Shown one piece after another: positions 1-64,000 of a DNA stretch of 64,000 bases (position 1 is the stretch's first letter; every line of letters begins with the position of its first letter). Location of the stretch: positions 186,001 through 250,000 of the forward strand of contig WGNJ01000013.1 of NCBI GenBank assembly GCA_016124635.1, read 5' to 3'. The notes beneath the pieces are model-generated. The model was not told the origin of the DNA and ran no database searches. It saw only the letters and a program-made list of their open reading frames with translations. The stretch comes from Alphaproteobacteria bacterium (lineage in GTDB: Bacteria; Pseudomonadota; Alphaproteobacteria; Micropepsales; Micropepsaceae). The position numbers and the translations under genes were made by a program.

Positions 1-583
1 TTTCGCGCGGCGCCTCACTTCCACCCACGCCCCGATGCAAAATCGTGGCCGTGGCTTCGAATGCGTCGGCGGAAGAACGACTTGAGGACCCTGAGAGCGC
101 GGCGTCCAAGCGGGCATCGAATGGTTAGCCCGTCCTGATCGCAGATTGATCCTCGTACTTGCCCTCCCTGATCGACCTGCTCGCGTTTACCGAACGACCA
201 ACCTCATTCGCTCGGTCCACGAATCTCTCTTTTCTGTAATGAGCGTACGCTCGTGTTTCATTTCGCTCCACAAGATTCGCATTGAGTCGATTGGACTCGG
301 AAGGCGCGTGCATGCAGTGCAGCGCAATTCCTGCGCGCGCATTGATCGCGCTGATCATCGTCGCCGATGCGGACATCACGACTGTTCGCTGCGGGTCCGA
401 TGGTTGATGTGAGATCGTCCGTGCGCGGACAACAGCGGATGATGCTTGCGAAAGCGCAAGTCGAACGGCGTCGAAAGTTAACCAGCGCGCGAGAAAGTTG
501 CAGAGATCGTTCTCTTCGCCACGCGTCATGGCCGCGCGCGACGAGCGATCACTTTACGTGTCAGAGCCGCAAGGAAGCTGTGA
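1..583. other. Left edge, no supported gene
   Basis: I see no convincing complete gene here. On the + strand one frame is open from base 3 to a TAG at 126-128 and could be the last about 41 codons of a gene that begins outside the window. It has no recognisable motif, so I do not call it. The rest has stop codons in most frames and no family signal, and no clear terminator or promoter stands out. It probably includes the downstream region of the leftward CPBP gene. Confidence 0.5.
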
Positions 584-1297
584 TCAGCGTTTCGATGAGC
601 GCGCCGGCATGGTCGACCTGTCCATCGCGACCGCGGCATTGATCAGCGTATGGGCGACGATCGCTGGCACGAGAGAACCTGATCCCAGCGTACCGAAACC
701 TAGGACGACACCGATCGCGATGTTGCGCAGCACACCGAAGCCGCCCTGGTAGAGGTGGACCATGCCGAAAAGCACGGCTTGAGACAGCGCCGCAGAGACC
801 GGATCCCCGGTCAGGGTGGTGAACGACCACTGGAGGGCGCCACGGAAGACGATTTCCTCGCCGATGCCCGATGCAGGCGACAGGACGAGCAATAAGATAA
901 GTGTCTCGGACGCCGTCGCGGGCACCATGTTTACGCTAACGCGCCTGGGTCCGACCGCCGTCAGCGTTCTGACAAGCCGGAACGTGAGGTTGATCGCATA
1001 GCAGGCCGCCGCGAGGAGAATGCTGAGCGATGCAAGCTGCTCGGCCGGTGTGCTCCACCGCATGCCGATTGCGGCAAGAACGCCTGCAAAATCGCTCCGC
1101 CCTTCCCAAAGGTGCGCGGACCACACGATGCCGAGCGCCGCGGCGGCCGAAGCCAGGTCGCGCCAGCTGATCAGGAGGTAGCTCGCATTCCGCGGCCCCA
1201 TACCGAGCCGCAGCAGCGGCGCCCGCAACCGATGCGCGCTTGCCCACGTAACGCCCCAGACGACGGCGATCACGGTCGCGAGGCCGAGCGAATTCAC
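584..1297 (-). CDS. CPBP family intramembrane metalloprotease
   Basis: About 237 residues. The CPBP (Abi/CAAX protease-like) signature is clear in the C-terminal half: EEIVFRG with the paired glutamates, then FGMVHLYQGG supplying a His, then HTLINA near the end. Several hydrophobic segments fit a polytopic inner-membrane protein. Such proteins cleave prenylated or other membrane substrates in some organisms; the substrate here is unknown. I chose the GTG at 1297, which follows the TPR gene stop by 14 bases; the open frame continues upstream but only inside the TPR gene. The two genes are probably co-transcribed. The C-terminus is short and basic. Family confidence is high, function low. Confidence 0.85.
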   Translation of the reverse strand: MNSLGLATVIAVVWGVTWASAHRLRAPLLRLGMGPRNASYLLISWRDLASAAAALGIVWSAHLWEGRSDFAGVLAAIGMRWSTPAEQLASLSILLAAACYAINLTFRLVRTLTAVGPRRVSVNMVPATASETLILLLVLSPASGIGEEIVFRGALQWSFTTLTGDPVSAALSQAVLFGMVHLYQGGFGVLRNIAIGVVLGFGTLGSGSLVPAIVAHTLINAAVAMDRSTMPARSSKR

Positions 1298-1311
1298 TTG
1301 GTCGGAAAGGG

Positions 1312-2463
1312 TCAGGGCCCCAGCCCGATCTTGGACATCTCGGTCGCAATATCTGGCCGAACGGCAGTCGCGGCACGTAGATCGCCGCGTGCTCCGGCCT
1401 CGTCGCCGAGGGCTCGCTTGCACAAACCGCGGCCGTAAAGCGCCTCGGCCGAGTCCGGTGCAAGAGCGAGGGCTTGGTTGTAGTCGTCGAGCGCGAGTCC
1501 GGCGTTTTCTTGCCTAAGGCGAACAAACCCTCTGTTCTGCCACGCAGGCGCAAGACTCGGGTTCAATCGGAGCGCCTCGTTGCAGTCGTCGAGCGCCTCG
1601 TCGAGCTTGTTGTTCGTTGCGCGCGTCCAGCACCGCGCGCTCCGATACCATGCATTCTCTTTATCCTTGTCGATCGCCGTGTCGAGATCGGCTAACGCGT
1701 GCGGGATGTCCCCAGCTTGCCGATAGGCGAGGGCACGCTGGTAATAGCCGCTCGCCAAGTCGGGATCGAGCTCCACGGCCTTGCTCAGATCGGTGATCGC
1801 GTCGCCGGTCTCATTCTTCCGGCGATGCGCGAAGCCGCGATCGAAAAAGGCAATGGACATTTTGGGATCCGCCGCGATTGCCGCATCGTAGTCCGCAACG
1901 GCTTTGTCGGCTTGTCCGAGCGCGAGGTAGGCGTTGCCGCGATTGGTCAGGGCAGGCGCGTTGTGCGGATCGGAGGCAATGACCTGGTCGTAGTCCGCGA
2001 TCGCCGCTTTATAGTTTTGCAGGGCTTGATTGGCAGTTCCGCGATTGAAAAGGGCCTGTGCAAAGTCGGGCTTTAGTCGAAGCGCTTCATTGTAGTCCGC
2101 GATCGCCTTCATCTGATTGTTCGACGCCTGATACGCGACGCCACGGTTGTTGAACAGAAGTGCGTTAGACGGATCGAGCCGCAGCGCCTCGCCGTAGTCC
2201 GCCATAGCCTTGTCGAGCGCGCCGGACTCTTTGAGCGCCCGCGCTCGACTGTCGAGCGCCGCAACTCTTGCTTGGGCCGACAGGCCGGTCCCGGATAGAA
2301 GAGACGTGCATGCAGCAATTCGGCGGTCGACTGGGACCGAATCGGCGCACTCGTCCGCGATCGCTGGTGCGACTAGGAACCAAGACGCGCAAGCGACAGC
2401 AATGAGACGAGCAAGTCGCTGCCGACCGAATAGACCGATCCCGTTGTGAGCGGTGTTGACCAT
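1312..2463 (-). CDS. Exported TPR-repeat protein
   Basis: 383 residues. An N-terminal hydrophobic segment at about residues 17-36, ending in an AIADE-type signal peptidase site, indicates export. The rest is a tandem array of about nine TPR units, with repeated A-x-x-D-Y-x-x-A-x-x-L-x-P and N-R-G patterns such as DYNEALRLKPDFAQALFNRG. It is a periplasmic protein-protein interaction scaffold, with no catalytic domain. It starts with ATG at 2463 and ends 14 bases before the CPBP protease, so it may act with or be assembled near that membrane protease (inference from position only). No specific partner can be named. Confidence 0.85.
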   Translation of the reverse strand: MVNTAHNGIGLFGRQRLARLIAVACASWFLVAPAIADECADSVPVDRRIAACTSLLSGTGLSAQARVAALDSRARALKESGALDKAMADYGEALRLDPSNALLFNNRGVAYQASNNQMKAIADYNEALRLKPDFAQALFNRGTANQALQNYKAAIADYDQVIASDPHNAPALTNRGNAYLALGQADKAVADYDAAIAADPKMSIAFFDRGFAHRRKNETGDAITDLSKAVELDPDLASGYYQRALAYRQAGDIPHALADLDTAIDKDKENAWYRSARCWTRATNNKLDEALDDCNEALRLNPSLAPAWQNRGFVRLRQENAGLALDDYNQALALAPDSAEALYGRGLCKRALGDEAGARGDLRAATAVRPDIATEMSKIGLGP

Positions 2464-2750
2464 AGTTCCGCGAGTCGCGCCGACGCATACGCGAGCACAA
2501 GCCTATCGCGAACGCGTTAGAAACAGCAATTCAGCTCCGAACACGGACGATTTTCCCAGTTGACCGTAAGAATTGGACTTGACCTTGTTAAGCATCCGTC
2601 CCCAAGAAGCTCGGACGATCTGGCGGATTTGTAACACGCGACAGTTTCTATAAGTTGCGAGGGGCTGTTATCAGGGTCAGGCGTGACTGTTCGTCTTGAA
2701 CTTTTGCGTGAGCCACATCGGCGATCGGCGAGGGAACTTCGTTTCCTTGC

Positions 2751-3530
2751 GTGAGGAAAGGTCCATTGGTCGCTTTGTCAGACGTCAAAGATGTACAGAA
2801 CGTTGGGCGTGTTCCGGTCGGGTCCCTGACTCTGCAAATTAAGGTCTTGGCCCGCCTGCTTCAGACGCTGGCCGGCGCCGATGCCCGCGCCACGCTTTGG
2901 GGTGCGTTGAAGGACTTCGTGACCGACTACGGCTACGATCGTCTCACCGTCTTTCAAGGCGACGACAAGGAACTGCCCGCCGCCGAGGTCCTGTTTAGCG
3001 ATGCCAACAAGGAGTCGCTTGACCAATTTCAGCGCTCGGCCAAAGAGCATCCGCTCATAATTCAGGCGTTGCATTCGAAAGAACCGTTTACGCGCGCCGA
3101 CGTGCAGAATGCGGCGAGGGCGGGCGATCAATCGCTCATGGAGACGTCTCTCTATCCGGGACAAAACCTCATCGTTCCGGTTCCGGATTCGGACGTTGCC
3201 AAGGGAGTAGCCGTGATCGCCGGCGACAACCCCGACACCTCGACGATCGCCAAATCGCTTATCCAAGTCGCGACAGAGACAACGTTCGATCGCGCCCAAA
3301 ATCTACCCAACACAGACGGTACTGCGAGTCCGGCGCTTCTCAGTCCGCGCGAGGTGGCCATATTGGGGTGGGCTGCGGCCGGAAAGACCGATGCTGAAAT
3401 CGGCGGTCTCCTCAAGATCAGTGCTCGCACCGTGCGCTTTCACACTGACAACGCCAAGCGCAAGCTACGCGTCAGCACGCGCATTCAAGCGGTGACGGAA
3501 GCTCTCCGCCTCGGCCTCATCAAACTCTAA
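2751..3530 (+). CDS. LuxR-family regulator (solo)
   Basis: About 259 residues from the GTG at 2751. TTG codons at 2766 and 2775 are alternative starts: an AGGAAAGG stretch at 2754-2761 is a possible Shine-Dalgarno for them, so the true N-terminus may be 5-8 residues shorter. The C-terminus is a GerE/LuxR helix-turn-helix (LSPREVAILGWAAAGKTDAEI, then ARTVRFHTDNAKRKL) with the conserved Glu, Leu and Gly. The N-terminal half resembles an autoinducer-binding domain in layout (hydrophobic strands, then NLIVPVP) but lacks the usual Trp/Tyr/Asp ligand residues. No LuxI synthase is nearby. It is a transcription factor with an unknown signal. Its 3' end overlaps the convergent cyclodeaminase gene by four bases. 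Confidence 0.85.
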   Translation: MRKGPLVALSDVKDVQNVGRVPVGSLTLQIKVLARLLQTLAGADARATLWGALKDFVTDYGYDRLTVFQGDDKELPAAEVLFSDANKESLDQFQRSAKEHPLIIQALHSKEPFTRADVQNAARAGDQSLMETSLYPGQNLIVPVPDSDVAKGVAVIAGDNPDTSTIAKSLIQVATETTFDRAQNLPNTDGTASPALLSPREVAILGWAAAGKTDAEIGGLLKISARTVRFHTDNAKRKLRVSTRIQAVTEALRLGLIKL

Positions 3531-4510
3531 CCCCACTCAACGGCGTGTCCGATGTCGCGCCGAGTCGCTTCGGCGAGGACGAACTCGCACGACACGATGT
3601 CCTCGACCGCCATTCCGAGCGACTTGAACAGCGTGATGTCCTCAGCCGACTTTCGGCCGGGAACATTTCCCACGATCACATCGCCAATCGATCCGAGCAC
3701 GTGCGCGTCGTCGACCGCGCCCGCTCCCTTGGCGCGCAGGAACTCGCCGCATTGTCCGAGAACGCCCTCGCGATTGTCGGCGAACATGCGCGAGCGCTTG
3801 ATCGCCTCGATGTCGAGTTCCGCCTCGCGAGCGGTTCCCGAACCGACTGCGTTCACGTGCGTCCCCGGTTTCAGCCAGCGCCCGAACACGATCGGATCGA
3901 TCGCCGCCGTCAATGTGCAGATGACGTCGGCGCGCGCCGCGGCGTCTTCCGCGGTTGCCGTGACTTCGATCGGCAAAACCTTGCTCGTGTGCTGGCGCGC
4001 AAAAGCCGCGGCCTTTGCCGTGTCGCGTCCCCACAGCAATAAGCATTCGAACGCGCGCACGTGGCGCAATGCTTCAAGGTGCGTCTCGGCCTGCTCGCCG
4101 TAGCCGAAGAAGGCGAGCGTCTTCGCATCCGAGCGCGCCAGTACGTCTGTTGCGACCGCTGTCGCTGCCGCGGTCCTAATCGCAGTCACGGTCTGCGCAT
4201 CGATGATTGCCTCCGGTTTGCCGTCCTTTGTATCGAAAAGCATCACCATGCCTTGGTGAGACGGCAATCCTTTCGCAAAGTTCGACCGCATCACCGTGAG
4301 CACTTTGACGCCGAGCCGCTCGGGCTTCGCAACATAGCCCGGCATCAATCCCAGGAGCCCGCGTCTATCGGGCAGCCACAATGCGCTGCGCAGTGGCTGG
4401 ACCGTTTCATTGCGCGCGACCATCGCCATTGCTTCGCGCATCAATGCGATTGCACGCTCCATCGTAAGCAGCGCACGCACGTCCTGTGCGCCGACAATGC
4501 GCAATGTCAT
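3527..4510 (-). CDS. Ornithine cyclodeaminase / mu-crystallin family protein
   Basis: 327 residues, the usual family length. An N-terminal ALLTMERAIALMREAM segment is followed by an IDAQTVTAIRTAAATA substrate/cofactor region and a Rossmann motif FFGYGEQAETH (variant of GxGxQA). The C-terminal half carries HVNAVGSGTAREAELD, typical of the family. Members reduce imines or deaminate amino acids with NAD(P)H: ornithine to proline, alanine dehydrogenase, ketimine reductase. The actual substrate cannot be read from sequence. The gene lies 21 bases downstream of the XRE/S24 gene on the same strand and could be in an operon with it. Confidence 0.9.
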   Translation of the reverse strand: MTLRIVGAQDVRALLTMERAIALMREAMAMVARNETVQPLRSALWLPDRRGLLGLMPGYVAKPERLGVKVLTVMRSNFAKGLPSHQGMVMLFDTKDGKPEAIIDAQTVTAIRTAAATAVATDVLARSDAKTLAFFGYGEQAETHLEALRHVRAFECLLLWGRDTAKAAAFARQHTSKVLPIEVTATAEDAAARADVICTLTAAIDPIVFGRWLKPGTHVNAVGSGTAREAELDIEAIKRSRMFADNREGVLGQCGEFLRAKGAGAVDDAHVLGSIGDVIVGNVPGRKSAEDITLFKSLGMAVEDIVSCEFVLAEATRRDIGHAVEWG

Positions 4511-4531
4511 GATAGGCCACCTCTGATCTTG

Positions 4532-5224
4532 CTAGCCCAACGTTCGCCCGATCCAAATCACGCGTCCGGCGACATTGAGCCGGTCGGGATCGAGATCGTT
4601 GTATGTCTCATAGCGCGGATTATCCGACCGTAGCGCAACGCGCTTGGATCTCGGATGCATCGTCACGCGCCTGACGATCAGCGTGTCCTCGACGCCGATG
4701 ACGTAGACGCCTTCGCGCCGCAGACTCTTCTGAGCCATGTCCACGAGCACGCGGTCGCCATTGCACAAAGTTGGTTCCATGCTGTCGCCTGCGACTTGCA
4801 TGACCGCGAGCTTGGAGACGTGAGTGCGCGTGAGATCGCGTAGCCAATCGAGCGCGAATATCGCGTATGCAATCGGCTCCGCGTCATGCGCCAACGCGCC
4901 GCCTTTGCTGTTGGTGCGGATATCGAAGACTGGAATGCGCTCGTAATTGTCGGGCGGAATGGGAACGCGCGGCTTGTCGATTGCTTTTTTCGCGACGCGC
5001 GCCGCTTTGCCGGGCTCGCGCATGCGGCCTTCGCCGAGTTCGATCCACATCGCGTCTTGTCCGAGAGCGCGCGCGAACTTCGCTGTGTGCTTCGTTCCTT
5101 TCGCGCGTCCCGATTCCAATTCCATCACGGCCTGTTGTGAGACGCCGACGGACTTCGCGAGCACGACTTGCGTCATGCCGAGTGCTTCGCGCGCTCGCTT
5201 TATTCGTGTTCCAACGCCGCTCAT
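4532..5224 (-). CDS. XRE/S24-type (LexA/CI-like) transcriptional regulator
   Basis: 230 residues. An N-terminal XRE helix-turn-helix (RIKRAREALGMTQVVLAKSV, SQQAVMELESG) is followed by a linker and a C-terminal S24 LexA/UmuD-like domain with the Ser motif VAGDSMEPTL and GDRVLVD. Where self-cleaving relatives have VKRL with the catalytic Lys, this one reads IVRRV, so Lys is replaced by Arg and autoproteolysis is probably lost; I also see no obvious Ala-Gly cleavage site. The start is the ATG at 5224, preceded by GAGGAGA; an in-frame upstream ATG lacks a ribosome site. No phage genes are near, so this is likely a chromosomal regulator, divergent from the barrel at 5473. Confidence 0.88.
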   Translation of the reverse strand: MSGVGTRIKRAREALGMTQVVLAKSVGVSQQAVMELESGRAKGTKHTAKFARALGQDAMWIELGEGRMREPGKAARVAKKAIDKPRVPIPPDNYERIPVFDIRTNSKGGALAHDAEPIAYAIFALDWLRDLTRTHVSKLAVMQVAGDSMEPTLCNGDRVLVDMAQKSLRREGVYVIGVEDTLIVRRVTMHPRSKRVALRSDNPRYETYNDLDPDRLNVAGRVIWIGRTLG

Positions 5225-5472
5225 TGCGCGCGTCTCCTCGCGGGAGAAGATTGAGTCGAACGTGAAGTGTATCAAAGCGCGAAGCAGCGCGGGTTTCGTG
5301 CAACCGCCGGATGCATTTCGGCCGCGCCAGGCAAGGAAAACTGCGGCGTTTGGAGTACCACTTTAGGGGTAGGCAATTTCGCTTGTGGCAACCGCAATGC
5401 ACAATTAATAACCCCCGGAATCTGTCTGTTGCAGTCCCTCCCTCTCGTAAAAGCAAAACTGGGGTGTTTTTC
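5225..5472. promoter_or_regulatory. Divergent intergenic region between XRE/S24 regulator and outer-membrane barrel
   Basis: 248 bases between divergent genes, so both promoters must lie here. I cannot assign sigma-70 boxes with confidence. The regulator next door could bind here, but no operator-like inverted repeat is obvious. Confidence 0.4.
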
Positions 5473-6354
5473 ATGACCTTTAAATCCTGGGCCGCCGCGG
5501 GCGCGTCCTGCCTTGCGATCGCCGCGCTCGCCGCAGCGAGCGCCAATCCGGCCACAGCAGCGAAGAACAGCTACGCTGGTATGGTCACGCTCGGCTATTC
5601 GTACACCGACTTCGATTTGCAGAACGGCATCGGCAACTTCAACACCGATACGTTTATCGGTTCGGGTGCGGTCGTCTTCAATCTCGAGGGAGATTGGTTT
5701 GCGCAGGCGGACTTCTCGTTCGCTTCGCACAGCCCCGACGTGAACGGTCTTCCGGTGAGCCTGTCGCTCGACACATGGAACGCGGGCGGTACCGTGTTCT
5801 GGCGTGATCCGAGCGTCGGCATGCTCGGCGTCGACGCCGCGTATCAGTCGGCCGACATCGGAATCTCGGGCGACGGTTACCGCGTGGGTGCGCGCGGCGA
5901 ATGGTATCCGAACGATCGCTGGACGGTCTTCGGTGCGGTCGGCTGGGAGCAGCTCGACTTCAACCTCATCACCTTCGACGGCGTCTATGCGAACCTCGGC
6001 GTGAAGTACTACGTCAACGACAAGATCTCGCTGTCGCTGAACGCCAACTACTATGAGCTGAATCCGGGCAACCTTCCGATTCCGGCGTCGTTCGACACGC
6101 AGCAGTGGAGCGTCGGGGCCGAGGGTGAGTATCTCTTCAGCCGCGACACGCCGGTGTCGGTCTATGGTGGCGTGCGCTACGGTGAGTTCAACATCGACAA
6201 CACGCCTCCGGGCTTCCAGGACCCGAATCAGTGGACGGCCTATGTCGGCTTGAAGTTCCGCTTCGGCAACGACGGTGCGCCGCTGGTCGGCCAGGATCGC
6301 GAAGGCGCCGTGACGCCGACGACGACGGGCTTCGGCCAGCCGTTCCAGATGTAA
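5473..6354 (+). CDS. Outer-membrane beta-barrel protein (porin-like), paralogue 1
   Basis: 293 residues. A signal peptide (about residues 1-30, ending in ANPATAA) is followed by alternating aromatic and hydrophobic strands typical of an outer-membrane barrel, for example GMVTLGYSYTDFDL and YVGLKFRFG near the end. Domain architecture and several phrases are shared with the barrel at 18258 (GISGDGYRVGARGEW here, GISLDGYRLGARGEY there). I chose the ATG at 5473 because the signal peptide begins there; the frame is open further upstream without a signal sequence. A strong terminator follows at 6391. It is probably an abundant small porin or surface protein; transport specificity is unknown. Confidence 0.85.
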   Translation: MTFKSWAAAGASCLAIAALAAASANPATAAKNSYAGMVTLGYSYTDFDLQNGIGNFNTDTFIGSGAVVFNLEGDWFAQADFSFASHSPDVNGLPVSLSLDTWNAGGTVFWRDPSVGMLGVDAAYQSADIGISGDGYRVGARGEWYPNDRWTVFGAVGWEQLDFNLITFDGVYANLGVKYYVNDKISLSLNANYYELNPGNLPIPASFDTQQWSVGAEGEYLFSRDTPVSVYGGVRYGEFNIDNTPPGFQDPNQWTAYVGLKFRFGNDGAPLVGQDREGAVTPTTTGFGQPFQM

Positions 6355-6390
6355 TACGGTCTGGGGCGGCAACGCCCTGGCAGTTTTCGG

Positions 6391-6422
6391 GCGCGGGTGG
6401 GCAACCACCCGCGCTTTTCTTT
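6391..6422 (+). terminator. Rho-independent terminator after barrel 1
   Basis: Ten-base-pair perfect stem, GCGCGGGTGG (6391-6400) with CCACCCGCGC (6405-6414), loop GCAA, followed by TTTTCTTTT. It lies 36 bases after the barrel stop and before the prolyl oligopeptidase start. Confidence 0.9.
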
Positions 6423-6500
6423 TCCGGCTGCGGCCCACACGCATTGCCTTATGATGTTCTCGGAGAAGCGCCCGCGCCTACGGCGCTCCGAGGAACAATC

Positions 6501-8663
6501 ATGATGCAATCCCTGCTTCGCCGGCTCGCCTATGCTTCCGCGCTGGGCATCTTTTCATTCAACGTCCCGACGCTTGCGGCGCCGCTTCCTCCGATCCCCG
6601 ATACTCCAGCCCAATCCGTCGTCGACCGTTATCATGGCGTCCGCGTTGGCGACCCGTATCGCTGGCTGGAGAACGCCAGCGACCCGGCTGTATCGCTTTG
6701 GAGCGACGCGCAGAACAAGCGCACCCGCGCATATCTAGACGCGTTACCGATGCGGGCCGTCCTGAAGCAGCGGCTGACCGACCTCATCACCAAGACGTCG
6801 CCGGCATACTACGGCTTGCACGCGGCCGGTGGCCGGATCTTTGCCATGTACAATCAGCCGCCGAAGCAGCAACCGATGATCGCGGTGATGGGTGATGACG
6901 GCGATCCCTCCAAAGCACGCATTGTGCTCGACCCGAACAAGCTCAATCCCAAAGGTACGACTGCCGTCGATTGGTTCGTGCCGTCGCATGACGGCAAACT
7001 GATTGCGGTGTCTCTGTCCGAAGACGGCAGCGAAAACGGCTCGCTCAACATCTTCGATGTCGCGACGGGCAAGCGCGTCGGCGAGGTCATCGATCGCGTG
7101 CAGTATCCGACGGGCGGCGGCAGCGTGGCATGGGCGGCCGACGACAAGAGCTTCTATTACACGCGCTACCCGGGAAACGAGCGTCCCGAAGCCGATCGGC
7201 ATTTCTTCCAACAGGTGTACTTTCACACCATCGGCACGGACCCGAGCACCGACAAATACGTGCTCGGCAAGGATCTACCCAAAGTCGCGGAAATCGCGTT
7301 CTCGAACAACGACGATCCGACGACCGTTCTCGTGACGGTGCTGAACGGCGATGGCGGCGAGGTCGGCCACTATGTGATCAAGAGCGACGGCAGCGTCGCG
7401 CAGGTCACGCGCTTTGAGGACAAGGTCGTCTACGCCGTCATCGGGCCCGACAAGGCGCTCTATATGGTTTCGCGAAAGGACGCGCCGAACGGCAAGGTAC
7501 TGAAGCTGGCCCCGGGCGATACCTCGCTTGCGGACGCCAAAGTGATCGTGCCCGAAGCGAACGTCGCCATCGATATCGACGGCCGTCCGCTCGTCGCCAC
7601 ATCGAAGCGGCTGCTGGTGCGTTACATAGACGGCGGCCCATCGACCGTGCGTGTCTATGACCTCGAGGGCAAAGATGCCGGCAAGCTTGCGCTGCCAGCT
7701 GTCGCCGCGGTGTCAGGGCTCGAGCATGTCGGCGACGACGTCTTCTACCAAGTCGTCACCTATCTGTCGCCGCCGCAATTCTTCCGCTATCGCGATGCCA
7801 CCGAAAAGAGCGAGCCGACGAAGCTCAAGGTCACAAGTCCCGTCAACTTCGCCGACATGGAAGTCGTGCGCGAATTTGCGACCTCGAAGGACGGCACAAA
7901 GGTCCCGCTCAACATCATCCGCAAAAAGGGTACCGTCCTCGACGGCAACAGTCCCGTCTTGCTCTATGGCTACGGCGGCTACGGCGTAAGCGAAACGCCT
8001 TACTTTCTTGGCGCGACGCGTCGCATGCTATTTGACGGCGGGGCTATTTTCGTTATCGCCAATATCCGCGGCGGCGGCGAGTACGGCGAGAAGTGGCATC
8101 TCGAAGGCAATTTGACGAACAAGCAGAATGTCTTCGACGACTTTATTGCCGCCGCCGAATATCTCATTGCGAAGAAGTACACGAGCCCCCAGCGTCTCGC
8201 GATCATGGGCGGTTCGAATGGCGGCTTGCTGATGGGTGCTGCGCTGACGCAGCGTCCTGAACTGTTCCGGGCCGTGGTTTCGGCAGTCGGCATTTACGAC
8301 ATGCTGCGCGTCGAGCTCGATCCCAACGGCCTCTTCAACACGACCGAATTCGGCACCGTGAAGGACGAGGCACAGTTCAAAGCCCTCTACGCGTACTCGC
8401 CATACCATCATGTGACGGACGGCACGGCCTATCCTTCGATCCTCTTCATGACCGGAGCGAACGACGGGCGCGTCAACCCGATGCAATCGCGCAAGATGAC
8501 GGCGCGGTTGCAATCCGCAAATCCGAACGGCAATCCGATCTTCCTGCGCACGAGTGCCGAGTCGGGCCACGGAATCGGTTCCGCGCTTTCGGTGCGCATT
8601 GCCGAATACGCGGATTATCTCAGCTTCCTCTACGACCAGCTCGGGATGAAGTTGAAGAAATAG
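6501..8663 (+). CDS. Prolyl oligopeptidase family serine peptidase (S9A)
   Basis: 720 residues with an N-terminal signal peptide (FNVPTLAAP cleavage region), so probably periplasmic. An N-terminal seven-bladed propeller region is followed by the alpha/beta-hydrolase catalytic domain. The nucleophile Ser is in GGSNGGLLMG, the Asp in GANDGRVNP and the His in ESGHGIG, in the family order. YRWLEN near the start and GGYG/NIRGGGEYGEKWH before the catalytic Ser are also typical. It cleaves short peptides after proline. The ATG at 6501 follows GAGGAA; a second ATG at 6504 would also serve. It is separated from the upstream barrel by a terminator, so independently transcribed. Confidence 0.95.
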   Translation: MMQSLLRRLAYASALGIFSFNVPTLAAPLPPIPDTPAQSVVDRYHGVRVGDPYRWLENASDPAVSLWSDAQNKRTRAYLDALPMRAVLKQRLTDLITKTSPAYYGLHAAGGRIFAMYNQPPKQQPMIAVMGDDGDPSKARIVLDPNKLNPKGTTAVDWFVPSHDGKLIAVSLSEDGSENGSLNIFDVATGKRVGEVIDRVQYPTGGGSVAWAADDKSFYYTRYPGNERPEADRHFFQQVYFHTIGTDPSTDKYVLGKDLPKVAEIAFSNNDDPTTVLVTVLNGDGGEVGHYVIKSDGSVAQVTRFEDKVVYAVIGPDKALYMVSRKDAPNGKVLKLAPGDTSLADAKVIVPEANVAIDIDGRPLVATSKRLLVRYIDGGPSTVRVYDLEGKDAGKLALPAVAAVSGLEHVGDDVFYQVVTYLSPPQFFRYRDATEKSEPTKLKVTSPVNFADMEVVREFATSKDGTKVPLNIIRKKGTVLDGNSPVLLYGYGGYGVSETPYFLGATRRMLFDGGAIFVIANIRGGGEYGEKWHLEGNLTNKQNVFDDFIAAAEYLIAKKYTSPQRLAIMGGSNGGLLMGAALTQRPELFRAVVSAVGIYDMLRVELDPNGLFNTTEFGTVKDEAQFKALYAYSPYHHVTDGTAYPSILFMTGANDGRVNPMQSRKMTARLQSANPNGNPIFLRTSAESGHGIGSALSVRIAEYADYLSFLYDQLGMKLKK

Positions 8664-8880
8664 AAGCGTGACAAATGAGCGGTGACGCGAGGCCCATGGT
8701 TTCTTCGGCCTCGCGAGACGCGAGATCACTTGCGATGTTGCGCAGCCTGCGCGCGATTTTCTTGCCGATATCGGCCGATAATTCAAAATCGTTGCGCTGA
8801 ACCAACAAAAACTTTCAATTGTGTGGTTGCTGCGTTTACAAGTACCGAGGGTGATGCAATCACCAAATTTGAGGAAAGAC

Positions 8881-9108
8881 GTGAGCAAAATACGCACAGC
8901 TTCGTTGTTGGCGGCGTTTCTTGCCCTAGGCGCGTGCGATCAATCTCCTGTTCAGCCGCAGAGTGCGACGCATCCATCGGCGACTGAATCGGCGTCGCCG
9001 GCTGCAGACAGCGCAAACGACAAGGATTGCGCCACGAAGTACTTCTATAATTTCTCGGACCAGCGCGCCGGCGGAAAGATCGTGTGCTCGAGCGAGCAGC
9101 AGAGCTGA
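8881..9108 (+). CDS. Small putative lipoprotein
   Basis: 75 residues from the GTG at 8881, which has a good GAGGAAAG ribosome site directly upstream. Residues 1-18 form a lipoprotein signal with the lipobox L-G-A-C, so Cys19 would be acylated. The mature part is Ser/Ala/Pro-rich, then has a short tail with two more cysteines (KDCATKY and KIVCSSE), which could form a disulfide. No family recognised. It stands alone between the prolyl oligopeptidase and mscS-like genes. Confidence 0.65.
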   Translation: MSKIRTASLLAAFLALGACDQSPVQPQSATHPSATESASPAADSANDKDCATKYFYNFSDQRAGGKIVCSSEQQS

Positions 9109-9253
9109 TTCGTTTTAGCCTTCGACGCGTACCGGCAGATCTGGAACCGGGCTCGCCCAGCATCCGCGGTCGAATTTTCTCGATTGGCCGCTAGACTCCC
9201 CGTTTGTACCTATTGTCCTGCAAACGATCAGTGAGTGGGAGCCGCTTCTCAAC

Positions 9254-10402
9254 ATGAACCTATTTGGACTCGACACGCCTCCCGCACAGCCTGCGGGCAA
9301 GCTTCCGCAAGACTTTGCCGGCTGGCCCGCTTGGATACAGGCGAATTGGTCGCTCATCCTTTACTGGGCTGTGTGGGTGGCCGTCGCCCTGGGCGTCGCC
9401 ATCGTTCTGTACGCAGTCATGGTGCGCATCCGAAATCGGCTGCTCAAATACCTGCGGTCGGATACTGACGACAGCGCCATATGGCGGACGGTCCTGGCCA
9501 ATGCGCTTGAGAACACGTGGCGTTTGTTCTTCGCCGTTGTCGCGATCTACTGCGCCACGGAGCTGCTGGGCATCCTCGCTTGGCCGATGCGCGAGATCGC
9601 GGTTGCGGCCGTGCTCGTCCAAAGCGGCCTCTGGTTGGTCACGTTCTTGACGCAGCTATTTTCCTGGTATGCGCGTCGTCGGCCTGCGGATCAGGCCTCG
9701 CTGGCCAACGCCATTTCGCTCGTCAACATCATCATTCGCACCGCCGTTTGGTCGGTCGTCGTCTTGGCGCTACTGAGCAATATCGGCGTCGACATCACGG
9801 CGCTCGTCGCCGGCCTTGGTATCGGCGGCATCGCAATCGGCCTCGCTGCGCAAGGCATCTTCTCCGATCTGTTCGCGTCGCTGTCGATCATCTTCGACAG
9901 GCCCTTCGTGCGCGGTGACTTCGTCGTCTTCGGCGACTCGATGGGCACGATCGAAAACGTCGGGATCAAGTCCACCCGCATTCGCTCCTTGTCCGGCGAG
10001 CAGATCGTGATTTCGAACGCAAATCTGTTGCAAAGCACGATTCACAACTATCAGCGCCTGTACCAGCGCCGCATCGTATTCTCGTTGGGCGTCACCTATC
10101 AGACGCCGGTGGAGAAGGTCCGCCGCATTCCCCAGATCATGCGTGATTCGATCGAGGCGGTTGAGAAGACGCGCTGCGATCGCTGCCATTTCAAGGAGTT
10201 CGGAGACTCGGCATTGACGTATGAGGCCGTCTATTTCGTGCTCGATCCCGACTACAACATTTATATGGACGTTCAGCAGGCTATCAACTTCGAGCTCATG
10301 ACGCGCTTCGAGCGAGAAAAGATCGACTTCGCCTATCCGACCAGGACGCTCATGATTTCTGGTGGGTTGTCAGTCGCACCGCCGCAGCCGGCCGCACAAT
10401 GA
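9254..10402 (+). CDS. MscS-family small-conductance mechanosensitive channel
   Basis: 382 residues. There are several transmembrane segments in the first about 190 residues, then the pore-lining helix and MscS core: ALVAGLGIGGIAIGLAAQ, LFASLSIIFDRPFVRGDFV, then the beta domain IENVGIKSTRIRSLSGEQIVISN, which is almost a family consensus. It would act as an osmotic release valve in the inner membrane. The last four bases (ATGA, 10399-10402) are shared with the start of the MFS transporter, so translation is coupled and the two are co-transcribed. Confidence 0.93.
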   Translation: MNLFGLDTPPAQPAGKLPQDFAGWPAWIQANWSLILYWAVWVAVALGVAIVLYAVMVRIRNRLLKYLRSDTDDSAIWRTVLANALENTWRLFFAVVAIYCATELLGILAWPMREIAVAAVLVQSGLWLVTFLTQLFSWYARRRPADQASLANAISLVNIIIRTAVWSVVVLALLSNIGVDITALVAGLGIGGIAIGLAAQGIFSDLFASLSIIFDRPFVRGDFVVFGDSMGTIENVGIKSTRIRSLSGEQIVISNANLLQSTIHNYQRLYQRRIVFSLGVTYQTPVEKVRRIPQIMRDSIEAVEKTRCDRCHFKEFGDSALTYEAVYFVLDPDYNIYMDVQQAINFELMTRFEREKIDFAYPTRTLMISGGLSVAPPQPAAQ

Positions 10403-11838
10403 ACGACGCCTCGGTCGATATCGTCGTCACCGACATTCCAGCTCGGTTGGACCGTCTTAAATGGGGCCGCTTTCACAATCTGATCGTGATGGCGCTGGGC
10501 ATCACCTGGATTCTCGACGGTCTCGAAGTAACGTTGGTCGGCTCCTTGGCTGCAGTCATTGCCCGGCCCGAAGGGCTCAGCCTCACGGAAGCGCAAATCG
10601 GCCTTGCGGGCTCCGCATATGTGGCGGGAGCGGTCGTTGGCGCATTGATCTTTGGCTACCTGACCGACCGTTTTGGACGCAAAGCGTTGTTCACCGTCAC
10701 GGTTGCGGTCTACCTCGCGGGGACGATCGCAAGCGGCTTCTCCTGGGATGCCATGTCGTTCATGCTCTTGCGCTTTGTTACCGGCGCGGGAATAGGTGGC
10801 GAGTACGCGGCGATCAATTCTGCGATTCAGGAATTCATTCCCGCCCGCTTCCGCGGTGCGACCGATCTCATCATCAACGGCAGCTTTTGGATCGGCGGCG
10901 CGCTCGGAGCGGTGGCCTCGATCGTGGTGCTGGATCCCGCGATCTTCGCAGCAGCGATCGGCTGGCGCGTTGCCTTTGTGCTCGGCGGTGCGATCGGATT
11001 GGTCATCATCTATCTGCGCCGGTTCGTCCCGGAGAGCCCACGTTGGCTGATGACGCACGGGCACCTTGAGGAGGCCGGACGTATCGTTTCCGAAATCGAG
11101 GCCCGCGCCGAGCGGTTGGACGCGAGCGACAACGGGAACGATCTGCCGACGATCCGTTTGCGGCCCCGGCGCTGGACCGGCATCGCCGAAATCTTTCGAG
11201 CGCTGTTTTCCACTTACAGGCAGCGTACGTTGGTCGGGCTGACGCTGATGACCAGCCAGGCGTTTTGCTACAACGCGATCTTCTTCACCTACGCTCTGAT
11301 CCTGACCAAGTTTTACGGCATCCTTCCCAAGGACGTCGGTTGGTACATATTTCCGTTCGCCGCCGGCAACTTCTTCGGCCCGCTGCTGCTCGGGCGGCTG
11401 TTCGATACGCTCGGGCGGCGCGTAATGATCGCCGGCACTTACGGGATCGCCGGCGCCCTGCTGGTCGCCACGGGAATACTGTTTAATCTCGGGCTCCTGA
11501 CCGCCGAACTGCAGACCATCGCTTGGGTCGTCATGTTTTTCTTTGCTTCGGCCGCCGCCAGTTCCGCCTATTTGACGGTGGGCGAGACCTTTCCGCTCGA
11601 GATGCGCGCGATGAGCATCGCCATATTCTATGCCCTCGGCACTGCGATCGGCGGCGGTATCGGCCCGCTACTGTTCGGCTATCTCATTCAAAGCGGTGCG
11701 CGGTCTTCGATCATGGTGGGCTACCTCATCGGTGGCGTGCTGATGCTGATCACGTCGTTTGTGCAGGCCCGGTGGGGGACGAGCGCCGAGCGGCTGCCCC
11801 TCGAGAGCGTTGCCATGCCCCTGTCGCACGTTCCCTGA
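10399..11838 (+). CDS. MFS transporter, sugar-porter-like
   Basis: 479 residues with about twelve predicted membrane helices. The MFS loop motif is present as GYLTDRFGRKALF, and the central loop carries RRFVPESPRWLMTHG, a hallmark of the sugar/metabolite:H+ symporter group; a second GRLFDTLGRRVMI repeats the loop motif in the C-half. The solute cannot be predicted. It overlaps the MscS-type channel by four bases, indicating translational coupling. It ends just before the convergent small membrane gene. Confidence 0.9.
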   Translation: MNDASVDIVVTDIPARLDRLKWGRFHNLIVMALGITWILDGLEVTLVGSLAAVIARPEGLSLTEAQIGLAGSAYVAGAVVGALIFGYLTDRFGRKALFTVTVAVYLAGTIASGFSWDAMSFMLLRFVTGAGIGGEYAAINSAIQEFIPARFRGATDLIINGSFWIGGALGAVASIVVLDPAIFAAAIGWRVAFVLGGAIGLVIIYLRRFVPESPRWLMTHGHLEEAGRIVSEIEARAERLDASDNGNDLPTIRLRPRRWTGIAEIFRALFSTYRQRTLVGLTLMTSQAFCYNAIFFTYALILTKFYGILPKDVGWYIFPFAAGNFFGPLLLGRLFDTLGRRVMIAGTYGIAGALLVATGILFNLGLLTAELQTIAWVVMFFFASAAASSAYLTVGETFPLEMRAMSIAIFYALGTAIGGGIGPLLFGYLIQSGARSSIMVGYLIGGVLMLITSFVQARWGTSAERLPLESVAMPLSHVP

Positions 11839-11843
11839 CGGGA

Positions 11844-12230
11844 TCAGGAGCTCCTCGGCCGCTGCAGAGTCAGCGCGACGAGGCAACTGATCGAAGCGAC
11901 GAGCCAAAGGCCTGGGCCCAGGATTGAGATCGGAGGTCCGACGATCCCCGGCGCGACCAAGAAGACGACAAATGGAACATCTGCGATCGCCGTGACGACG
12001 ATCGTGAACCACGTCGCGCGGGCATCGTTGCGCCAGACCCATCCGACGGCCGAGAGCATCGTGAGCACGGCGAACGCCAGCAGATAAAACGCGTCCTGGA
12101 AGATGCGGCCTTGCGCCACTCCTGCATCCAACGACAGCCCCAGATGATAGACCTGCTGCGCGGCGGCGATGTGCAATCCGCCCCAGAAGAAGAAACCCAC
12201 CGCACCGAAAATGGCAAAGGCGCGCGCCAT
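11844..12230 (-). CDS. Small four-helix membrane protein of unknown function
   Basis: 128 residues with four hydrophobic helices (about residues 3-24, 46-66, 73-95, 100-121). A conserved-looking FFFWGGLHIAAAQQVYHLG segment is in the first helix region. No catalytic motif and no recognised family. Convergent with the MFS transporter (5 bases between stops). The start is the ATG at 12230. Confidence 0.7.
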   Translation of the reverse strand: MARAFAIFGAVGFFFWGGLHIAAAQQVYHLGLSLDAGVAQGRIFQDAFYLLAFAVLTMLSAVGWVWRNDARATWFTIVVTAIADVPFVVFLVAPGIVGPPISILGPGLWLVASISCLVALTLQRPRSS

Positions 12231-12652
12231 CTTCAGAAGACGGCGTCAAGCCGAGGGCGACAACGGAAGCCTGAGAAACGGCGGCAGGGCATCAGTCGAA
12301 TCTATCCACATCGCCAGGAGGTACCAAATGCGGACGGCTGCGAACCCGACTGACCCCCGCCTGCTGAAATTGCTTAGGTGATTCACAAAGAACCGGCCAA
12401 TGAAATTCATTGTGGGTTCAAACCAAGAAAGTTGCGCTTGCAGTTCCCGTTTACGCGGACTGGGAGAAGATACCGACGCCTCCTCGCGCCCGACGGTGCC
12501 TTGGCTAGGACGGCTCTTGAACGCGCCTCCCACCGAAAAAGCCGCAAATCTGCGGCTCGCACACTACGATGTGTGTAGAACATTGCTTTCGGCTCTTGGG
12601 TCGAGCAGCCTAAGATTACTTGGGCTTGGGCGTTGCGAAGGGGTAAGCACGC
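12231..12652. other. Non-coding interval with an orphan minus-strand terminator
   Basis: 422 bases without a supportable gene; open frames here have no family signal. The right half contains a hairpin pair on the minus strand that looks like the 3' end of a small transcript (described separately). The rest shows nothing I can interpret, apart from the presumed promoter of the gene at 12653. Confidence 0.5.
12534..12557 (-). terminator. Orphan terminator, possible sRNA 3' end
   Basis: On the minus strand AGCCGCA, loop GATT and TGCGGCT form a seven-pair stem followed by TTTTT. Directly upstream on the same strand is a second small hairpin, CACAC-N6-GTGTG (about 12562-12577). No minus-strand gene ends here, so the pair resembles the end of a small RNA starting somewhere in 12560-12650. 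Confidence 0.5.
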
Positions 12653-13516
12653 GTGGACCAAGATTGGCTCTTCACCGTTTTAATCTGGCTCCTCGTCATC
12701 CTCGGCGTGGCTGCAATCGTGCTCGGCGTGTTGGTTGCGGTCGCCCGCCGAATACCCATTGACGATGACGGAGACAGCGACGACGGGGATTTGCCGCAGC
12801 ATCCTCCACGTCCGACTCGCGGCGGCAAGCCGACGCCTCTCAATCTCACGCCGTGCGAGTACACCGGTCTTGGCCTCGCCGACTTTCACCATGACCATCG
12901 TGCGCTGCGCGACTTCGGCGAGCTCGTCACCGTCGCTGCACTCGCCGCTCACGGGTGGAACAAGCTGCCGTCGCGTCTACAGGGCGGGCAGGGAATTGAC
13001 CTACTCATGGTGCGCGAATTGGGCGACGTCGGCGGCTATGAAGCGCGTGCGATCGAAGTGAAAACCAACACAATCTCGTACAACCCCGAAACCATGAGCG
13101 ACGAGCGCATTGCAGGGGCACTCGGGCGCCTGCATGACGCCGGCGCTTTCGACGCCGCCACGCTCGAGGAACTATTGCGCGGCCTTTGGGAGGGTCCGCC
13201 CTATTTTCGAAAGGAGCTGTGGCGCCATCAGCTCGACAGCGGCGCGACCACGATCTTCGACCTCGATGAATTCGGTCAGAAGTGTGGATCGGAGGTTCGG
13301 TCTTCCGGGCATCTAATGGACGCGCTCTTTCAGATCATCAAACAGTTCGACCGGAGGGCCGACTACGTCGACCGTCCGGTGGTCGAGGCGCCGCCTGAAG
13401 AGATTCTGCATGCGGCCGCCACCCGCCGCCCCAAAAAGCGGAAGCGGTCTCTGCTGCAGGCTTACGCAAGAGCGTTCAGCTTCCGCCCGAAGCGGGGCGC
13501 GGCGCGCGGTAAATAG
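12653..13516 (+). CDS. Membrane-anchored PD-(D/E)XK nuclease-like protein
   Basis: 287 residues from GTG 12653. Residues 6-31 form one membrane helix, followed by an acidic then Pro-rich linker (residues 36-60). A soluble domain has the spacing of a restriction-endonuclease-like fold: a helix with Glu90 (FGELVTVAALAAHGW), then GGQGIDLLMV with Asp116, then ARAIEVKTN with Glu135 and Lys137 (E-x-K). The C-terminus is strongly basic (KKRKR, KRGAARGK), which could bind nucleic acid. I infer a nuclease-like domain from the motif only. It stands just upstream of the FNR-box-controlled stress gene, and no toxin/immunity partner is evident. Confidence 0.6.
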   Translation: MDQDWLFTVLIWLLVILGVAAIVLGVLVAVARRIPIDDDGDSDDGDLPQHPPRPTRGGKPTPLNLTPCEYTGLGLADFHHDHRALRDFGELVTVAALAAHGWNKLPSRLQGGQGIDLLMVRELGDVGGYEARAIEVKTNTISYNPETMSDERIAGALGRLHDAGAFDAATLEELLRGLWEGPPYFRKELWRHQLDSGATTIFDLDEFGQKCGSEVRSSGHLMDALFQIIKQFDRRADYVDRPVVEAPPEEILHAAATRRPKKRKRSLLQAYARAFSFRPKRGAARGK

Positions 13517-13528
13517 GCACTTGCGCTG

Positions 13529-13542
13529 TTGATGTAGATCAA
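13529..13542 (+). promoter_or_regulatory. FNR/FixK-type box upstream of universal stress gene
   Basis: TTGATGTAGATCAA is a perfect match to the FNR consensus TTGAT-N4-ATCAA. It is 57 bases before the ATG at 13599, a distance suited to activation. It predicts anaerobic or microaerobic induction of the stress protein. Confidence 0.8.
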
Positions 13543-13598
13543 CGCATTTCTGCGACCAAGATCGAGACTTGCAACGACGTGAAAAGGGGCGCCGCCAG

Positions 13599-14450
13599 AT
13601 GTCGTACCGTAAGATTCTTGTTCCGTTGTTTGACGGTGCCGGCGACGAAGTCGCGGCTCGACAGGCGGTAGCGATTGCCGCGGCGCTTGGCGGCCATGTT
13701 ACGGCTCTGTTGGCGCGTCCGGATCCCGCCGAAACCGTGCGGCTGATTGACCCCTCGCTCTCACCGCGTGTGATCCGTGAGTTGGTGGACTCGGCGCGCT
13801 CGGCAACCAGCCACGAACTCGCGCGCGCTCGCGCGATGCTGGAGACTGTCGCCAAGCAATCAGGCATCACGGAGAACGAGGGCGCTCCCGGTTGGTCGCT
13901 CGACGTTCGCGAGGGTCTCGCTGACGATGTAATGGGGCAAGAAGCGTTGCTGTCGGATTTGACGATCTTTGCGCATCCGGCCCAGCAAGGGGATCGCCCG
14001 ATTTGGGGTGCGCTTGAGGCGGCGCTCCTCGGCAGCCGGCGGCCCCTGATCGCGGTGCCTAAGGACGTAACCGAAATACTCGGAAAAAAGGTCGTCATCG
14101 GCTGGGATGGTGGACGCGCCGTTTCTCACGCTCTGTTTACGGCGCTTCCGTTGTTATCGCGCGCCAGCGCCGTCGAAATCCTGACAGTTGCTTCAGGACC
14201 GGCGGAACGGCCGGTGGTGGAGAAGCTCAAAGACTATCTGAGCCTCCACGGCATTCGCGCGACGCAACGCTCCGTCAATCCGGGCACGATGGACATTGGT
14301 TTCACACTCGCGGATGCCGCCAAGAGAGCGGGCGCGGGCTTGCTCGTTGTCGGCGGATACGGCCACAGTCGGATACGCGAGTTCGTTCTGGGCGGCGTAA
14401 CGCGTCACCTGTTGGCGAACGCATCGCTGCCGGTGTTCATGGCGCACTGA
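13599..14450 (+). CDS. Universal stress protein, tandem UspA domains
   Basis: 283 residues made of two UspA-like halves: residues about 1-145 (MSYRKILVPLFDGAG) and about 150-283 (KKVVIGWDGGRAVSHAL). The second half ends in VGGYGHSRIREFVLGGVTRHLL, close to the ATP-binding G-x2-G-x9-G-S/T signature but with Gly in place of Ser/Thr. These cytoplasmic proteins accumulate under starvation, oxygen limitation or oxidative stress. I chose the ATG at 13599 because the family N-terminus begins there, with GGGGC just upstream. The perfect FNR box ahead suggests oxygen-linked control. Confidence 0.92.
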   Translation: MSYRKILVPLFDGAGDEVAARQAVAIAAALGGHVTALLARPDPAETVRLIDPSLSPRVIRELVDSARSATSHELARARAMLETVAKQSGITENEGAPGWSLDVREGLADDVMGQEALLSDLTIFAHPAQQGDRPIWGALEAALLGSRRPLIAVPKDVTEILGKKVVIGWDGGRAVSHALFTALPLLSRASAVEILTVASGPAERPVVEKLKDYLSLHGIRATQRSVNPGTMDIGFTLADAAKRAGAGLLVVGGYGHSRIREFVLGGVTRHLLANASLPVFMAH

Positions 14451-14515
14451 ACCCACCGCAGCTATTTCTCCTTGTATAGCGCGCACCTGAGCGCTAACTG
14501 AGACCTGAGACCGCA

Positions 14516-14540
14516 TTCGTCGCCGTCGATTGGCGACGGA
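14516..14540 (+). other. Hairpin downstream of universal stress gene
   Basis: TTCGTCGCC (14516-14524) can pair with GGCGACGGA (14532-14540), nine pairs with one G-T. No U-run follows, so it is only a weak terminator candidate for the stress gene. Confidence 0.3.
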
Positions 14541-14643
14541 ATCCACTGTTCTGCGCGTTCATCCAGAGATACGCCGATTTACGCGTTCTCGCGTTGCGTA
14601 GTCGCGACGCTGAGCAACCGCCATTGGTCAACAAAAGTGAACA

Positions 14644-16740
14644 ATGGAACAGAGACGTTCAGAAAAACTGGCAGATTTGTCCGATCTCCTGGCGCAAGCA
14701 GCGCGCCAGGCGCAGTCGGGCCAGTTGGGCGAAGCGGAACGCGCATTGCGGCAAATCTTGCGCGTGTTGCCGGATCAGGCAGATGTGTTGAACTTGCTGG
14801 CGCTCGTTGAACATCGATCCGGCCGCACTGACGCGGCGGTGCGTACCGGCGAGCGCGCGCTGAAGCTAAAACCGAATGTGGCAAACTCCCATGCCAACCT
14901 GGCGGTCATGTATCGTCGTCTCGGGAATTTCGCGAAGGCGATCGAACACGCTCGACGTGCGACGATATTGAAGCCGGATTTCGCCGACGCGCACTACAAT
15001 CTCGGCCTTGCCCAATTCGAGGCGGGTGATCTGGATGCAGCGATAAATTCCTACGATCGTGCGATCGCATTGAAGGGCAGCTTCGCGGAAGCGATCAACA
15101 ATCGAGGTGTGGTCTTTCATAAACTCGGTCGACTCTCCGACGCCGAAGTCGAATTTCGCCGCGCACTGGCTCAAAAGCCGTCCTATCCGGAGGCTCTGAA
15201 CAACTTGGGCACGGTTTTGCGCAATCAAAATAGGTTTGCGGAGGCAGTCGCCGCCTATCAACAAGCGATTGCATTGCGGCCGGGATATGTCGACGCGCTC
15301 AAGAACCTTCTTTTTGCGTACAGGGACCTAGGTCGACCGCACGAGGCGATAGGTGTTGCCAACGAAGTGCTTCGTCTGCACCCGAACGAAAAGACCGTGC
15401 TTTGGGCCCTCACAGAGATCTATCTCGACTTACAGATGCCGGAGGAATCGATTGTCGCGTCCAACAAGCTTATTGCGTTGGGCGACGCGACGGCGGAGAT
15501 CTACGAAAGATTGGGCATCGGCTATGCGCGAACCGCCGATGTCGAAAGTGCGGTCGACGCGTATCGCAAGGCCATTGCGCTTAAGCCGGACTTTGCCTTG
15601 GCATTTGGCCGTCTCGGCAGCGCTCTAAGCCAGCTCGGGCGCTTTGATGAAGCGATGGAGGCATTCAGCAGGGCCCTGCAACTCGACCCGACACTGACGG
15701 ACATTTACCTCGACATTGCCTACGCCAGGACTTTCGGCAGCAGCGACGATCCCGATCTAAAGGCGATGGAAGCCGTGCGGCAGGGAGATCTTCACCGCGA
15801 CCGCCGGGTGTACCTGCACTTCGCGCTTGGAAAAGCTTACGACGACCTCGCGCGCTACGACGAGGCCTTTGAAAATTTTGCCGCCGGGAATCGTCTTGCG
15901 CGGGAAACGATCGTCTACGATGAAGCCCGACAGCTCGAGCATTTCGATCGAACGCGGGAAATGCTCAGTTCGGAGTTCATGAAGGCGAATAGCGGCGTCG
16001 GCAACGAGAGCCAGCGCCCGATCTTCGTTGTCGGCATGGCGCGTGCGGGCACGACGCTGGTCGAACAGATTATAGCAAGTCATCCAGACGCCCATGGTGC
16101 CGGTGAAATCGCCGACTTTGCGTTGGCCGTCGGCGAAGTCGCGCGTCGCTCCGGAAAGAGTGCCGATTATCCAGATGTCGTCAAAGGTCTGCGGCCGGAG
16201 GAGGTCACGCAGGTCGGTGAGACTTACGTCAAGCTATTGGAGCGGCGCGCGCCGGGCAGCGCCAAGCGCATCGTCGACAAGATGCCGCAGAATCTCTTCT
16301 TCATCGGATTGATTCATTTGGCCTTGCCGAATGCCCGGATCGTCCATGTCACGCGCGATCCGCTGGATACATGCTTATCGTGCTATTCGAAGTTGTTCGC
16401 GTCCGGTTGGCCTCAAACCTACGATCTTGAGGAACTGGGCCGGTATTATCGCGCGTATCGCCAGTTGATGGCGCACTGGCACCGGACGCTTCCGGAGAAC
16501 GCCTTGTTCGAGATTCCTTACGAAGAGCTGATTTCCGACAGTGAGGCTTGGACCCGGCGCCTTCTGAATTTCTGCCGTCTTGAGTGGAACGACGCCGTGC
16601 GCGAATTCCACAACAACAAGCGCCCGGTGAAGACGATAAGCCTCGCTCAAGTTCGCCGCCCGATCTATCGCAGCTCGATCGGCCGCTGGCGCAACTATGA
16701 GAAGCACCTAGGTTCGCTGATCTCTGCACTGTCCGGTTGA
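14644..16740 (+). CDS. TPR-repeat sulfotransferase fusion protein
   Basis: 698 residues. Residues about 15-440 are a long TPR array (repeats such as ANLAVMYRRLGNFAKAIEHA and LNNLGTVLRNQNRFAEAVAAY). From about 458 a PAPS-dependent sulfotransferase domain begins: the 5' phosphosulfate loop GMARAGTTLVEQII, and the 3' phosphate-binding segment RIVHVTRDPLDTCLSCYSK near 565-582. A conserved-looking YRSSIGRWRNYEKHL closes the protein. It transfers sulfate from PAPS, probably to a polysaccharide, protein or lipid held by the TPR region. No signal peptide, so cytoplasmic. No PAPS synthesis or glycan genes are nearby. Confidence 0.9.
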   Translation: MEQRRSEKLADLSDLLAQAARQAQSGQLGEAERALRQILRVLPDQADVLNLLALVEHRSGRTDAAVRTGERALKLKPNVANSHANLAVMYRRLGNFAKAIEHARRATILKPDFADAHYNLGLAQFEAGDLDAAINSYDRAIALKGSFAEAINNRGVVFHKLGRLSDAEVEFRRALAQKPSYPEALNNLGTVLRNQNRFAEAVAAYQQAIALRPGYVDALKNLLFAYRDLGRPHEAIGVANEVLRLHPNEKTVLWALTEIYLDLQMPEESIVASNKLIALGDATAEIYERLGIGYARTADVESAVDAYRKAIALKPDFALAFGRLGSALSQLGRFDEAMEAFSRALQLDPTLTDIYLDIAYARTFGSSDDPDLKAMEAVRQGDLHRDRRVYLHFALGKAYDDLARYDEAFENFAAGNRLARETIVYDEARQLEHFDRTREMLSSEFMKANSGVGNESQRPIFVVGMARAGTTLVEQIIASHPDAHGAGEIADFALAVGEVARRSGKSADYPDVVKGLRPEEVTQVGETYVKLLERRAPGSAKRIVDKMPQNLFFIGLIHLALPNARIVHVTRDPLDTCLSCYSKLFASGWPQTYDLEELGRYYRAYRQLMAHWHRTLPENALFEIPYEELISDSEAWTRRLLNFCRLEWNDAVREFHNNKRPVKTISLAQVRRPIYRSSIGRWRNYEKHLGSLISALSG

Positions 16741-16794
16741 TCCGATCGGCAAGGCCGTGCGACAGCGCGCAAGCACCGGCTCCGTTGTACGAAC

Positions 16795-17970
16795 CTAGAC
16801 CAAGACCTCGCTCGTGATATCGGTGGTCTTCGTCACGCCGGTCAGCGCCATCGCGACTTCCATCTCGCGCTTGAATGTTCTCAGTTGCGCGAGGACGCCG
16901 GCCTCGCCCTTGGCGGCCAGTGCATAGGCCCATGCGCGCCCGACAAGACAGGCATCGGCACCGCGCGCCATTGCTTTGACGATATCGAGACCTGAGCGCA
17001 CGCCGCCGTCGAGGAAGAGCGTCGTCTTGCCGCCGACCGCCTCGCGGATCGCCGGCAGCGCATCCATCGTCGCCAGCACGCTATCGAGCTGCCGGCCACC
17101 GTGGTTCGAGACGATGATGCCGTCCGGCTGAACGGCGCTCATTGCCGCGCGCGCATCGGCGGGATCGAGAATACCCTTGATTAGAAGTTTGCCCGGCCAG
17201 TTCGCGCGGATCCAATCGAGGTCCTTCCATGTCATGCCGGGATCGAGGTTCTTGTTGATCCAAACCTGAAAGTCGGAAAAGCCCTTCGCGTCTTTCACCG
17301 CCGCGACTAGATTGCCGAATTCGAGCGGCCGCCCGCCAAGCGCCACATCGAAAATCCAATCGATCCGGCGCGCATAGTCGAATGCCACCCTGGCTCGCGA
17401 CAGCGCTGAAAGCGGCACGGCGCCCATGCCGTTGCGCACGTCGCGGTAACGCGCGCCGAGCACCGCGAGATCGACGGTGAACGCCAGCGCCGTGCAACCT
17501 GCCGCATGGGCGCGCGCCAGCAGCTCGCGCGCGTAGCCGCGATCGCGGATCACATAGAGCTGAAACCAAAAAGCCCTTTTGATGTTTTTGCGAATTTCTT
17601 CGATCGGGCAGATCGACACCGTCGAAAGCGTGAACGGTACGCCGAAAGTCTCCGCTGCGCGCGCTGCTTGCACTTCGCCGCGTTTGCGCAGCATGCCGGC
17701 AAAACCGACAGGCGCAAGGGCCACTGGGATCTTCCAGGTCTCACCGAAGATCGTCGTGCTGGTATCGATGGAACTGACGTCCCGCAGGATGCGCTGGTGC
17801 AGCTTCACGCGCCCGAAGGCGTCGACATTGTCGGCAAGGGTCCGTTCTTCGTAGGCGCCGCCGTCGACATAGTCGAACAATTGCCGTGGCAATCGCCGTT
17901 GAGCGAGGCGGCGGTAGTCCACGACGGATACAGGGGCGAGCGGAAAACGTGTCTGCTGAAGTTGTGTCAT
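16795..17970 (-). CDS. lldD: FMN-dependent L-lactate (alpha-hydroxy acid) dehydrogenase
   Basis: 391 residues, full family length. The N-terminus has LFDYVDGGAYEERTLADN with the FMN/substrate Tyr, then QLYVIRDRGYA. The catalytic base His is in SNHGGRQLDS, flanked by LLIKGILDPADA (Lys) and DGGVRSGLDIVKAMARGADACLVGR, the FMN phosphate site. It oxidises L-lactate or a related 2-hydroxy acid to the oxo acid, passing electrons to the quinone pool at the inner membrane face. Exact substrate is uncertain, as glycolate or mandelate oxidases share these motifs. Convergent with the TPR-sulfotransferase. Confidence 0.88.
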   Translation of the reverse strand: MTQLQQTRFPLAPVSVVDYRRLAQRRLPRQLFDYVDGGAYEERTLADNVDAFGRVKLHQRILRDVSSIDTSTTIFGETWKIPVALAPVGFAGMLRKRGEVQAARAAETFGVPFTLSTVSICPIEEIRKNIKRAFWFQLYVIRDRGYARELLARAHAAGCTALAFTVDLAVLGARYRDVRNGMGAVPLSALSRARVAFDYARRIDWIFDVALGGRPLEFGNLVAAVKDAKGFSDFQVWINKNLDPGMTWKDLDWIRANWPGKLLIKGILDPADARAAMSAVQPDGIIVSNHGGRQLDSVLATMDALPAIREAVGGKTTLFLDGGVRSGLDIVKAMARGADACLVGRAWAYALAAKGEAGVLAQLRTFKREMEVAMALTGVTKTTDITSEVLV

Positions 17971-18257
17971 GACCTCGCACTATAGCGCCGCAAATGCGCT
18001 TTGGTTCAATAGTCAGTAGGCGGTGTAACCTGGTGTCCGAGAAACTGATTCGGGCACAGTCAAATCCCGTGCGGCGGGTTGCAGAGTTGCGCGTTGCAAC
18101 CACGCAACGCGCGAAAGCTCTTATTTTTCAGCGTTTTCTGCAAGTCGTAAACAGATCGTTGATGGCGCGTGCGCCATATGCACCGCGTTTACGGGGATTC
18201 CGGGCTCCCTCAAACTTACATAGACGATTCGTGCTCCGATTCATCTTGAGGAAATTC

Positions 18258-19124
18258 ATGACTAAGCTCGCGTATCTCTCGTCAACGGCGCTTTGCGCGA
18301 TCGCGCTGGTTGCCGGCGTCACACCGGCCGCCGCCGACGGCTCGATGGGCGGCCACGACATCTACGGCAGCGTGAACTTCGGCTACGACTGGCTGAACTA
18401 CGATCCGGACTTCGCGCCCAACTACCACAACAACATCTTCACGGCTCAGGGCGCTTTTGGCGTGCCCTTGGACGACGGCTGGCGGGTAGAGGGCAACTTC
18501 TCCTTCGAGACCCAGCAATTCGACAACTTCGGCCTACCGATCGATTTCTCAATCGATACCTGGCAGGTCGGCGGCGTGCTTGGCTACGACTTCGGTGGCG
18601 AGGGACGGATCGGATTCGACGTGGCGTACCAGACGGTCGACGTAGGAATTTCGCTCGACGGCTACAGGCTTGGCGCTCGCGGCGAGTACAACTTGCAGCC
18701 CAACGTCACGCTGCGCGCGACGGCTGGCTACCAAGACTACGACAACAGCGGCATCCAGGCCGACGGCTTCTACGGCGGCGTGGGTGGCTCGTACTATTTC
18801 ACGCGCAACATCGGCTTCCGCGGCGAGATCGACTACTTCAATTACAGTCTCAGCGGCGTCCCGGTCCCGGGTTCGAACGACTACGACGTTTGGGATTTCG
18901 GCGGCAAGCTTCAGTACAAGCTCGACGATTATCCGCTGGTTCTCGGCGGCCACGTGAACTACGCGACGATCGACGCCTTCGGCTTCGACACGAACGTGTG
19001 GACCTTTGGCCTCGACCTTACGGCGATGTTCGGCTCGGGCGCTTCGGACTCGTCCCTCCGCGACACCGAATCCAACACAACGTGGGAGCCGGAGCGCATC
19101 GGCGTGAAGTACTTCACGTTCTAA
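18258..19124 (+). CDS. Outer-membrane beta-barrel protein (porin-like), paralogue 2
   Basis: 288 residues. A signal peptide (TALCAIALVAGVTPAAAD) precedes an aromatic-rich barrel ending in VKYFTF, with a C-terminal Phe as recognised by the BAM complex. It is homologous to the barrel at 5473: GVDAAYQSADIGIS there against GFDVAYQTVDVGIS here, and both have a Y-G-G/N-L-G-x-x-Y-Y-strand pattern. The ATG at 18258 follows TTGAGGAAA. The 287-base region upstream (17971-18257), divergent from lldD, should contain its promoter. A strong terminator follows. Confidence 0.85.
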   Translation: MTKLAYLSSTALCAIALVAGVTPAAADGSMGGHDIYGSVNFGYDWLNYDPDFAPNYHNNIFTAQGAFGVPLDDGWRVEGNFSFETQQFDNFGLPIDFSIDTWQVGGVLGYDFGGEGRIGFDVAYQTVDVGISLDGYRLGARGEYNLQPNVTLRATAGYQDYDNSGIQADGFYGGVGGSYYFTRNIGFRGEIDYFNYSLSGVPVPGSNDYDVWDFGGKLQYKLDDYPLVLGGHVNYATIDAFGFDTNVWTFGLDLTAMFGSGASDSSLRDTESNTTWEPERIGVKYFTF

Positions 19125-19149
19125 GCTTAGCCCCAGACGCAAGGGCGGC

Positions 19150-19186
19150 AAGGCGCGGAGCTTTTGCTCCGCGCCTTGTTCTTTTA
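19150..19186 (+). terminator. Rho-independent terminator after barrel 2
   Basis: Perfect twelve-pair stem AAGGCGCGGAGC (19150-19161) with GCTCCGCGCCTT (19166-19177), loop TTTT, then GTTCTTTT. It ends at the stop of the convergent Clp-type gene. Confidence 0.92.
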
Positions 19187-22100
19187 GGGCTGTGCCGCGC
19201 CGATGAGATCGAAGTCGCCGCGCATCACTTGATCGAACTTGCCGGTGCGCCACGCGCCGGAAGCGTCGCGCACCAATGGCGATGCGCCGCCGCGATAGCG
19301 CCGGACCACGGTGTTCGACGTTGCCGTCTTGGCAAAGCGCTCGCGGATCGCACTTTCGAGCCGTGCCTGTGGCAGATCGCCGAGCGGCGCTATGGCAAGC
19401 CGCACACGCGCCGTCGCGCGCCCCGCGTCCTCGCCCTGCTCGAGAACATGCAATCCGACCTCGGGCAGCAGCAGCCGATGCGCGCCGAAGCCCGAGACCA
19501 GCAGGATCGGCAGGCTCTTGTCGGCCGGATTGGTCATCTCGGAGAACTGCATGTTCCGCGCCTCCGCCCACGAGCGGTACATGCCGCCGAGTTGTGCGCA
19601 CCACTTGCGGGTCGCGGCGGTGTCGCCCGACGCATCGAGCGCCGGCTCGATCAGCAGCGCCACTTCGATTGGCGCCCCTTCGAGCGCGTCTTGCACACCG
19701 AGCTTCACGACGTGCAACTGCAGGGCCAGGCGCTGGATCAGTTCGCGCGAATATTGCGCCTTCGCCGTTCCGCGCGCCAGACGAGCCTGCAACGACGCCG
19801 CCGTATTTGCCGCTGCCTGCACACGGTCCATCAGCGCCAATCGCGCCAATGTCGTGTGGCGCTCCGGGCGTGACCAGAAGTCGGGCTTCGACATCTCTTC
19901 GGCGAGTCGCAGCTTGATTTGATCCCATTGTTCGGAGGCTATCGTGCGCTCGATCTCGCCTGCCGCCGCGTCGAGCGCCTCGCGCTCGGCTGGCGTGCCC
20001 ATGGGGTCGAGGATCATGGCGCGGAGGTTGGGCCGCGCGCCGTTGTTGTCGCTCGAAGACTTCGGCAGGGCATCGGCGTTCGGATCGACGAACTCGGCCT
20101 GGATGCCTTGCCCGTCGCTGCGCACGAAGACGAATTGGTCGCCCTCGGGAAAGCGGCGCTCGACGATGGTCGCGGCGAGCGGCGCCAGCACGTATTGATC
20201 GATCGCGCGCTTCAGCGGCCGCGCCCCCATCTCCGGCGAAAAGCCCTTCTCCAGCAGAAAGTCTTGCGCCGAGGCCTCCCATTCGACGGCCCAGTCGCGA
20301 TCTTTGAGACCGCGCCGCTCGAGCACTTGCTTCAGCTCCTTCCTCAGGATTCCGCGCATCAATTCGCGCGTCAGCGGCTTGAACACGATCACCTTGTCGA
20401 GGCGGTTCTGAAATTCGGGTCTGAAGGTTTGCGCGATCACCGTGTTGATCTGATCCGGCGAGAACGTTTCGGCGGCCGGCGCAAAGCCGAGGCCGGAGCC
20501 GCGATGGGCTGTGGCGCCAAGGTTGCTCGTCAAGATGATGATCGTGTGGCGGAAGTCGGCGACGCGGCCGGAAGCGTCGGAGAGCCGCGCATCGTCGAAC
20601 ACCTGCAGGAACATGTCCCACACGCGGGCGTGCGCCTTTTCGAACTCGTCGAGCAGCACGACGGAGAAGGGCTGTTTGCGCACGCGGTTGATGAGCGAGT
20701 CCGTGTCCGGCCGGTCGCCGCTCTCGCCCAAGATCTTGATCGTCGATTCCGGAGTTTGGAATTCGCTCATGTCGAGACGGATCAGCCGGTCTGCGGAGCC
20801 GAACAGGTATTCCGCCAGCGTTTTGGCGAGCTCGGTTTTGCCGGTGCCGGTGGGGCCTGCAAACAAGAACACGCCGATCGGTTTGCCCGAATCGACGAGC
20901 CCCGCCTTGAGCATGGCGATGCGGTCGACGACCGCGCCGACGGCTTCGTCCTGGCCGATGACGCGTGCCGAAAAGAATTGTCGGATGGCGGCGAGGTCGA
21001 GGCGCTCCTTGTTGTCGAGTATCGAGACGGGCAGGCCCGTCACCTGGGCCAATGTCTGGGTCACGTCCTCGGCCGTTAGCATCCTCTTGTTTTCAGTGAT
21101 GCAACGGTTCGCCGTCCGCTTGATGAGGTCGAGCAGATTGCCCGGCAGCTTCTCGTCGCTCACATATTGCCGCGCCAGGTCGATTGCGACGGGGATCGCA
21201 CCATTGTCGACGGTCAGACGTCGTTGCGCGGTTAGGCGCTGGCAGAATCCCACCGCGAGCGCCGTTGCCTCCTGCTCGGAGTGGGGCTCGATGCGCACGA
21301 CTTCAAGCAGGGCGCGTAAGTTCGGCCGCGCCTGCATCAGCCGCGTGGCCTCCGCTGGCGTGGCCTCGCTCCAAATGATCAATCGCCCCGCGGAGATCGA
21401 CGGCAGGATTTGATCGAGAATGCTGGCGCTTTGGCCGCGATGCGTGCCGCTCGAAGCGACTTGGAGCATATCCGGGATGTACCAGATGAGTTTCTTGCTG
21501 GCCGCAAGCTCTTCGGTCGCGCGGCGAATACGCTCTTCGAGTTGCCCGATATAGACCTGACCGGCTTGCAGATCGACGCCGCTCGCCTCGAACACGCCCC
21601 AGCCCTTTCGCGCCAGCTTGCCGTTCAGCAATTTCAGGAGCGAGGATTTGCCGACGCCGCGCTCGCCGGTGATCAGCAGCGACCGTTGGGGCGCTTGAGC
21701 AAGGGCGCCCTCAGCTGTCTGCATGGCCTCGCGCCAGGGTGCTGCGTCGATCAAGAGCTCGCCCTCTTCGCGCGCGTTCCAAAAGCGTCCGAACGAGCGC
21801 AAGAATTGCCGGTCGATGCTCGAATGTTGGAAGCTGATCAGATCTTCGACGAGTTTCGTCGCAAACGGGTGATTGAGCCGTTTCAGAAAGGCCTCGATCT
21901 CGCCGGGTGTCGAGGCGCCGTGCCGGTTCAGCGCCGCGCCGAAGACGGCCGCTTCGCCGGCTTGTTGGCATTTCGTGAAGTATTCGCGAAATGCAGCCGG
22001 GATCATGTTGTTGTTGGTCCACCACTCCTTGGCGGCAACGGCAGGCGCGCCGGCGGGCGGGCGCGGGCGCGCGCCGGCCAAGAATTGCAGCGCGAAATAG

Positions 22101-22600
22101 ATCGCCCACGGGCGCATGTTCGAAAACTGCTCGACGACCTCGTCGGCGACTTCGCCGCCGTCGTCGCGCTCGGCAAGCGCCGCCAACGCCGCGCACGAGA
22201 GTCCCCAATTCGCGCCGGTCGCGTATTGCAGCACGGTGTCGATGTCGACATCCGGCAAGACCAGCAGCGCGACCGCCTCTTTGAACTTGGCGTGCGCCGC
22301 CAGGTCGCGCGGATGTGCGCTGTTGTCGCCGAATGCCTCGAATTCGTCCGCGAGCATATGCAGCTTGACGGTGAGTGAGCTCGCCTCGGGCTCGCGGTGG
22401 GTATCGTCTTCCGGTGGCCCGGGCCGGGATGTTGGCAGCTCTACTTGCAGCTTGGGCTGGTCTGGCGAGTGCGGCGACCTGTCGCCGAAGACGCGCCGCG
22501 CGGCGTCGGTAAGCGTGAGCCCGCCCCAAATCCACGCAAGAAAGACCACGGCGAGGAAGCCGCCGAGCATGTAGCCGAAAATCACGATGAAGGTATCCAA
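19184..22600 (-). CDS. Membrane-anchored Clp/Hsp100 ATPase fused to a release-factor-2-like domain lacking GGQ
   Basis: 1138 residues. One membrane helix (about 4-26), then an acidic linker and a unique helical region (about 70-290). AAA module 1: Walker A GERGVGKS (312-319), but the Walker B position reads YIPDM without the Glu. AAA module 2 is intact ClpB/ClpA type: VIGQDEAV (548), Walker A GPTGTGKT (582-589), Walker B VVLLDE (647-652), TSN sensor (691), FRPEFQNRLD arginine finger region (726), GARPLKR sensor 2 (792). Residues about 880-1138 resemble bacterial RF2: KPDFWSRPE (905), MYRSWAEARN (1007), GAHRLLLPE (1039), tail RTGKFDQVMRGDFD (1118). The GGQ hydrolase domain is missing. It may unfold or remodel ribosome-associated substrates at the membrane (inference). 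Probable operon with the upstream methyltransferase. Confidence 0.85.
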   Translation of the reverse strand: MDTFIVIFGYMLGGFLAVVFLAWIWGGLTLTDAARRVFGDRSPHSPDQPKLQVELPTSRPGPPEDDTHREPEASSLTVKLHMLADEFEAFGDNSAHPRDLAAHAKFKEAVALLVLPDVDIDTVLQYATGANWGLSCAALAALAERDDGGEVADEVVEQFSNMRPWAIYFALQFLAGARPRPPAGAPAVAAKEWWTNNNMIPAAFREYFTKCQQAGEAAVFGAALNRHGASTPGEIEAFLKRLNHPFATKLVEDLISFQHSSIDRQFLRSFGRFWNAREEGELLIDAAPWREAMQTAEGALAQAPQRSLLITGERGVGKSSLLKLLNGKLARKGWGVFEASGVDLQAGQVYIGQLEERIRRATEELAASKKLIWYIPDMLQVASSGTHRGQSASILDQILPSISAGRLIIWSEATPAEATRLMQARPNLRALLEVVRIEPHSEQEATALAVGFCQRLTAQRRLTVDNGAIPVAIDLARQYVSDEKLPGNLLDLIKRTANRCITENKRMLTAEDVTQTLAQVTGLPVSILDNKERLDLAAIRQFFSARVIGQDEAVGAVVDRIAMLKAGLVDSGKPIGVFLFAGPTGTGKTELAKTLAEYLFGSADRLIRLDMSEFQTPESTIKILGESGDRPDTDSLINRVRKQPFSVVLLDEFEKAHARVWDMFLQVFDDARLSDASGRVADFRHTIIILTSNLGATAHRGSGLGFAPAAETFSPDQINTVIAQTFRPEFQNRLDKVIVFKPLTRELMRGILRKELKQVLERRGLKDRDWAVEWEASAQDFLLEKGFSPEMGARPLKRAIDQYVLAPLAATIVERRFPEGDQFVFVRSDGQGIQAEFVDPNADALPKSSSDNNGARPNLRAMILDPMGTPAEREALDAAAGEIERTIASEQWDQIKLRLAEEMSKPDFWSRPERHTTLARLALMDRVQAAANTAASLQARLARGTAKAQYSRELIQRLALQLHVVKLGVQDALEGAPIEVALLIEPALDASGDTAATRKWCAQLGGMYRSWAEARNMQFSEMTNPADKSLPILLVSGFGAHRLLLPEVGLHVLEQGEDAGRATARVRLAIAPLGDLPQARLESAIRERFAKTATSNTVVRRYRGGASPLVRDASGAWRTGKFDQVMRGDFDLIGAAQP

Positions 22601-22669
22601 GCCGCACGGCCCCTCGAAACGCCGGTCGGCTTTATCGCATGCCCTGTGCGACTTGCTAAGCGCCGCCGA

Positions 22670-23482
22670 TCACCGCTTGCGCGCGACAATCTCAAGCACC
22701 AGCGGTGTCACCATCAGGCTCCGCCGATCGGCTTTCGCCGCCGTCAGGGCTGCGCGCGTGTCCGCTGCGTCTTGCGCTGTTAACCGACCCGACGCGAGGA
22801 GCCTTTCTAGAAACGAGGCGACGAAGCTCGCGGGCCATTGCCAGAACGCGTTTCCAGGCGGCACGATTTCGATGATCGGGCGTGCCGAACGGATCTCGAA
22901 TCCGGCGTCGGCAAGGTGGTGCCGTAGGGCGAGACCGCTGTCGATCTTCCCGCCCTCGGCTCTGACGCTGTCGATGACAGCGTCGACGAACCGCTCGAAC
23001 ATAGTCGACCGTGGTGCCAAGCGCCACGAGCGATAATCGAGATACTCGTGAAAGACGGCGACACCGCCGGGCTTCAGCGCTCGCGCCAAATGCCCGATGA
23101 CGGCCTTCGGTTCACGCACAAAGGAGAGAACCCAGCGGCACCAGGCCGCGTCCGCGACCGCCTCGCCGAATGTTGCGTCGACGACATCCACTTCGATCGT
23201 CGAAACGTTGTGCAGGCGGTGTCGCCGTGTCCGCGCCGTAAGCGCGTCGAGAAACCGCCTCGACCGCTCGACTGCGATGACCTGGCCGCTTTCGCCGACA
23301 ATTTTCGCCAGATCCTCGCTCGCATAGCCAGGCCCAGCACCGACATCGATCACGGTTTGGCCAGTCGTGATTCCTGCGCGACGCCAAGCGTCCAAGGCGT
23401 GCTCGCGCCAAACCTGGTGCTGAAAGCCTAGCCGTTCGATTTCCGCATCATGCGTGCCGAGCACATAGTCGCGATCGCTCAT
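22670..23482 (-). CDS. SAM-dependent class I methyltransferase
   Basis: 270 residues. Motif I VIDVGAGPGYASEDLA binds SAM, the acidic residue of motif II is in VIAVERS, and ALKPGGVAVFHEYLDY is post-motif II/III. The C-terminal part after residue 190 carries no extra domain. The substrate is unknown; the sequence looks like a UbiE/small-molecule type rather than an RNA or DNA enzyme. It lies 69 bases upstream of the Clp-RF2-like gene on the same strand and may be co-transcribed with it, which would be worth noting if the ATPase acts on ribosomes. Confidence 0.88.
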   Translation of the reverse strand: MSDRDYVLGTHDAEIERLGFQHQVWREHALDAWRRAGITTGQTVIDVGAGPGYASEDLAKIVGESGQVIAVERSRRFLDALTARTRRHRLHNVSTIEVDVVDATFGEAVADAAWCRWVLSFVREPKAVIGHLARALKPGGVAVFHEYLDYRSWRLAPRSTMFERFVDAVIDSVRAEGGKIDSGLALRHHLADAGFEIRSARPIIEIVPPGNAFWQWPASFVASFLERLLASGRLTAQDAADTRAALTAAKADRRSLMVTPLVLEIVARKR

Positions 23483-23550
23483 AGGTGTCCCTCCGTGCGG
23501 GACTTACCCCGCGCGGAACCGGGACAAACTCCGTTTCCTGACGCTGAATC

Positions 23551-24426
23551 TCAGGCAGCTTGAGGCGCCGCACCCGCGACGCTGGTGCGGAACATCTCGC
23601 GGCGCTGGCCGTGGTAATCGTTGAGCGCGTTGTGTTGCGTCGCGCGGTTGTCCCAGATCGTCAGCGTACCCTTCGCCCACCGAACCCGGCAGGTGAAATT
23701 GTCGTTGAGCGCATGCTTGTAGAGATATTGCAGCAGAGCCTGGCTCTCGCCGTGAGACCATCCATCGATGCGCACGGTGTAGACCGGATTGACGAAGAGC
23801 GCGGGCTTGCCTGACTCGGGATGCCGCACCACGATCGGATGCACCATCTCGTGGTAGGCATCCTTCGACGGTTCGATCGCCGTGGACATTTTGTGCTTCA
23901 CGGAGTCGAGGTAGCCGCCGGTGCCGTAGGCCGCACCGGCCGAATGCACTGCGCGCAACCCGCGCAGTGTCTCCTTCAGGCCGTCCGACAAGGTTTCGTA
24001 GGCGAGATATTGGTTCTGAAACAACGTATCGCCGCCGTAGTCCGGCACCTCGTGCGCGTAGAGCAAGGTGAAGCTCGGCGGCTCCGGCAGATACGTCAGG
24101 TCCGAGTGCCAAGCATTGGCGAAGTTCAGCTTGTCGGCGCGCTCCTTGAGCACACGGATCACATACGGCCGTTCATCGAGCGCTTTGACGAACGGCGTCA
24201 CCATGCGCCCGCCGAGCTGATCGGTGAGCCGCTCCAAATCGTCGAGCGACATCGACTGCTCCGGGATGGTGACCACGAGATGATCGATCAGCGCCCGTCT
24301 GAGCGCTGCGACATCCGCCGCCGACAGTGTGGTGCTGCAGTCGAGACCCAGGACTTCGGCGCCGAGCGCACCGGCAATGCGCTCTGCACGAACCGTTGAA
24401 TGCGAAACCTGATGCGTGGCAACCAT
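23551..24426 (-). CDS. TauD/TfdA-family Fe(II)/2-oxoglutarate dioxygenase
   Basis: 291 residues, typical length. The iron-binding H-x-D is in NAWHSDLTYLPEP; the distal His and the 2-oxoglutarate Arg are in TIWDNRATQHNALNDYHGQRREMFRTSV. PDYGGDTLFQNQ is the usual substrate-loop strand. These enzymes hydroxylate sulfonates, herbicides or sulfate esters to release sulfite or an alcohol. The substrate is not determined; taurine dioxygenase is the best-known relative. No sulfonate ABC transporter is next to it. Confidence 0.9.
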   Translation of the reverse strand: MVATHQVSHSTVRAERIAGALGAEVLGLDCSTTLSAADVAALRRALIDHLVVTIPEQSMSLDDLERLTDQLGGRMVTPFVKALDERPYVIRVLKERADKLNFANAWHSDLTYLPEPPSFTLLYAHEVPDYGGDTLFQNQYLAYETLSDGLKETLRGLRAVHSAGAAYGTGGYLDSVKHKMSTAIEPSKDAYHEMVHPIVVRHPESGKPALFVNPVYTVRIDGWSHGESQALLQYLYKHALNDNFTCRVRWAKGTLTIWDNRATQHNALNDYHGQRREMFRTSVAGAAPQAA

Positions 24427-24516
24427 GGGGACCTCGTTTCACCCCATGATAGTCGCGTCGGGCCACTTGGTCAGCACCCCGCAACAAAGACGGAACAGGC
24501 GGTGGGTCGGGAAAAG

Positions 24517-24804
24517 CTACTGCGCGGCCGGCGGCGTTGAAGATTGGTGCCGCGGATGGGCTGCCATGAACGCCTTGCAGCCGCCGGAGAACTTGTCCTT
24601 GTTGGCCTGCACGCAGGCATGTCGCTCATCGCGCGACTTCGACGTCGAACAGTATGTCTGGATATCGGCGCTGCACGCCTCGCGGAAGCCGTGCCGGCCG
24701 CCGTGCGTGTCTGCTGTGTCGCTGCCTGTCGCCGGCGTGTCGGCCGCGAAGGCGGCGCCGGACAATCCGATCATCATCAGAAAGGGAAGTGCAAGCCGCT
24801 GCAT
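24517..24804 (-). CDS. Small exported cysteine-rich protein
   Basis: 95 residues. Signal peptide (MIGLSGAAFAAD). The mature part has the pattern ACSADIQTYCSTSKSRDERHACVQANKDKFSGGCKAF, four cysteines spaced like the cys-rich repeat of GLG1-type proteins. It would be periplasmic with two disulfides. Function unknown. It is preceded by a 233-base gene-free region (24805-25037), where its promoter must lie. Confidence 0.7.
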   Translation of the reverse strand: MQRLALPFLMMIGLSGAAFAADTPATGSDTADTHGGRHGFREACSADIQTYCSTSKSRDERHACVQANKDKFSGGCKAFMAAHPRHQSSTPPAAQ

Positions 24805-25037
24805 CTTGTTCTCCTAAGCGCGCTAGCGGAGAAGAAGTTCGCCGCTCGGCGCGCATAAAGACACGGCAGTGACCAAGATTCTTTGCAGCCAACTTAAACT
24901 TTTATCATGCGGCGGCGCTGTCGTTCGCCGGTCGCATCGGCGTTGTTCATCGGCGTTCAACAACGTCGACGTAAAGGCCAAACAGAAAATGCGCCCGATC
25001 GCTCGAGCGCATTTTCAAACGCGAACGTCAGATCGTT

Positions 25038-25406
25038 CTAGGACGATACGGCGTCCATCGCCCGCAGGCGCTCGAACACCGCTTCGACGGCATCGACGAA
25101 ATGCGCTGTCGAGTTGATGAGGCAGAACGAACCCATTGCCTGATATTGCTTCGAGTAGTCGAAATTCTTCGGCGTCAGATTGACGTCGTGTCCGGTCTTC
25201 TCTTTCTCGATCGTGTTGCGGTGAGACATGTAGCCTTGCGCCCAGCTAAAATAGCTGAGGCCGAGATCAGGCTGCGATTTCACGTCCGCGAGGAATCCGG
25301 CGCAGTCGCGTGCGCCCGCGCCATAGATGCGTGCGCCCTCTTGCGCGAAAGCCGTTGAAGCACAAACCAACGCGATACCGACTGCGGTAATTGCGGCACC
25401 TTTCAT
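25038..25406 (-). CDS. Exported small protein of unknown function
   Basis: 122 residues. Signal peptide (ALVCASTAFAQ), then a two-Cys domain: GARDCAGFL, SYFSWAQGYMS and FCLINSTAHFVDAV. The layout of Cys, a central aromatic/Gly segment and a second Cys resembles small periplasmic proteins of the HdeA/Rap1a-like type, but this is only a resemblance. Monocistronic by position. Confidence 0.65.
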   Translation of the reverse strand: MKGAAITAVGIALVCASTAFAQEGARIYGAGARDCAGFLADVKSQPDLGLSYFSWAQGYMSHRNTIEKEKTGHDVNLTPKNFDYSKQYQAMGSFCLINSTAHFVDAVEAVFERLRAMDAVSS

Positions 25407-25563
25407 CCGTGAAACTCTCCCCGAAAGAAGCGCGATTGAGTGTAAGGGTGAGTGAAAGCCTAATCAGAGTCGCAAAAGTTTGCGACTCGGAAGAATTCCC
25501 GCAGAACGGGAGACCGCGCGCTCAACTTGAACGCGCAGTGCGCACCTCGTGGGCGAGTGCTGC

Positions 25564-26790
25564 TTACTTGGGCTCGACCCGGACGACGGTGCCGTCGCCA
25601 CCGCCCGGTCCGGAAAAGCCCGGGTGATCTTGTTCGGTCAGCAAATAAAGGTAGCCGTCGGGCCCGGTCCGGACATCGCGAATGCGCATCCCGAGTTCTT
25701 TGAACAACTCTTCTTGCCCGACGACCGCGTAGTTGGCGTCGAAGTTCACGCGGCGGACGTTCTTGAACACCAGCGATCCGGAGAAGCCGTCGCCCTCCCA
25801 CGCGGGAAACTTATCCCCATGATAGATGGTGAAGCCCGACGGCGCGATCGACGGCGTCCAATAGAGCAGGGGCTGCTCCATTCCTTCATGCTCCGTATAC
25901 GGAGAGACATAGGCGCCCGAGTAGTCCATGCCGTACGTGATCACCGGCCAGCCGTAATTCTTGCCCGGCTCGATGATGTTGATCTCATCGCCGCCGCGCG
26001 GCCCGTGCTCTGTTTCCCACACGCGGCCGGTCTTCTCGTCGAAGAAGAGCCCTTGTTCGTTGCGATGCCCCAGCGTCCAGATTTCGGGCCGCGCGCCCTG
26101 GCGGCCGGAGAACGGATTCCCGCTCGGAATGCTGCCGTCTTCGTTCAGATGCACGATCTTGCCGAGATCGGTGGAGAGGTCCTGCGCTTTTTCGCGGTAT
26201 TCGAATCCCTCGCCGATCGTGAGCAGGAACGTGCCGTCGGGCAGGAACACCATGCGTCCGCCGAAATGGTTCGCCGTATCCTTTGTCGGCGCCGCCGTGA
26301 AGATCGGCTGGACGTCGCTGAGTGCATGACCGTCGAAGTGTGCGCGCACGACGCGTGTCGCGTTGGCGTTCGCATCGCCGGATGCGAAGGTGAGATAGAG
26401 AATGTGGTTTTCGGCAAACTTCGGATGCAGCACCACGTCGAAGAGGCCCGCCTGCCCGGGGGCGCGAAACATCGAGCCGGGCGCCGTGTAGACCGGCGGC
26501 ACCCCTGAGACCGGCGTAGGATCGAGCGTGTCATTCCGTATGACGCGCAGACGGCCGGCGCGTTCAGTCACCAACATCGATCCATCCGGCAAGAACGCGA
26601 TCGACCAAGGATGGTCGAGGCCCGTCGCCAGCGTCGTGAGCTTGTAGTCGACGGGCCCCGTCGGTACCGGCGCGGTTGCATGCGCAGGCGCAAAGTCCGC
26701 GGGGTCTTTCGGCGTCTCGGGCCCCGCATCTGCCCAGGCGAGTCCGGTGGCGAATGCGGTCGAAGCAAGCAAAGACAGGCTCAGGCGCAT
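25564..26790 (-). CDS. PQQ-dependent sugar dehydrogenase (soluble, GDH-B / YliI type)
   Basis: 408 residues. Signal peptide (AFATGLAWAD). The six-bladed propeller has the usual landmarks: GLDHPWSIAFLPDGSMLVTER near the start, VVLHPKF with the likely catalytic His, LGHRNEQGLFFD, EHGPRGGDEIN (a metal-binding loop region), NYGWPVITYG and a final GGGDGTVVRV. It oxidises aldoses in the periplasm and passes electrons to the respiratory chain. PQQ synthesis genes are not in the window, so the cofactor source is not visible. Confidence 0.9.
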   Translation of the reverse strand: MRLSLSLLASTAFATGLAWADAGPETPKDPADFAPAHATAPVPTGPVDYKLTTLATGLDHPWSIAFLPDGSMLVTERAGRLRVIRNDTLDPTPVSGVPPVYTAPGSMFRAPGQAGLFDVVLHPKFAENHILYLTFASGDANANATRVVRAHFDGHALSDVQPIFTAAPTKDTANHFGGRMVFLPDGTFLLTIGEGFEYREKAQDLSTDLGKIVHLNEDGSIPSGNPFSGRQGARPEIWTLGHRNEQGLFFDEKTGRVWETEHGPRGGDEINIIEPGKNYGWPVITYGMDYSGAYVSPYTEHEGMEQPLLYWTPSIAPSGFTIYHGDKFPAWEGDGFSGSLVFKNVRRVNFDANYAVVGQEELFKELGMRIRDVRTGPDGYLYLLTEQDHPGFSGPGGGDGTVVRVEPK

Positions 26791-26896
26791 GGCATCCCCT
26801 CAGGGCCCAAAGGTCTCAGGCTAAAGACATCAGACCCCATTTTGGGGCATAAGTGAACTCTGTGCCAAAGAGCCGAATAAAGCAGGCGAGGGGACG

Positions 26897-27346
26897 ATGC
26901 GGGCGATCATTGTGTTTGTGCTGGTTTTGGCGGTGACGGTCGTCGTTGGGATAGCCGCGCACTCGCTGTTCGTCATGCATGCTTGGACGATGGCCGCCGT
27001 GCAGGCGAGCGGCGCCGTACCAGCTCCGCCGAGCATGGCGGATCATATCGACTGGATCACGCACGACATCGTCGGCATGGGCCCGACCTACGGCGCACTT
27101 GTGGGAATAGCTTTGATCATCGCCTTCATCGTGGCGGGCTACTTCGCCCGGCTGACGGGGCTGCGCGTGATCGTCTTCGCGGTTGCGGGCGCCGTCGCGA
27201 TGTACGTGCTCTTCACGATCATGAAGCTGACGCTTGGCACCGTCGGCGTCTTCGGTGCGCGCGGTGCGGAAGGCCTTGCTGCGCAAGCCGCCGTCGGCGC
27301 GCTGGCGGGATTCTTATTCGCAGTCATGAAGCCTGCGGCGCGATGA
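26897..27346 (+). CDS. Small four-helix membrane protein of unknown function
   Basis: 149 residues with four hydrophobic segments (about residues 3-30, 60-85, 90-112 and 128-147) and a periplasmic loop containing PSMADHIDWITHDIVGMGPTYG. Starts at ATG 26897; an upstream GAGGGGA provides a ribosome site. No known motif. It ends about 70 bases before the MFS exporter coding signal on the same strand and may share its transcript. Confidence 0.7.
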   Translation: MRAIIVFVLVLAVTVVVGIAAHSLFVMHAWTMAAVQASGAVPAPPSMADHIDWITHDIVGMGPTYGALVGIALIIAFIVAGYFARLTGLRVIVFAVAGAVAMYVLFTIMKLTLGTVGVFGARGAEGLAAQAAVGALAGFLFAVMKPAAR

Positions 27347-27461
27347 GCGGCCGACGGTAGTCGTTGACCGCCGCCCGTGAGATCGGCCAAGTTGCGCGGG
27401 CAGGGGTCCCGCCATTCAAAACCGAAATCTTCTCCTCTTTCTTATCGCGCGCTTCTTCGGC

Positions 27462-28619
27462 GTGCTGTCGAGCCAGATCCAAAACGTCGCCGTCGGCTAT
27501 GAAGTTTATGAGCTGACGGGCGACCCGAAGGCATTGGGCTTCGTCGGCCTCGCCCAGTTCCTTCCGATGTTCGCGCTCACATTGGTCGCCGGCGACGTCG
27601 CTGATCGATTCGATCGCCGCCTGATCCTGGGCATCACCTATGCTGCGCAAGCCATGTTGTCGGCGGGTCTCTTTGCGCTCGTCCTCACGCCCCATCCGGC
27701 GATCGGGATGTTCTATGTCCTGCTCGCACTGCTCGGCTCGGTGCGTGCGTTCTCTGCGCCCGCGGGTCAGTCCTTCTTGCCGCTGCTTGTGCCCATGGAG
27801 CAGCTGCCCCGCGCCATCGCCTGGAGTTCGTCGACCTTCCAAGTCGCGACCGTCGCCGGTCCGGCTGCCGGCGGCGCGGCGCTTGTCTTCGGCGCCCAGA
27901 CCGCCTTCGCCCTGTGCCTCGGTCTGTTCGCGGTCGTCGCGGTGCTCATACTCGGCGTCACGGTCAAGGGCCATCCTCGACAGACGCTTGCAGGCACCGT
28001 GATCGAGCGCGTGACAGCCGGTATCGCGTACGTCCGCCGGACGCCGATTGTACTTGGCGCACTCTCGCTCGATCTCTTCGCCGTCTTATTCGGCGGCGTC
28101 ACAGCCATGCTGCCCGTATACGCCAAGGATATTCTGGCCGTTGGGCCCGAAGGACTCGGGCTGTTGCGTAGCGCGCCGGCTGCTGGCGCTGCAGTCGTCT
28201 CGATCTTGCTCGGCTTCTTTCCGCTCGACCGCCGCGCGGGGCCGCTGATGTTTGCCTGCGTCGGCCTCTTCGGCTTGATGACGATCGTCTTCGGCATCTC
28301 GACCAGCTTCGTCCTCTCGCTTCTGGCGATGTTCGTACTGGGAAGCGCCGACATGATCTCGGTCTATGTCCGCAATGCGCTGGTCCAGCTGGTCACGCCC
28401 GATCACATGCGCGGCCGCGTCAGTGCGGTGAATTTTCTCTTTATCGGTGCGTCGAACGAGCTTGGCGAATTCGAGTCGGGCATTACCGCGTCCTGGTTCG
28501 GCATCGTGCCGTCGGTAATCATCGGCGGCCTGGGCACGCTCGGTGTCGTCGTTCTTTGGACCTACATGTTTCCCTCTCTTCGCAATGTCGATCGCCTCAC
28601 GACGCTGAAGGCGGAGTGA
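27462..28619 (+). CDS. MFS transporter (MFS_3 / EntS-like exporter), start unclear
   Basis: The coding signal clearly extends upstream of the GTG at 27462. In the same frame bases 27414-27461 encode IQNRNLLLFLIARFFG, the expected first half of helix 1, but no ATG, GTG or TTG lies between the in-frame stop (27378) and 27462. The only start-like codon is ATT at 27414, with AGGGG seven bases upstream. Either a rare ATT start is used or a frameshift separates the true start. From 27462: SSQIQNVAVGYEVYELTGDPKALG is the family N-terminal signature, with DVADRFDRR as the loop motif and 11 further helices. Probable efflux of small hydrophobic compounds. Substrate unknown. Confidence 0.85.
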   Translation: MLSSQIQNVAVGYEVYELTGDPKALGFVGLAQFLPMFALTLVAGDVADRFDRRLILGITYAAQAMLSAGLFALVLTPHPAIGMFYVLLALLGSVRAFSAPAGQSFLPLLVPMEQLPRAIAWSSSTFQVATVAGPAAGGAALVFGAQTAFALCLGLFAVVAVLILGVTVKGHPRQTLAGTVIERVTAGIAYVRRTPIVLGALSLDLFAVLFGGVTAMLPVYAKDILAVGPEGLGLLRSAPAAGAAVVSILLGFFPLDRRAGPLMFACVGLFGLMTIVFGISTSFVLSLLAMFVLGSADMISVYVRNALVQLVTPDHMRGRVSAVNFLFIGASNELGEFESGITASWFGIVPSVIIGGLGTLGVVVLWTYMFPSLRNVDRLTTLKAE

Positions 28620-28699
28620 GCCGTAGGGTTGCAAGTTCCTTTCGCACACGCACGACGGTGCTCTTGATCATTACAAAAATCGGGCGCAGCCTTTTCATA

Positions 28700-28836
28700 G
28701 AGCGCGAAATGAAACGGGATCGAGGCGCGCTCGCCCGCCGGCATCGGCCGGTCTCCACATCGCGTGGAGATACAGATAACGATCGAAGAGGTTCCCCGTT
28801 GAGAAGGCCCCTCCACCTGATGCGAGGGGCCTTTTC
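28700..28836 (+). ncRNA. Candidate small RNA with 3' terminator
   Basis: Between two protein genes is a stem TCTCCAC (28752-28758) / GTGGAGA (28764-28770), a single-stranded-looking linker of about 33 bases, then a strong terminator. This is the shape of a trans-acting sRNA. The 5' end is a guess; no protein is encoded convincingly here. Confidence 0.45.
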
Positions 28837-28837
28837 A
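28804..28837 (+). terminator. Rho-independent terminator
   Basis: Perfect ten-pair stem AAGGCCCCTC (28804-28813) / GAGGGGCCTT (28824-28833), ten-base loop, then TTCATTT. It is 185 bases beyond the MFS stop, so it may belong to a small RNA rather than the MFS gene. Confidence 0.85.
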
Positions 28838-28898
28838 TTTGAACGCTTGGTTGGCGCAGGGGTGCGCGCCGATTGCGTCACCTGCTAGGTTCCGCCGC

Positions 28899-30032
28899 AT
28901 GGCTGTTTCGCACACCGATTTCATCGTCATAGGAGCCGGCATTGCCGGCGCCTCGGTCGCCTACGAACTCGCAGGACGAGGGGCCTCCGTCACGATTCTC
29001 GAGCGCGAAACGCGCGCCGGGATGCATTCGACGGGCCGCTCCGCCGCGATCTTTTCAGAGATCTACGGCAACGCGATGGTGCGCGCCCTCTCGCGCGCGA
29101 CGCGCAGGTTCCTGTTCGAGCCGCCGCCGGGTTTCACGGACGTCCAGCTCGTTCCCCCGCGCGAAACGCTCTTTATCGCCCCACCGGATCAAGTTGCCGA
29201 TCTGCGTGCAATGCGCGCCGAGCCCGACGTCGCCGCCGGCACCAAGCTTTACACGCGCGAGCAGGCGATTGCCCGCGTGCCTATCTTGCGTCCGGAAATG
29301 GTGGTCGAAGCGCTTCTCGAGCCCGATGCCAACGATATCGACGTCAATGCTCTTCATGACGGCTTCCTACGTGGCGCGAAGAAGCGCGGCGCAGCGCTCG
29401 TCACCGGCGTGCAGATCGTCTCGCTCGAGTTCGGCGGCGGTATGTGGCATGCGCGCTCGCTCGACGAAACCTATGCGGCGCCGGTGGTGATAAACGCCGC
29501 GGGTGCGTGGGCGGACGAGGTCGCTGAACTCGCTGGTGTCATGCGCTTAGGTTTCGAGCCCAAGCGCCGCACCGTCGTCACCTTCGACGTGCGGCCGGAC
29601 TTGAAGATTGCGGATTGGCCTTTGACGATCGACGCGCGGGAGACGTTCTACTTCAAACCGGACGCCGGCCGCTTGCTCCTCACGCCTGCCGACGAGACAC
29701 CGTCGCCGCCTTGTGATGCGCAGCCCGAGGAGCTGAACATCGCCGAAGCGATCGACCGCTTCGAAACCTTCACCACCGAGAGCGTCCGCCGCATCGCCGC
29801 GAAGTGGGCCGGTCTTCGCACGTTCGCGCCCGACCGCACACCGGTCGTCGGCTTCGATGCGAAGGCAAAGGGATTCTTTTGGCTCGCGGGGCAGGGCGGG
29901 TATGGCATGCAAACGTCGTCCGCAATGGCTCGCACGGCTGCTGCTCTCGCGAGCCGGGAGGCCATCCCTTCCGATATCGCCGCCCACGGCGTCACCGTCG
30001 ACGCGTTGGCTCCGGATCGCTTCGCAAGATAA
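28899..30032 (+). CDS. FAD-dependent amino-acid/amine oxidoreductase (DAO family)
   Basis: 377 residues from the ATG at 28899; the FAD-binding N-terminus FIVIGAGIAGASVAYELAGRG has the GxGxxG motif, followed by the ERE acidic end of beta-2. A second FAD contact, WADEVAELAG, and a C-terminal GLRTFAPDRTPVVGF and AGQGGYGMQTSSAMAR are typical of glycine oxidase/D-amino acid dehydrogenase-like proteins. It probably oxidises an amine or amino acid and reduces FAD; the substrate is not known. Convergent with the GlsB-like gene. Confidence 0.9.
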   Translation: MAVSHTDFIVIGAGIAGASVAYELAGRGASVTILERETRAGMHSTGRSAAIFSEIYGNAMVRALSRATRRFLFEPPPGFTDVQLVPPRETLFIAPPDQVADLRAMRAEPDVAAGTKLYTREQAIARVPILRPEMVVEALLEPDANDIDVNALHDGFLRGAKKRGAALVTGVQIVSLEFGGGMWHARSLDETYAAPVVINAAGAWADEVAELAGVMRLGFEPKRRTVVTFDVRPDLKIADWPLTIDARETFYFKPDAGRLLLTPADETPSPPCDAQPEELNIAEAIDRFETFTTESVRRIAAKWAGLRTFAPDRTPVVGFDAKAKGFFWLAGQGGYGMQTSSAMARTAAALASREAIPSDIAAHGVTVDALAPDRFAR

Positions 30033-30039
30033 GTGGGCG

Positions 30040-30282
30040 TTAAGCGCGTCGCACCAACCGTAGCACGAAGATCAAGACGATTGCGCCAAACGTCGCCAGG
30101 ATGATCGATCCGACGAGGCCGCCGATTGCGATGATGCCGCCGAGCAGCCAGCCGCCGATCAGCGCGCCGACCATGCCGATGATGATGTCGCCGACGATCC
30201 CGTAACCGCTGCCTTTCATGATCTGTCCGGCAAGCCAACCGGCAATCGCGCCGATCACAATCCAAAGCAACAAACTCATCAT
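30040..30282 (-). CDS. GlsB/YeaQ/YmgE-family stress-response membrane protein
   Basis: 80 residues, the typical length of this transglycosylase-associated family. Three hydrophobic helices with Gly-rich IGAIAGWLAGQIMKGSGYG, GDIIIGMVGALIGGWL and GGLVGSIILATFGAIVL. Members are induced in stress; molecular role not known. The start is the ATG at 30282 (a second Met follows). Convergent with the DAO-family gene. Confidence 0.9.
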   Translation of the reverse strand: MMSLLLWIVIGAIAGWLAGQIMKGSGYGIVGDIIIGMVGALIGGWLLGGIIAIGGLVGSIILATFGAIVLIFVLRLVRRA

Positions 30283-30410
30283 GGTCGCCTCCCGCTGAAT
30301 CAGAACACCTCTGCCTACTTATATAGGGATACTGGCCCGCCGCGTGGAACCCCGCGTTCCCAAGGATTTCGGCAAGCGATATGTTGAGGCTCTGCCAGTG
30401 AGGAGAGCAC

Positions 30411-30740
30411 ATGGCCGGTCCAGCAATCGCCAACACGCCGAAACCACCATATTACGCCGCCATCTTCACGTCGCTGCGCACGCCCGGCGATGAAGGCTAC
30501 GGAGCGATGGCACAGCGGATGGTCAAGCTGGCCGCCGAGCAGCCCGGGTTCCTAGGTATCGAGTCCGTACGCGAAGACCTCGGGATTACCGTCTCCTATT
30601 GGCGCAGCCTCGAAGACATCGCCAATTGGAAGCGCGTTGCCGATCACCTCGAAGCGCAGCGCAACGGGCGCGAGAAGTGGTACGCCGCCTATAAGACGCG
30701 CATCTGCAAGGTCGAGCGCGACTACGGCTTCGAGAGTTGA
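30411..30740 (+). CDS. Antibiotic-biosynthesis-monooxygenase (ABM)-like protein
   Basis: 109 residues. Core pattern of the dimeric alpha+beta barrel: YYAAIFTSLRTPGD, MAQRMVKLAAEQPGFLGIES, GITVSYWRSLEDIANWK, and a terminal RICKVERDYGF. The ABM fold binds small aromatic or heme-like ligands, or degrades quinols. A GAGGAG ribosome site precedes ATG 30411. Function cannot be specified. Confidence 0.85.
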   Translation: MAGPAIANTPKPPYYAAIFTSLRTPGDEGYGAMAQRMVKLAAEQPGFLGIESVREDLGITVSYWRSLEDIANWKRVADHLEAQRNGREKWYAAYKTRICKVERDYGFES

Positions 30741-30840
30741 GTGCAGGCGCCGGCGCGCTGGGTTTTAATGCTGTCCAAAGCGTTGTGGTGCAACGCGAAC
30801 CGCCCCATATAGCGAAGACCGCAAAGGGGCTGTGGCAGCA

Positions 30841-31506
30841 ATGTTGAGACGCCTTAGGGTCCTGTTCTCTGAGTTCGCCGCGCTCATTCTGTTCTGGGCG
30901 GTGTATTGGCCGTTCGGCATCAAAGCGGCAATCGGCGCGGTCGTCCTTTATGTCATCGCAGACGCCGTCAGACGCCATTTTCAGCATCAGGATTTTACCC
31001 GGCTATACGTTCTCACGACCGTATTGACGGTGGTCTTCGGCGCCATCGATCTCGTTTCGCAAACGCCGTTCATGATTCAGTACGAGGCCGTGATTACGAA
31101 CACCGTGATTGGCACGGGTTTTGTCTTCGGCGCGTTGGGCGATCGTCCGTTGCTGCAGAACGCGGCTGAGGATTGGACCGGCACAGCGTTCCCGCACCGG
31201 CCCGATTTTCATCGCTTCTTTGTCCTGTTCACGCTTTTCTGGGCGGCCTACTTCTTCGTGAAGGCAGCACTCTATCTTTGGATCGGACTCACCTATCCGA
31301 TGGAAGAAGCGCTCGCGATCCGCACGGCCATCAGCATCCCAAGCCTGATCGGGATGGTCGCGATCAGCACGCAGGGGCGCTATCTCTTCTTCCTCTGTCG
31401 CTACTTGGGTCTCATACCGCCGCCGCCGTCCGAGGCCGAAGACCCTCAAGGCGAGGCCGAAGACCCCGAAGAGGTCGAAGCAGAGCCCTCGGCGCCTACT
31501 GCATGA
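30841..31506 (+). CDS. YciB/septation protein A-like inner-membrane protein
   Basis: About 221 residues from ATG 30841 (a GTG nine bases earlier is possible but has no suitably placed ribosome site). Five to six transmembrane helices; [35 protein letters not shown] and [19 protein letters not shown] have the family layout of intracellular septation protein A (PF04279). It ends in a Glu/Pro-rich cytoplasmic tail with a duplicated EAEDP. It likely functions in cell envelope assembly. The 3' end overlaps the convergent bdhA by 11 bases. Confidence 0.75.
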
Positions 31507-32281
31507 ACCAGCCGTGGCTGACGACGATCGACTGACCGGTTAGAGCGTTCGTCGGGAAGGACGCGAGGAACAACGCCGTCTCCGCCACGTCGTCGACCGT
31601 CGTGAACTCGCCGTCGACCGTTTCCTTCAGCATGACGTTTTTGACCACATCGGCCTCGGAGATGCCGAGCTCCTTGGCCTGTTCAGGAATCTGTTTCTCA
31701 ACGAGCGGTGTGCGCACGAAGCCAGGGCAGATCACGTTCGAGCGAACCTTGTGCGCGGCGCCCTCTTTGGCCACGACCTTGGCGAGACCGATGAGCGCGT
31801 GTTTTGCAGCGACGTAAGGCGCCTTGAGCGGCGATGCTTCTTTCGAATGCACGGAGCCCATATAGATGATGCTGCCGCCGCGGCCCTGCTTATACATTTG
31901 CCGAAGCGCCGCTCGCGTCGTCAAAAAGGCGCCGTCGACGTGAATCGACATCAACCGCTTGAACTTGCCGAAGTCGAACTGATCGAACGGCATCACGGTT
32001 TGAATGCCGGCATTGCTGATCAAAATGTCGATTCCGTCGAACGCTTTGATGGCCCGCGCCATTCCGGTCTCGACCTGATCCTCGTTTGTGACGTCCATGG
32101 CGACGCCCATCGCTTTGGAGGGTCCGCCAAGCTCTTTGGCCGTCGCGTCGGCTCCTTCTTGATTTAAGTCCGCGATAACGACTTTGGCGCCTTCGCGCAC
32201 GAACAGCGTTGCGATCTCTTTGCCGATACCGCTGGCGGCTCCGGTGATGACGGCGACTTTGTTATCGAGGCGCGTGGCCAT
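31496..32281 (-). CDS. bdhA: D-3-hydroxybutyrate dehydrogenase (SDR)
   Basis: 261 residues. NAD-binding motif [11 protein letters not shown] motif at NAGIQTV, catalytic Ser in [11 protein letters not shown] and Tyr/Lys in [12 protein letters not shown]-terminal [17 protein letters not shown]. The whole sequence reads as the SDR 3-hydroxybutyrate dehydrogenase: 3-hydroxybutyrate + NAD+ to acetoacetate. It is the last gene of a three-gene leftward operon (patatin, acetoacetate decarboxylase, this), with 15 bases between it and the previous gene. The context supports PHB/ketone-body breakdown. Confidence 0.92.
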
Positions 32282-32296
32282 GAGAAATGTCCTCTG

Positions 32297-33034
32297 TTAG
32301 CGAAGATAGTCGTGAACGACGCGGCCGAGGCCGAGCGTCAGATCGGCGAGAATGTGTACAGCTGAAACGACTTCGAGGACCGGGAGTTCCGCCACGGGCG
32401 CGAGCGCGTGCGCGTGAAGCTCCAGCGCGGCCGGTCCGGTCCACGCGCCCTTCAGGTTCACGTCCTCGAGCCCATATTCGACGATCTCGCAGATGCGCGG
32501 CGATCCGTCGACATGCGGGATGATCTTGAGCAGGAAGTTCGGCGCCGCCATCGAGGCCTTGATCGCCGCAAGATCGGCCGCCTTGTGTTTGAAGCCCATC
32601 GTTCCGGTCGCGATCCTCACGGGGCCGTAGTCGAGCGAACCGACCAGCGTATCGACCTCGACCTTGAGGCGTGGTTCGGCGCGCTTCTTCGGAAAGCCCC
32701 AGAGTTCGCGCCCGCCGGCAATCGGTCCCTCGTCGTTGAGGAACATGCAGTGCGTGTAGCCGCCGGCACGCCCGTCTAGGGTCACTGGAATGACCTGGCC
32801 GGATTCGGAGTAGTCGCCGAAACCGGTCGAGTTCGGCATGCGAATGAATTCGTATTTGACGAGATCGCCCGCTGGCCGCATCGGCTCAGGCACCAGGGCG
32901 CGCAATTTTTCGGGCGAGGTACGATAGGTGATGATCAGAAATTCGCGGTCGATGAAGCGATACGGGCCGGGCGGGTAAGCGGGACTCGTTAGCGGCATCG
33001 CGAACGCACGTTCGCGGACTTCGCCTTCTCTCAT
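32297..33034 (-). CDS. adc: Acetoacetate decarboxylase
   Basis: 245 residues, full length. Schiff-base Lys pair in [11 protein letters not shown] (Lys116/Lys117, matching the Lys115/Lys116 arrangement of the clostridial enzyme). [18 protein letters not shown] and the hydrophobic pocket region YTHCMFLND are also typical. It converts acetoacetate to acetone and CO2. It sits between a patatin-like hydrolase and bdhA with only 9 and 15 bases between coding regions, so all three are co-expressed. Confidence 0.92.
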
Positions 33035-33043
33035 GAAAGCCTC

Positions 33044-34243
33044 CTATACGCTGTCGTCGCGGGTGAGGTCGTAAGTGTGAACGCCTTCGAGGTCGGTTGG
33101 CCGCCTGAAAATTTCCTTGTGCCGGAGCGTGCGCGTCGCGTCGTTGTGGCCGGCGCGCCAATGTTCCTCCATCGAAAGGCGGGAGAACTCGTAGTCCTTG
33201 CTGTCGCCCTCGTATTCCTTGGGCCGATAGATCAGATGCACGATCGAATAGACGTGCGGATCGACGACCGCATCGAGCGCTTTCGCCGCTTCCGTCTCAC
33301 GCAGTTCGTCCGGCAGCATCGGCAACAGATCCGCGATCGCGCGACGCACCTTGTGCTGTTCTTTGAGCAATGTCGTGCCGGCGCGTGTGCGGCTCGAATA
33401 TTGGATTTCTTTCTGCCGTGTCAGGACCTCCGCCATGTTGCGGGGGAACCTGCCGCGCGCGTTCCAGAGATCGACCTGAAACGCAAGCATGTCGTGCTCG
33501 TGGCAATTCTCGACGGCCCATTGCAGCGGCGTATTCGAAACGATGCCACCGTCCCAGTAATATTCGCCTTCGATCTCCACCGCCGGGAAGCCCGGCGGCA
33601 GCGCACCGCTCGCCATGATGTGATCCGGCGTGATGCGCACGCGCTTGGAATCGAAGTAGACGAAATTGCCCGAGCGGACATTCACGGCTCCGATGCTCAG
33701 CCGCATGTCTTGATCGTGGATGCGGTCGAAGTCGATGAGCTTTTCGAGCGTCGATCTGAGCGGCGCCGTATTGTAGTAGCTCGTCGCTTCGAGTGTTCCC
33801 GTCGGTTGAAACCAAGGTGGCGGAATCCGCGGCTCGAAGAACCCAGGCACGCCCTGCATGGCGACAATCGCGGAATTCACCTGATTGAGGGTTGTTCGCG
33901 CCGTTTCCCCCCGCACCAGCGCGCCTTGCCAATCTGTAGGCGGCGCGAAGGGCGAAGGTGCCGTCAACGCTTCCCAAAACATGCGCAGTTTCTCGACGCG
34001 ATGTTCGGGCGCGTTGCCGGCGATAATCGCCGCGTTCACCGCGCCGATCGAAATTCCGGCCAGCCAATTCGGATGCACTTCGGCTTCCGCGAGGGCCTGA
34101 TAGACGCCTGCTTGGTATGCGCCGAGCGCACCGCCGCCTTGCAGCAGCAAGGCGATAGTATCGAATGCGGAGCCTGCGCCGCCGCCGCTCGACGCAGTTG
34201 GTTCGGTTCGATCCGAACCGACGGGCTTGATCTTTTTTTGCAT
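33044..34243 (-). CDS. Patatin-like phospholipase with DUF3734
   Basis: About 399 residues from the ATG at 34243; an upstream in-frame TTG at 34309 is possible. Oxyanion hole GGGALGAYQAG, nucleophile in GISIGAVNAA and catalytic Asp in DGGIVSNTPL form the patatin Ser-Asp dyad. The C-terminal about 120 residues (KEIQYSSRTRAGTTLL to the end) match the DUF3734 tail. It hydrolyses acyl esters; its operon with adc and bdhA suggests a substrate such as a short-chain PHB oligomer or acyl ester (inference). No signal peptide, so cytoplasmic or membrane-peripheral. It is the first gene of the operon. Confidence 0.85.
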   Translation of the reverse strand: MQKKIKPVGSDRTEPTASSGGGAGSAFDTIALLLQGGGALGAYQAGVYQALAEAEVHPNWLAGISIGAVNAAIIAGNAPEHRVEKLRMFWEALTAPSPFAPPTDWQGALVRGETARTTLNQVNSAIVAMQGVPGFFEPRIPPPWFQPTGTLEATSYYNTAPLRSTLEKLIDFDRIHDQDMRLSIGAVNVRSGNFVYFDSKRVRITPDHIMASGALPPGFPAVEIEGEYYWDGGIVSNTPLQWAVENCHEHDMLAFQVDLWNARGRFPRNMAEVLTRQKEIQYSSRTRAGTTLLKEQHKVRRAIADLLPMLPDELRETEAAKALDAVVDPHVYSIVHLIYRPKEYEGDSKDYEFSRLSMEEHWRAGHNDATRTLRHKEIFRRPTDLEGVHTYDLTRDDSV

Positions 34244-34366
34244 GTCGCAACCGGGATGGGAGAGGATAGTTGCGTCATCCGATATGGGCCGCTGCTCCGC
34301 GAGTAACAACTCACAAAGCCGTAATGTTCCGTATTCGCTTGAACAAGAAAGAGGCAGAGCCTCGGG

Positions 34367-35278
34367 CTACTTTTCGCCTTGGTCTTTCTTTGCCGCGCGC
34401 GTGATCTTGGCAGCGACAAGGCCAATTTGGCGCCGGCTGAGACCGATCAGTATGATCGCAAGAGCGGCAGCCAAAATACCGACACCAATGCCCGACAACG
34501 TTGAGTCGATGACGATGGTCGCGGGTGAGCGCGGCGCCTCTGCCGTCGGCGTGCTGAACGCGAGCCCGCCGGAGGATTGGTCACGCGCGCTTGTCCGGGG
34601 CCGGTTCTGCGCGACGGTCCGATTCGAGGCCTGCTCCGGCGCCGCGGCGCTCGCGGCTCGGGCCGCGTCGGCGAGCTCTCCATCCGCAAAGCGCAAGCGT
34701 ATTCCTGTGGGTGGCACGATCGAATGGTCGAGATAGAGCGTCTCCGGCTGCGTGAGGATCACGTTGGCCGAGCGTCCCGCGGCGACATAGGTCGAGTCCA
34801 TGCTCGCCTTGTTCTGAACGAGCACCAATCCTTCGCTCACGTCGACGTTGGCGCCCTTATGATCGACGGTGACGGAAAACGTCGTGCCTTTGACAGTCGC
34901 GGCCAGCAGCGGCGTCTCGACACGAAAGTGAGGCGTCGTCTTCTTGCCGACTTGAAAGAACAGGTGACCGAATTCCTCGATCACGCGCGTGAATCCGCTT
35001 CCGTCGTCGACGGGCAGGCGCAAGCGGCTGTTCGGCGCAACGGTCACGTGCTCTTCGCCGCGCACAAGCGTTGCACTGCCGCTCGCCGCGGTCTCGATCA
35101 AGGCGTCGCGATCGATCGACATTGCGACCGTCAGCGGAACGGCCGGCGCATTCCCGATCTCGACGCGCACCTCACCTGCAACCTGCGTCGCGTGCCACCC
35201 GTCAGCCGCGGCCGCGTGGCCTGACAGCGCGCAGCACGCCGCGAAGAGGGTGATGATCAGTGGAAGAAGGGGCCGCAT
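34367..35278 (-). CDS. FecR-domain exported protein with C-terminal membrane helix
   Basis: 303 residues. Signal peptide (ALSGHAAAAD), then a FecR domain at about residues 30-185: SGSATLVRGEEHVTVAPNSRLRLP and ETPLLAATVKGTTFSVTVDH, then VSEGLVLVQ. A Ser/Thr/Pro-rich linker leads to a membrane helix at about residues 265-288. Unlike classical FecR it has no anti-sigma N-terminal region and no ECF sigma gene beside it. The domain is paralogous to that of the protein at 59317. Function unknown; a surface or signalling scaffold is possible. Confidence 0.82.
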   Translation of the reverse strand: MRPLLPLIITLFAACCALSGHAAAADGWHATQVAGEVRVEIGNAPAVPLTVAMSIDRDALIETAASGSATLVRGEEHVTVAPNSRLRLPVDDGSGFTRVIEEFGHLFFQVGKKTTPHFRVETPLLAATVKGTTFSVTVDHKGANVDVSEGLVLVQNKASMDSTYVAAGRSANVILTQPETLYLDHSIVPPTGIRLRFADGELADAARAASAAAPEQASNRTVAQNRPRTSARDQSSGGLAFSTPTAEAPRSPATIVIDSTLSGIGVGILAAALAIILIGLSRRQIGLVAAKITRAAKKDQGEK

Positions 35279-35416
35279 TCCTTGCTCCGCCGGAAACTGC
35301 TACCGGTGCGTTTCGCTTAAGTATCGTGAATAGGTGATAAAACTGTGCAAACACGAACCGTCGAATGTCTTCGCTTCGTGAAAGGCTGTCGTTGTGGTTA
35401 GTGCTGCGTTAAAGCG

Positions 35417-37231
35417 TCAGCCGCCCAGCTCTTGGCGCAGAATTTCAAGCTCGATCCACGTCTCTTCGGCCGCGTGGAGATCGGTTTGCGCCTTCGTCAT
35501 CGCGTCCGCGAGTTCACCAAATCGTTTCGGGTCGCGGGCGTAAAGGTTATCGTCGGAGAGCGCGTTGCGCAGCATCGCGATCCGCTCTTCGAGAGCGCTG
35601 ATCTGCCCCGGCAGAGTTTCCAGCGCGTGCTTCTCCTTGAAGCTCAGCTTCCGGCGCGCTGTCGCCGGTTCACTTCGGGCAGGCGACGCGGTGGCTTTTG
35701 CAGGCGTCGCAGGGCTCATACGTGGTGCTTTTGGCGCGACGCCGGATCCGCGTTGCGCGACCATATCGCTGTAGCCTCCGGCATATTCGACGAAGCGGCC
35801 GTCACCTTCGGCTAGCACCGTCGATGTCACGACGCGATCGATGAAATCGCGGTCGTGGCTGACGAGCAGAACGGTGCCGGAATAATCCGCCAGCAGTTCT
35901 TGCAGCAGTTCGAGCGTCTCGAGGTCGAGATCGTTGGTCGGCTCGTCGAGGATCAGCAAATTCGACGGCGCGGCGAACGCCTTCGCAAGCATAAGACGTC
36001 CGCGCTCGCCGCCGGACAGAACGCTGACCGGCGTTCGCAGCTGCTCAGGTGCGAACAGGAAGTCCCTCATGTAACCGGAAACATGCCGCGATGCGCCGTT
36101 GACGCTTATTGTGTCGCCTCGGCCGTCAGTCAGGAACGCCGCCAGCGTTAGCTGAGGCGCGAGCGTCGCGCGCCGCTGATCGAGCGTCTGTATCTGGAGA
36201 TTGGTGCCGAGCCTCAACTCGCCTTGATCAGGATCGAGCCGGCCAATGAGCAGATTGAGCAGCGTGGTCTTGCCCGAGCCGTTGGGGCCGACGATGCCGA
36301 CGCGATCGCCGCGCATTACACGCAGAGAAAAGTCCTCTACGACCGCATTGTCGCCGAAGCTCTTCGAGAGATGGCTCGCCTCGATGACAAGCGCGCCCGA
36401 AGCCTGCGCCTCGCTCGCAGCCATCCGCACCTGACCGACGGAGCGTCGCGCGTCGCGCCGCTGTTGGCGCAGGTCGGCGAGGCGCGCCATGCGTCCCTGG
36501 TTGCGCTTGCGCCGCGCGGTGACGCCGTAACGCACCCAGTCTTCTTCCATCGCGATGCGCCGATCGAGCTTGTGCCGGTCGCGCTCTTCCTCCTCGAGCA
36601 CTTTGTCGCGCCATTCCTCGAACGCGCCAAATCCCTGCTCGAGCCGTCGCGTGCGTCCACGATCGAGCCACACCGTGGCGCGCGACAGGCCCTCCAAGAA
36701 GCGACGGTCGTGGCTGATGAGCACAAGCGCCGAACGCATTGCACGGAGTTCGTCTTCGAGCCACTCGATTGCCGGCAGGTCCAGATGGTTGGTTGGCTCG
36801 TCGAGCAACAAGATGTCGGGCGAGGGTGCAAGCACGCGCGCTAGCGCTGCACGCCGCGCTTCACCGCCGGACAGAGCCGCGGTGTTCTCCTCACCCGAGA
36901 GGCCGAGACGCTCAAGCAGGTAACGGGCGCGGTAGGGATCGTCGCCGGCAGTCAGCCCGGCCTCGACGAACGCCGACGTCGTCGCAAAACCGGAAAGATC
37001 CGGCTCTTGCGGTAGATACCGTAGTGTCGCCGCCGGTGCGATCGCCCGCGAACCGCGATCGAACTCGACGAGTCCTGCCGCGATCTTGAGCAGTGTCGAC
37101 TTACCCGACCCGTTGCGTCCGACGAGGCAGATCCGCTCGCCTTCGCTCAGCGCAAGCTCCGCCCCGGCGAGCAAGGGCGTGCCCCCGAAGGTCAAATGAA
37201 CGTCCTGCAGTTGGATCAGCGGCGCGGCCAT
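35417..37231 (-). CDS. uup: ABC-F ATPase, Uup type
   Basis: 604 residues with two ABC domains. Domain 1: Walker A GRNGSGKSTLLK, signature LSGGEARRAALARVL, Walker B ILLLDEPTNHLD. Domain 2: GPNGSGKTTLLN, LSGGERGRLMLAKAF, LLILDEPTNDLD. An Arg-rich linker, then a C-terminal coiled coil (LSFKEKHALETLPGQISALEERI), the Uup feature. It has no membrane domain, so it is a soluble ABC-F protein acting on ribosomes or branched DNA. The ATG at 37231 is the most likely start. Divergent from the small gene at 37477. Confidence 0.93.
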   Translation of the reverse strand: MAAPLIQLQDVHLTFGGTPLLAGAELALSEGERICLVGRNGSGKSTLLKIAAGLVEFDRGSRAIAPAATLRYLPQEPDLSGFATTSAFVEAGLTAGDDPYRARYLLERLGLSGEENTAALSGGEARRAALARVLAPSPDILLLDEPTNHLDLPAIEWLEDELRAMRSALVLISHDRRFLEGLSRATVWLDRGRTRRLEQGFGAFEEWRDKVLEEEERDRHKLDRRIAMEEDWVRYGVTARRKRNQGRMARLADLRQQRRDARRSVGQVRMAASEAQASGALVIEASHLSKSFGDNAVVEDFSLRVMRGDRVGIVGPNGSGKTTLLNLLIGRLDPDQGELRLGTNLQIQTLDQRRATLAPQLTLAAFLTDGRGDTISVNGASRHVSGYMRDFLFAPEQLRTPVSVLSGGERGRLMLAKAFAAPSNLLILDEPTNDLDLETLELLQELLADYSGTVLLVSHDRDFIDRVVTSTVLAEGDGRFVEYAGGYSDMVAQRGSGVAPKAPRMSPATPAKATASPARSEPATARRKLSFKEKHALETLPGQISALEERIAMLRNALSDDNLYARDPKRFGELADAMTKAQTDLHAAEETWIELEILRQELGG

Positions 37232-37350
37232 GGCGCGCACCGTACAGTGCGCGGTGACCGGCGCGAAAGTCCGGCAAGGCGGTCTTGCTGCTCCGCAGGA
37301 TGGCCGCGGACCTTCGACGGTTTAGTGACAAAGGAACTTGAATCGGGCGC

Positions 37351-37370
37351 CCGGCATTAAAGAATGCCGG
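37351..37370. repeat. Eight-base inverted repeat in the uup divergent region
   Basis: CCGGCATT (37351-37358) and AATGCCGG (37363-37370) around AAAG. No U-run follows on either strand, so it is more like an operator or mRNA leader hairpin than a terminator. Confidence 0.55.
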
Positions 37371-37476
37371 AGTGCGGTCCAGAGGAAGAAAGGTTCACCT
37401 GCTGGCCCGCGCGCATCACCGGCCCGTGCTAGCCTGCCTCCCTGAGTTCCGCCGAAATCCAACCAAGGATGCTCTC

Positions 37477-37917
37477 ATGTTCGTGCTTGTCGACATCTTC
37501 CCGCTGCTTGCGATCCCGCTGCTGATTTACAATTTCATTGTGTTGACAGGCATCGCCGGCGCGCCTGAGAACGTTCAGCTCTGGTTCGCGGCGCCGGTCT
37601 TCACGATCCATGCTTTCTCGGGCGATGCCTGGGACGTCTCCACGGCCGACATCCTGATTCTATTCGGGATTGCTTTGCTGTTCGTCGAAGTGGTGAAGTC
37701 GACGCGCACGGATTCCCTGTCGCTCATCAACCACGGCATCGCGGCGCTCGTCTTCGTCATCTTCCTCGTTCAGTTCCTGACGATGCGCGGCTTCACGACG
37801 TCGGTCTATTGCATCCTGATGGCGATGCAGCTCGTCGACGTGGTCGCTGGTTACACGGTGACCGCAGTGGCGGCTCGCCGCGACATCGGGTCCGGAGGTG
37901 GCATCCTACCGCATTGA
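37477..37917 (+). CDS. Small membrane protein of unknown function
   Basis: 146 residues with four hydrophobic helices (about 2-25, 33-50, 62-80 and 93-125). The start is ATG 37477, with AAGGA ahead. Conserved-looking text NHGIAALVFVIFLVQFLTMRGF. No catalytic motif. Expressed divergently from uup. Not recognised. Confidence 0.7.
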   Translation: MFVLVDIFPLLAIPLLIYNFIVLTGIAGAPENVQLWFAAPVFTIHAFSGDAWDVSTADILILFGIALLFVEVVKSTRTDSLSLINHGIAALVFVIFLVQFLTMRGFTTSVYCILMAMQLVDVVAGYTVTAVAARRDIGSGGGILPH

Positions 37918-37932
37918 GGACTGCGCGGCGCA

Positions 37933-38319
37933 TTACTGCGGGATCGGGTCGGTGACCTTGCAGGTTTGCGTCGCGTTTCCGCATTCCTTCACCGTGGAAT
38001 GAACGTTGGTGCGCGCGATGGCGCAGGCATAGGTCTGCGCCGCGCAGAGATGCGTGCGAACGCATTCTGAGAACAAGTCGGTCGACTTTACGACTGAGAG
38101 TGGGCGGCTGCACTCGCTGAACGTCAAGAGCTTCTCGCCGTTGCGCTCGGCATCGGCCTGACCGCGAACCATCTGCGTTTGGCTCGGCGTTCCCTCACAA
38201 GCGAGCGCCGCCTCGATCATTTTTTCACGCTGTCCGGTCAGGTAGGACGTGCAGGTTTCCGACCCCGCCAAGGCTTGACCCGTTAGAACCACGAACAGAC
38301 ACAAGGCAATCGCACGCAT
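37933..38319 (-). CDS. Exported cysteine-rich protein of unknown function
   Basis: 128 residues with a signal peptide (CLFVVLTGQALAGSE). The mature part has eight cysteines (ETCTSYL, ALACEG, SECSRP, SECVRTHLCAAQTYACAIA, KECGNATQTCK), suggesting several disulfides. No family recognised. Start at ATG 38319 places the signal peptide at the N-terminus. Confidence 0.65.
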   Translation of the reverse strand: MRAIALCLFVVLTGQALAGSETCTSYLTGQREKMIEAALACEGTPSQTQMVRGQADAERNGEKLLTFSECSRPLSVVKSTDLFSECVRTHLCAAQTYACAIARTNVHSTVKECGNATQTCKVTDPIPQ

Positions 38320-38470
38320 CAAATCACTCCGTAAGGCCGCGCACGCATATAGCAAATCGGCGGCTCACGTCACTGAACTCGATCTTAAATCGCAAGAAGA
38401 TTGAGCGAGCTGTGACGATGCGTCCGCCGTCGAGAGCGCGGGTCCTTGCCGCAGCGATGCAAGCAGACCG

Positions 38471-38499
38471 AAAAAGAGCGCCGGTTTCCCGGCGCTCTT
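38471..38499 (-). terminator. Rho-independent terminator of the His/Arg/Tyr-rich gene
   Basis: Perfect eleven-pair stem AAGAGCGCCGG (38474-38484) / CCGGCGCTCTT (38489-38499), loop TTTC. On the minus strand it is followed by TTTTT. It is 44 bases downstream of the stop at 38543. Confidence 0.9.
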
Positions 38500-38542
38500 A
38501 TGTCTGCCGCAAGCAAGGAGAGCCTGCCCGCGCAGCGATCGG

Positions 38543-38839
38543 TCAGTCCCAATACCAGCGCCGACGCTTCCGGTCCCAATGGCGGTGATGACGGCGGTGG
38601 TGGCGATCGTAGGCGCTCGGATAATATTCGCCGGAGCCGTAGAATCGGCTGCAGCGATCCCAATGCCTGCGGCGATAGCCGTCATCGCGGCAATATCTGC
38701 GATAGGTCTCGATGCTGATCGCAACGCCGTCGGGGCCGACATATGCGCCGACATTGCTGCGAGCTGCAGCGGGCAATGAGACTGTCAGCGCCGACGCCAG
38801 AAGAGCGGCGCCCACCATGGTTGTGGCGATCACTTTCAT
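38543..38839 (-). CDS. Small exported His/Arg/Tyr-rich protein
   Basis: 98 residues from ATG 38839, with GGAGG in the right place. Signal peptide MVGAALLASALTVSLPAAARS, then a short sequence with RRYCRDDGYRRRHWDRC, ending in HRRHHRHWDRKRRRWYWD. Extreme content of His, Arg, Tyr and Trp suggests metal or heme binding, or envelope association, but there is no known family. Has its own terminator. Confidence 0.65.
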   Translation of the reverse strand: MKVIATTMVGAALLASALTVSLPAAARSNVGAYVGPDGVAISIETYRRYCRDDGYRRRHWDRCSRFYGSGEYYPSAYDRHHRRHHRHWDRKRRRWYWD

Positions 38840-39222
38840 GGGCAATCCTCCGGATGTTGCGCGCCCGAGATTCTGCTCCGGATGCCTAACGTTCGAACGT
38901 CGCCTTCGCTCCGCCTTGGAACCGTTAGAATTTCGTGGCTAAGGCGGAACTGGACAAAATGCTGGCGTTGTCATCTTACGAAGGCCTCACAGCAACTTAA
39001 TGCGCCGCCTGTCTTGGATCGCCGAGCGAAGGCTGCGAGGCTTCAGTCACTTGGCGGGTCGTCAGGGCTCTCATCCGCACAAGTGTTGCATACCCCAGCG
39101 CGAGCCCAGGCGAAGGGTCCTTCGCGTGCAAGCCCGGACCCTTCGCCCTTTTCGCGCGCAATTGATATTCGTCGGCGATTGAGGCTCCATCGCGCACGCC
39201 CGCTGGCGAGGAGCGACAAATC
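38840..39222. other. Non-coding interval with an orphan + strand terminator
   Basis: 383 bases. I find no convincing protein. The main feature is a strong hairpin at 39109-39147. Two possibilities are a leader attenuator for the GFA gene or a small RNA. No other structure seen. Confidence 0.5.
39109..39152 (+). terminator. Orphan hairpin-terminator upstream of GFA gene
   Basis: Twelve-pair perfect stem GGCGAAGGGTCC (39109-39120) / GGACCCTTCGCC (39136-39147), 15-base loop, then CTTTTCG. No + strand gene ends here. Confidence 0.7.
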
Positions 39223-39627
39223 ATGAAGATTACGGGTGGCTGTCGCTGCGGGCGCATCGCTTACGAGGCCACGATTGACCCGAATGCCGTCGGAATCTGT
39301 CACTGCACGGATTGTCAAAGCCTGTCCGGTTCGGCGTATCGCGTAACGGTGCCGGCCCGAGCCGACGCCTTCGTCATCCGCGGCGAGCCCAAGATCTATG
39401 TGAAAACAGCGGCAAGCGGCACGAAGCGCGCGCAGGCCTTCTGCCCGGATTGCGGCGCCGCCATTTACGCTGCCGCGGTCTCGAATCCCCCGTCCTATTC
39501 GCTGCGCGTCGGCTCAATCAGCCAGCGTGTGGAGCTTGGCGCGCCGAAGCGCCAAATCTGGTGCCAATCGGCGCTGCCTTGGTCGATGGACTTGCGCGCC
39601 GTGGAGCAATATCCCCGCCAGTCCTGA
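39223..39627 (+). CDS. GFA/CENP-V-type zinc protein (glutathione-dependent formaldehyde-activating-like)
   Basis: 134 residues. Zn sites: GGCRCGRIAYEA, GICHCTDCQSLSG and AFCPDCGAAIY; the spacing of the cysteines is the family pattern. Such enzymes bind zinc and use glutathione-linked substrates, but many members have no known function. The start is the ATG at 39223. Confidence 0.9.
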   Translation: MKITGGCRCGRIAYEATIDPNAVGICHCTDCQSLSGSAYRVTVPARADAFVIRGEPKIYVKTAASGTKRAQAFCPDCGAAIYAAAVSNPPSYSLRVGSISQRVELGAPKRQIWCQSALPWSMDLRAVEQYPRQS

Positions 39628-39747
39628 GATATTCGCTGAACGGCATATGTCCTCTGGAATAGCGGGCCGTCGCAATTGTCGCTATCCGCGCAACGTCCGG
39701 TGAAGTGACCCGCCGCTACTGTCGCGATCGATGGAGGTGACGAAGCA

Positions 39748-40131
39748 ATGAAGCCTAAGCAAACGATTGTCTGCGTGATCGACGACAACGATGATGTGCG
39801 CCAGCTGATATGCCGGGCGCTGCAAGGCGCAGGCTTCGCAACCGTCGATGCCGGCGACGGTGACGCGGGCGCTCGCGCCGTGCGTCAGTCGAATCCGTCG
39901 ATCGTCGTGACGGACATGGTGATGGAGTGCTGCGACGGCGTCGAAACGATCATGGAGCTGAAGCGCAACAGTCCGGCCGTTCGCATTCTTGCGATATCGG
40001 GCGGCGGCACGCGCGGCGGGCGCGATTTGCTCGAGCTTGCCGAATGCGCAGGCGCCGACGCTTGCCTCGCCAAACCGTTCCGGGTTGGCGACCTCATCCA
40101 CAAAGTGACGGAGCTCGCGCTCGCGGCCTGA
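39748..40131 (+). CDS. Single-domain CheY-like response regulator
   Basis: 127 residues. Acidic pair DDND near the N-terminus, phosphorylatable Asp in IVVTDMVM, then ILAISGGG in the switch position and Lys in LAKPF. No output domain, so it acts by protein-protein contact. No histidine kinase is adjacent. The small gene is convergent with the retropepsin gene. Confidence 0.9.
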   Translation: MKPKQTIVCVIDDNDDVRQLICRALQGAGFATVDAGDGDAGARAVRQSNPSIVVTDMVMECCDGVETIMELKRNSPAVRILAISGGGTRGGRDLLELAECAGADACLAKPFRVGDLIHKVTELALAA

Positions 40132-40140
40132 ACGGCGTCG

Positions 40141-41067
40141 TCACTTCGTGCACGACATCGCGAACGCCGCACTGCCGAAAACAAAGCGGCATCCTGCAAG
40201 GGCGTCCATCCCGAGCAGGCCCTGCGAATTGCAGCCGCCCGCACTTCGGCCGACGCCGACCGACAACGTCCGCGGACCGCCGCCGAAATCGACGTCGACT
40301 GGAGTGCTCTGGAAGACGCGGACGCGCTCGCCCGCGATCCCCATTTGATCGCGCCCCGTACCGGGCCTCGCGCGCAACGCCCTCGCGGCGGGAATTCCGT
40401 CCCGGATCGACGTGGTCGTGGCGCCGGTATCGATGGTCAACGAGGTCGGAATGCCGTCGATGAGCGTGCGGATCACATAGAGACGGTTGGCCAGCGGCGA
40501 ACCTTTATTGGTGCAGATGCCAGTCATATCGCCGGCGTTCAGAACCGTTGCGTGGAGGCGCTCGAGCGCGGATTCCATCGGTTCGAACCGCAGCTCGGGA
40601 GTGTTCAGATCCAAAACGGCCGCTTGTGTTCTCGCGGCCAGCAGTTGCGGCGACAATAGTCCCGCGACTCTGAGCTTTTCGAACATCGGCGGAAAGTCCG
40701 TGACGATCGCCTCGCCGATGTCGAGCGTTGAACCGTTTGCAAGGCGCAACGGCGTATCGCGAGCGATCAGGACGTCGATCGCGTTGCCGTTGGCATCGAT
40801 GGCATGAACGCTAGAACCGGACGTCGGTTTCAACCCTCTCGCCTTGGCGAACCATCCGGCAAATGTGTGAACGCCAGCGCCGCTATCGACTAGAAACCGC
40901 GCATCCTGATTGCCGAGCTTTACCGTCAGCACTGGACTCGGAAAGCCGATCTTTCCAAGCTCGGCGTCGTAGTGCAGACCGATCGTCGTTGTTTCATCGG
41001 CGATCGCAGCTGATGCCATCGCTCCGGCCAGCACCAACACTGCACACAAATGCATCCACATTCTCAT
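40141..41067 (-). CDS. Exported retropepsin-like aspartyl protease
   Basis: 308 residues. Signal peptide (VLAGAMASAAIAD). Two pepsin-type half motifs: FLVDSGAGVH in the N-half and LTIDTGATTT in the C-half, so both catalytic Asp residues are in one chain. A Gly/Leu-rich tail LGMDALAGCRFVFG is typical of bacterial clan AA proteases. Periplasmic. Substrate unknown. Confidence 0.85.
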   Translation of the reverse strand: MRMWMHLCAVLVLAGAMASAAIADETTTIGLHYDAELGKIGFPSPVLTVKLGNQDARFLVDSGAGVHTFAGWFAKARGLKPTSGSSVHAIDANGNAIDVLIARDTPLRLANGSTLDIGEAIVTDFPPMFEKLRVAGLLSPQLLAARTQAAVLDLNTPELRFEPMESALERLHATVLNAGDMTGICTNKGSPLANRLYVIRTLIDGIPTSLTIDTGATTTSIRDGIPAARALRARPGTGRDQMGIAGERVRVFQSTPVDVDFGGGPRTLSVGVGRSAGGCNSQGLLGMDALAGCRFVFGSAAFAMSCTK

Positions 41068-41154
41068 GATCCGTTCATAGCATAGGTGCGCTTCGCCTCG
41101 CCCGCCCGGTGGGGCAGGGCGCGGGTTCGATGCGCTGAATTTCTTGGCGGGCGC

Positions 41155-41697
41155 CTAAGGCGAAGTCGCCGCGGCAACGACCTCCGGAATCAGGAAGATG
41201 TCCGTGTCGCCGGTCTTTTCCCCGGCGGCCGTGATCAGCGCATGCGCTTGTCCGCGGTGATGCGTTTGATGATTGAAGAAATGCACGATCAGCGGTCCGC
41301 GCGGTTGCGTGATCTCTCCCTTCAGCGTGGCGCTGTACCAGGTCTGATCCTTCGCAAGCCACGCGACGTCGACCCGTCGTGCCCAATTTAGGATCTTGGC
41401 ATCCGCTTCCTCGCGGGCGCGGCGCAATTCGGAAAAATCGGCGATCAGACCCGCGCTGTCCTTTTGCACGATTTTTGGCGCTTCCCACGCATCGAAACGC
41501 GACATCCAAATCTGGTCGGCCCACAAGAGGTGATTGAACGTGCCGTGGATCGAGCTCCAAAACGCCCCGCGCGGCTCGCGTCGAACAGCATCAGCAAGCC
41601 GCCCTGCCGCGTCGTAGAGCCGCTTGTTCATCGCCATGTTGTAGGTCGCCATCGTGCGAACGAAAACTGGTGTGACGAGGACGGGTACGTCGGACAT
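41155..41697 (-). CDS. DinB-family protein
   Basis: 180 residues. Four-helix bundle with three His in metal-binding positions: GTFNHLLWADQ, HFFNHQTHHRGQAH. DinB/YfiT proteins are metal-dependent enzymes, often thiol S-transferases. Cytoplasmic. Divergent from the arsR-SRPBCC operon. The cofactor thiol is not known. Confidence 0.9.
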   Translation of the reverse strand: MSDVPVLVTPVFVRTMATYNMAMNKRLYDAAGRLADAVRREPRGAFWSSIHGTFNHLLWADQIWMSRFDAWEAPKIVQKDSAGLIADFSELRRAREEADAKILNWARRVDVAWLAKDQTWYSATLKGEITQPRGPLIVHFFNHQTHHRGQAHALITAAGEKTGDTDIFLIPEVVAAATSP

Positions 41698-41781
41698 GGA
41701 AGGACCTCAGGAATCCGACCGCCAATATGAGACCTAATCACGCCCGTCGCCATAGGCACGCGCGACCCGGCAGTCTGAGCC

Positions 41782-41816
41782 TTGACAGGCTTGATATTTA
41801 AGAAAATACTTAAGTA
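41782..41816 (+). promoter_or_regulatory. arsR promoter and operator, probably leaderless
   Basis: TTGACA (41782-41787), 17-base spacer, AATACT (41805-41810), ATG at 41816. The transcription start would fall on or within a few bases of the ATG, and there is no ribosome site. An inverted repeat TATTTAAG (41795-41802) / CTTAAGTA (41809-41816), one mismatch, covers the -10 and start codon: a typical ArsR autoregulatory site. Confidence 0.6.
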
Positions 41817-42178
41817 TGAGTTTGGCTTCTCCAGCGATCGACACGGTCTTCGCCGCTCTGGGCGATCCCACGCGTCGCGCCATCGTCGAGCGCCTCGCCG
41901 CGAGCGAAGCGACGATGAGCGAAGTCGCAGCTCCCTTCGCAATGTCGCTCTCCGCGGTGCATCAGCACATCGCGCTGCTCGAGGGTGCGGGCATCGTCGC
42001 CTGTGAGAAACGCGGGCGCGAACGCTGGTGCCGCCTCGATCCTCGCGGCCTCGAGCGCGTCGAAAGGTGGGTGGGCGAACGCCGGCGCCTCTGGGAGCGC
42101 CGGCTCGACGCGCTGCAGCTGTACCTCGCCTCCGGAACGGCAGGCACGAAGACGAAGAAGAAAAGGAAGCGCCCATGA
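41816..42178 (+). CDS. ArsR-family repressor
   Basis: 120 residues with a winged-helix domain: TVFAALGDPTRRAIVERLA, EVAAPFAMSLSAVHQHIALLEGAG, RERWCRLDPRGLERVERWV. No clear metal-binding Cys pair, so the signal is unknown; this subgroup usually sits ahead of SRPBCC genes. The stop overlaps the next gene (ATGA, 42175-42178). Confidence 0.92.
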   Translation: MSLASPAIDTVFAALGDPTRRAIVERLAASEATMSEVAAPFAMSLSAVHQHIALLEGAGIVACEKRGRERWCRLDPRGLERVERWVGERRRLWERRLDALQLYLASGTAGTKTKKKRKRP

Positions 42179-42657
42179 AACCGGTCACAACTGCGCACCA
42201 CACCGTCGTCGTCAAACGCACGTTGGATGCCTCGGCGCCGCGCGTATTCGATGCTTGGCGCGATAGCGAGGCGCTGAAGAAGTGGTACGTGCCGGGCGAG
42301 GGCACGTGGCAGTCCAAGATTCTGCGTCACGAGTTTCGCGTCGGCGGCGGTGGACTGATGACTTTTGGGGCGCCGGGCGATGCGCAGTACACGCAAGATT
42401 ATCGCTACGAGGATATCGTCGATGATCAGCGCATTTGTTACGCAATGACGATCGTCCGCGATGCGGTTCGGATTACGACATCGATGGTGACGATCGAATT
42501 TGCCGCGGCCGGTCAGCGAACGGCGCTGACGATTACCGATCAGATGGTCATTCTCGACGGCGGCGACACAGCGGCCGATCGCGAGCGCGGGTGGGGCGAG
42601 ACGCTCGACAAACTCCCGCCGCTGTTCAGGCGTCAAACAGGCAGGGATCCGTCATGA
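42175..42657 (+). CDS. SRPBCC (AHSA1-type) protein 1
   Basis: 160 residues. Pattern of the START-like fold: VVVKRTLDASAPRVFDAWRDSEALKKWY, then DYRYEDIVDDQRICYAMTI, and ERGWGETLDKLPPLF at the end. Translationally coupled to arsR by an ATGA overlap and to the next SRPBCC gene in the same way. It probably binds a hydrophobic ligand. Function unknown. Confidence 0.88.
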   Translation: MKPVTTAHHTVVVKRTLDASAPRVFDAWRDSEALKKWYVPGEGTWQSKILRHEFRVGGGGLMTFGAPGDAQYTQDYRYEDIVDDQRICYAMTIVRDAVRITTSMVTIEFAAAGQRTALTITDQMVILDGGDTAADRERGWGETLDKLPPLFRRQTGRDPS

Positions 42658-43133
42658 CGCCCGAGCAAAGCGTCCTCAAAGTCCGCCGCTCGATCCTCAT
42701 CAATGCGGCCCCTGAGGCCGTGTGGCAGAAATTCGCCGACCACAAATCGATGGAAAGCTGGTGGGGATATCGGACAGGTACGCCGGAAGCGGGCACGTCC
42801 AAAGGCCAGTATCTCGACCGATATGAGCCGCAGGTCGGCGGCCGCATCGTGATGTCCGTGAACTGGAACGGCGAGCGCGTTTCCTACGGCGGCAAGATTC
42901 TATCGTTCGCACAGGGCGGGATCACATTCGAAAACAATTGGATCCCCAGCCAGGGCTGGAAGGCGCCGACCTACATCACCATCCGCATAGCGCCCGCCTT
43001 GAACGGAACGTTGGTCGAGCTCTTCCACCACGGCTTCGAGCGTATCGGCGGCGACGTGGCCGCTGAGCACGAAGGATTCGAAGCGGGCTGGGGCATGACC
43101 CAGTTGTCCGAGCTCAAGCGGATCTGCGAGTAG
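42654..43133 (+). CDS. SRPBCC (AHSA1-type) protein 2
   Basis: 159 residues. VRRSILINAAPEAVWQKFADHKSMESWWG and the C-terminal EAGWGMTQLSELKRICE are standard for the AHSA1 group. Starts in an ATGA overlap with the preceding SRPBCC gene, so the three genes form one unit. It shows only moderate similarity to its neighbour. Convergent with SRPBCC 3, four bases apart. Confidence 0.88.
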   Translation: MTPEQSVLKVRRSILINAAPEAVWQKFADHKSMESWWGYRTGTPEAGTSKGQYLDRYEPQVGGRIVMSVNWNGERVSYGGKILSFAQGGITFENNWIPSQGWKAPTYITIRIAPALNGTLVELFHHGFERIGGDVAAEHEGFEAGWGMTQLSELKRICE

Positions 43134-43137
43134 CGTC

Positions 43138-43539
43138 TCACTTTCCCTCGAGTGCCCGCTTCATCACTTCGGCGCCCTGCTGCATCTGCGCGTCGACATA
43201 GGGCGCGACCGCGTTTGGCAGGAGGTCGGTGATCCAAATGAAACGGCACTTGTTCGCGCCGTCCGCGATCACTTGTGCCGAAGCGTTATGGTGCGTCAGC
43301 CGCTCGCTGCCGGCGATGGCATAGACCAGGCGCTTCTGCTTCGCGTCGCTGTCGACCAAAGTCTCGCGCGCGCTCGTGCCGTTCGCGAATGTAACGATGC
43401 GCGCATCGTCACCGTCCGGTTTCGAGTCGGTGACGAAACCGGGCGCTACACGCTTGTGTACGGCCTGAAAATCGGCGAGGGCGGCCCATACGCGCTCCGC
43501 CGGCGCCTCGATCGTGAACTCCTTGCGAACCGATGCCAT
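43138..43539 (-). CDS. SRPBCC protein 3 (polyketide-cyclase-like)
   Basis: 133 residues. VRKEFTIEAPAERVWAALADFQAVH at the N-terminus and FIWITDLLPNAVAPYVDAQMQQGAEVMKRALEG at the C-terminus. START-like cavity protein. The start is ATG 43539, preceded by GGAGAAA. A third SRPBCC protein in the same place as an ArsR-controlled pair suggests a local function for this fold. Confidence 0.82.
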   Translation of the reverse strand: MASVRKEFTIEAPAERVWAALADFQAVHKRVAPGFVTDSKPDGDDARIVTFANGTSARETLVDSDAKQKRLVYAIAGSERLTHHNASAQVIADGANKCRFIWITDLLPNAVAPYVDAQMQQGAEVMKRALEGK

Positions 43540-43711
43540 CTCGTTTTCTCCATAGCTCGTCCGCTCGATATGGAGCTTGTCGCCGCGCAAGGCTGGCGGA
43601 ATCCGGACTTGGTCATTTCGGGAGCGCGACGCGACAGCCGCTCTCTTAGGCTTGCTGAGCCCAGCCTGCGCCGCTAAGCAATGGCCATCGAGCTATTGCT
43701 GTTGGACGCCA

Positions 43712-44593
43712 ATGTCACGTGAGCCTGTCGAGAATTATTTTAACGCCACGGGTGCGCGCCTTTGCTACTTCGAATGGGGCCCGTCCGACGCGCCGGCGAT
43801 CTTTCTGATCCACGCGACCGGATTTCACGCCCGCTGCTGGGATGAAGTCGTGCGCGCCCTGCCTGAGAGCAGTCGCGTCATCGCCGTCGACATGCGCGGT
43901 CACGGCAGAAGCGAGAAGACCGGTCCGATGTCCGATTGGGCGGCGCCCGCGCACGACATCACGGAGCTCGTAAGCCACCTCGGTATCAAAGACGCAGTCG
44001 GTGTCGGCCATTCGATGGGCGGCCATACGCTCGTTCAAGTCGCAGCGGCGCGTCCTGGAACGTTCGAGCGCTTGGTGCTGGTCGACCCGGTGATGATGGC
44101 GCCGGAAATTTATGCTGCGCCGTCGCCCTGGCCGAAGGGCGTTGAACATCCCGTCGCGCGCCGTCGCAACTCTTGGAACTCGTGGCAAGAGATGTACGAC
44201 GCGTTCAAAGCGCGTTCGCCGTACTCGCTCTGGCGTCCGAGAGTGCTCGAGGACTATTGCCGCTACGGCCTCTTGCTGAAGCCCAATGGCGTGGGCTTCG
44301 AGCTCGCCTGTCCGCCGGCGATCGAGGCTTCGATCTACATGGGCTCGACCGGCACCGATATCTATGCGCTCGCGCGCAAGATCGACGTGCCCGTGACCGT
44401 GTTGCGGGCGAGACAACGCGATCCGAACCAACCGCGCGACTACACCGACTTCGCCGCCTCGCCGACCTGGGAAAACGTTGCGAACACCTTTCCAAAGGGT
44501 CACGACGTGCCTTTGCCGCACCTGACGCACTTCATTCCGATGCAAGAACCGGAGTTGACGGCGCAATACATTTTGGGCGGCCCAGTTCCCTGA
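43712..44593 (+). CDS. Alpha/beta hydrolase
   Basis: 293 residues. Oxyanion region LIHATGFHARCWDEVV, nucleophile GHSMGGHT, and a late His in LTHFIPMQEPEL. Probably an esterase or lipase-like enzyme; substrate unknown. The start is chosen at ATG 43712, where the family N-terminus begins, though the frame is open upstream. Cytoplasmic, no signal peptide. Confidence 0.88.
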   Translation: MSREPVENYFNATGARLCYFEWGPSDAPAIFLIHATGFHARCWDEVVRALPESSRVIAVDMRGHGRSEKTGPMSDWAAPAHDITELVSHLGIKDAVGVGHSMGGHTLVQVAAARPGTFERLVLVDPVMMAPEIYAAPSPWPKGVEHPVARRRNSWNSWQEMYDAFKARSPYSLWRPRVLEDYCRYGLLLKPNGVGFELACPPAIEASIYMGSTGTDIYALARKIDVPVTVLRARQRDPNQPRDYTDFAASPTWENVANTFPKGHDVPLPHLTHFIPMQEPELTAQYILGGPVP

Positions 44594-44722
44594 GTCTTCC
44601 TGACTCGGAACCTACAAAAATTTCATCTACTTCAGTGGGTTATACGGCGGTCTCGCTCTTGAACGATCGGCGCTGCGGCGTAGATTTTGTGCACAGCACT
44701 CAACCAACGCACGGAGGGATCA

Positions 44723-45385
44723 ATGCGGCCCATTTATGCAGTATTGGCCGGCGTGGCAGTGGTTGCGGCGACCGGGATTGGCGCGTTCGCATCCGAGCCG
44801 AAATCGACCGTCCACGAGGTGACGATCGATTTGCCGGGTGGTGGCATCGAGCACATCCGCTACACCGGCAACGTCCTACCCCATGTTACGGTCCGCACAA
44901 TTCCGCAGTCGGAGCTTCAGGCGGAATTCGATTCGGACCCGGCCTTCAGCGATCCGTTCTTCGTCTCGTTCGGCGACATGTCGGATCAAATGTCACGCAT
45001 GGCCAACGAAATGTATCGGATGCAGGCGGCGATGCATCAGCGCATGCAGGTGATGATGCAACAAGCGCAACAGATGCAGCGCTTGGGCGCCGCCGGCCCT
45101 AACGCGTTGATCGAAGCGGATCTCGCCAATCAGGCACCCGGCAGCGTCAGCTACTCCTACATGTCGACCTCGACCGGCAACGGCTCCTGTACGCAGATGG
45201 TTCAGGTGACGACCTCCAAGAATGGCAAGCCGAACGTCGTCTCGAAGACCTCCGGCAATTGCGCCGACACCAGCCTTTCTTCTCCCGCACCGGTGCTTGA
45301 CCGCACTCCGCCAGCCCCGAACGTGCTGAGCATCAGTGCGCATCGCAGCGATGGTACCGCAACGCCCGCGGTCTACACGCGCTGA
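44723..45385 (+). CDS. Exported Met/Gln-rich protein of unknown function
   Basis: 220 residues with a good GGAGGGA ribosome site. Signal peptide (VAVVAATGIGAFASE). The central region (residues about 88-125) has RMANEMYRMQAAMHQRMQVM and QQAQQMQRLG: many Met and Gln in a likely helix, which could bind copper or other soft metals (inference). Two cysteines lie further on (NGSCTQMV, SGNCADTS). A strong terminator follows. Not recognised. Confidence 0.7.
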   Translation: MRPIYAVLAGVAVVAATGIGAFASEPKSTVHEVTIDLPGGGIEHIRYTGNVLPHVTVRTIPQSELQAEFDSDPAFSDPFFVSFGDMSDQMSRMANEMYRMQAAMHQRMQVMMQQAQQMQRLGAAGPNALIEADLANQAPGSVSYSYMSTSTGNGSCTQMVQVTTSKNGKPNVVSKTSGNCADTSLSSPAPVLDRTPPAPNVLSISAHRSDGTATPAVYTR

Positions 45386-45388
45386 CGC

Positions 45389-45417
45389 AAAGGCCGCCTT
45401 CGGGCGGCCTTTTCGTT
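45389..45417 (+). terminator. Rho-independent terminator after Met/Gln-rich gene
   Basis: Ten-pair stem AAAGGCCGCC (45389-45398) / GGCGGCCTTT (45403-45412) with loop TTCG, then TCGTTTT. It ends just before the stop of the convergent TauE gene. Confidence 0.9.
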
Positions 45418-45418
45418 T

Positions 45419-46204
45419 TCAGAATATCGCGCCGCTGCTCTTCCAGAGCACATAGGCCGCGACCACAAGCACCAGCCCGGCAAAGATGCGGTTGAGCAAT
45501 CCTTTTTGCCCGGCAGCCTGCTGAGCGAGCGCCAGACCGCCGATGCCGCCCAGAACGCCCCCGGCGATGAACTCGATGGCGATCTGCCAATCGACGAGAC
45601 CGTCGTAGGCGTAGTTGATCGCCGTCGTCAGGCCGAAGGCGCCGACTGAAAAGAGCGACGAGCCGATCGCGTTCAGCATCGCCATGCCGCTTCCGAACAT
45701 GATGCCGGGCACGATCAGGAAGCCGCCGCCGATCCCGAAAAAGCCGGCGAGCAAACCGGTCAACAAGCCGATGGCGACGAGCCTGACTGCGATCGTCGGA
45801 TTGAGGCGGACATCGGGATTGCCTTCGTTCTGCCGTGGCCGCAGCATCGCGACGGCGACGGCGACCATCACGAGCCCGAATAGGAACAATAGCTTCTCGC
45901 CGTCGACGAGCTTGCCGAGCGTCGAGCCGATGAACGCGCCGGCCACGCCCGACAGCCCGAACACGACCGCGCACGGCCACTTGACCGTTCCGGCGCGCGA
46001 ATGTGCGATCAGATTTGCGAACGCATTTGCCGAGACGGCGAGGGCGCTCGTGCCGATTGCCACATGCGGATCGCGGACGCCGACGACATAAAGCAACAGC
46101 GGCACGGCCAGGATCGAGCCGCCGCCGCCGATCAGTCCGAGCGTCGCCCCGACGAGGCCGCCCGATAGAACGGCAAGCACATCGCTGACCTCGAACGGTG
46201 TCAT
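45419..46204 (-). CDS. TauE/SafE-family sulfite/sulfonate exporter-like permease
   Basis: 261 residues with about eight helices. The repeat GLVGATLGLIGGGGSILAVPLLLYV in the N-half and GLLAGFFGIGGGFLIVPGIMF in the C-half is the family signature. ATG at 46204 overlaps the RND stop (ATGA, 46201-46204). It is the last gene of the bigR operon, fitting export of sulfite formed from sulfide (inference). A topologically related sulfur-anion transporter is an alternative. Confidence 0.88.
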   Translation of the reverse strand: MTPFEVSDVLAVLSGGLVGATLGLIGGGGSILAVPLLLYVVGVRDPHVAIGTSALAVSANAFANLIAHSRAGTVKWPCAVVFGLSGVAGAFIGSTLGKLVDGEKLLFLFGLVMVAVAVAMLRPRQNEGNPDVRLNPTIAVRLVAIGLLTGLLAGFFGIGGGFLIVPGIMFGSGMAMLNAIGSSLFSVGAFGLTTAINYAYDGLVDWQIAIEFIAGGVLGGIGGLALAQQAAGQKGLLNRIFAGLVLVVAAYVLWKSSGAIF

Positions 46205-49200
46205 TCGGCGGGCACCTCGACTTGCGGCGCCGATGGGCGTCTTACGGCGTCGTCGCGCAGCGCTACATAGATCGCAGGGATAATGAGCACGGTCAGCAAG
46301 GTAGAGGAAGCGAGACCGAACAGCAGCGATATCGCCAGGCCTTGGAAGATAGGGTCGGTCAGGATCACGGCGGCGCCGATCATCGCGGCGACCGCGGTGA
46401 GCAAGATTGGCTTGAAGCGGATCGCGCCTGCCTCGAGCAGCACGTCCCGCAGCGGACGGTCGGCTGTGCGGCCGTGCCGGATGAAGTCGACGAGCAGGAT
46501 CGAGTTGCGCACGATGATGCCGGCGAGCGCGATGAACCCGATCATCGACGTCGCGGTGAACGGCGCGCCGAAGAGGGCATGTCCCAATACGATGCCGATC
46601 AGTGTGAGCGGAATCGGCGTCAAGATGACGAGCGGTAGTTTGAAGCTGCCGAACTGGCCGACCACCAGCACATAGATGCCGAGCAGCGCCACCATGAACG
46701 CCGCTCCCATATCGCGAAACGTCACGTAGGTGATTTCCCACTCGCCGTCCCAGAGCAGCGTCGGCTTCGTCTCATCGTCGGGCTGGCCATAGAGGCGGAT
46801 CGTCGGCTTGGGGAGTGTGCCCCAGTCATGCGCGTCGACCGCCGCGGCGACGTCCAGCATCCCGTAGATCGGAGCCTCGTATGCGCCGGCGAGTTCCGCT
46901 GTGACCATGTCCGCAAAGTGTCCGTCGCGCCGGAAGAACGGCAGCGAGCCCGGCTCGCGCGACGCATTGATCACCTCGCCGAGCTCGATCGTCTTGGGAC
47001 CAGTATCGGTCCTGGTTACGCCGACCGGCGTCGAGGCGAGCCGCGCATTCCACGTCAGATCGCGCTTTGGCAGCCGGACGGAAATCTCCGTCGGATTGCG
47101 TCCCTCGCCACGGTGCGAATATCCGACGACAGTGCCGTTCAGCAGTGCGGCCAGCGAATCCGAGATGTTCTGCTCGTTCAGGCCGAAATACTCGACGACG
47201 TCGCGCTTGACGTTCAGACGCAGCCGCGGCCGCGGGACGCCATAGGAATCGTCGATGTCGACTATGTAGGGAATGCTCGCAAACAGCTTCTTCGTTTCTT
47301 CGGCAACGGCGCGCCGCGTCGCTTCGTCCGGCCCGTAGATCTCGGCGAGCAGCGTCGCTATGACCGGCGGTCCTGGAGGCACCTCGACGACTTTGATCAC
47401 CGTACCGGCGGGCGTATCCAATCGCGCCAACTGCTTGCGCAAATCGAGTGCGATGTCATGGCTCGCCCGATCGCGCTCGTCCTTGCCCTGCAGATTGACC
47501 TGCAGGTCGCCGAGTTCGGGTCGCTGGCGCAAATAGTAGTGGCGCACGAGACCGTTGAAGTTGAACGGCGCCGAGGTGCCGGCGTAGGCCTGCACCGACG
47601 TGACTTCCGGCAACTTCTTCACGATCTCCGCCGCTTGCAGCAGCGTGCGCTCGGTTGCTTCCAGTGTGGCGCCCTCCGGCAAGTCGACGACGACCTGAAG
47701 CTCTGATTTGTTGTCGAAGGGCAGGAGCTTGACCGTGACCGTCTTGGTCACGAAGAGAAGGCAGGCCATCAACGTCGCGACGCCGACGGCACCGAGGAAG
47801 AACCACGCCCGCTTGCGCGTACGGATCACCGGCTCCGCAACGCGCCGATAGAGACTGCCCAGCACGCCTTCGCCGTGCGCCGCTTCATGTTCGCCGGAGA
47901 GTTTGCCCGTGCCGGGTGCGAACCGTGTCATCAACCAGGGGGCAAGCACGACCGCGACGAAGAACGAAAACAGCATGGCTGCCGACGCGTTCGCCGGGAT
48001 CGGCGCCATATAGGGTCCCATCAAGCCGGAGACGAACATCATCGGCAGCAGAGCGGCGACGACGGTCAACGTCGCGATGATCGTCGGGTTGCCGACCTCC
48101 GCAACGGCTTCGATCGCCGCCTGTGTCCGTGTGCGGCCGTCGTTCATTGCCCAGTGCCGCGCAATGTTTTCGATGACGACGATGGCGTCGTCGACCAGGA
48201 TGCCGATGGAGAAGATGAGTGCGAACAGGCTGACGCGGTTGATCGTGTAGCCCATCATGTTCGCAGCAAAGAGTGTGAGCATGATCGTCGTTGGGATGAC
48301 GACCGCCGTCACCGCCGCCTCTCGCCAACCGATCGTCAGCGCGATGAGAATGACGATCGAAATCGTCGCGAGCCCCAAATGGAACAGGAGCTCGTTCGCC
48401 TTGTCGTTCGCCGTCGCGCCGTAGTTGCGCGTGATGTTGGCATCGAGGCTGTTGGGGATCAGTGGCCCTTTGAGCGCCTGGATTCGTTGGACGATGCGGT
48501 CGGAAATGACGACGGCGTTGGCGCCTGACCGCTTTGCGATCGCGAGGCTGATCGCCGGCGTCGTCGTCCAGTGTCCGTCGGCCGTACGCTGCTCCGACCA
48601 AACGCGCGCGTCGTCGGCGCGCGGCGCTTGAACGACGTTGGCGACGTCTTTGACGTAGACGGCGCGGCCGTCCGCCGCGGTCACGGTCAGCAATCCGATT
48701 TCGTCGGGGGTCGCCAGCGTACGGCCGGAGATGGCCGAAACGCTGTTGTCGCGCTCCCGCAATGTCGTCAGCGGGAAGGCGCGGTTGGCGTCACGTACGG
48801 CGGCAATCAGCGAGCCGAGAGGAACGCCGTAGAGCGCGAGCCGCCCGGGATCGGGCTCGACGCGTATTTCTTCGGGCCGGCCCCCGACCAAGAAGCTCAA
48901 GCCGACATCTTCGACTTTCGCGAGCTCGGAGCGGAGTTCGTCCGCGACATCGAACAGCGCCTGATCGGTCCAGCGGTCGGCGGCCTCAGGCTTCGGCGTC
49001 AGCGTCACCACGACGATCGGCACGTCGTTGATGCCCCGCGCTACGATCAACGGTTCGGGAATGCCGACCGGAATACGATCGTAGTTGGCGCGGATCTTCT
49101 CATGGACCCGAACGATCGCGTCGTCGGGATTGGTGCCGACTTTGAAGCGCGCGGTTACCAGAACATGGTCGTCTTCGGTTTGGCTGTAGATGTGCTCGAC

Positions 49201-49443
49201 CTGATCGATGCTTTTGACGATCGCCTCGAGCGGCTTCGTGATCAGTTCGATTGCGTCGGCCGCACGCACACCGTCGGCGCGCACCGAGATGTCGACCAGC
49301 GGGACGCTGATCTGCGGTTCTTCTTCGCGAGGGATGGTGAAAACGGCAAGAAGACCCAGCGCCAACGCCGCCAACAAGAACAGCGGCGTTAGCGGGGAAC
49401 GGATCGTCGCTTGCGTGATCCGGCCTGACAGCCCGAGGTTCAC
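46201..49443 (-). CDS. RND-family efflux permease (AcrB-like)
   Basis: 1080 residues, full HAE/AcrB length. Two sets of helices, two large periplasmic loops. First helix RSPLTPLFLLAALALGLLAVF; proton relay Asp pair in SIGILVDDAIVVIENIARH; second half FMVALLGIYVLVVGQFGSF and SMIGFIALAGIIVRNSILLVDFIRHG. It is coupled to the adaptor (ATGA, 49440-49443) and the TauE gene. No outer-membrane TolC partner is nearby. Substrate unknown; position suggests a sulfur-linked compound. Confidence 0.92.
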   Translation of the reverse strand: MNLGLSGRITQATIRSPLTPLFLLAALALGLLAVFTIPREEEPQISVPLVDISVRADGVRAADAIELITKPLEAIVKSIDQVEHIYSQTEDDHVLVTARFKVGTNPDDAIVRVHEKIRANYDRIPVGIPEPLIVARGINDVPIVVVTLTPKPEAADRWTDQALFDVADELRSELAKVEDVGLSFLVGGRPEEIRVEPDPGRLALYGVPLGSLIAAVRDANRAFPLTTLRERDNSVSAISGRTLATPDEIGLLTVTAADGRAVYVKDVANVVQAPRADDARVWSEQRTADGHWTTTPAISLAIAKRSGANAVVISDRIVQRIQALKGPLIPNSLDANITRNYGATANDKANELLFHLGLATISIVILIALTIGWREAAVTAVVIPTTIMLTLFAANMMGYTINRVSLFALIFSIGILVDDAIVVIENIARHWAMNDGRTRTQAAIEAVAEVGNPTIIATLTVVAALLPMMFVSGLMGPYMAPIPANASAAMLFSFFVAVVLAPWLMTRFAPGTGKLSGEHEAAHGEGVLGSLYRRVAEPVIRTRKRAWFFLGAVGVATLMACLLFVTKTVTVKLLPFDNKSELQVVVDLPEGATLEATERTLLQAAEIVKKLPEVTSVQAYAGTSAPFNFNGLVRHYYLRQRPELGDLQVNLQGKDERDRASHDIALDLRKQLARLDTPAGTVIKVVEVPPGPPVIATLLAEIYGPDEATRRAVAEETKKLFASIPYIVDIDDSYGVPRPRLRLNVKRDVVEYFGLNEQNISDSLAALLNGTVVGYSHRGEGRNPTEISVRLPKRDLTWNARLASTPVGVTRTDTGPKTIELGEVINASREPGSLPFFRRDGHFADMVTAELAGAYEAPIYGMLDVAAAVDAHDWGTLPKPTIRLYGQPDDETKPTLLWDGEWEITYVTFRDMGAAFMVALLGIYVLVVGQFGSFKLPLVILTPIPLTLIGIVLGHALFGAPFTATSMIGFIALAGIIVRNSILLVDFIRHGRTADRPLRDVLLEAGAIRFKPILLTAVAAMIGAAVILTDPIFQGLAISLLFGLASSTLLTVLIIPAIYVALRDDAVRRPSAPQVEVPAE

Positions 49444-50447
49444 AGCTGCACCAAGCGCCCTTCGGGCTTCACGATGACGTCGCCGGCCTTGAGCCCGGAC
49501 AAGATTTCGACACCGTCGGTCACGCCGTCCACGTCAAGGGGTTGCCCTCTCTGTACTGGGATATCGAGGGTGCCGTCTTTGAGGGCCAAGCCGACATAAT
49601 CCACGCCGAAGCGCGTCATCACATAGGATTGCGGGATGACGATGGCGCGCCGTTCGCCCGTTGCCACCAGCACGCGCACGCGCTGACCGATGAACGCTTC
49701 ACCCAGCGTCTTTCCTTCGAGATCGATGGTGACGCGGCCGTTCCGAACCTCGGGATAGATCTCACGAATGACCGTTGAGCCCGCCCGCTGCACCGGGCCG
49801 TCCGCAACGAGCCGCAAGGCGTCACCCTTCTTCAGCCCGTTCGCATCGCGCTCCGGCATCTCCACGCGGACGACCGGGTCGTTGGAGGCCACGACCACAA
49901 CAATGTCGCCCGCATTCACGACCGAACCCGCGGGCGTCGAAGCGCGGACGACCTTGCCCGCCGCCGGCGCCAGGATCTTGCCTTGAGATGCCTGCTCCGC
50001 CACGACGCCTTGCGCCGCGGCGGCCGCCTTCCATGCCGCTTCGGCGCTCTTGGCGGCCGCGACCGCCTGATCGAGGCGCGCCTTCGAATAGAACCCCTTC
50101 TCAAAGACGGCGCGCACGCGGCCGAGATCGGCGGACGCCTGCTCGCTCTGTGCCTTTGCCGCCGCCGTTTGAGCGGCGCGCGATTGCAGCTCCAACGCGA
50201 GCTTCTGGTCGGCGACGACGGCGAGAACTTGGTCCTTGGTGACAAGGTCACCTTCGCGCACGCGCAGTTCGACGATTGTGCCGCCGATGCGGGCGCGCGC
50301 CTCACCCATGTCGCGCGTCGTATACGTTGCGGCCACCGTCTTGTAATCGGGAACAGTACGCTCCGTGACTGCGAAGCGATCAGCGGCAATCGCCGGGCCT
50401 GCCGTCAATGCCAAAAGCAGGGCTGTCTGGAATAGCCTTCTAATCAT
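49440..50447 (-). CDS. RND periplasmic adaptor (membrane fusion protein)
   Basis: 335 residues from ATG 50447, where the signal peptide MIRRLFQTALLLALTAGPAIAAD begins. Biotin-lipoyl-like half motifs VRARIGGTIVELRVREGDLVTKDQ region and GKILAPAAGKVVRASTPAGSVV flank a coiled coil (about residues 80-135). HlyD/AcrA type; no lipobox Cys at the signal cleavage site. It lies 43 bases downstream of bigR and overlaps the RND permease by four bases. Confidence 0.88.
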   Translation of the reverse strand: MIRRLFQTALLLALTAGPAIAADRFAVTERTVPDYKTVAATYTTRDMGEARARIGGTIVELRVREGDLVTKDQVLAVVADQKLALELQSRAAQTAAAKAQSEQASADLGRVRAVFEKGFYSKARLDQAVAAAKSAEAAWKAAAAAQGVVAEQASQGKILAPAAGKVVRASTPAGSVVNAGDIVVVVASNDPVVRVEMPERDANGLKKGDALRLVADGPVQRAGSTVIREIYPEVRNGRVTIDLEGKTLGEAFIGQRVRVLVATGERRAIVIPQSYVMTRFGVDYVGLALKDGTLDIPVQRGQPLDVDGVTDGVEILSGLKAGDVIVKPEGRLVQL

Positions 50448-50490
50448 GGTTCTTGGTGCTCCCCTTTGGCTCGACTGGCCTTGAGGCAAG

Positions 50491-50808
50491 TCAACGTTTC
50501 TGTCTGCGGGCACCGCAGAATTCACCGTACAGGACTTCGAGGACGGCCCGGGCGGCCGAGCTTTCGATCGAGTAATAGATCGTTTGTGCTTCGCGCCGCG
50601 CGCCGACGATTCCGTCCTTGCGCAGCAGGGCAAGGTGCTGAGACACCGTCGAATCGCGGATGTTGAGCGCTTCCGCCAACTCGCCGACCGAGCGTTCTCC
50701 GTCGACCAACTGGCAAACGATCATCAACCGATGGCGGTTCGCCAAGGCCTTGAGAAGTTCGCTCGCGTTGTCCGCTGCCACTTCCATCTCTTTCGGATTT
50801 ATCTTCAT
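50491..50808 (-). CDS. bigR: Sulfide/persulfide-responsive ArsR-family repressor
   Basis: 105 residues. MKINPKEMEVAADNASELLKALANRHRLMIVCQLV and HLALLRKDGIVGARREAQTIYYSI read as BigR/SqrR. Two cysteines at positions 32 and 98 are 66 apart, the same spacing I recall for the disulfide/tetrasulfide sensor pair of BigR and SqrR. It binds DNA as a reduced dimer and is released on oxidation by reactive sulfur. The ATG 50808 is probably at or near the transcript start. Operon with an RND adaptor, RND pump and TauE; divergent from sqr. Confidence 0.9.
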   Translation of the reverse strand: MKINPKEMEVAADNASELLKALANRHRLMIVCQLVDGERSVGELAEALNIRDSTVSQHLALLRKDGIVGARREAQTIYYSIESSAARAVLEVLYGEFCGARRQKR

Positions 50809-50815
50809 ACTTGCG

Positions 50816-50844
50816 AAGATACGAAGGGATGCATATATTGTCAA
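50816..50844 (-). promoter_or_regulatory. bigR promoter
   Basis: On the minus strand: TTGACA (50844-50839), 17-base spacer, TATCTT (50821-50816). Transcript would start about at the ATG (50808) or a few bases before, so the mRNA may be leaderless. An inverted repeat ATCTTC/GAAGAT (50801-50806, 50815-50820) overlaps the -10 and start and could be a BigR site. Confidence 0.65.
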
Positions 50845-50864
50845 GAGCGAGGCGGCCGGGCCGC

Positions 50865-50878
50865 CTGATTTGGATCAA
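50865..50878 (+). promoter_or_regulatory. FNR/FixK-type box upstream of sqr
   Basis: CTGATTTGGATCAA matches TTGAT-N4-ATCAA at nine of ten informative positions. It lies 61 bases before the sqr ATG. The surrounding ATTTG-GAT-CAAAT inverted repeat (50868-50880) could instead be the BigR operator, so the assignment is open. Confidence 0.5.
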
Positions 50879-50938
50879 ATTTGCCGACGCTAATTTCGGT
50901 GATGCTGAAGAGTCGGTGAAAGACGCCGGAGGAAGAAC

Positions 50939-52210
50939 ATGGCTAACGTAGTCGTATTGGGTGCGGGCTTGGGCGGCACGCTGATGGCCTATGAGCTCAA
51001 GGATCATCTCAAAGACGGCGACCAGATCACGGTCATAGGGCAGGGGCGCACCTATCACTTCGTTCCCTCGAACCCGTGGGTTGCCGTCAATTGGCGCAAG
51101 CGCGAGCAAATCGAGATCGACCTTGCTCCCGTGTTCGCCCGCAAAGGCATCGAATTCATTACCTGCGGCGCGAAGAAAGTTGTGCCGGCGGAAAATCGGG
51201 TCGAGCTCGAAGACGGCAGGTCGGTTCCTTACGACTACCTCGTCATCGCGACCGGCCCCGAGCTCGCCTTTGACGAGATCGAAGGTTTGGGCCCCGAGGC
51301 CCATACGCAATCCATTTGTCATGTCGACCACGCCGGCAAGGCCGAGCAGGTGTTCGAGGCGTTCGTCAAAAATCCGGGGCCCATCGTCGTCGGCGCGGTG
51401 CAAGGCGCATCGTGCTTTGGGCCGGCCTACGAGTTCGCATTCATTCTGGACACCGAGCTGCGGCGGCGGAAGATTCGCGATCGCGTTCCCATGACCTTCG
51501 TGACGCCCGAGCCTTATATCGGCCACTTGGGTCTCGACGGCGTCGGCGACACGAAGTCGTTGCTCGAGAGCGAACTGCGCAATCGTCACATCAAGTGGAT
51601 CACGAACGCGCGCGTTACCAAGATTGAATCGGGCAAAGCGTTCGTCGAGGAGGTCAACGAAGACGCGAGCGTCAAGGCGAAGCATGAGCTGCCCTTCGGC
51701 TACTCGATGATGTTGCCCGCGTTCCGCGGCGTCAGCGCCGTACGCGGTGTCGAAGGCCTGGTAAATCCGCGCGGTTTTGTTCTGGCCGACAAGATGCAGC
51801 GCAATCCGGCCTTCCAAAATGTCTTCTCGATCGGCGTGTGCGTCGCCATTCCCCCGGTCGGAAAGACGCCGCTGGCCGTCGGCGTTCCGAAGACCGGCTT
51901 CATGATCGAATCGATGGTGACGGCGACCGCGCTGAACATCGCCGCCTTGACCCGCGGCCAGGCCGCGACGCACGAGCCGACTTGGAACGCGGTTTGCCTT
52001 GCCGACTTCGGCGACGGCGGCGTCGCCTTCGTGGCGCAGCCGCAAATCCCGCCGCGCAATGTCAACTGGTCGGCGCAAGGCAAGTGGGTGCACTTCGCTA
52101 AGATCGCGTTCGAGAAATTCTTCCTGATGAAGTTGCGCAGCGGCGTCAGTGAGCCGTTCTACGAAAAATTCGTTCTCGATGCCCTCGGCATTCACAAACT
52201 CAGAGCGTGA
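50939..52210 (+). CDS. sqr: Sulfide:quinone oxidoreductase
   Basis: 423 residues. FAD-binding N-terminus VVVLGAGLGGTLMAYELKDHL; LVIATGPELAFDEIEG; redox Cys127 (ICHVDHAGK) and Cys159 (GASCFGPAYE), the positions I recall for essential cysteines of the Rhodobacter enzyme; a third at Cys301 (IGVCVAIPPVGKTPL). It oxidises sulfide to persulfide/polysulfide and reduces the quinone pool at the inner membrane. A GGAGGAAGA site precedes ATG 50939. First gene of the rightward sulfide operon. Subtype not assigned. Confidence 0.92.
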   Translation: MANVVVLGAGLGGTLMAYELKDHLKDGDQITVIGQGRTYHFVPSNPWVAVNWRKREQIEIDLAPVFARKGIEFITCGAKKVVPAENRVELEDGRSVPYDYLVIATGPELAFDEIEGLGPEAHTQSICHVDHAGKAEQVFEAFVKNPGPIVVGAVQGASCFGPAYEFAFILDTELRRRKIRDRVPMTFVTPEPYIGHLGLDGVGDTKSLLESELRNRHIKWITNARVTKIESGKAFVEEVNEDASVKAKHELPFGYSMMLPAFRGVSAVRGVEGLVNPRGFVLADKMQRNPAFQNVFSIGVCVAIPPVGKTPLAVGVPKTGFMIESMVTATALNIAALTRGQAATHEPTWNAVCLADFGDGGVAFVAQPQIPPRNVNWSAQGKWVHFAKIAFEKFFLMKLRSGVSEPFYEKFVLDALGIHKLRA

Positions 52211-52221
52211 GGAGACCTGTC

Positions 52222-52425
52222 ATGACCTTAGATCGAGCCGTATTGGCCTTTGCCGGCTTCATGGTGCTGCTGTCGCTAGCGCTGACCTACTTCGTGCATC
52301 CGGCGTGGATGCTGCTGACGGCATTCGTCGGCCTGAACCTGCTGCAATCCGCCTTCACCGGGTTCTGCCCGGCGGCAATGGCGTTCAAGCGGTTGGGTGT
52401 CAAAGCGGGCGCGGCGTTCGGCTGA
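52222..52425 (+). CDS. DUF2892 / YgaP-like membrane protein
   Basis: 67 residues with two helices: AVLAFAGFMVLLSLALTYFVHPAWMLLTAFVGLNLLQSAF, then TGFCPAAMAFKRLGVKAG, the conserved Cys-containing tail of the YgaP transmembrane part. ATG 52222 has a GGAGA site. It normally accompanies rhodanese, blh and bigR genes. Function in sulfide handling is not known; it might deliver or vent a sulfur species. Confidence 0.88.
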   Translation: MTLDRAVLAFAGFMVLLSLALTYFVHPAWMLLTAFVGLNLLQSAFTGFCPAAMAFKRLGVKAGAAFG

Positions 52426-52470
52426 CCGCGGCGGCTGCGATCGAAGCACCAGCGAAAGGAGTTGCGAGTG

Positions 52471-53331
52471 ATGCGCCCCGAGATCCAATCGTTTTTCGAC
52501 GAAGCGACGTTCACGGTCACGTATTTAGTGTCGGACCCGGCGACCAAGGTCGCCGCCGTCATCGACTCGGTGCTCGACTACGATCCGAAGTCCGGCCGCA
52601 CATCGACAAACTCCGCTGACGCCGTGTTGGCCGCAGCCAAGCGGGCCGATCTGCGCGTCGAGTGGATCCTGGAAACGCACGCGCACGCCGATCATCTTTC
52701 GGCCGGAGCCTATCTGCGCGGCAAGACCGGCGCCAAGATCGCGATCGGGGATCACATCACAACCGTACAGAAGACGTTCAAACCCATCTTCAACGTTGAA
52801 AGCCAGAAAATCGACGGCAGCGACTTCGACCGGCTGCTCAAGGACGGCGAGCATGTGAAGCTTGGCAATCTGAATGTCGAAGTGCTCTACACGCCGGGTC
52901 ACACGCCGGCATGCGTGAGCTACAAGATCGGCGATGCGGTATTCGTCGGCGATACCTTGTTCATGCCGGACTACGGCACGGCCCGCGCCGATTTCCCGGG
53001 TGGCGACGCACGCACGCTCTACCGCTCGATCAAGGGCATTCTTTCGCTACCGGCGGAGACTCGGCTCTTCATGTGCCATGACTACAAGGCGCCGGGTCGC
53101 GAGACTTTTGCTTGGGAGACGACAGTGCGCGACGAGCGCGCAAAGAATGTCCAGATCCGCGACGGCATCAGCGAAGACGAGTTCGTTGCCATGCGCAATG
53201 AGCGCGACAAGACGCTCGCAATGCCGGTGCTCATCTTGCCGTCGATCCAGGTCAACATCCGAGCCGGCAGCTTGCCGCCGCCGGAGACGAACGGCACCTC
53301 CTATCTCAAGATACCGCTGAACAAGCTTTGA
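52471..53331 (+). CDS. Metallo-beta-lactamase-fold persulfide dioxygenase-like protein (Blh/ETHE1 type)
   Basis: 286 residues. THAHADHLSAGAYLR gives the HxHxDH metal site; TPGHTPACVSY and DTLFMPDYGTARADFPGGDARTLY carry further His/Asp ligands. It oxidises glutathione persulfide to sulfite; known in BigR operons. ATG 52471 has AAGGAG upstream. The previous gene ends 45 bases before; it is followed with only 8 bases by thioredoxin 2. Confidence 0.9.
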   Translation: MRPEIQSFFDEATFTVTYLVSDPATKVAAVIDSVLDYDPKSGRTSTNSADAVLAAAKRADLRVEWILETHAHADHLSAGAYLRGKTGAKIAIGDHITTVQKTFKPIFNVESQKIDGSDFDRLLKDGEHVKLGNLNVEVLYTPGHTPACVSYKIGDAVFVGDTLFMPDYGTARADFPGGDARTLYRSIKGILSLPAETRLFMCHDYKAPGRETFAWETTVRDERAKNVQIRDGISEDEFVAMRNERDKTLAMPVLILPSIQVNIRAGSLPPPETNGTSYLKIPLNKL

Positions 53332-53339
53332 GGACGGCT

Positions 53340-53777
53340 ATGAGCGACAAGACCCACATCGTCTGCACGAAATGCGGCACGGTGAACGCGGCGGCGGCCG
53401 ATCGTGACCCGCGCGACGCGAAGTGCGGCAAATGCGGCGCTCAGCTCTTCGCGGGCAAACCCGTTGACGTCGATGTCGCCGGCTTCGACAAGCAGATGGA
53501 GCGCAGCGACATTCCGGTGCTGGTCGACGTGTGGGCGCCGTGGTGCGGCCCATGCCGCCAGATGTCGCCGATGTTCGAGCGCGCCGCCTCCGAACTCGAG
53601 CCCGGCGTGAGATTGCTCAAGCTCAATGCCGACAGCGCGCCCGACGTTTGTGCGCGCTATGGTATCCGCGGCATCCCGGCGCTTCTGCTTCTGCGCCACG
53701 GCAAATTACTCGCGCAGTCCGCCGGTGTCATGGACACGGCGAACATCGTGCGCTGGACGCGCACCCACGTCGCTTAA
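53340..53777 (+). CDS. trxC: Thioredoxin 2
   Basis: 145 residues. N-terminal zinc finger CTKCG and CGKCG, then the thioredoxin domain with active site WAPWCGPCRQM, GIRGIPALLLLRHG containing the cis-Pro. It reduces disulfides and persulfides. The ATG is at 53340; no signal peptide, so cytoplasmic. Last gene of the sqr operon, fitting a role in reducing protein persulfides after sulfide stress (inference). Confidence 0.92.
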   Translation: MSDKTHIVCTKCGTVNAAAADRDPRDAKCGKCGAQLFAGKPVDVDVAGFDKQMERSDIPVLVDVWAPWCGPCRQMSPMFERAASELEPGVRLLKLNADSAPDVCARYGIRGIPALLLLRHGKLLAQSAGVMDTANIVRWTRTHVA

Positions 53778-53782
53778 GCCGA

Positions 53783-54130
53783 TCAATATGCCGTTGGGTG
53801 ATTGTCGACGACGCACGGTGCATGTGCGGGCGGCTTCGCATCGAGGACAATGTTCGATAGCGCTTCACCTTGCATGCACGTCGACATACCGCCGGGGATG
53901 CCGGTTCCTGACGCAAAGTCGCCGATCTTCAGCGACGCCTTCGCAGCGGTGACATTGTAGGTCTTGCCGCCGCTCTCGACGATGAGGCAACCGGCCTCGA
54001 CGCCCGGCTTCACACAGCCTTGAAACCGCACTGGCCGCTCGGCTTCGACCGGCGGCGCCACATTGGCGAGCGCATATCCCCCGAGAAGAGTAGCTGCCAG
54101 CACGGCGCTACCCACAATCATTTTCTGCAT
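53783..54130 (-). CDS. Exported small protein (DUF5818-like)
   Basis: 115 residues with a signal peptide (AVLAATLLGGYALANVA). FQGCVKPGVEAGCLIVESGGKTYNV and GTGIPGGMSTCMQGEAL resemble the DUF5818-type oligonucleotide-binding-fold domain. Periplasmic. Function unknown. Convergent with trxC (5 bases between stops). Confidence 0.7.
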   Translation of the reverse strand: MQKMIVGSAVLAATLLGGYALANVAPPVEAERPVRFQGCVKPGVEAGCLIVESGGKTYNVTAAKASLKIGDFASGTGIPGGMSTCMQGEALSNIVLDAKPPAHAPCVVDNHPTAY

Positions 54131-54192
54131 TGCAATCCTCCCACCGCATCCGCTCGTTGACAGCGCTTGAGCCCCAACCCAAGTTCACGCGC

Positions 54193-54861
54193 ATGTGCGG
54201 ACGCTTTACGCAATATTACACCTACGCCGAAGTCTACGGCTACATGAACATGATCGGCGGCGGCTCGAACATGCAGCCGCGCTATCACATTTGTCCGACG
54301 GACCCGGTCGACACCATCTTGGCCGCGAAAGATGGCAATTTGACGATGGAGAAGATGCGCTGGGGTTTGGTCCCCTACTGGTGGAAGGAGCCGCTCAAGA
54401 AGGTTCCGGCGACATTCAATGCCCGCGCCGAAACCGTCTCGACCAAACCCTTCTTCCGCGAAGCTTGGAAGCGCCGCCGCTGCATCATCCCGGCAAGCGG
54501 TTACTACGAATGGCAGGACCGAGCCGACGGCAAGCAGCCGTGGTACTTCACGCCGGCCAAAGCTCCGGTGTTCTTGATCGCTGGCCTCTGGGAGAGCTGG
54601 CGCAATCCGGAGACGAAGGAGGAGCTTCGCTCTTCGACGATGATCATCACCGAGCCGAACAAGTTCGTTGCTCAATATCACGATCGCATGCCGGTGCTGC
54701 TCGCCAAAGAAGAAGCGGGAAACTGGCTGTCGGGCGCCTATGGCCTGGAGCGTTTGGTCGCTGCGCCGAACGATTGGCTCAATGCCATTCCGGTGTCGCG
54801 CGCCGTGAATTCGTCGAAAGCACCCGACTCGCCCGACCTCATCAAAGAGATCGCGCTCTAG
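54193..54861 (+). CDS. SOS response-associated peptidase (YedK/HMCES type)
   Basis: 222 residues starting MCGRFTQYY: Cys2 becomes N-terminal after Met removal and forms the thiazolidine link to abasic DNA. ATFNARAET carries the Asn, ASGYYEWQ the Glu and HDRMPVLL the His of the active site. The start at ATG 54193 is required so that Cys is at position 2. Cytoplasmic genome-maintenance enzyme. Confidence 0.95.
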   Translation: MCGRFTQYYTYAEVYGYMNMIGGGSNMQPRYHICPTDPVDTILAAKDGNLTMEKMRWGLVPYWWKEPLKKVPATFNARAETVSTKPFFREAWKRRRCIIPASGYYEWQDRADGKQPWYFTPAKAPVFLIAGLWESWRNPETKEELRSSTMIITEPNKFVAQYHDRMPVLLAKEEAGNWLSGAYGLERLVAAPNDWLNAIPVSRAVNSSKAPDSPDLIKEIAL

Positions 54862-54903
54862 CGCGTCGTTCGTACGTCCCGGATTACAGCGCTGATCGGA
54901 ATC

Positions 54904-55407
54904 TTAGACAGCGGCCTCGATGAACGCGCGCTCTTCCGTCGTCCAGCCCGATACGGCGCCCTTTGTGCCGCCACGCGGCATCGGCGACAGCTGAAACCAA
55001 CCGATCACTTGCGAGACGCCGTGGGTCACAGGCGAATCGAATGGCAGCAACACGCGCTGCAACTGCACGGCGGACTCATCGCTCATTTGCATCCGGTGAC
55101 GCGACGCAATTGCAACGCGCTTCTGCGCGCACAATTCATACTCTTCGACGACCTCCGACCCTGCCGGTCCGAGGTCGAGCTCACCAAAGGTTAGGCCTCT
55201 CAGGCAGCCGCCATACGACTTCTCCACTGCGCTGCCGGCAAGGATGAGGCGATAGTCCTCAAGGCGCGCCGCGACCGCCGCAACGAACAAGTGCGGCTCC
55301 AACGATGGAAAATTAGAGATCTTGAAGCGATCGCGAGTAGGAACACGCCCGAGCCCGAGTGACTGCCACAGCTCCACCAAGTGTCGCGACTTGCGCATCA
55401 TTGGCAT
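54904..55407 (-). CDS. PAS_5-domain protein
   Basis: 167 residues. The pattern HLVELWQSLGLGRVPTRDRFKIS, SLEPHLFVAAV, EDYRLILAGSAVEKSYGG, LRGLTFGELDL fits the PAS_5 family (PF07310) found in alphaproteobacteria. No output domain. Start uncertain: ATG 55407 has the best match; the open frame extends to 55458. The neighbouring cyclase has a similar C-terminal domain. Confidence 0.75.
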   Translation of the reverse strand: MPMMRKSRHLVELWQSLGLGRVPTRDRFKISNFPSLEPHLFVAAVAARLEDYRLILAGSAVEKSYGGCLRGLTFGELDLGPAGSEVVEEYELCAQKRVAIASRHRMQMSDESAVQLQRVLLPFDSPVTHGVSQVIGWFQLSPMPRGGTKGAVSGWTTEERAFIEAAV

Positions 55408-55601
55408 TCGTCCCCCAGTGCGGTCCGAGAATCGAGGTTTCCAGAAGCTACCAAACAAACCAAAGCTTGACAGTGCGAGAAGTCACTGCCTTCGCGCGGC
55501 GAGTGCGCGTCCGCCAGGTTCCAGCGCCGCAACGTGCTGTTTTGATGTCAGAATCGTCACGTCGCCGCGGCACCGGAACCGCTGCGAGGACTGTTGAGCG
55601 T

Positions 55602-57239
55602 TCAGCCGACGCGGCGACGATCGGCGTTCGCGCTTGCCGGGCTGAAGAGAGTCGCAGTCAGAATGAATCCGACATCGCGGCCCTGGTGATGAAACGGCAC
55701 GGCCAAGCTTTCCCCGTCGTGGAGGCCGGTAGGCAAACGCAGCGGAGCTTTCGCGAACGAATGAACCGGCGCCTTCAGTTGGCGTACCAGCGTCAGCCCT
55801 TCATGCATCCGCATCAGGATCGGCCGAAGGGCCGGCGGAAGCTCGCCCTCGCGCGAAAGCGCGCGTCCGGCAGGATCCGATCCGAATGCTCGAACGATGT
55901 CGCGTCCGAAGAAGTTCAGTTGAAAGCGATCGTCGTCACCGAGAACTTCGCTGCCGTGTAGGAATTCGCGCATAGGAGCGATCTGCGCCAGTAAGCCTTG
56001 TGACCATTGCGGCAAATGTCCGACGGGCGCGAGGGATTGCCACCACAAAAGAAAGCGCTTCAGGCGCGCGTTGCTGATGTCGAGCGCGGTATCGAAGAAC
56101 ACGGGCGTGTCGTCGTCGTTGAACGAGGTCTCCAACACGGCGTGGCCGGATACCGCCCCGGATTCCATCGTGGACCTGGCGTTTGCGGCCGTGCCGTCAT
56201 GCCATGCGCCGTCCTTCGCCTCGCTGGAGATGCGATTGCGCCCCGCCGACTTTGCCGCGTAGAGGCAGGCATCTGTCCGCGCGATGAAGTCGGCCGCACC
56301 CTCGTCGGGATTGAGCTGACAGACGCCGATCGACAGCGTGATGCTGCCCAGCGACTCGCCCGACGACTTCTTGACGATGCGCCGCGCCTCGACGGTCTTG
56401 CGGATCTTCTCGGCGACCGTGCGAGCACCCTCGAGTCCGGTCTCGGGCAGGATCACCGTCATCTCTTCGCCGCCGTAACGTGCTGCTGTGTCCACGTCGC
56501 GAACCGACGTTCTGATGCACTGCGCCACCAAGCGCAGAACTTGGTCGCCGGTCGCGTGCCCCCACGTGTCGTTGAAGCGCTTGAAGTGGTCGATATCGCA
56601 CATCAGCAGCGACATCGGCTTCCTCTTCAGCTTCGCTTCGCTGACGGCGACCGCGATCCGCTCATCGAACCCACGCCGGTTGACGAGCCCGGTCAGCGCG
56701 TCGATCTGACCTTCCTTGCGCAGTGTGTCCACTTGAGAGCGCAGGCTTTGCACCTCTTTGGCCGAGGCATCGACTTGCGTTCGCAGCGTTCTGTTCTTCT
56801 CGGCCATCGCGACCGTTGCGGCCGCCACCTGGTCGATGACCTGTCGCAGTTGTGGCGACACATCGCTTTGCGCCAACTTCTGCGCGGCGTCTCCCAGCGT
56901 GCGACCGTATGCGGCCGAGCCTTCGCCGGTCGTCTGCAGTGCGTCCGCGAGCTTCTTCAATTCGGTCGCGATACGCGCACCGACCTCGTCGATTTCCTCA
57001 GCACCGCCCGTGGGACGAAAGAAGCGTCCGTGCAGCGCCCGCGCGAATTCAATGTCGCCGGCTTTGCCGGTTCTGACCGCCTGGTCGAGCGCGCTCTTGA
57101 GGTCGTCGTTTTGCCCCAGTTCATGAAAGAACCAGAGTTCATAGTTGAGCGGCGTCGGCGCAATGCCGTGCGCCTCGAGCTGGCCATGCGCACGAGTGTG
57201 AAGCTCGCGCGCCTTTTCCGGCAGTTCCCAAAAAAACAC
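55602..57239 (-). CDS. Diguanylate cyclase with C-terminal PAS_5-like domain
   Basis: 545 residues. Helical N-terminus (about 1-170, coiled coil at 145-178), GGDEF domain from about 178 (GQIDALTGLVNRRGFDERI) with signature GGEEM at 256-260 instead of GGEEF and an inhibitory-site RDVD (247-250) five residues upstream. From about 395 to the end a sensory region (LLWWQSLAPVGHLPQWSQ, GESLAVPFHHQGRDVGFI) resembles PAS_5. It would make c-di-GMP; Met for Phe in the signature is unusual but may not abolish activity. No membrane helix. The start is GTG 57239. Confidence 0.85.
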   Translation of the reverse strand: MFFWELPEKARELHTRAHGQLEAHGIAPTPLNYELWFFHELGQNDDLKSALDQAVRTGKAGDIEFARALHGRFFRPTGGAEEIDEVGARIATELKKLADALQTTGEGSAAYGRTLGDAAQKLAQSDVSPQLRQVIDQVAAATVAMAEKNRTLRTQVDASAKEVQSLRSQVDTLRKEGQIDALTGLVNRRGFDERIAVAVSEAKLKRKPMSLLMCDIDHFKRFNDTWGHATGDQVLRLVAQCIRTSVRDVDTAARYGGEEMTVILPETGLEGARTVAEKIRKTVEARRIVKKSSGESLGSITLSIGVCQLNPDEGAADFIARTDACLYAAKSAGRNRISSEAKDGAWHDGTAANARSTMESGAVSGHAVLETSFNDDDTPVFFDTALDISNARLKRFLLWWQSLAPVGHLPQWSQGLLAQIAPMREFLHGSEVLGDDDRFQLNFFGRDIVRAFGSDPAGRALSREGELPPALRPILMRMHEGLTLVRQLKAPVHSFAKAPLRLPTGLHDGESLAVPFHHQGRDVGFILTATLFSPASANADRRRVG

Positions 57240-57402
57240 GTAACCCCCGGGCTGAAACCGATTCGACTGTCGCTCTCAAACCTGTCGCATGAGCGAGTTA
57301 TCAACTCGTTACTGGCCGGTACGCACCCCAAATGCTCGGGTGAGGCAAGTCCACCCGGATCGGCAAAGACCGGGGCGAATCTCGACGCTGCGAGGCGGGC
57401 TG

Positions 57403-59067
57403 CTACAGCGCCCAACTCAGCGAAAAGAAGTGCCGCACGTCCTTGTTTCCGGGCACCGCGGGTGTGCGCGTCAGCGGTTTGGCCGCCTCGTAACCAATGG
57501 AGACGGAATGGGGCAGGGATAGGCGAACGCCGGCACCCGTCGAGTTGAGCGTCGCGCTGTCCTGGCCTGCCGGCATGTTGTCGTTCCATACGGTGCCGGC
57601 GTCATAGAAGCCGTAGAGCTGCGCGCCGAGCCATGACGACAACTTTTCAAAATAGCGCAACTCGATCACGCCGCCGACCCCGTCCTCGCCGGTGATCTCG
57701 CCGGTATCGTAGCCGCGGCCGATGCGAGAGCCGCCGAGTGCGAACTCCATAGCGGAAAAGAGCGGGCGGTTGGACACCTGGCCGTCGACTTCGACAAAAA
57801 CGCCAAAGCCCCACGGCAGCGGCTGGATCATCGTGGCTTGGGCGAAGGCTTTGACAAAACGGCCGTCTGCGTCGGCGCGCGAATGAGGCACGTCAGGAGC
57901 TTTTGCAAATCCGTCCGCGATTTCGAGATAGACCACCGCGAGCCCATCGCCCACGACTTGGCGCAGCGTAGCTGCGGCATGCGCGACGGCCAGATCGTCC
58001 TGATAGGATAACGTGCCGTTCTCTTCGTCGCGGATGTGGAGCCGCTGCAGCCCGCCGTGCAACCACAGACTCGTCTCCCGTTCGCGGATCAGCGGGTAAC
58101 TGAGCTGACCGAAGAAGCGTGTGCTGTCGCTTTCATTGTCGAGATTGGGCCCATTGTTGCCGCGCGTATTGCGTGAGATCGAACCGTTGAGTGCGAGTGA
58201 CGCACCGTCGTATCCGAGCGCTGCGATATAGTTGAGTTCGCCGAAGGCGAGTTCGTCCGGTTGATCGGGAACGAAGAAGTACCCGCCGGACAGCTTGTCG
58301 CCGAAACTCAATAGATGCGCCGCGCCTGCGCGCAAATACGTTTGCATCTCGCCGGCTTCCGGCTTGCCGCGATAGTCGGTATACAAATTGGCATCGAAAG
58401 CCACGCGTTCGGCCGTCACGATGAGTTTGTGGCGCGCCAGGTCTTGACCGTCGGGCGCCATCCGGCTCGACTTGAATCGAATACCGGCCGTATCACCCAT
58501 CAGGTAAAGCGCGCGCTCGAGCGTTCCGATCCTCGCCGGGCGCTCGCTGAGCAGCCGATCGGCGTACGCTGCGAGTTCGGGCACGTTGCCATCGATCACG
58601 ATCTGATCGACATAGCCCTCGATGATTTCGATCTTGAGATGTCCGTCGGTCACGTCCTGTGCCGGAATGACGGCGCGGGACAGGAAGTAGCCTCCGGAGC
58701 GATACATCGCGGTGATCTTCTCTGCTATGCGCGCGAGCTCCGGGGTCGCGACCGTGCGTTCCAGATAGTTCGCATAGGCGGCGCGAAACGCCTCCGGCGC
58801 GAACACGGACGCACCCTCGATCGCAACGGACTTCAAGACGAACGGTTGCACCGCCGGGGCGCTCGTGCGTGTCGCCGGCATCGTGGCTGTAGCCGGCATT
58901 GGAATCTCTTTTGCTTGTTCGGTGTCGTCGGGTTGCACGCCTTTGAGCGGGATGCGGCGCAGGACGTCCTCGACGTCGTCCGCCCAAGCCGGTGACCAGA
59001 GTGCGAGCGAGACGGCGACCGCAAGGACGGCGCGAACGATGAAAATTTTTTCTCGCACTTTAAGCAC
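57403..59067 (-). CDS. Two-partner secretion transporter (ShlB/FhaC-type)
   Basis: 554 residues. Signal peptide (AVAVSLALWSPAWAD), a POTRA domain (VLKSVAIEGASVF at about 77 and HLKIEIIEGYVDQI near 150), then a 16-strand outer-membrane barrel with GGSRIGRGYDTGEITGEDG, the VRGY-type motif. It exports a large TpsA exoprotein, usually an adhesin or contact-dependent toxin. No TpsA is found in the window. Start at GTG 59067 is a weak-ribosome-site choice. Divergent from the FecR gene. Confidence 0.9.
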   Translation of the reverse strand: MLKVREKIFIVRAVLAVAVSLALWSPAWADDVEDVLRRIPLKGVQPDDTEQAKEIPMPATATMPATRTSAPAVQPFVLKSVAIEGASVFAPEAFRAAYANYLERTVATPELARIAEKITAMYRSGGYFLSRAVIPAQDVTDGHLKIEIIEGYVDQIVIDGNVPELAAYADRLLSERPARIGTLERALYLMGDTAGIRFKSSRMAPDGQDLARHKLIVTAERVAFDANLYTDYRGKPEAGEMQTYLRAGAAHLLSFGDKLSGGYFFVPDQPDELAFGELNYIAALGYDGASLALNGSISRNTRGNNGPNLDNESDSTRFFGQLSYPLIRERETSLWLHGGLQRLHIRDEENGTLSYQDDLAVAHAAATLRQVVGDGLAVVYLEIADGFAKAPDVPHSRADADGRFVKAFAQATMIQPLPWGFGVFVEVDGQVSNRPLFSAMEFALGGSRIGRGYDTGEITGEDGVGGVIELRYFEKLSSWLGAQLYGFYDAGTVWNDNMPAGQDSATLNSTGAGVRLSLPHSVSIGYEAAKPLTRTPAVPGNKDVRHFFSLSWAL

Positions 59068-59316
59068 TTGTTGTTCGCGGCGCCGGACGCGCCTCGTTCC
59101 CGTTAAGCGTCTGCGTCTCGGGTCTCCCCCAACCTACTGGTAAGTGCGGCTGGTTAATGCGCCATTAACGAAAGTAAAGAGTAAACTTCATCAATAGAAT
59201 AATAATAAAAGTGTACAAATGATTAAGAGAGCATAAATCAAACGTCGGTAGTTTCACCGTTCGCGCCGGTATTGTTCGCCAAAAACGGATCGGCGTCACA
59301 ATGGAAAGGTCAATGA
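59068..59316. promoter_or_regulatory. AT-rich divergent region between TpsB and FecR genes
   Basis: 249 bases; bases 59161-59242 are strikingly AT-rich (runs such as AATAATAATAAAAG) against the GC-rich surroundings. Both divergent promoters must be here. I cannot assign specific boxes. Confidence 0.6.
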
Positions 59317-60438
59317 ATGCTGCGACTTTCTTCCTATCTCTCGCTCGCCTGCGCCGTCCTTCTGGCATCGACGGTCGCCGCGCGAGCCGAGGATGAGAAG
59401 TGGACGGTGTCCGAAGTCGCGGGCGCGACGAGCGTCGTCTCGCCGCTGGCGCCGACGCATGCGGTGAGCAAGGGCGAGGAGTTGCAGCCTGGCGCGACGC
59501 TGACCACAGGTGCCGGCGGAAAGGTCGTCTTAACGGACGGCAAGACGGTCGTGACGATGTCGCCGAACAGCCGTCTAACGATGCCGGCCGATCCGTCCGA
59601 CGCAATGACGCGCTTCGCCGAGGATCTGGGGTCCGTCTTCTTCAAAGTCGAGAAGCGTCCGATGCAGCACTTCGAGGTGCAAACCCCGATGATCGCCGCC
59701 ATCGTCAAAGGAACGCAATTTACTGTGACCGCGGGCTCAACCGAACATGCGGTCGATGTAACCGAAGGTTTGGTCGAAGTCGTCGCCATGCACGGTGGCC
59801 AGAAGGAATTGGTGCCGGCCGGCCGCAGCGCAAAAGTGCGATCGGACGCACCGACCAAGCTGAATCTGGCGGGTGATCCGCCGGGAACCGGCAAGGTTGA
59901 GCGCGCGATCGGTGCCGGCACGATCGATTACGCCAGTGTGACGGACGGGCTGGTGACCGCCACGACAGCACTGACGACTGTGACAAGCTCTGCAGATGGG
60001 AAGAGTGAGGGAGGCTCAAATGAAGAAGCAGCAAGCGGCGCGACCGGCGGTACGGTCGCTCTCATTGATGGCGCCACCAGTTCCGCTGGCGGTCTTGTGG
60101 CCGATGTGGCTTCTAGCGTTGGCGATGCAAGCAACGGCGGGAGCCTCGGCGCTGGAGCTAACACCGGCGCTGGTGCTGGCAGCGGTAGCGGCGTGGGTGT
60201 TGGCGTCGAAGTCGGCGCAAGCGCAGGCGGAGCAGGAGCAGGAGCCGGAGTCTCGGTCGGGGTCGGAGCCGGATCAGGCGGCGTAGGCGTTGGTATCGGT
60301 GTCGGCATAACCGGGGGCACGGCTGCAGGCGCGAGCGGCGGCTCGGGCGGAAGCGGTGGCATCGGTTTAGGCGTCGGCCTGACCGGCGGCACGCCGCCCG
60401 GCCAAGGCAAGAGCAGTGGCTCGGGTGGCGGAGGTTAA
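59317..60438 (+). CDS. FecR-domain protein with Gly-rich low-complexity tail
   Basis: 373 residues. Signal peptide (AVLLASTVAARAED), FecR domain (about residues 30-190) with TMSPNSRLTMP, VQTPMIAAIVKGTQFTV and DVTEGLVEVV, paralogous to that at 34367. From about residue 225 a long Gly/Ala/Ser/Val segment (GAGAGSGSGVGVGVEVG, GSGGSGGIGLGVGLTGG) of around 140 residues, which looks flexible or surface-exposed. Not a classical FecR: no anti-sigma helix, no ECF sigma partner. Divergent from TpsB and followed by a CHASE2 kinase, a set that I think is recurrent with exoprotein export genes. Confidence 0.85.
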   Translation: MLRLSSYLSLACAVLLASTVAARAEDEKWTVSEVAGATSVVSPLAPTHAVSKGEELQPGATLTTGAGGKVVLTDGKTVVTMSPNSRLTMPADPSDAMTRFAEDLGSVFFKVEKRPMQHFEVQTPMIAAIVKGTQFTVTAGSTEHAVDVTEGLVEVVAMHGGQKELVPAGRSAKVRSDAPTKLNLAGDPPGTGKVERAIGAGTIDYASVTDGLVTATTALTTVTSSADGKSEGGSNEEAASGATGGTVALIDGATSSAGGLVADVASSVGDASNGGSLGAGANTGAGAGSGSGVGVGVEVGASAGGAGAGAGVSVGVGAGSGGVGVGIGVGITGGTAAGASGGSGGSGGIGLGVGLTGGTPPGQGKSSGSGGGG

Positions 60439-60493
60439 TCCTCCTTAAGCCGGCTGCGAGAAACCGGACCGAAATAGCCTTCAGGCGATAGTG

Positions 60494-60527
60494 ACCGGCC
60501 GTTCGGTATCCGAGCGGCCGGTTTCGA
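60494..60527 (+). terminator. Terminator after FecR gene
   Basis: Thirteen-pair stem from 60494 to 60522 (one G-T pair) with a three-base TAT loop, then TTTCGATT. It overlaps the GTG at 60491 that could be taken as kinase start, which argues that the kinase begins at 60536 or later. Confidence 0.7.
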
Positions 60528-60535
60528 TTGAGGCA

Positions 60536-62800
60536 ATGCGGGTGGGACCTCGACAAATCATAGCGAATGTGAAGAAGCGGCTACCGGCGTGGCTTTTGCC
60601 GCGCGCGGTCATCTTCGTGTTGCTCGCTGGCCTCATCTATTCGGGTTTGCTCGATCCACTCGAGCGGCTGCTTTCCGATTGGCGCTTCGAACTTGCCACG
60701 CGTCCCGCGAGCGGGACGCTGACGGTTGTCGAGATCGATGCCTCTTCGTTACACAAGCTCGATACGTGGCCTTGGCCGCGCGGCTACTACGCTCAGGCGA
60801 TCGAGAATCTGCGCCGTGCCGGTGCACGCAACATCGGCATCGACGTAGACTTCTCAGGTCACGCCGATCCCGGCGAAGATGCCAAGCTGGCCAATGCAAT
60901 CGTCGAAGCCCATGGCGCTGTGATTTTGCCGGTATTCATGCAGCCGGCGCGCCAGCTCGACGGCAGCAAGAAGCTCACGGAAATTCTTCCCAACGATCGC
61001 CTGCGCCAAGGCGCGTTTTTTGCGAGCGTCAATCTCATTCCGGAAACCGACGGTGTTCTACGCAAAGGCTACTTCGCCCTGGAGACGGGCGAGGGCTTGC
61101 GTCCGTCGCTCGCAGCCGCACTACGCGGCGCAGTGTCTCCGCGTACGGACGCGTTCTACATCGATTTCGGCATAAGCCTGCCGACCATCACCCGGCTCAC
61201 ATTTGCCGACGTTCTGGCGAACAACTTCGATCCGAAGCTTGTCGCGGGCCGCAACATCTTGATCGGCGCGACGGCGCTCGAGCTCGGCGACGAATTCGCG
61301 GTACCCGTGCACGGGATTGCCTCGGGCATTTATCTTCATGCGCTAAGCTATGAGAGCATCGTTCAGGATCGCACGCTGGTCCGGCCGTCGCTGCTTTTCA
61401 CACTGCTCATTGCGCTCCTAGTCATAGCGATTCTTGGTCGCGAACGGAAAGAATGGTCGTGGGTTTCGGTGCTCGCGCCGCATTCGACAGTCTTTGCGCT
61501 CGCTTTCGGCGCACCGCTCGCGATCCAGATGATCGCGCCCGTGAGCATGGACGCTTCGCCGATCATCGCCGCTCAGCTCTTGTGTTTGATGCGCACAGTC
61601 GGTGCCGAGCTCGAGCGGCGCGCGCGGGAAATCTTTCAGCAACGTGCTCTGGCGGCGCGCCAGCACGCGCTCGTGGCGCTCGCGGTCAAGGACTCGACCG
61701 ACGGCATCATCGTCACCGATGCCGAAGGTTGCATCGAGCTCTGCAACGAGCGCGCCGCGACTTTGCTCAAGCTGAATAACCCCGCGACAGCGATCGGCCA
61801 GAGTCTGACCGGCCTCGTCCCGGACTTTCCGACCTATCCGACCGAGCGCGCGCCCGGTAGTGGGGCGCGGGTGCCCAGCGACTGTTTTCCGGTCATTCAA
61901 GACTTCAAGCTCGGCGAACAGATTGTCGAAGTGTCGAGTGATTGGACGCTCTGCGAAGACGCGAGCGTCAAGGACGTCGCGGGTGGTCACATCTATGTTC
62001 ATACCCTGCGCGACATCTCGGCGCGCAAGCGCATGGAGGAAGCCGAGCAGCAGCTGAAGGAGACGTTGATCGCGGCTTCGAAAGCCAAGAGCCAATTCAT
62101 TCACTCGATGAGCCACGAGCTGCGCACGCCGTTGAACGCAATTATCGGCTTCTCGGAGATGATCAGCCGGCAGACGGCGGGCCCGCTCGCCAATCCGACT
62201 TATACGGAGTACGTCAAGCTCATCCACGACGGTGGTAAGCACCTTCTTTCCGTCGTCAACGACGTGCTCGATGTGACACGCCTAGAGACCGGCGATATCA
62301 AGGCCGACAAAGAACCCGTGCCGTTGCGTACGTTCGTCGAGAGAATGATAGAGGATCGCGAGCTAGACGACGCGAAGCAGCTGCACGTCGATATTCCCGA
62401 AGCGCTGAAAATCCTCGTCGATCGCAAGATTTTTGGGCAGGCGCTGCAGCACCTTCTTTCCAACGCCTGGAAATTCACGCGTGACGACGGTCGCATAGAT
62501 ATAAGTGCGCGGGTCGATGGAGAGCGCGACGTCGTCGTCGAAGTGCGCGATAACGGTGTCGGCGTCGACCCGGAGAAATTGCCGAAACTCACGCAATCCT
62601 TCTTCCAGGCGGATCCGTCGCTGAGCCGCGCGCACGGCGGCACCGGATTGGGCCTTTTCCTTGTCACCAAATATATTGCCCTGCATGGCGGCACGTTGGA
62701 CCTCCAAAGCGAACCGGGGCAGGGATTCCTTGCGCGGATGCGCTTTCCGAACGCGCTCGCGGCGGCTTCGTCATCACCCACGGCTCGCGCCGTCGCCTGA
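60536..62800 (+). CDS. CHASE2-PAS hybrid sensor histidine kinase
   Basis: About 754 residues. N-terminal helix (about residues 22-42), a periplasmic CHASE2 sensor (RFELATRPASGTLTVVEID to about 270), three more helices (about 275-355: LLFTLLIALLVIAIL, FALAFGAPLAIQMIA, AAQLLC), a PAS-like segment (GIIVTDAEGCIELCNERA), a HisKA domain with phospho-His527 (SHELRTPLNAIIGFSEM) and an ATPase domain (RDNGVGVDPEKLP, GGTGLGLFLVTKY). Autokinase for an unknown response regulator. Start uncertain between ATG 60536 and GTG 60569. Probably linked functionally to the FecR/TpsB pair. Confidence 0.88.
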   Translation: MRVGPRQIIANVKKRLPAWLLPRAVIFVLLAGLIYSGLLDPLERLLSDWRFELATRPASGTLTVVEIDASSLHKLDTWPWPRGYYAQAIENLRRAGARNIGIDVDFSGHADPGEDAKLANAIVEAHGAVILPVFMQPARQLDGSKKLTEILPNDRLRQGAFFASVNLIPETDGVLRKGYFALETGEGLRPSLAAALRGAVSPRTDAFYIDFGISLPTITRLTFADVLANNFDPKLVAGRNILIGATALELGDEFAVPVHGIASGIYLHALSYESIVQDRTLVRPSLLFTLLIALLVIAILGRERKEWSWVSVLAPHSTVFALAFGAPLAIQMIAPVSMDASPIIAAQLLCLMRTVGAELERRAREIFQQRALAARQHALVALAVKDSTDGIIVTDAEGCIELCNERAATLLKLNNPATAIGQSLTGLVPDFPTYPTERAPGSGARVPSDCFPVIQDFKLGEQIVEVSSDWTLCEDASVKDVAGGHIYVHTLRDISARKRMEEAEQQLKETLIAASKAKSQFIHSMSHELRTPLNAIIGFSEMISRQTAGPLANPTYTEYVKLIHDGGKHLLSVVNDVLDVTRLETGDIKADKEPVPLRTFVERMIEDRELDDAKQLHVDIPEALKILVDRKIFGQALQHLLSNAWKFTRDDGRIDISARVDGERDVVVEVRDNGVGVDPEKLPKLTQSFFQADPSLSRAHGGTGLGLFLVTKYIALHGGTLDLQSEPGQGFLARMRFPNALAAASSSPTARAVA

Positions 62801-63018
62801 CACGACGACGACGCGCGAAACGACGCTGCGTTCCAAAGGTCACACAATTCGCTTCCTGCGGGCATCGAGTAGGTGCCGCACGCTTGGTTACGGGTGAGGA
62901 AGACACGTCGAATCCGCTTGCGCAGTCGCACGTCTCTTGGCTCAAATGAGCTGCTTGGGGGCGGCCTTTGGGGAAAGGGGCTGCGCCACGGATTTGCGCG
63001 GTTTTTTGGGGGGCTGCC

Positions 63019-64000
63019 TTGACGTCCGAAGTCATGCTGCTGAACACGCAGGGCGCGGCGCTTGCGGCCGATAGCGCGCTGACTGCGATCGAGTACCACG
63101 AGAACGGCACCGCCAGCATTCGCTATCAGACCGGTACCGAGAAGATCTTCATTCTCGACCAGAAGCTGCCTGTCGCCAGCATGATCTTCGACGTGGCGGA
63201 GTTCTATCGTTACCCGTGGGCGACGGTGTTCGACGCATTTGTCGCGAGGCACCCGTCGTCGGGCAACAGCGTCGCCAAGGTTGCCGGCTCCGTTGTCACC
63301 TTCATCTCGAAATGGACGAGCGGGGAGGATGCGGAGCTCCGCAAAGCTCTGCCGATCGACGATGTGCAGGAGCGGCTGAGCTTCGCGATCTACATTGCAG
63401 CGCTGGTACAGCGATATTGGCAATGCACCGAACTCGCGGGCGCCGTCGATGAGCGCCGCCCGACGCAGACCGAAATGGCGCGCGCGCTCGATATGCTACG
63501 CTTCGAGACGCAATACTCGGGCGACTACTTCCAAAATCTCTTCATGCCGTTCGGCGAAACGCCGCAACGCCGCCCCATCATTGCTCAGAGCAATCCGCGT
63601 CTCGTCGCCTTGCTCGAGGCCTATCTGGACCGGCTGCTCGCCAGCATGCTGCGCGCAATGTTCGGCGAAGGCACGATACCGCCGGAGATAAAGTCTCAGC
63701 TCGCCGATCTGACGATCGCCTCCTGCGTAACCGATTGGATTCCGCCGGGCGTGCCGAAAACGGGCATCGTGTTTGCGGGCTACGGCGCCAACGAAGTGCG
63801 CCCGATGTATCTGGAGCTGAAGATCGCAAGCGCCTTCGGCGGCATCGTCAAACATCAGGTCGTCTCATCGGGCTCGCCAGGCCCGAACGAACCCGCGATC
63901 ATCCGCTCGTTCGCGCAGGCCGATCTGATCGACGCGCTCCTGCGCGGCGCGCAGCCCGGCTACAAATACGTGCTCTTCCAATTGATGCGCCAAGGTATCG
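63019..64000 (+). CDS. Ntn-hydrolase/proteasome-like protein, truncated by the window
   Basis: At least 327 codons, open to the right edge. Start TTG 63019 (an ATG follows at 63034). The N-terminus VMLLNTQGAALAADSALT, then TEKIFILDQKLPVASMIFDVAEFYRYPWATVFDAFV, has the layout of the proteasome beta/HslV-type Ntn-hydrolase fold (AADSxxT strand, KIF-x-L, hydrophobic helix). The remaining part (residues about 110-327) is not recognised; GIVFAGYGANEVRPMYLELK is a further strand-like signature. Assignment to the fold is inference. No catalytic N-terminal Thr is visible without processing. Confidence 0.55.
   Translation, partial: MTSEVMLLNTQGAALAADSALTAIEYHENGTASIRYQTGTEKIFILDQKLPVASMIFDVAEFYRYPWATVFDAFVARHPSSGNSVAKVAGSVVTFISKWTSGEDAELRKALPIDDVQERLSFAIYIAALVQRYWQCTELAGAVDERRPTQTEMARALDMLRFETQYSGDYFQNLFMPFGETPQRRPIIAQSNPRLVALLEAYLDRLLASMLRAMFGEGTIPPEIKSQLADLTIASCVTDWIPPGVPKTGIVFAGYGANEVRPMYLELKIASAFGGIVKHQVVSSGSPGPNEPAIIRSFAQADLIDALLRGAQPGYKYVLFQLMRQGI

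Follow-up and report, generated by a model that had tools for sequence, protein, structure and literature searches.

A Clp/Hsp100 ATPase with a C-terminal region derived from release factor 2 that lacks the GGQ domain

FtsH-type membrane AAA+ proteases combine an N-terminal membrane helix, a cytosolic motor and a C-terminal effector domain. The protein family described here is predicted to share this layout, but belongs to another AAA+ clade, has two modules and lacks a protease domain. With ClpA and ClpC it shares two AAA+ modules of ClpA-like length, an aromatic pore loop in the first module (D1), the ATPase motifs of the second (D2) and, in most members, an xGF loop; it differs from them by the absence of a D2 GYVG loop and a D1 Walker B motif, and by an unrelated N-domain with a hydrophobic helix and a tail related to release factor 2 (RF2, prfB). 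ClpB/Hsp104 has a similar D2 and gives the top NCBIfam score, but the window protein falls under the cut-off and leaves no space for an M-domain, and the family lacks GYVG and mostly has the xGF loop that is missing in ClpB comparators.

RF2 and the tail have in common domain 1, domain 2, the C-terminal end of domain 4 and the predicted fold, whereas the tail has no GGQ domain, SPF, RRHTS, GGTE or switch-loop Trp, and is fused to a Clp motor. RFH (prfH) and ArfB/YaeJ are unusual release-factor paralogues that miss parts (PMC1586002). They keep the GGQ motif, and RFH is without domain 1. The family tail is the opposite case, with domains 1 and 2/4 kept and the GGQ domain lost. A literature search for this fusion found no description. 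In this family a central factor of translation would have lost both activities that define it and been put to new use within an AAA+ motor. Two questions become testable: what partners other than a stop codon a release-factor fold can bind, and by what mechanism a Clp machine operates when the D2 pore loop, thought necessary for threading, is missing.

The gene lies in a 64,000-nucleotide stretch of an alphaproteobacterial contig (the window), and its features are given in Table 1. The ORF call agrees in strand and length with the initial annotation, whose description of a hydrophobic N-terminal helix on a Clp-type AAA+ protein is borne out by sequence and profile matches. GAGGGG lies 9 bases upstream of the TTG start at 22600. 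Profile matches and models divide the 1138-residue protein, from N- to C-terminus, into a hydrophobic helix, a helical N-domain, a pair of Clp/Hsp100 AAA+ modules and an RF2-homologous region (870-1138); the full-length structural model is poor (pLDDT 68, pTM 0.39). In-frame TGA codons inside the matches of some genomes proved, wherever examined, to be the stop codon at the protein end.

Table 1. Features of the gene and its product (positions in the window; strand; basis of assignment)
Feature	Residues	Position	Strand	Basis
Whole gene, Clp/Hsp100 ATPase with RF2-derived C-terminal region	1138 aa	19184..22600	-	ORF, TTG start, stop included
Hydrophobic helix, probable membrane anchor	2-26	22523..22597	-	Helix in low-confidence full-length model
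Helical N-domain	76-290	21731..22375	-	Model; no known family matched
AAA+ module D1	about 300-530	21011..21703	-	NCBIfam ClpA match 309-813
D1 Walker A, GERGVGKS	312-319	21644..21667	-	Sequence
D1 pore loop VYIG, aromatic kept	349-352	21545..21556	-	Pattern in 18/19 members
D1 Walker B position, reads WYIPD	373-377	21470..21484	-	IDE-H pattern missing
AAA+ module D2	573-736	20393..20884	-	Pfam AAA_2, E = 1.1e-41
Site expected for D2 GYVG pore loop	625-635	20696..20728	-	Loop absent, length variable
LGF tripeptide at ClpA IGF/IGL (ClpP-docking) loop position	704-706	20483..20491	-	Sequence
ClpB_D2-small domain	743-823	20132..20374	-	Pfam, E = 3.9e-18
RF2 domain 1-like helices	870-974	19679..19993	-	Profile search, model, hhalign
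RF2 domain 2-like part	979-1070	19391..19666	-	Pfam PCRF, profile search, model, hhalign
Shortened turn replacing SPF codon-recognition loop	1055-1061	19418..19438	-	Model, hhalign alignment
Short stretch replacing GGQ domain 3	1071-1097	19310..19390	-	HMMER, profile alignment
RF2 domain 4-like C-terminal end (RRYR, PLVRD, WRTG, GDFD)	1098-1136	19193..19309	-	Second HMMER stretch (weak alone), profile alignment

Taken alone, the window protein matches RF2 weakly but consistently (NCBIfam prfB, E = 8.8e-5; RF2 chains of the PDB, E = 0.005; Pfam PCRF, E = 6.8e-4 and 19.9 bits, below the 24-bit cut-off). At E ≤ 1 the prfB model matches 10 of 12 family tails (best 1e-9), as does PCRF (best 8e-11), while two RF1 models match 5 and 4 of the 12. 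In the PDB, a 12-row family profile hits RF2 at E = 4e-11, and release factors account for 30 of its 31 PDB matches at E ≤ 1, the exception being the ferritin-like 3ez0 (E = 0.078). Profile-profile alignment with hhalign extends from RF2 domain 1 up to the C-terminal end and spans the GGQ domain by a gap (97.7%); the corresponding RF1 comparison used one sequence and is no fair contrast to this run. Profile positions 246-279 align with RF2 322-355 at the C-terminal end, and about 26 columns face RF2 224-321, the part holding the GGQ domain. An AlphaFold model of the RF2-like region (pLDDT 88) resembles release factors, with Foldseek TM-scores of 0.29-0.52. After the family members, the next-best profile targets are RF2, and all 28 fetched loci contain a frame with GGQ and the RF2 codon motif. 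One of these loci has a short frame, of 238 aa. MAFFT and hhalign place the hairpin after GLH differently; judged by the strand order of RF2, the hhalign placement agrees with the strand order of the model and was adopted. Profiles and model together show the tail to be a derivative of RF2. The initial annotation had read the last approximately 250 residues as RF2-like with the GGQ segment absent, and both points hold.

Not one of the 18 tails retains the S or P of SPF, RRHTS or the switch-loop Trp, GGTE is retained in 0-3 of 18, and no GGQ occurs in any of the 18; 16 further residues that are invariant in RF2 are present in every one. The alignments and the model thus indicate a retained RF2 core from which the GGQ domain and the codon-reading residues have been lost. 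Because stop-codon, GGQ and switch-loop residues are gone, the protein is predicted to be unable to act as a release factor, and peptidyl-tRNA hydrolysis by the tail is predicted to be absent. The further suggestion that ribosome-contacting parts remain does not stand, since stop-codon and decoding-centre residues are lost almost throughout the 18 tails and the fold alone, including that of domain 1, is kept. At the C-terminal end, RRYR, PLVR and WR.G are invariant in 12 tails; over 18 tails, RRY occurs in 18 and RRYR in 14. These residues suggest a candidate binding surface, a structural role also being conceivable. Mean net charge is -2.4 in the 18 tails versus -18.0 in 23 RF2 sequences, and -15 in the genome's own RF2 with the GGQ part removed. 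GGQ strings in members L046, L090, L103 and L105 lie within the D2-small domain, and RF1-like PxT strings, two of them, occur only in L092, in the stretch replacing domain 3 and away from the codon loop.

In the motor, D2 Walker A, Walker B and both sensors are present in 19/19 members. A strict pattern finds the D2 Arg finger in 17; L041 and L042, the remaining two, have Tyr for Phe three places before it. The IDE-H pattern of D1 Walker B and the D2 GYVG loop each occur in 0/19 members versus 27/27 ClpA/ClpB comparators, GYVG being missing also from the shorter L097 and L100. The ClpP-docking loop position reads LGF in 11 members, VGF in 2, MGF in 1, PGF in 4 and PAF in 1, and xGF with the 8-residue spacing of ClpA is found in 17/19 members, 13/14 ClpA and 0/13 ClpB comparators. 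These patterns point to a D2 with its ATPase motifs and mostly its xGF loop, in a motor that lacks GYVG and D1 Walker B; a motor without GYVG yet with a ClpP-type loop matches no single known mechanism. The window protein scores 325.9 bits with the NCBIfam ClpB equivalog (cut-off 1232) and 314.4 with ClpA (cut-off 993). Residues 309-813 align with ClpA model positions 210-720 in a single stretch of nearly equal length, which leaves no space for an M-domain. The proposed ClpB-type unfoldase fares unevenly: ClpB is indeed the top NCBIfam score, but the ClpA-type xGF loop and the missing M-domain space speak against it, and the assignment is doubtful. The top fold matches of the low-confidence full-length model are chains of ClpC-ClpP complexes.

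The N-terminal helix reaches a Kyte-Doolittle maximum of 2.48, and 1.6-2.7 in relatives, with the lowest values in L038 and L042; a hydrophobic N-terminus is not seen in L040, whose start is lost. Hydropathy and the model suggest that the motors of the family are probably membrane-anchored through this helix. Searched against 299 genomes, a profile of the N-domain hit 2, each of which carries the gene. The top PDB match of the N-domain, Nup85 (E = 0.071), is taken as chance.

A genomic survey for the same architecture found 24 carrier genomes. The family is rare and patchily spread (8/96 genomes of the order). No unfused RF2-like tail appears among the matches listed, ordered by score, and the tails in short frames (L043, L047 and L096) sit at contig ends. 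Likewise, no motor without the tail was found among 100 relatives listed, or with the N-domain profile in the 299 genomes. Best scores of relatives are at least 776 bits in those carriers whose matches are long and drop to about 246 with ordinary Clp proteins. By these searches the fusion is constant in the carriers found. A D2 tree places 19/19 members in one clade (support 100/100, with a long-branch warning), supporting a single origin. The host genome also encodes its own RF1 and RF2. All-against-all comparison of neighbours, at 13 and then 21 loci, with the gene and its own shadow frames set aside, gave no conserved neighbour: no group spans more than 4 loci, and all consist of close relatives or are small sets. 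In L041 and L042, what looked like a partner is an unrelated phosphorylase-type gene. A protein with a nuclease-like pattern adjoins the gene in three related loci and lies ~6 kb off in the window, which we read as genus-level synteny.

The reading we tentatively prefer is a probably membrane-tethered two-module Clp machine that uses a decayed RF2 tail as a docking module. The RF2 remnant most likely docks a protein partner, ribosome docking being possible. The N-terminal helix would anchor a predicted hexamer with its D1 face toward the membrane, and the D2 face, with the xGF loops and RF2-like tails, would face the cytosol. The arrangement of FtsH is the model for this topology. The tails would bind the partner and deliver it to the motor, which would use ATP hydrolysis by D2 to remodel it; threading would be dispensed with, or the D1 loops alone would provide the grip. 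A protein that formerly bound RF2 is an economical guess for the partner. As no neighbouring partner gene is conserved, the docking role rests on residue patterns, which an adaptor appears to fit better than ribosome contact.

Potentially, though rather unlikely, the tail could instead be a ribosome-docking element whose domain 1, without any codon reading, contacts the L11 stalk, so that stalled or membrane-bound ribosomes or nascent chains reach the motor. That the domain 1-like helices are retained along with domain 2/4 is consistent with this, and the less negative tail charge would at any rate not disfavour RNA binding. RF2 domain 1 touches the L11 stalk, and does so also in the ArfA-RF2 complexes described without a stop codon (PMC5378476). 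Loss of the codon and decoding-centre residues, the switch loop and the GGQ domain argues against such docking. RF3 is thought to bind domain 1 (PMC1586002); it is above cut-off in 11/15 carriers and in pieces in 3 more, but because it is also present in most genomes at large (84/96 and 142/147, carriers included) it is uninformative as a partner and says nothing about ribosome recruitment. It seems quite improbable that the protein is a full ribosome-docked quality-control machine of the inner membrane, in which the tail binds ribosomes without codon reading or peptidyl-tRNA cutting and the Clp motor extracts or hands over nascent chains of stalled, membrane-bound ribosomes. Cdc48/p97 in eukaryotic ribosome quality control is the counterpart in kind of such a machine.

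We consider it unlikely that the family is a membrane-bound ClpP-dependent protease, with xGF loops docking ClpP beneath D2 and tails gating or selecting substrates. The ClpA-spaced xGF loop and the ClpC-ClpP fold matches favour it, but four members have Pro as first loop residue and one reads PAF, the GYVG loop for pulling substrate is missing, and the tails would occupy the ClpP side. ClpP genes occur in 15/15 carriers examined (of 17), but also in 12/14 control genomes. There is only a slim chance that the tail serves structure or oligomerisation alone and binds no specific partner: lost functional and kept core RF2 residues would suit it, but the family-specific conservation at the C-terminal end, with RRY in 18/18 tails, would not. 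A chance likeness to RF2, for which one could cite the weak single-sequence scores, the 2/12 tails unmatched in each library and the modest TM-scores, is taken as refuted by the family-level prfB, PCRF, PDB-profile, fold and hhalign matches and by the GGQ and RF2 codon motif found in 28/28 fetched loci among the next-best targets.

Among plasmids, the whole protein matched 2286 records, through the AAA+ part alone in the rows listed and with none covering 80%, and the tail had no match at E ≤ 1. Viral contigs gave 15 pattern matches, none a relative, and a fold comparison gave no viral match at E ≤ 0.001. The AAA+ part matches the PADLOC models DolB (1.4e-30) and PDC-M37B (9.7e-23) and the tail none, and no neighbour at the gene's locus supports a defence role, conceivable as it is. 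In PHROG, the motor matches an ATP-dependent protease family (1.1e-140) and the tail one family of unknown function (E = 0.003).

The C-terminal region of the Clp-RF2 protein (residues 870-1138, the tail) is RF2-derived, judging from family profiles and a structure model. As a single sequence, the last 280 residues of the window protein match prfB at E 8.8e-5, PCRF at 6.8e-4 (below the cut-off) and RF2 chains at 0.005. Across the family, prfB (best 1e-9) and PCRF (best 8e-11) each match 10 of 12 tails at E<=1, and a 12-row tail profile searched against PDB sequences finds RF2 at 4e-11, with release factors accounting for 30 of its 31 matches at E<=1 (the remaining one is 3ez0, 0.078). A second stretch, insignificant alone, occurs in the top PDB matches, where profile positions 246-279 pair with RF2 322-355. 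Aligned to 29 RF2 rows by hhalign, 18 tails gave 97.7% (E 1.8e-12 for this one comparison) over residues 5-337 of the genome's own RF2, the GGQ domain facing a gap. The AlphaFold model of the tail, built from 12 family rows, has a pLDDT of 88.3 and a pTM of 0.87, and its 49 Foldseek PDB matches at E<=0.001 carry release-factor titles except 4v4s and 4v4r (ribosome-complex titles). In the PDB sequence search 4v4s_AY is RF2 by name, and 4v4r_AY is also a release factor. These matches have modest TM-scores of 0.29-0.52, with free RF2 (1gqe) at the top; a release factor is a hinged protein, and the tail lacks the GGQ domain. In the converse test, the family profile matched 259 of 385 genomes of the class at E<=0.001, two of them with the fused protein, and each of the next 28 loci fetched holds a frame with GGQ and an RF2 codon motif, one of these frames (L068) being short (238 aa). 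RF1 and RF2 are each encoded separately in the window's own genome.

We scored 114 columns conserved at >=90% in 23 RF2 sequences across 18 tails, and 16 are retained in every tail (own-RF2 numbering: W26, W123, M130, Y131, W134, A135, G164, A167, E174, G176, H178, R303, Y305, V313, G331, D334). None of the 18 retains RRHTS, the switch-loop Trp or the S and P of SPF; the GGTE residues are found in 0, 1, 1 and 3 tails and the Q of GGQ in none, in a survey that should be read knowing that hhalign puts the segment after GLH elsewhere. With these residues lost and the 16 core residues retained, we predict that the tail, which keeps the fold, has lost the release-factor activities. The initial annotation had correctly recognized an RF2-like region lacking the GGQ segment; its further proposal that ribosome-contacting parts remain is contradicted by these losses. 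RF2 uses SPF and the switch loop to contact the codon and the decoding centre, and touches the L11 stalk with domain 1 (PMC5378476). Docking of the tail to the ribosome through domain 1 is a possible though less likely reading than the one favored below.

We favor, tentatively and as a little short of probable, a Clp machine at the membrane with a docking tail, in which the motor would be held at the membrane and the RF2-derived region would serve as the docking module. Membrane insertion and orientation, a hexamer, ATPase activity and any partner are parts of this reading that we infer. The gene starts with TTG, nine bases downstream of GAGGGG. In the full-length structure model residues 2-26 form a hydrophobic helix, and relatives also have a hydrophobic N-terminus (weakest in L038 and L042; the start is lost in L040). 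Residues 76-290 are helical in that model, with only weak matches (Pfam best E 0.063, for one of eight members tried; PDB best Nup85, E 0.071).

The window protein matches AAA_2 (residues 573-736, E 1.1e-41) and ClpB_D2-small (743-823, E 3.9e-18), and the Clp AAA+ assignment stands. The proposed ClpB type is doubtful: NCBIfam scores are far below cut-off for both ClpB (326 bits against 1232) and ClpA (314 against 993), and the ClpA match spans residues 309-813 against model positions 210-720, leaving no space for a ClpB M-domain. The best 50 full-length Foldseek matches listed, from a low-confidence query model, are ClpC, ClpB and ClpA chains. Among 19 family proteins >850 aa, all have the D2 Walker A, Walker B, sensor 1 and sensor 2 patterns, and 17 the D2 Arg finger pattern (the other two carry Tyr in place of Phe before the Arg finger). 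The D2 pore loop GYVG and the D1 Walker B pattern are each found in 0/19 members versus 27/27 comparators (14 ClpA, 13 ClpB); the D1 aromatic pore loop is present in 18 of the 19. Pore-1 tyrosines of ClpA touch substrate and are regarded as essential for translocation (PMC9663308).

A ClpP-linked membrane protease is a less likely reading still. An xGF tripeptide lies eight residues past TSNxG in 17/19 members, versus 13/14 ClpA and 0/13 ClpB comparators (exceptions: seven residues past in L090, PAF in L103), and ClpP is docked by IGL of ClpA and IGF of ClpX (PMC7707817). The first residue is Pro in four members, which may have lost ClpP docking. ClpP is present in 15/15 carriers tested (of 17 with G handles) and is common elsewhere too. 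As a separate observation, the AAA+ part matches PADLOC DolB (1.4e-30) and PDC-M37B (9.7e-23), known or candidate defence systems.

We counted 24 carrier genomes: G000, G005, G006, G009, G010, G016, G410, G452, G459, G607, G834, G863, G867, G897, G911, G935 and G946, plus seven further records (L038-L042, L048, L049); L043-L047 were taken as the same genomes as G009, G005, G010, G016 and G006 and add nothing. Carrier rates are 8/96 in the order, 2/385 in the class, 3/398 in the phylum and 8/147 in the family of G834. Named carrier records are MAGs bearing the labels Hyphomicrobiaceae, Hyphomonadaceae, Hyphomicrobiales, Xanthobacteraceae, Alphaproteobacteria, Rhodobiaceae, Proteobacteria and one Acidobacteria, among which misbinning is possible; the Acidobacteria-labelled L049, with a broken tail frame, may reflect misbinning or misassembly. 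That the gene is not an assembly artefact follows from G834, a 100%-complete genome in a single 4.4-Mb contig. In the D1 region of L046/L035 an assembly gap shows as a run of N flanked by a repeated RGAFEL. In a D2 tree lacking ClpC rows and carrying a long-branch warning, 19/19 members form one clade (support 100/100) on a long stem. No unfused tail was seen, short-frame tails (L043, L047, L096) all lying at contig ends, and the tail was absent from the plasmids and viral contigs searched. The literature matches listed, with few subscription papers in scope, include none on a Clp-RF2 fusion; an unremarked domain-database entry with this architecture may exist.

No neighbour is common to more than 4 of 21 loci. 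In the 15 carriers tested, RF3, also common elsewhere, is above cut-off in 11 and in contig-split pieces in three; it was not found in G005. Three related loci carry, directly next to the Clp-RF2 gene, homologues of a ~287-aa protein that has an N-terminal hydrophobic stretch, a nuclease-like pattern (GID...E.KTN) and no Pfam family; in the window this protein is encoded ~6 kb off. The window and two close relatives, L044 and L045, have a TauD-type dioxygenase gene 5' of the Clp-RF2 gene.

Coordinates of the Clp-RF2 gene and nearby or related features
Feature	Record	Positions	Strand	Remark
Clp-RF2 gene	window	19184-22600	minus	ORF, 1138 residues
Methyltransferase	window	22670-23482		between TauD-type dioxygenase and Clp-RF2 genes
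TauD-type dioxygenase	window	23551-24426	minus	
TauD-type dioxygenase	L044	4584-5489		
TauD-type dioxygenase	L045	1-744		
~287-aa protein	window	12653-13516	plus	
~287-aa protein	L043	855-1721		
~287-aa protein	L044	8840-9709		
~287-aa protein	L045	4590-5444		
RF2-like tail frame	L049	5811-6409		broken
TPR repeats + sulfotransferase domain	window	14644-16740	plus	698 aa
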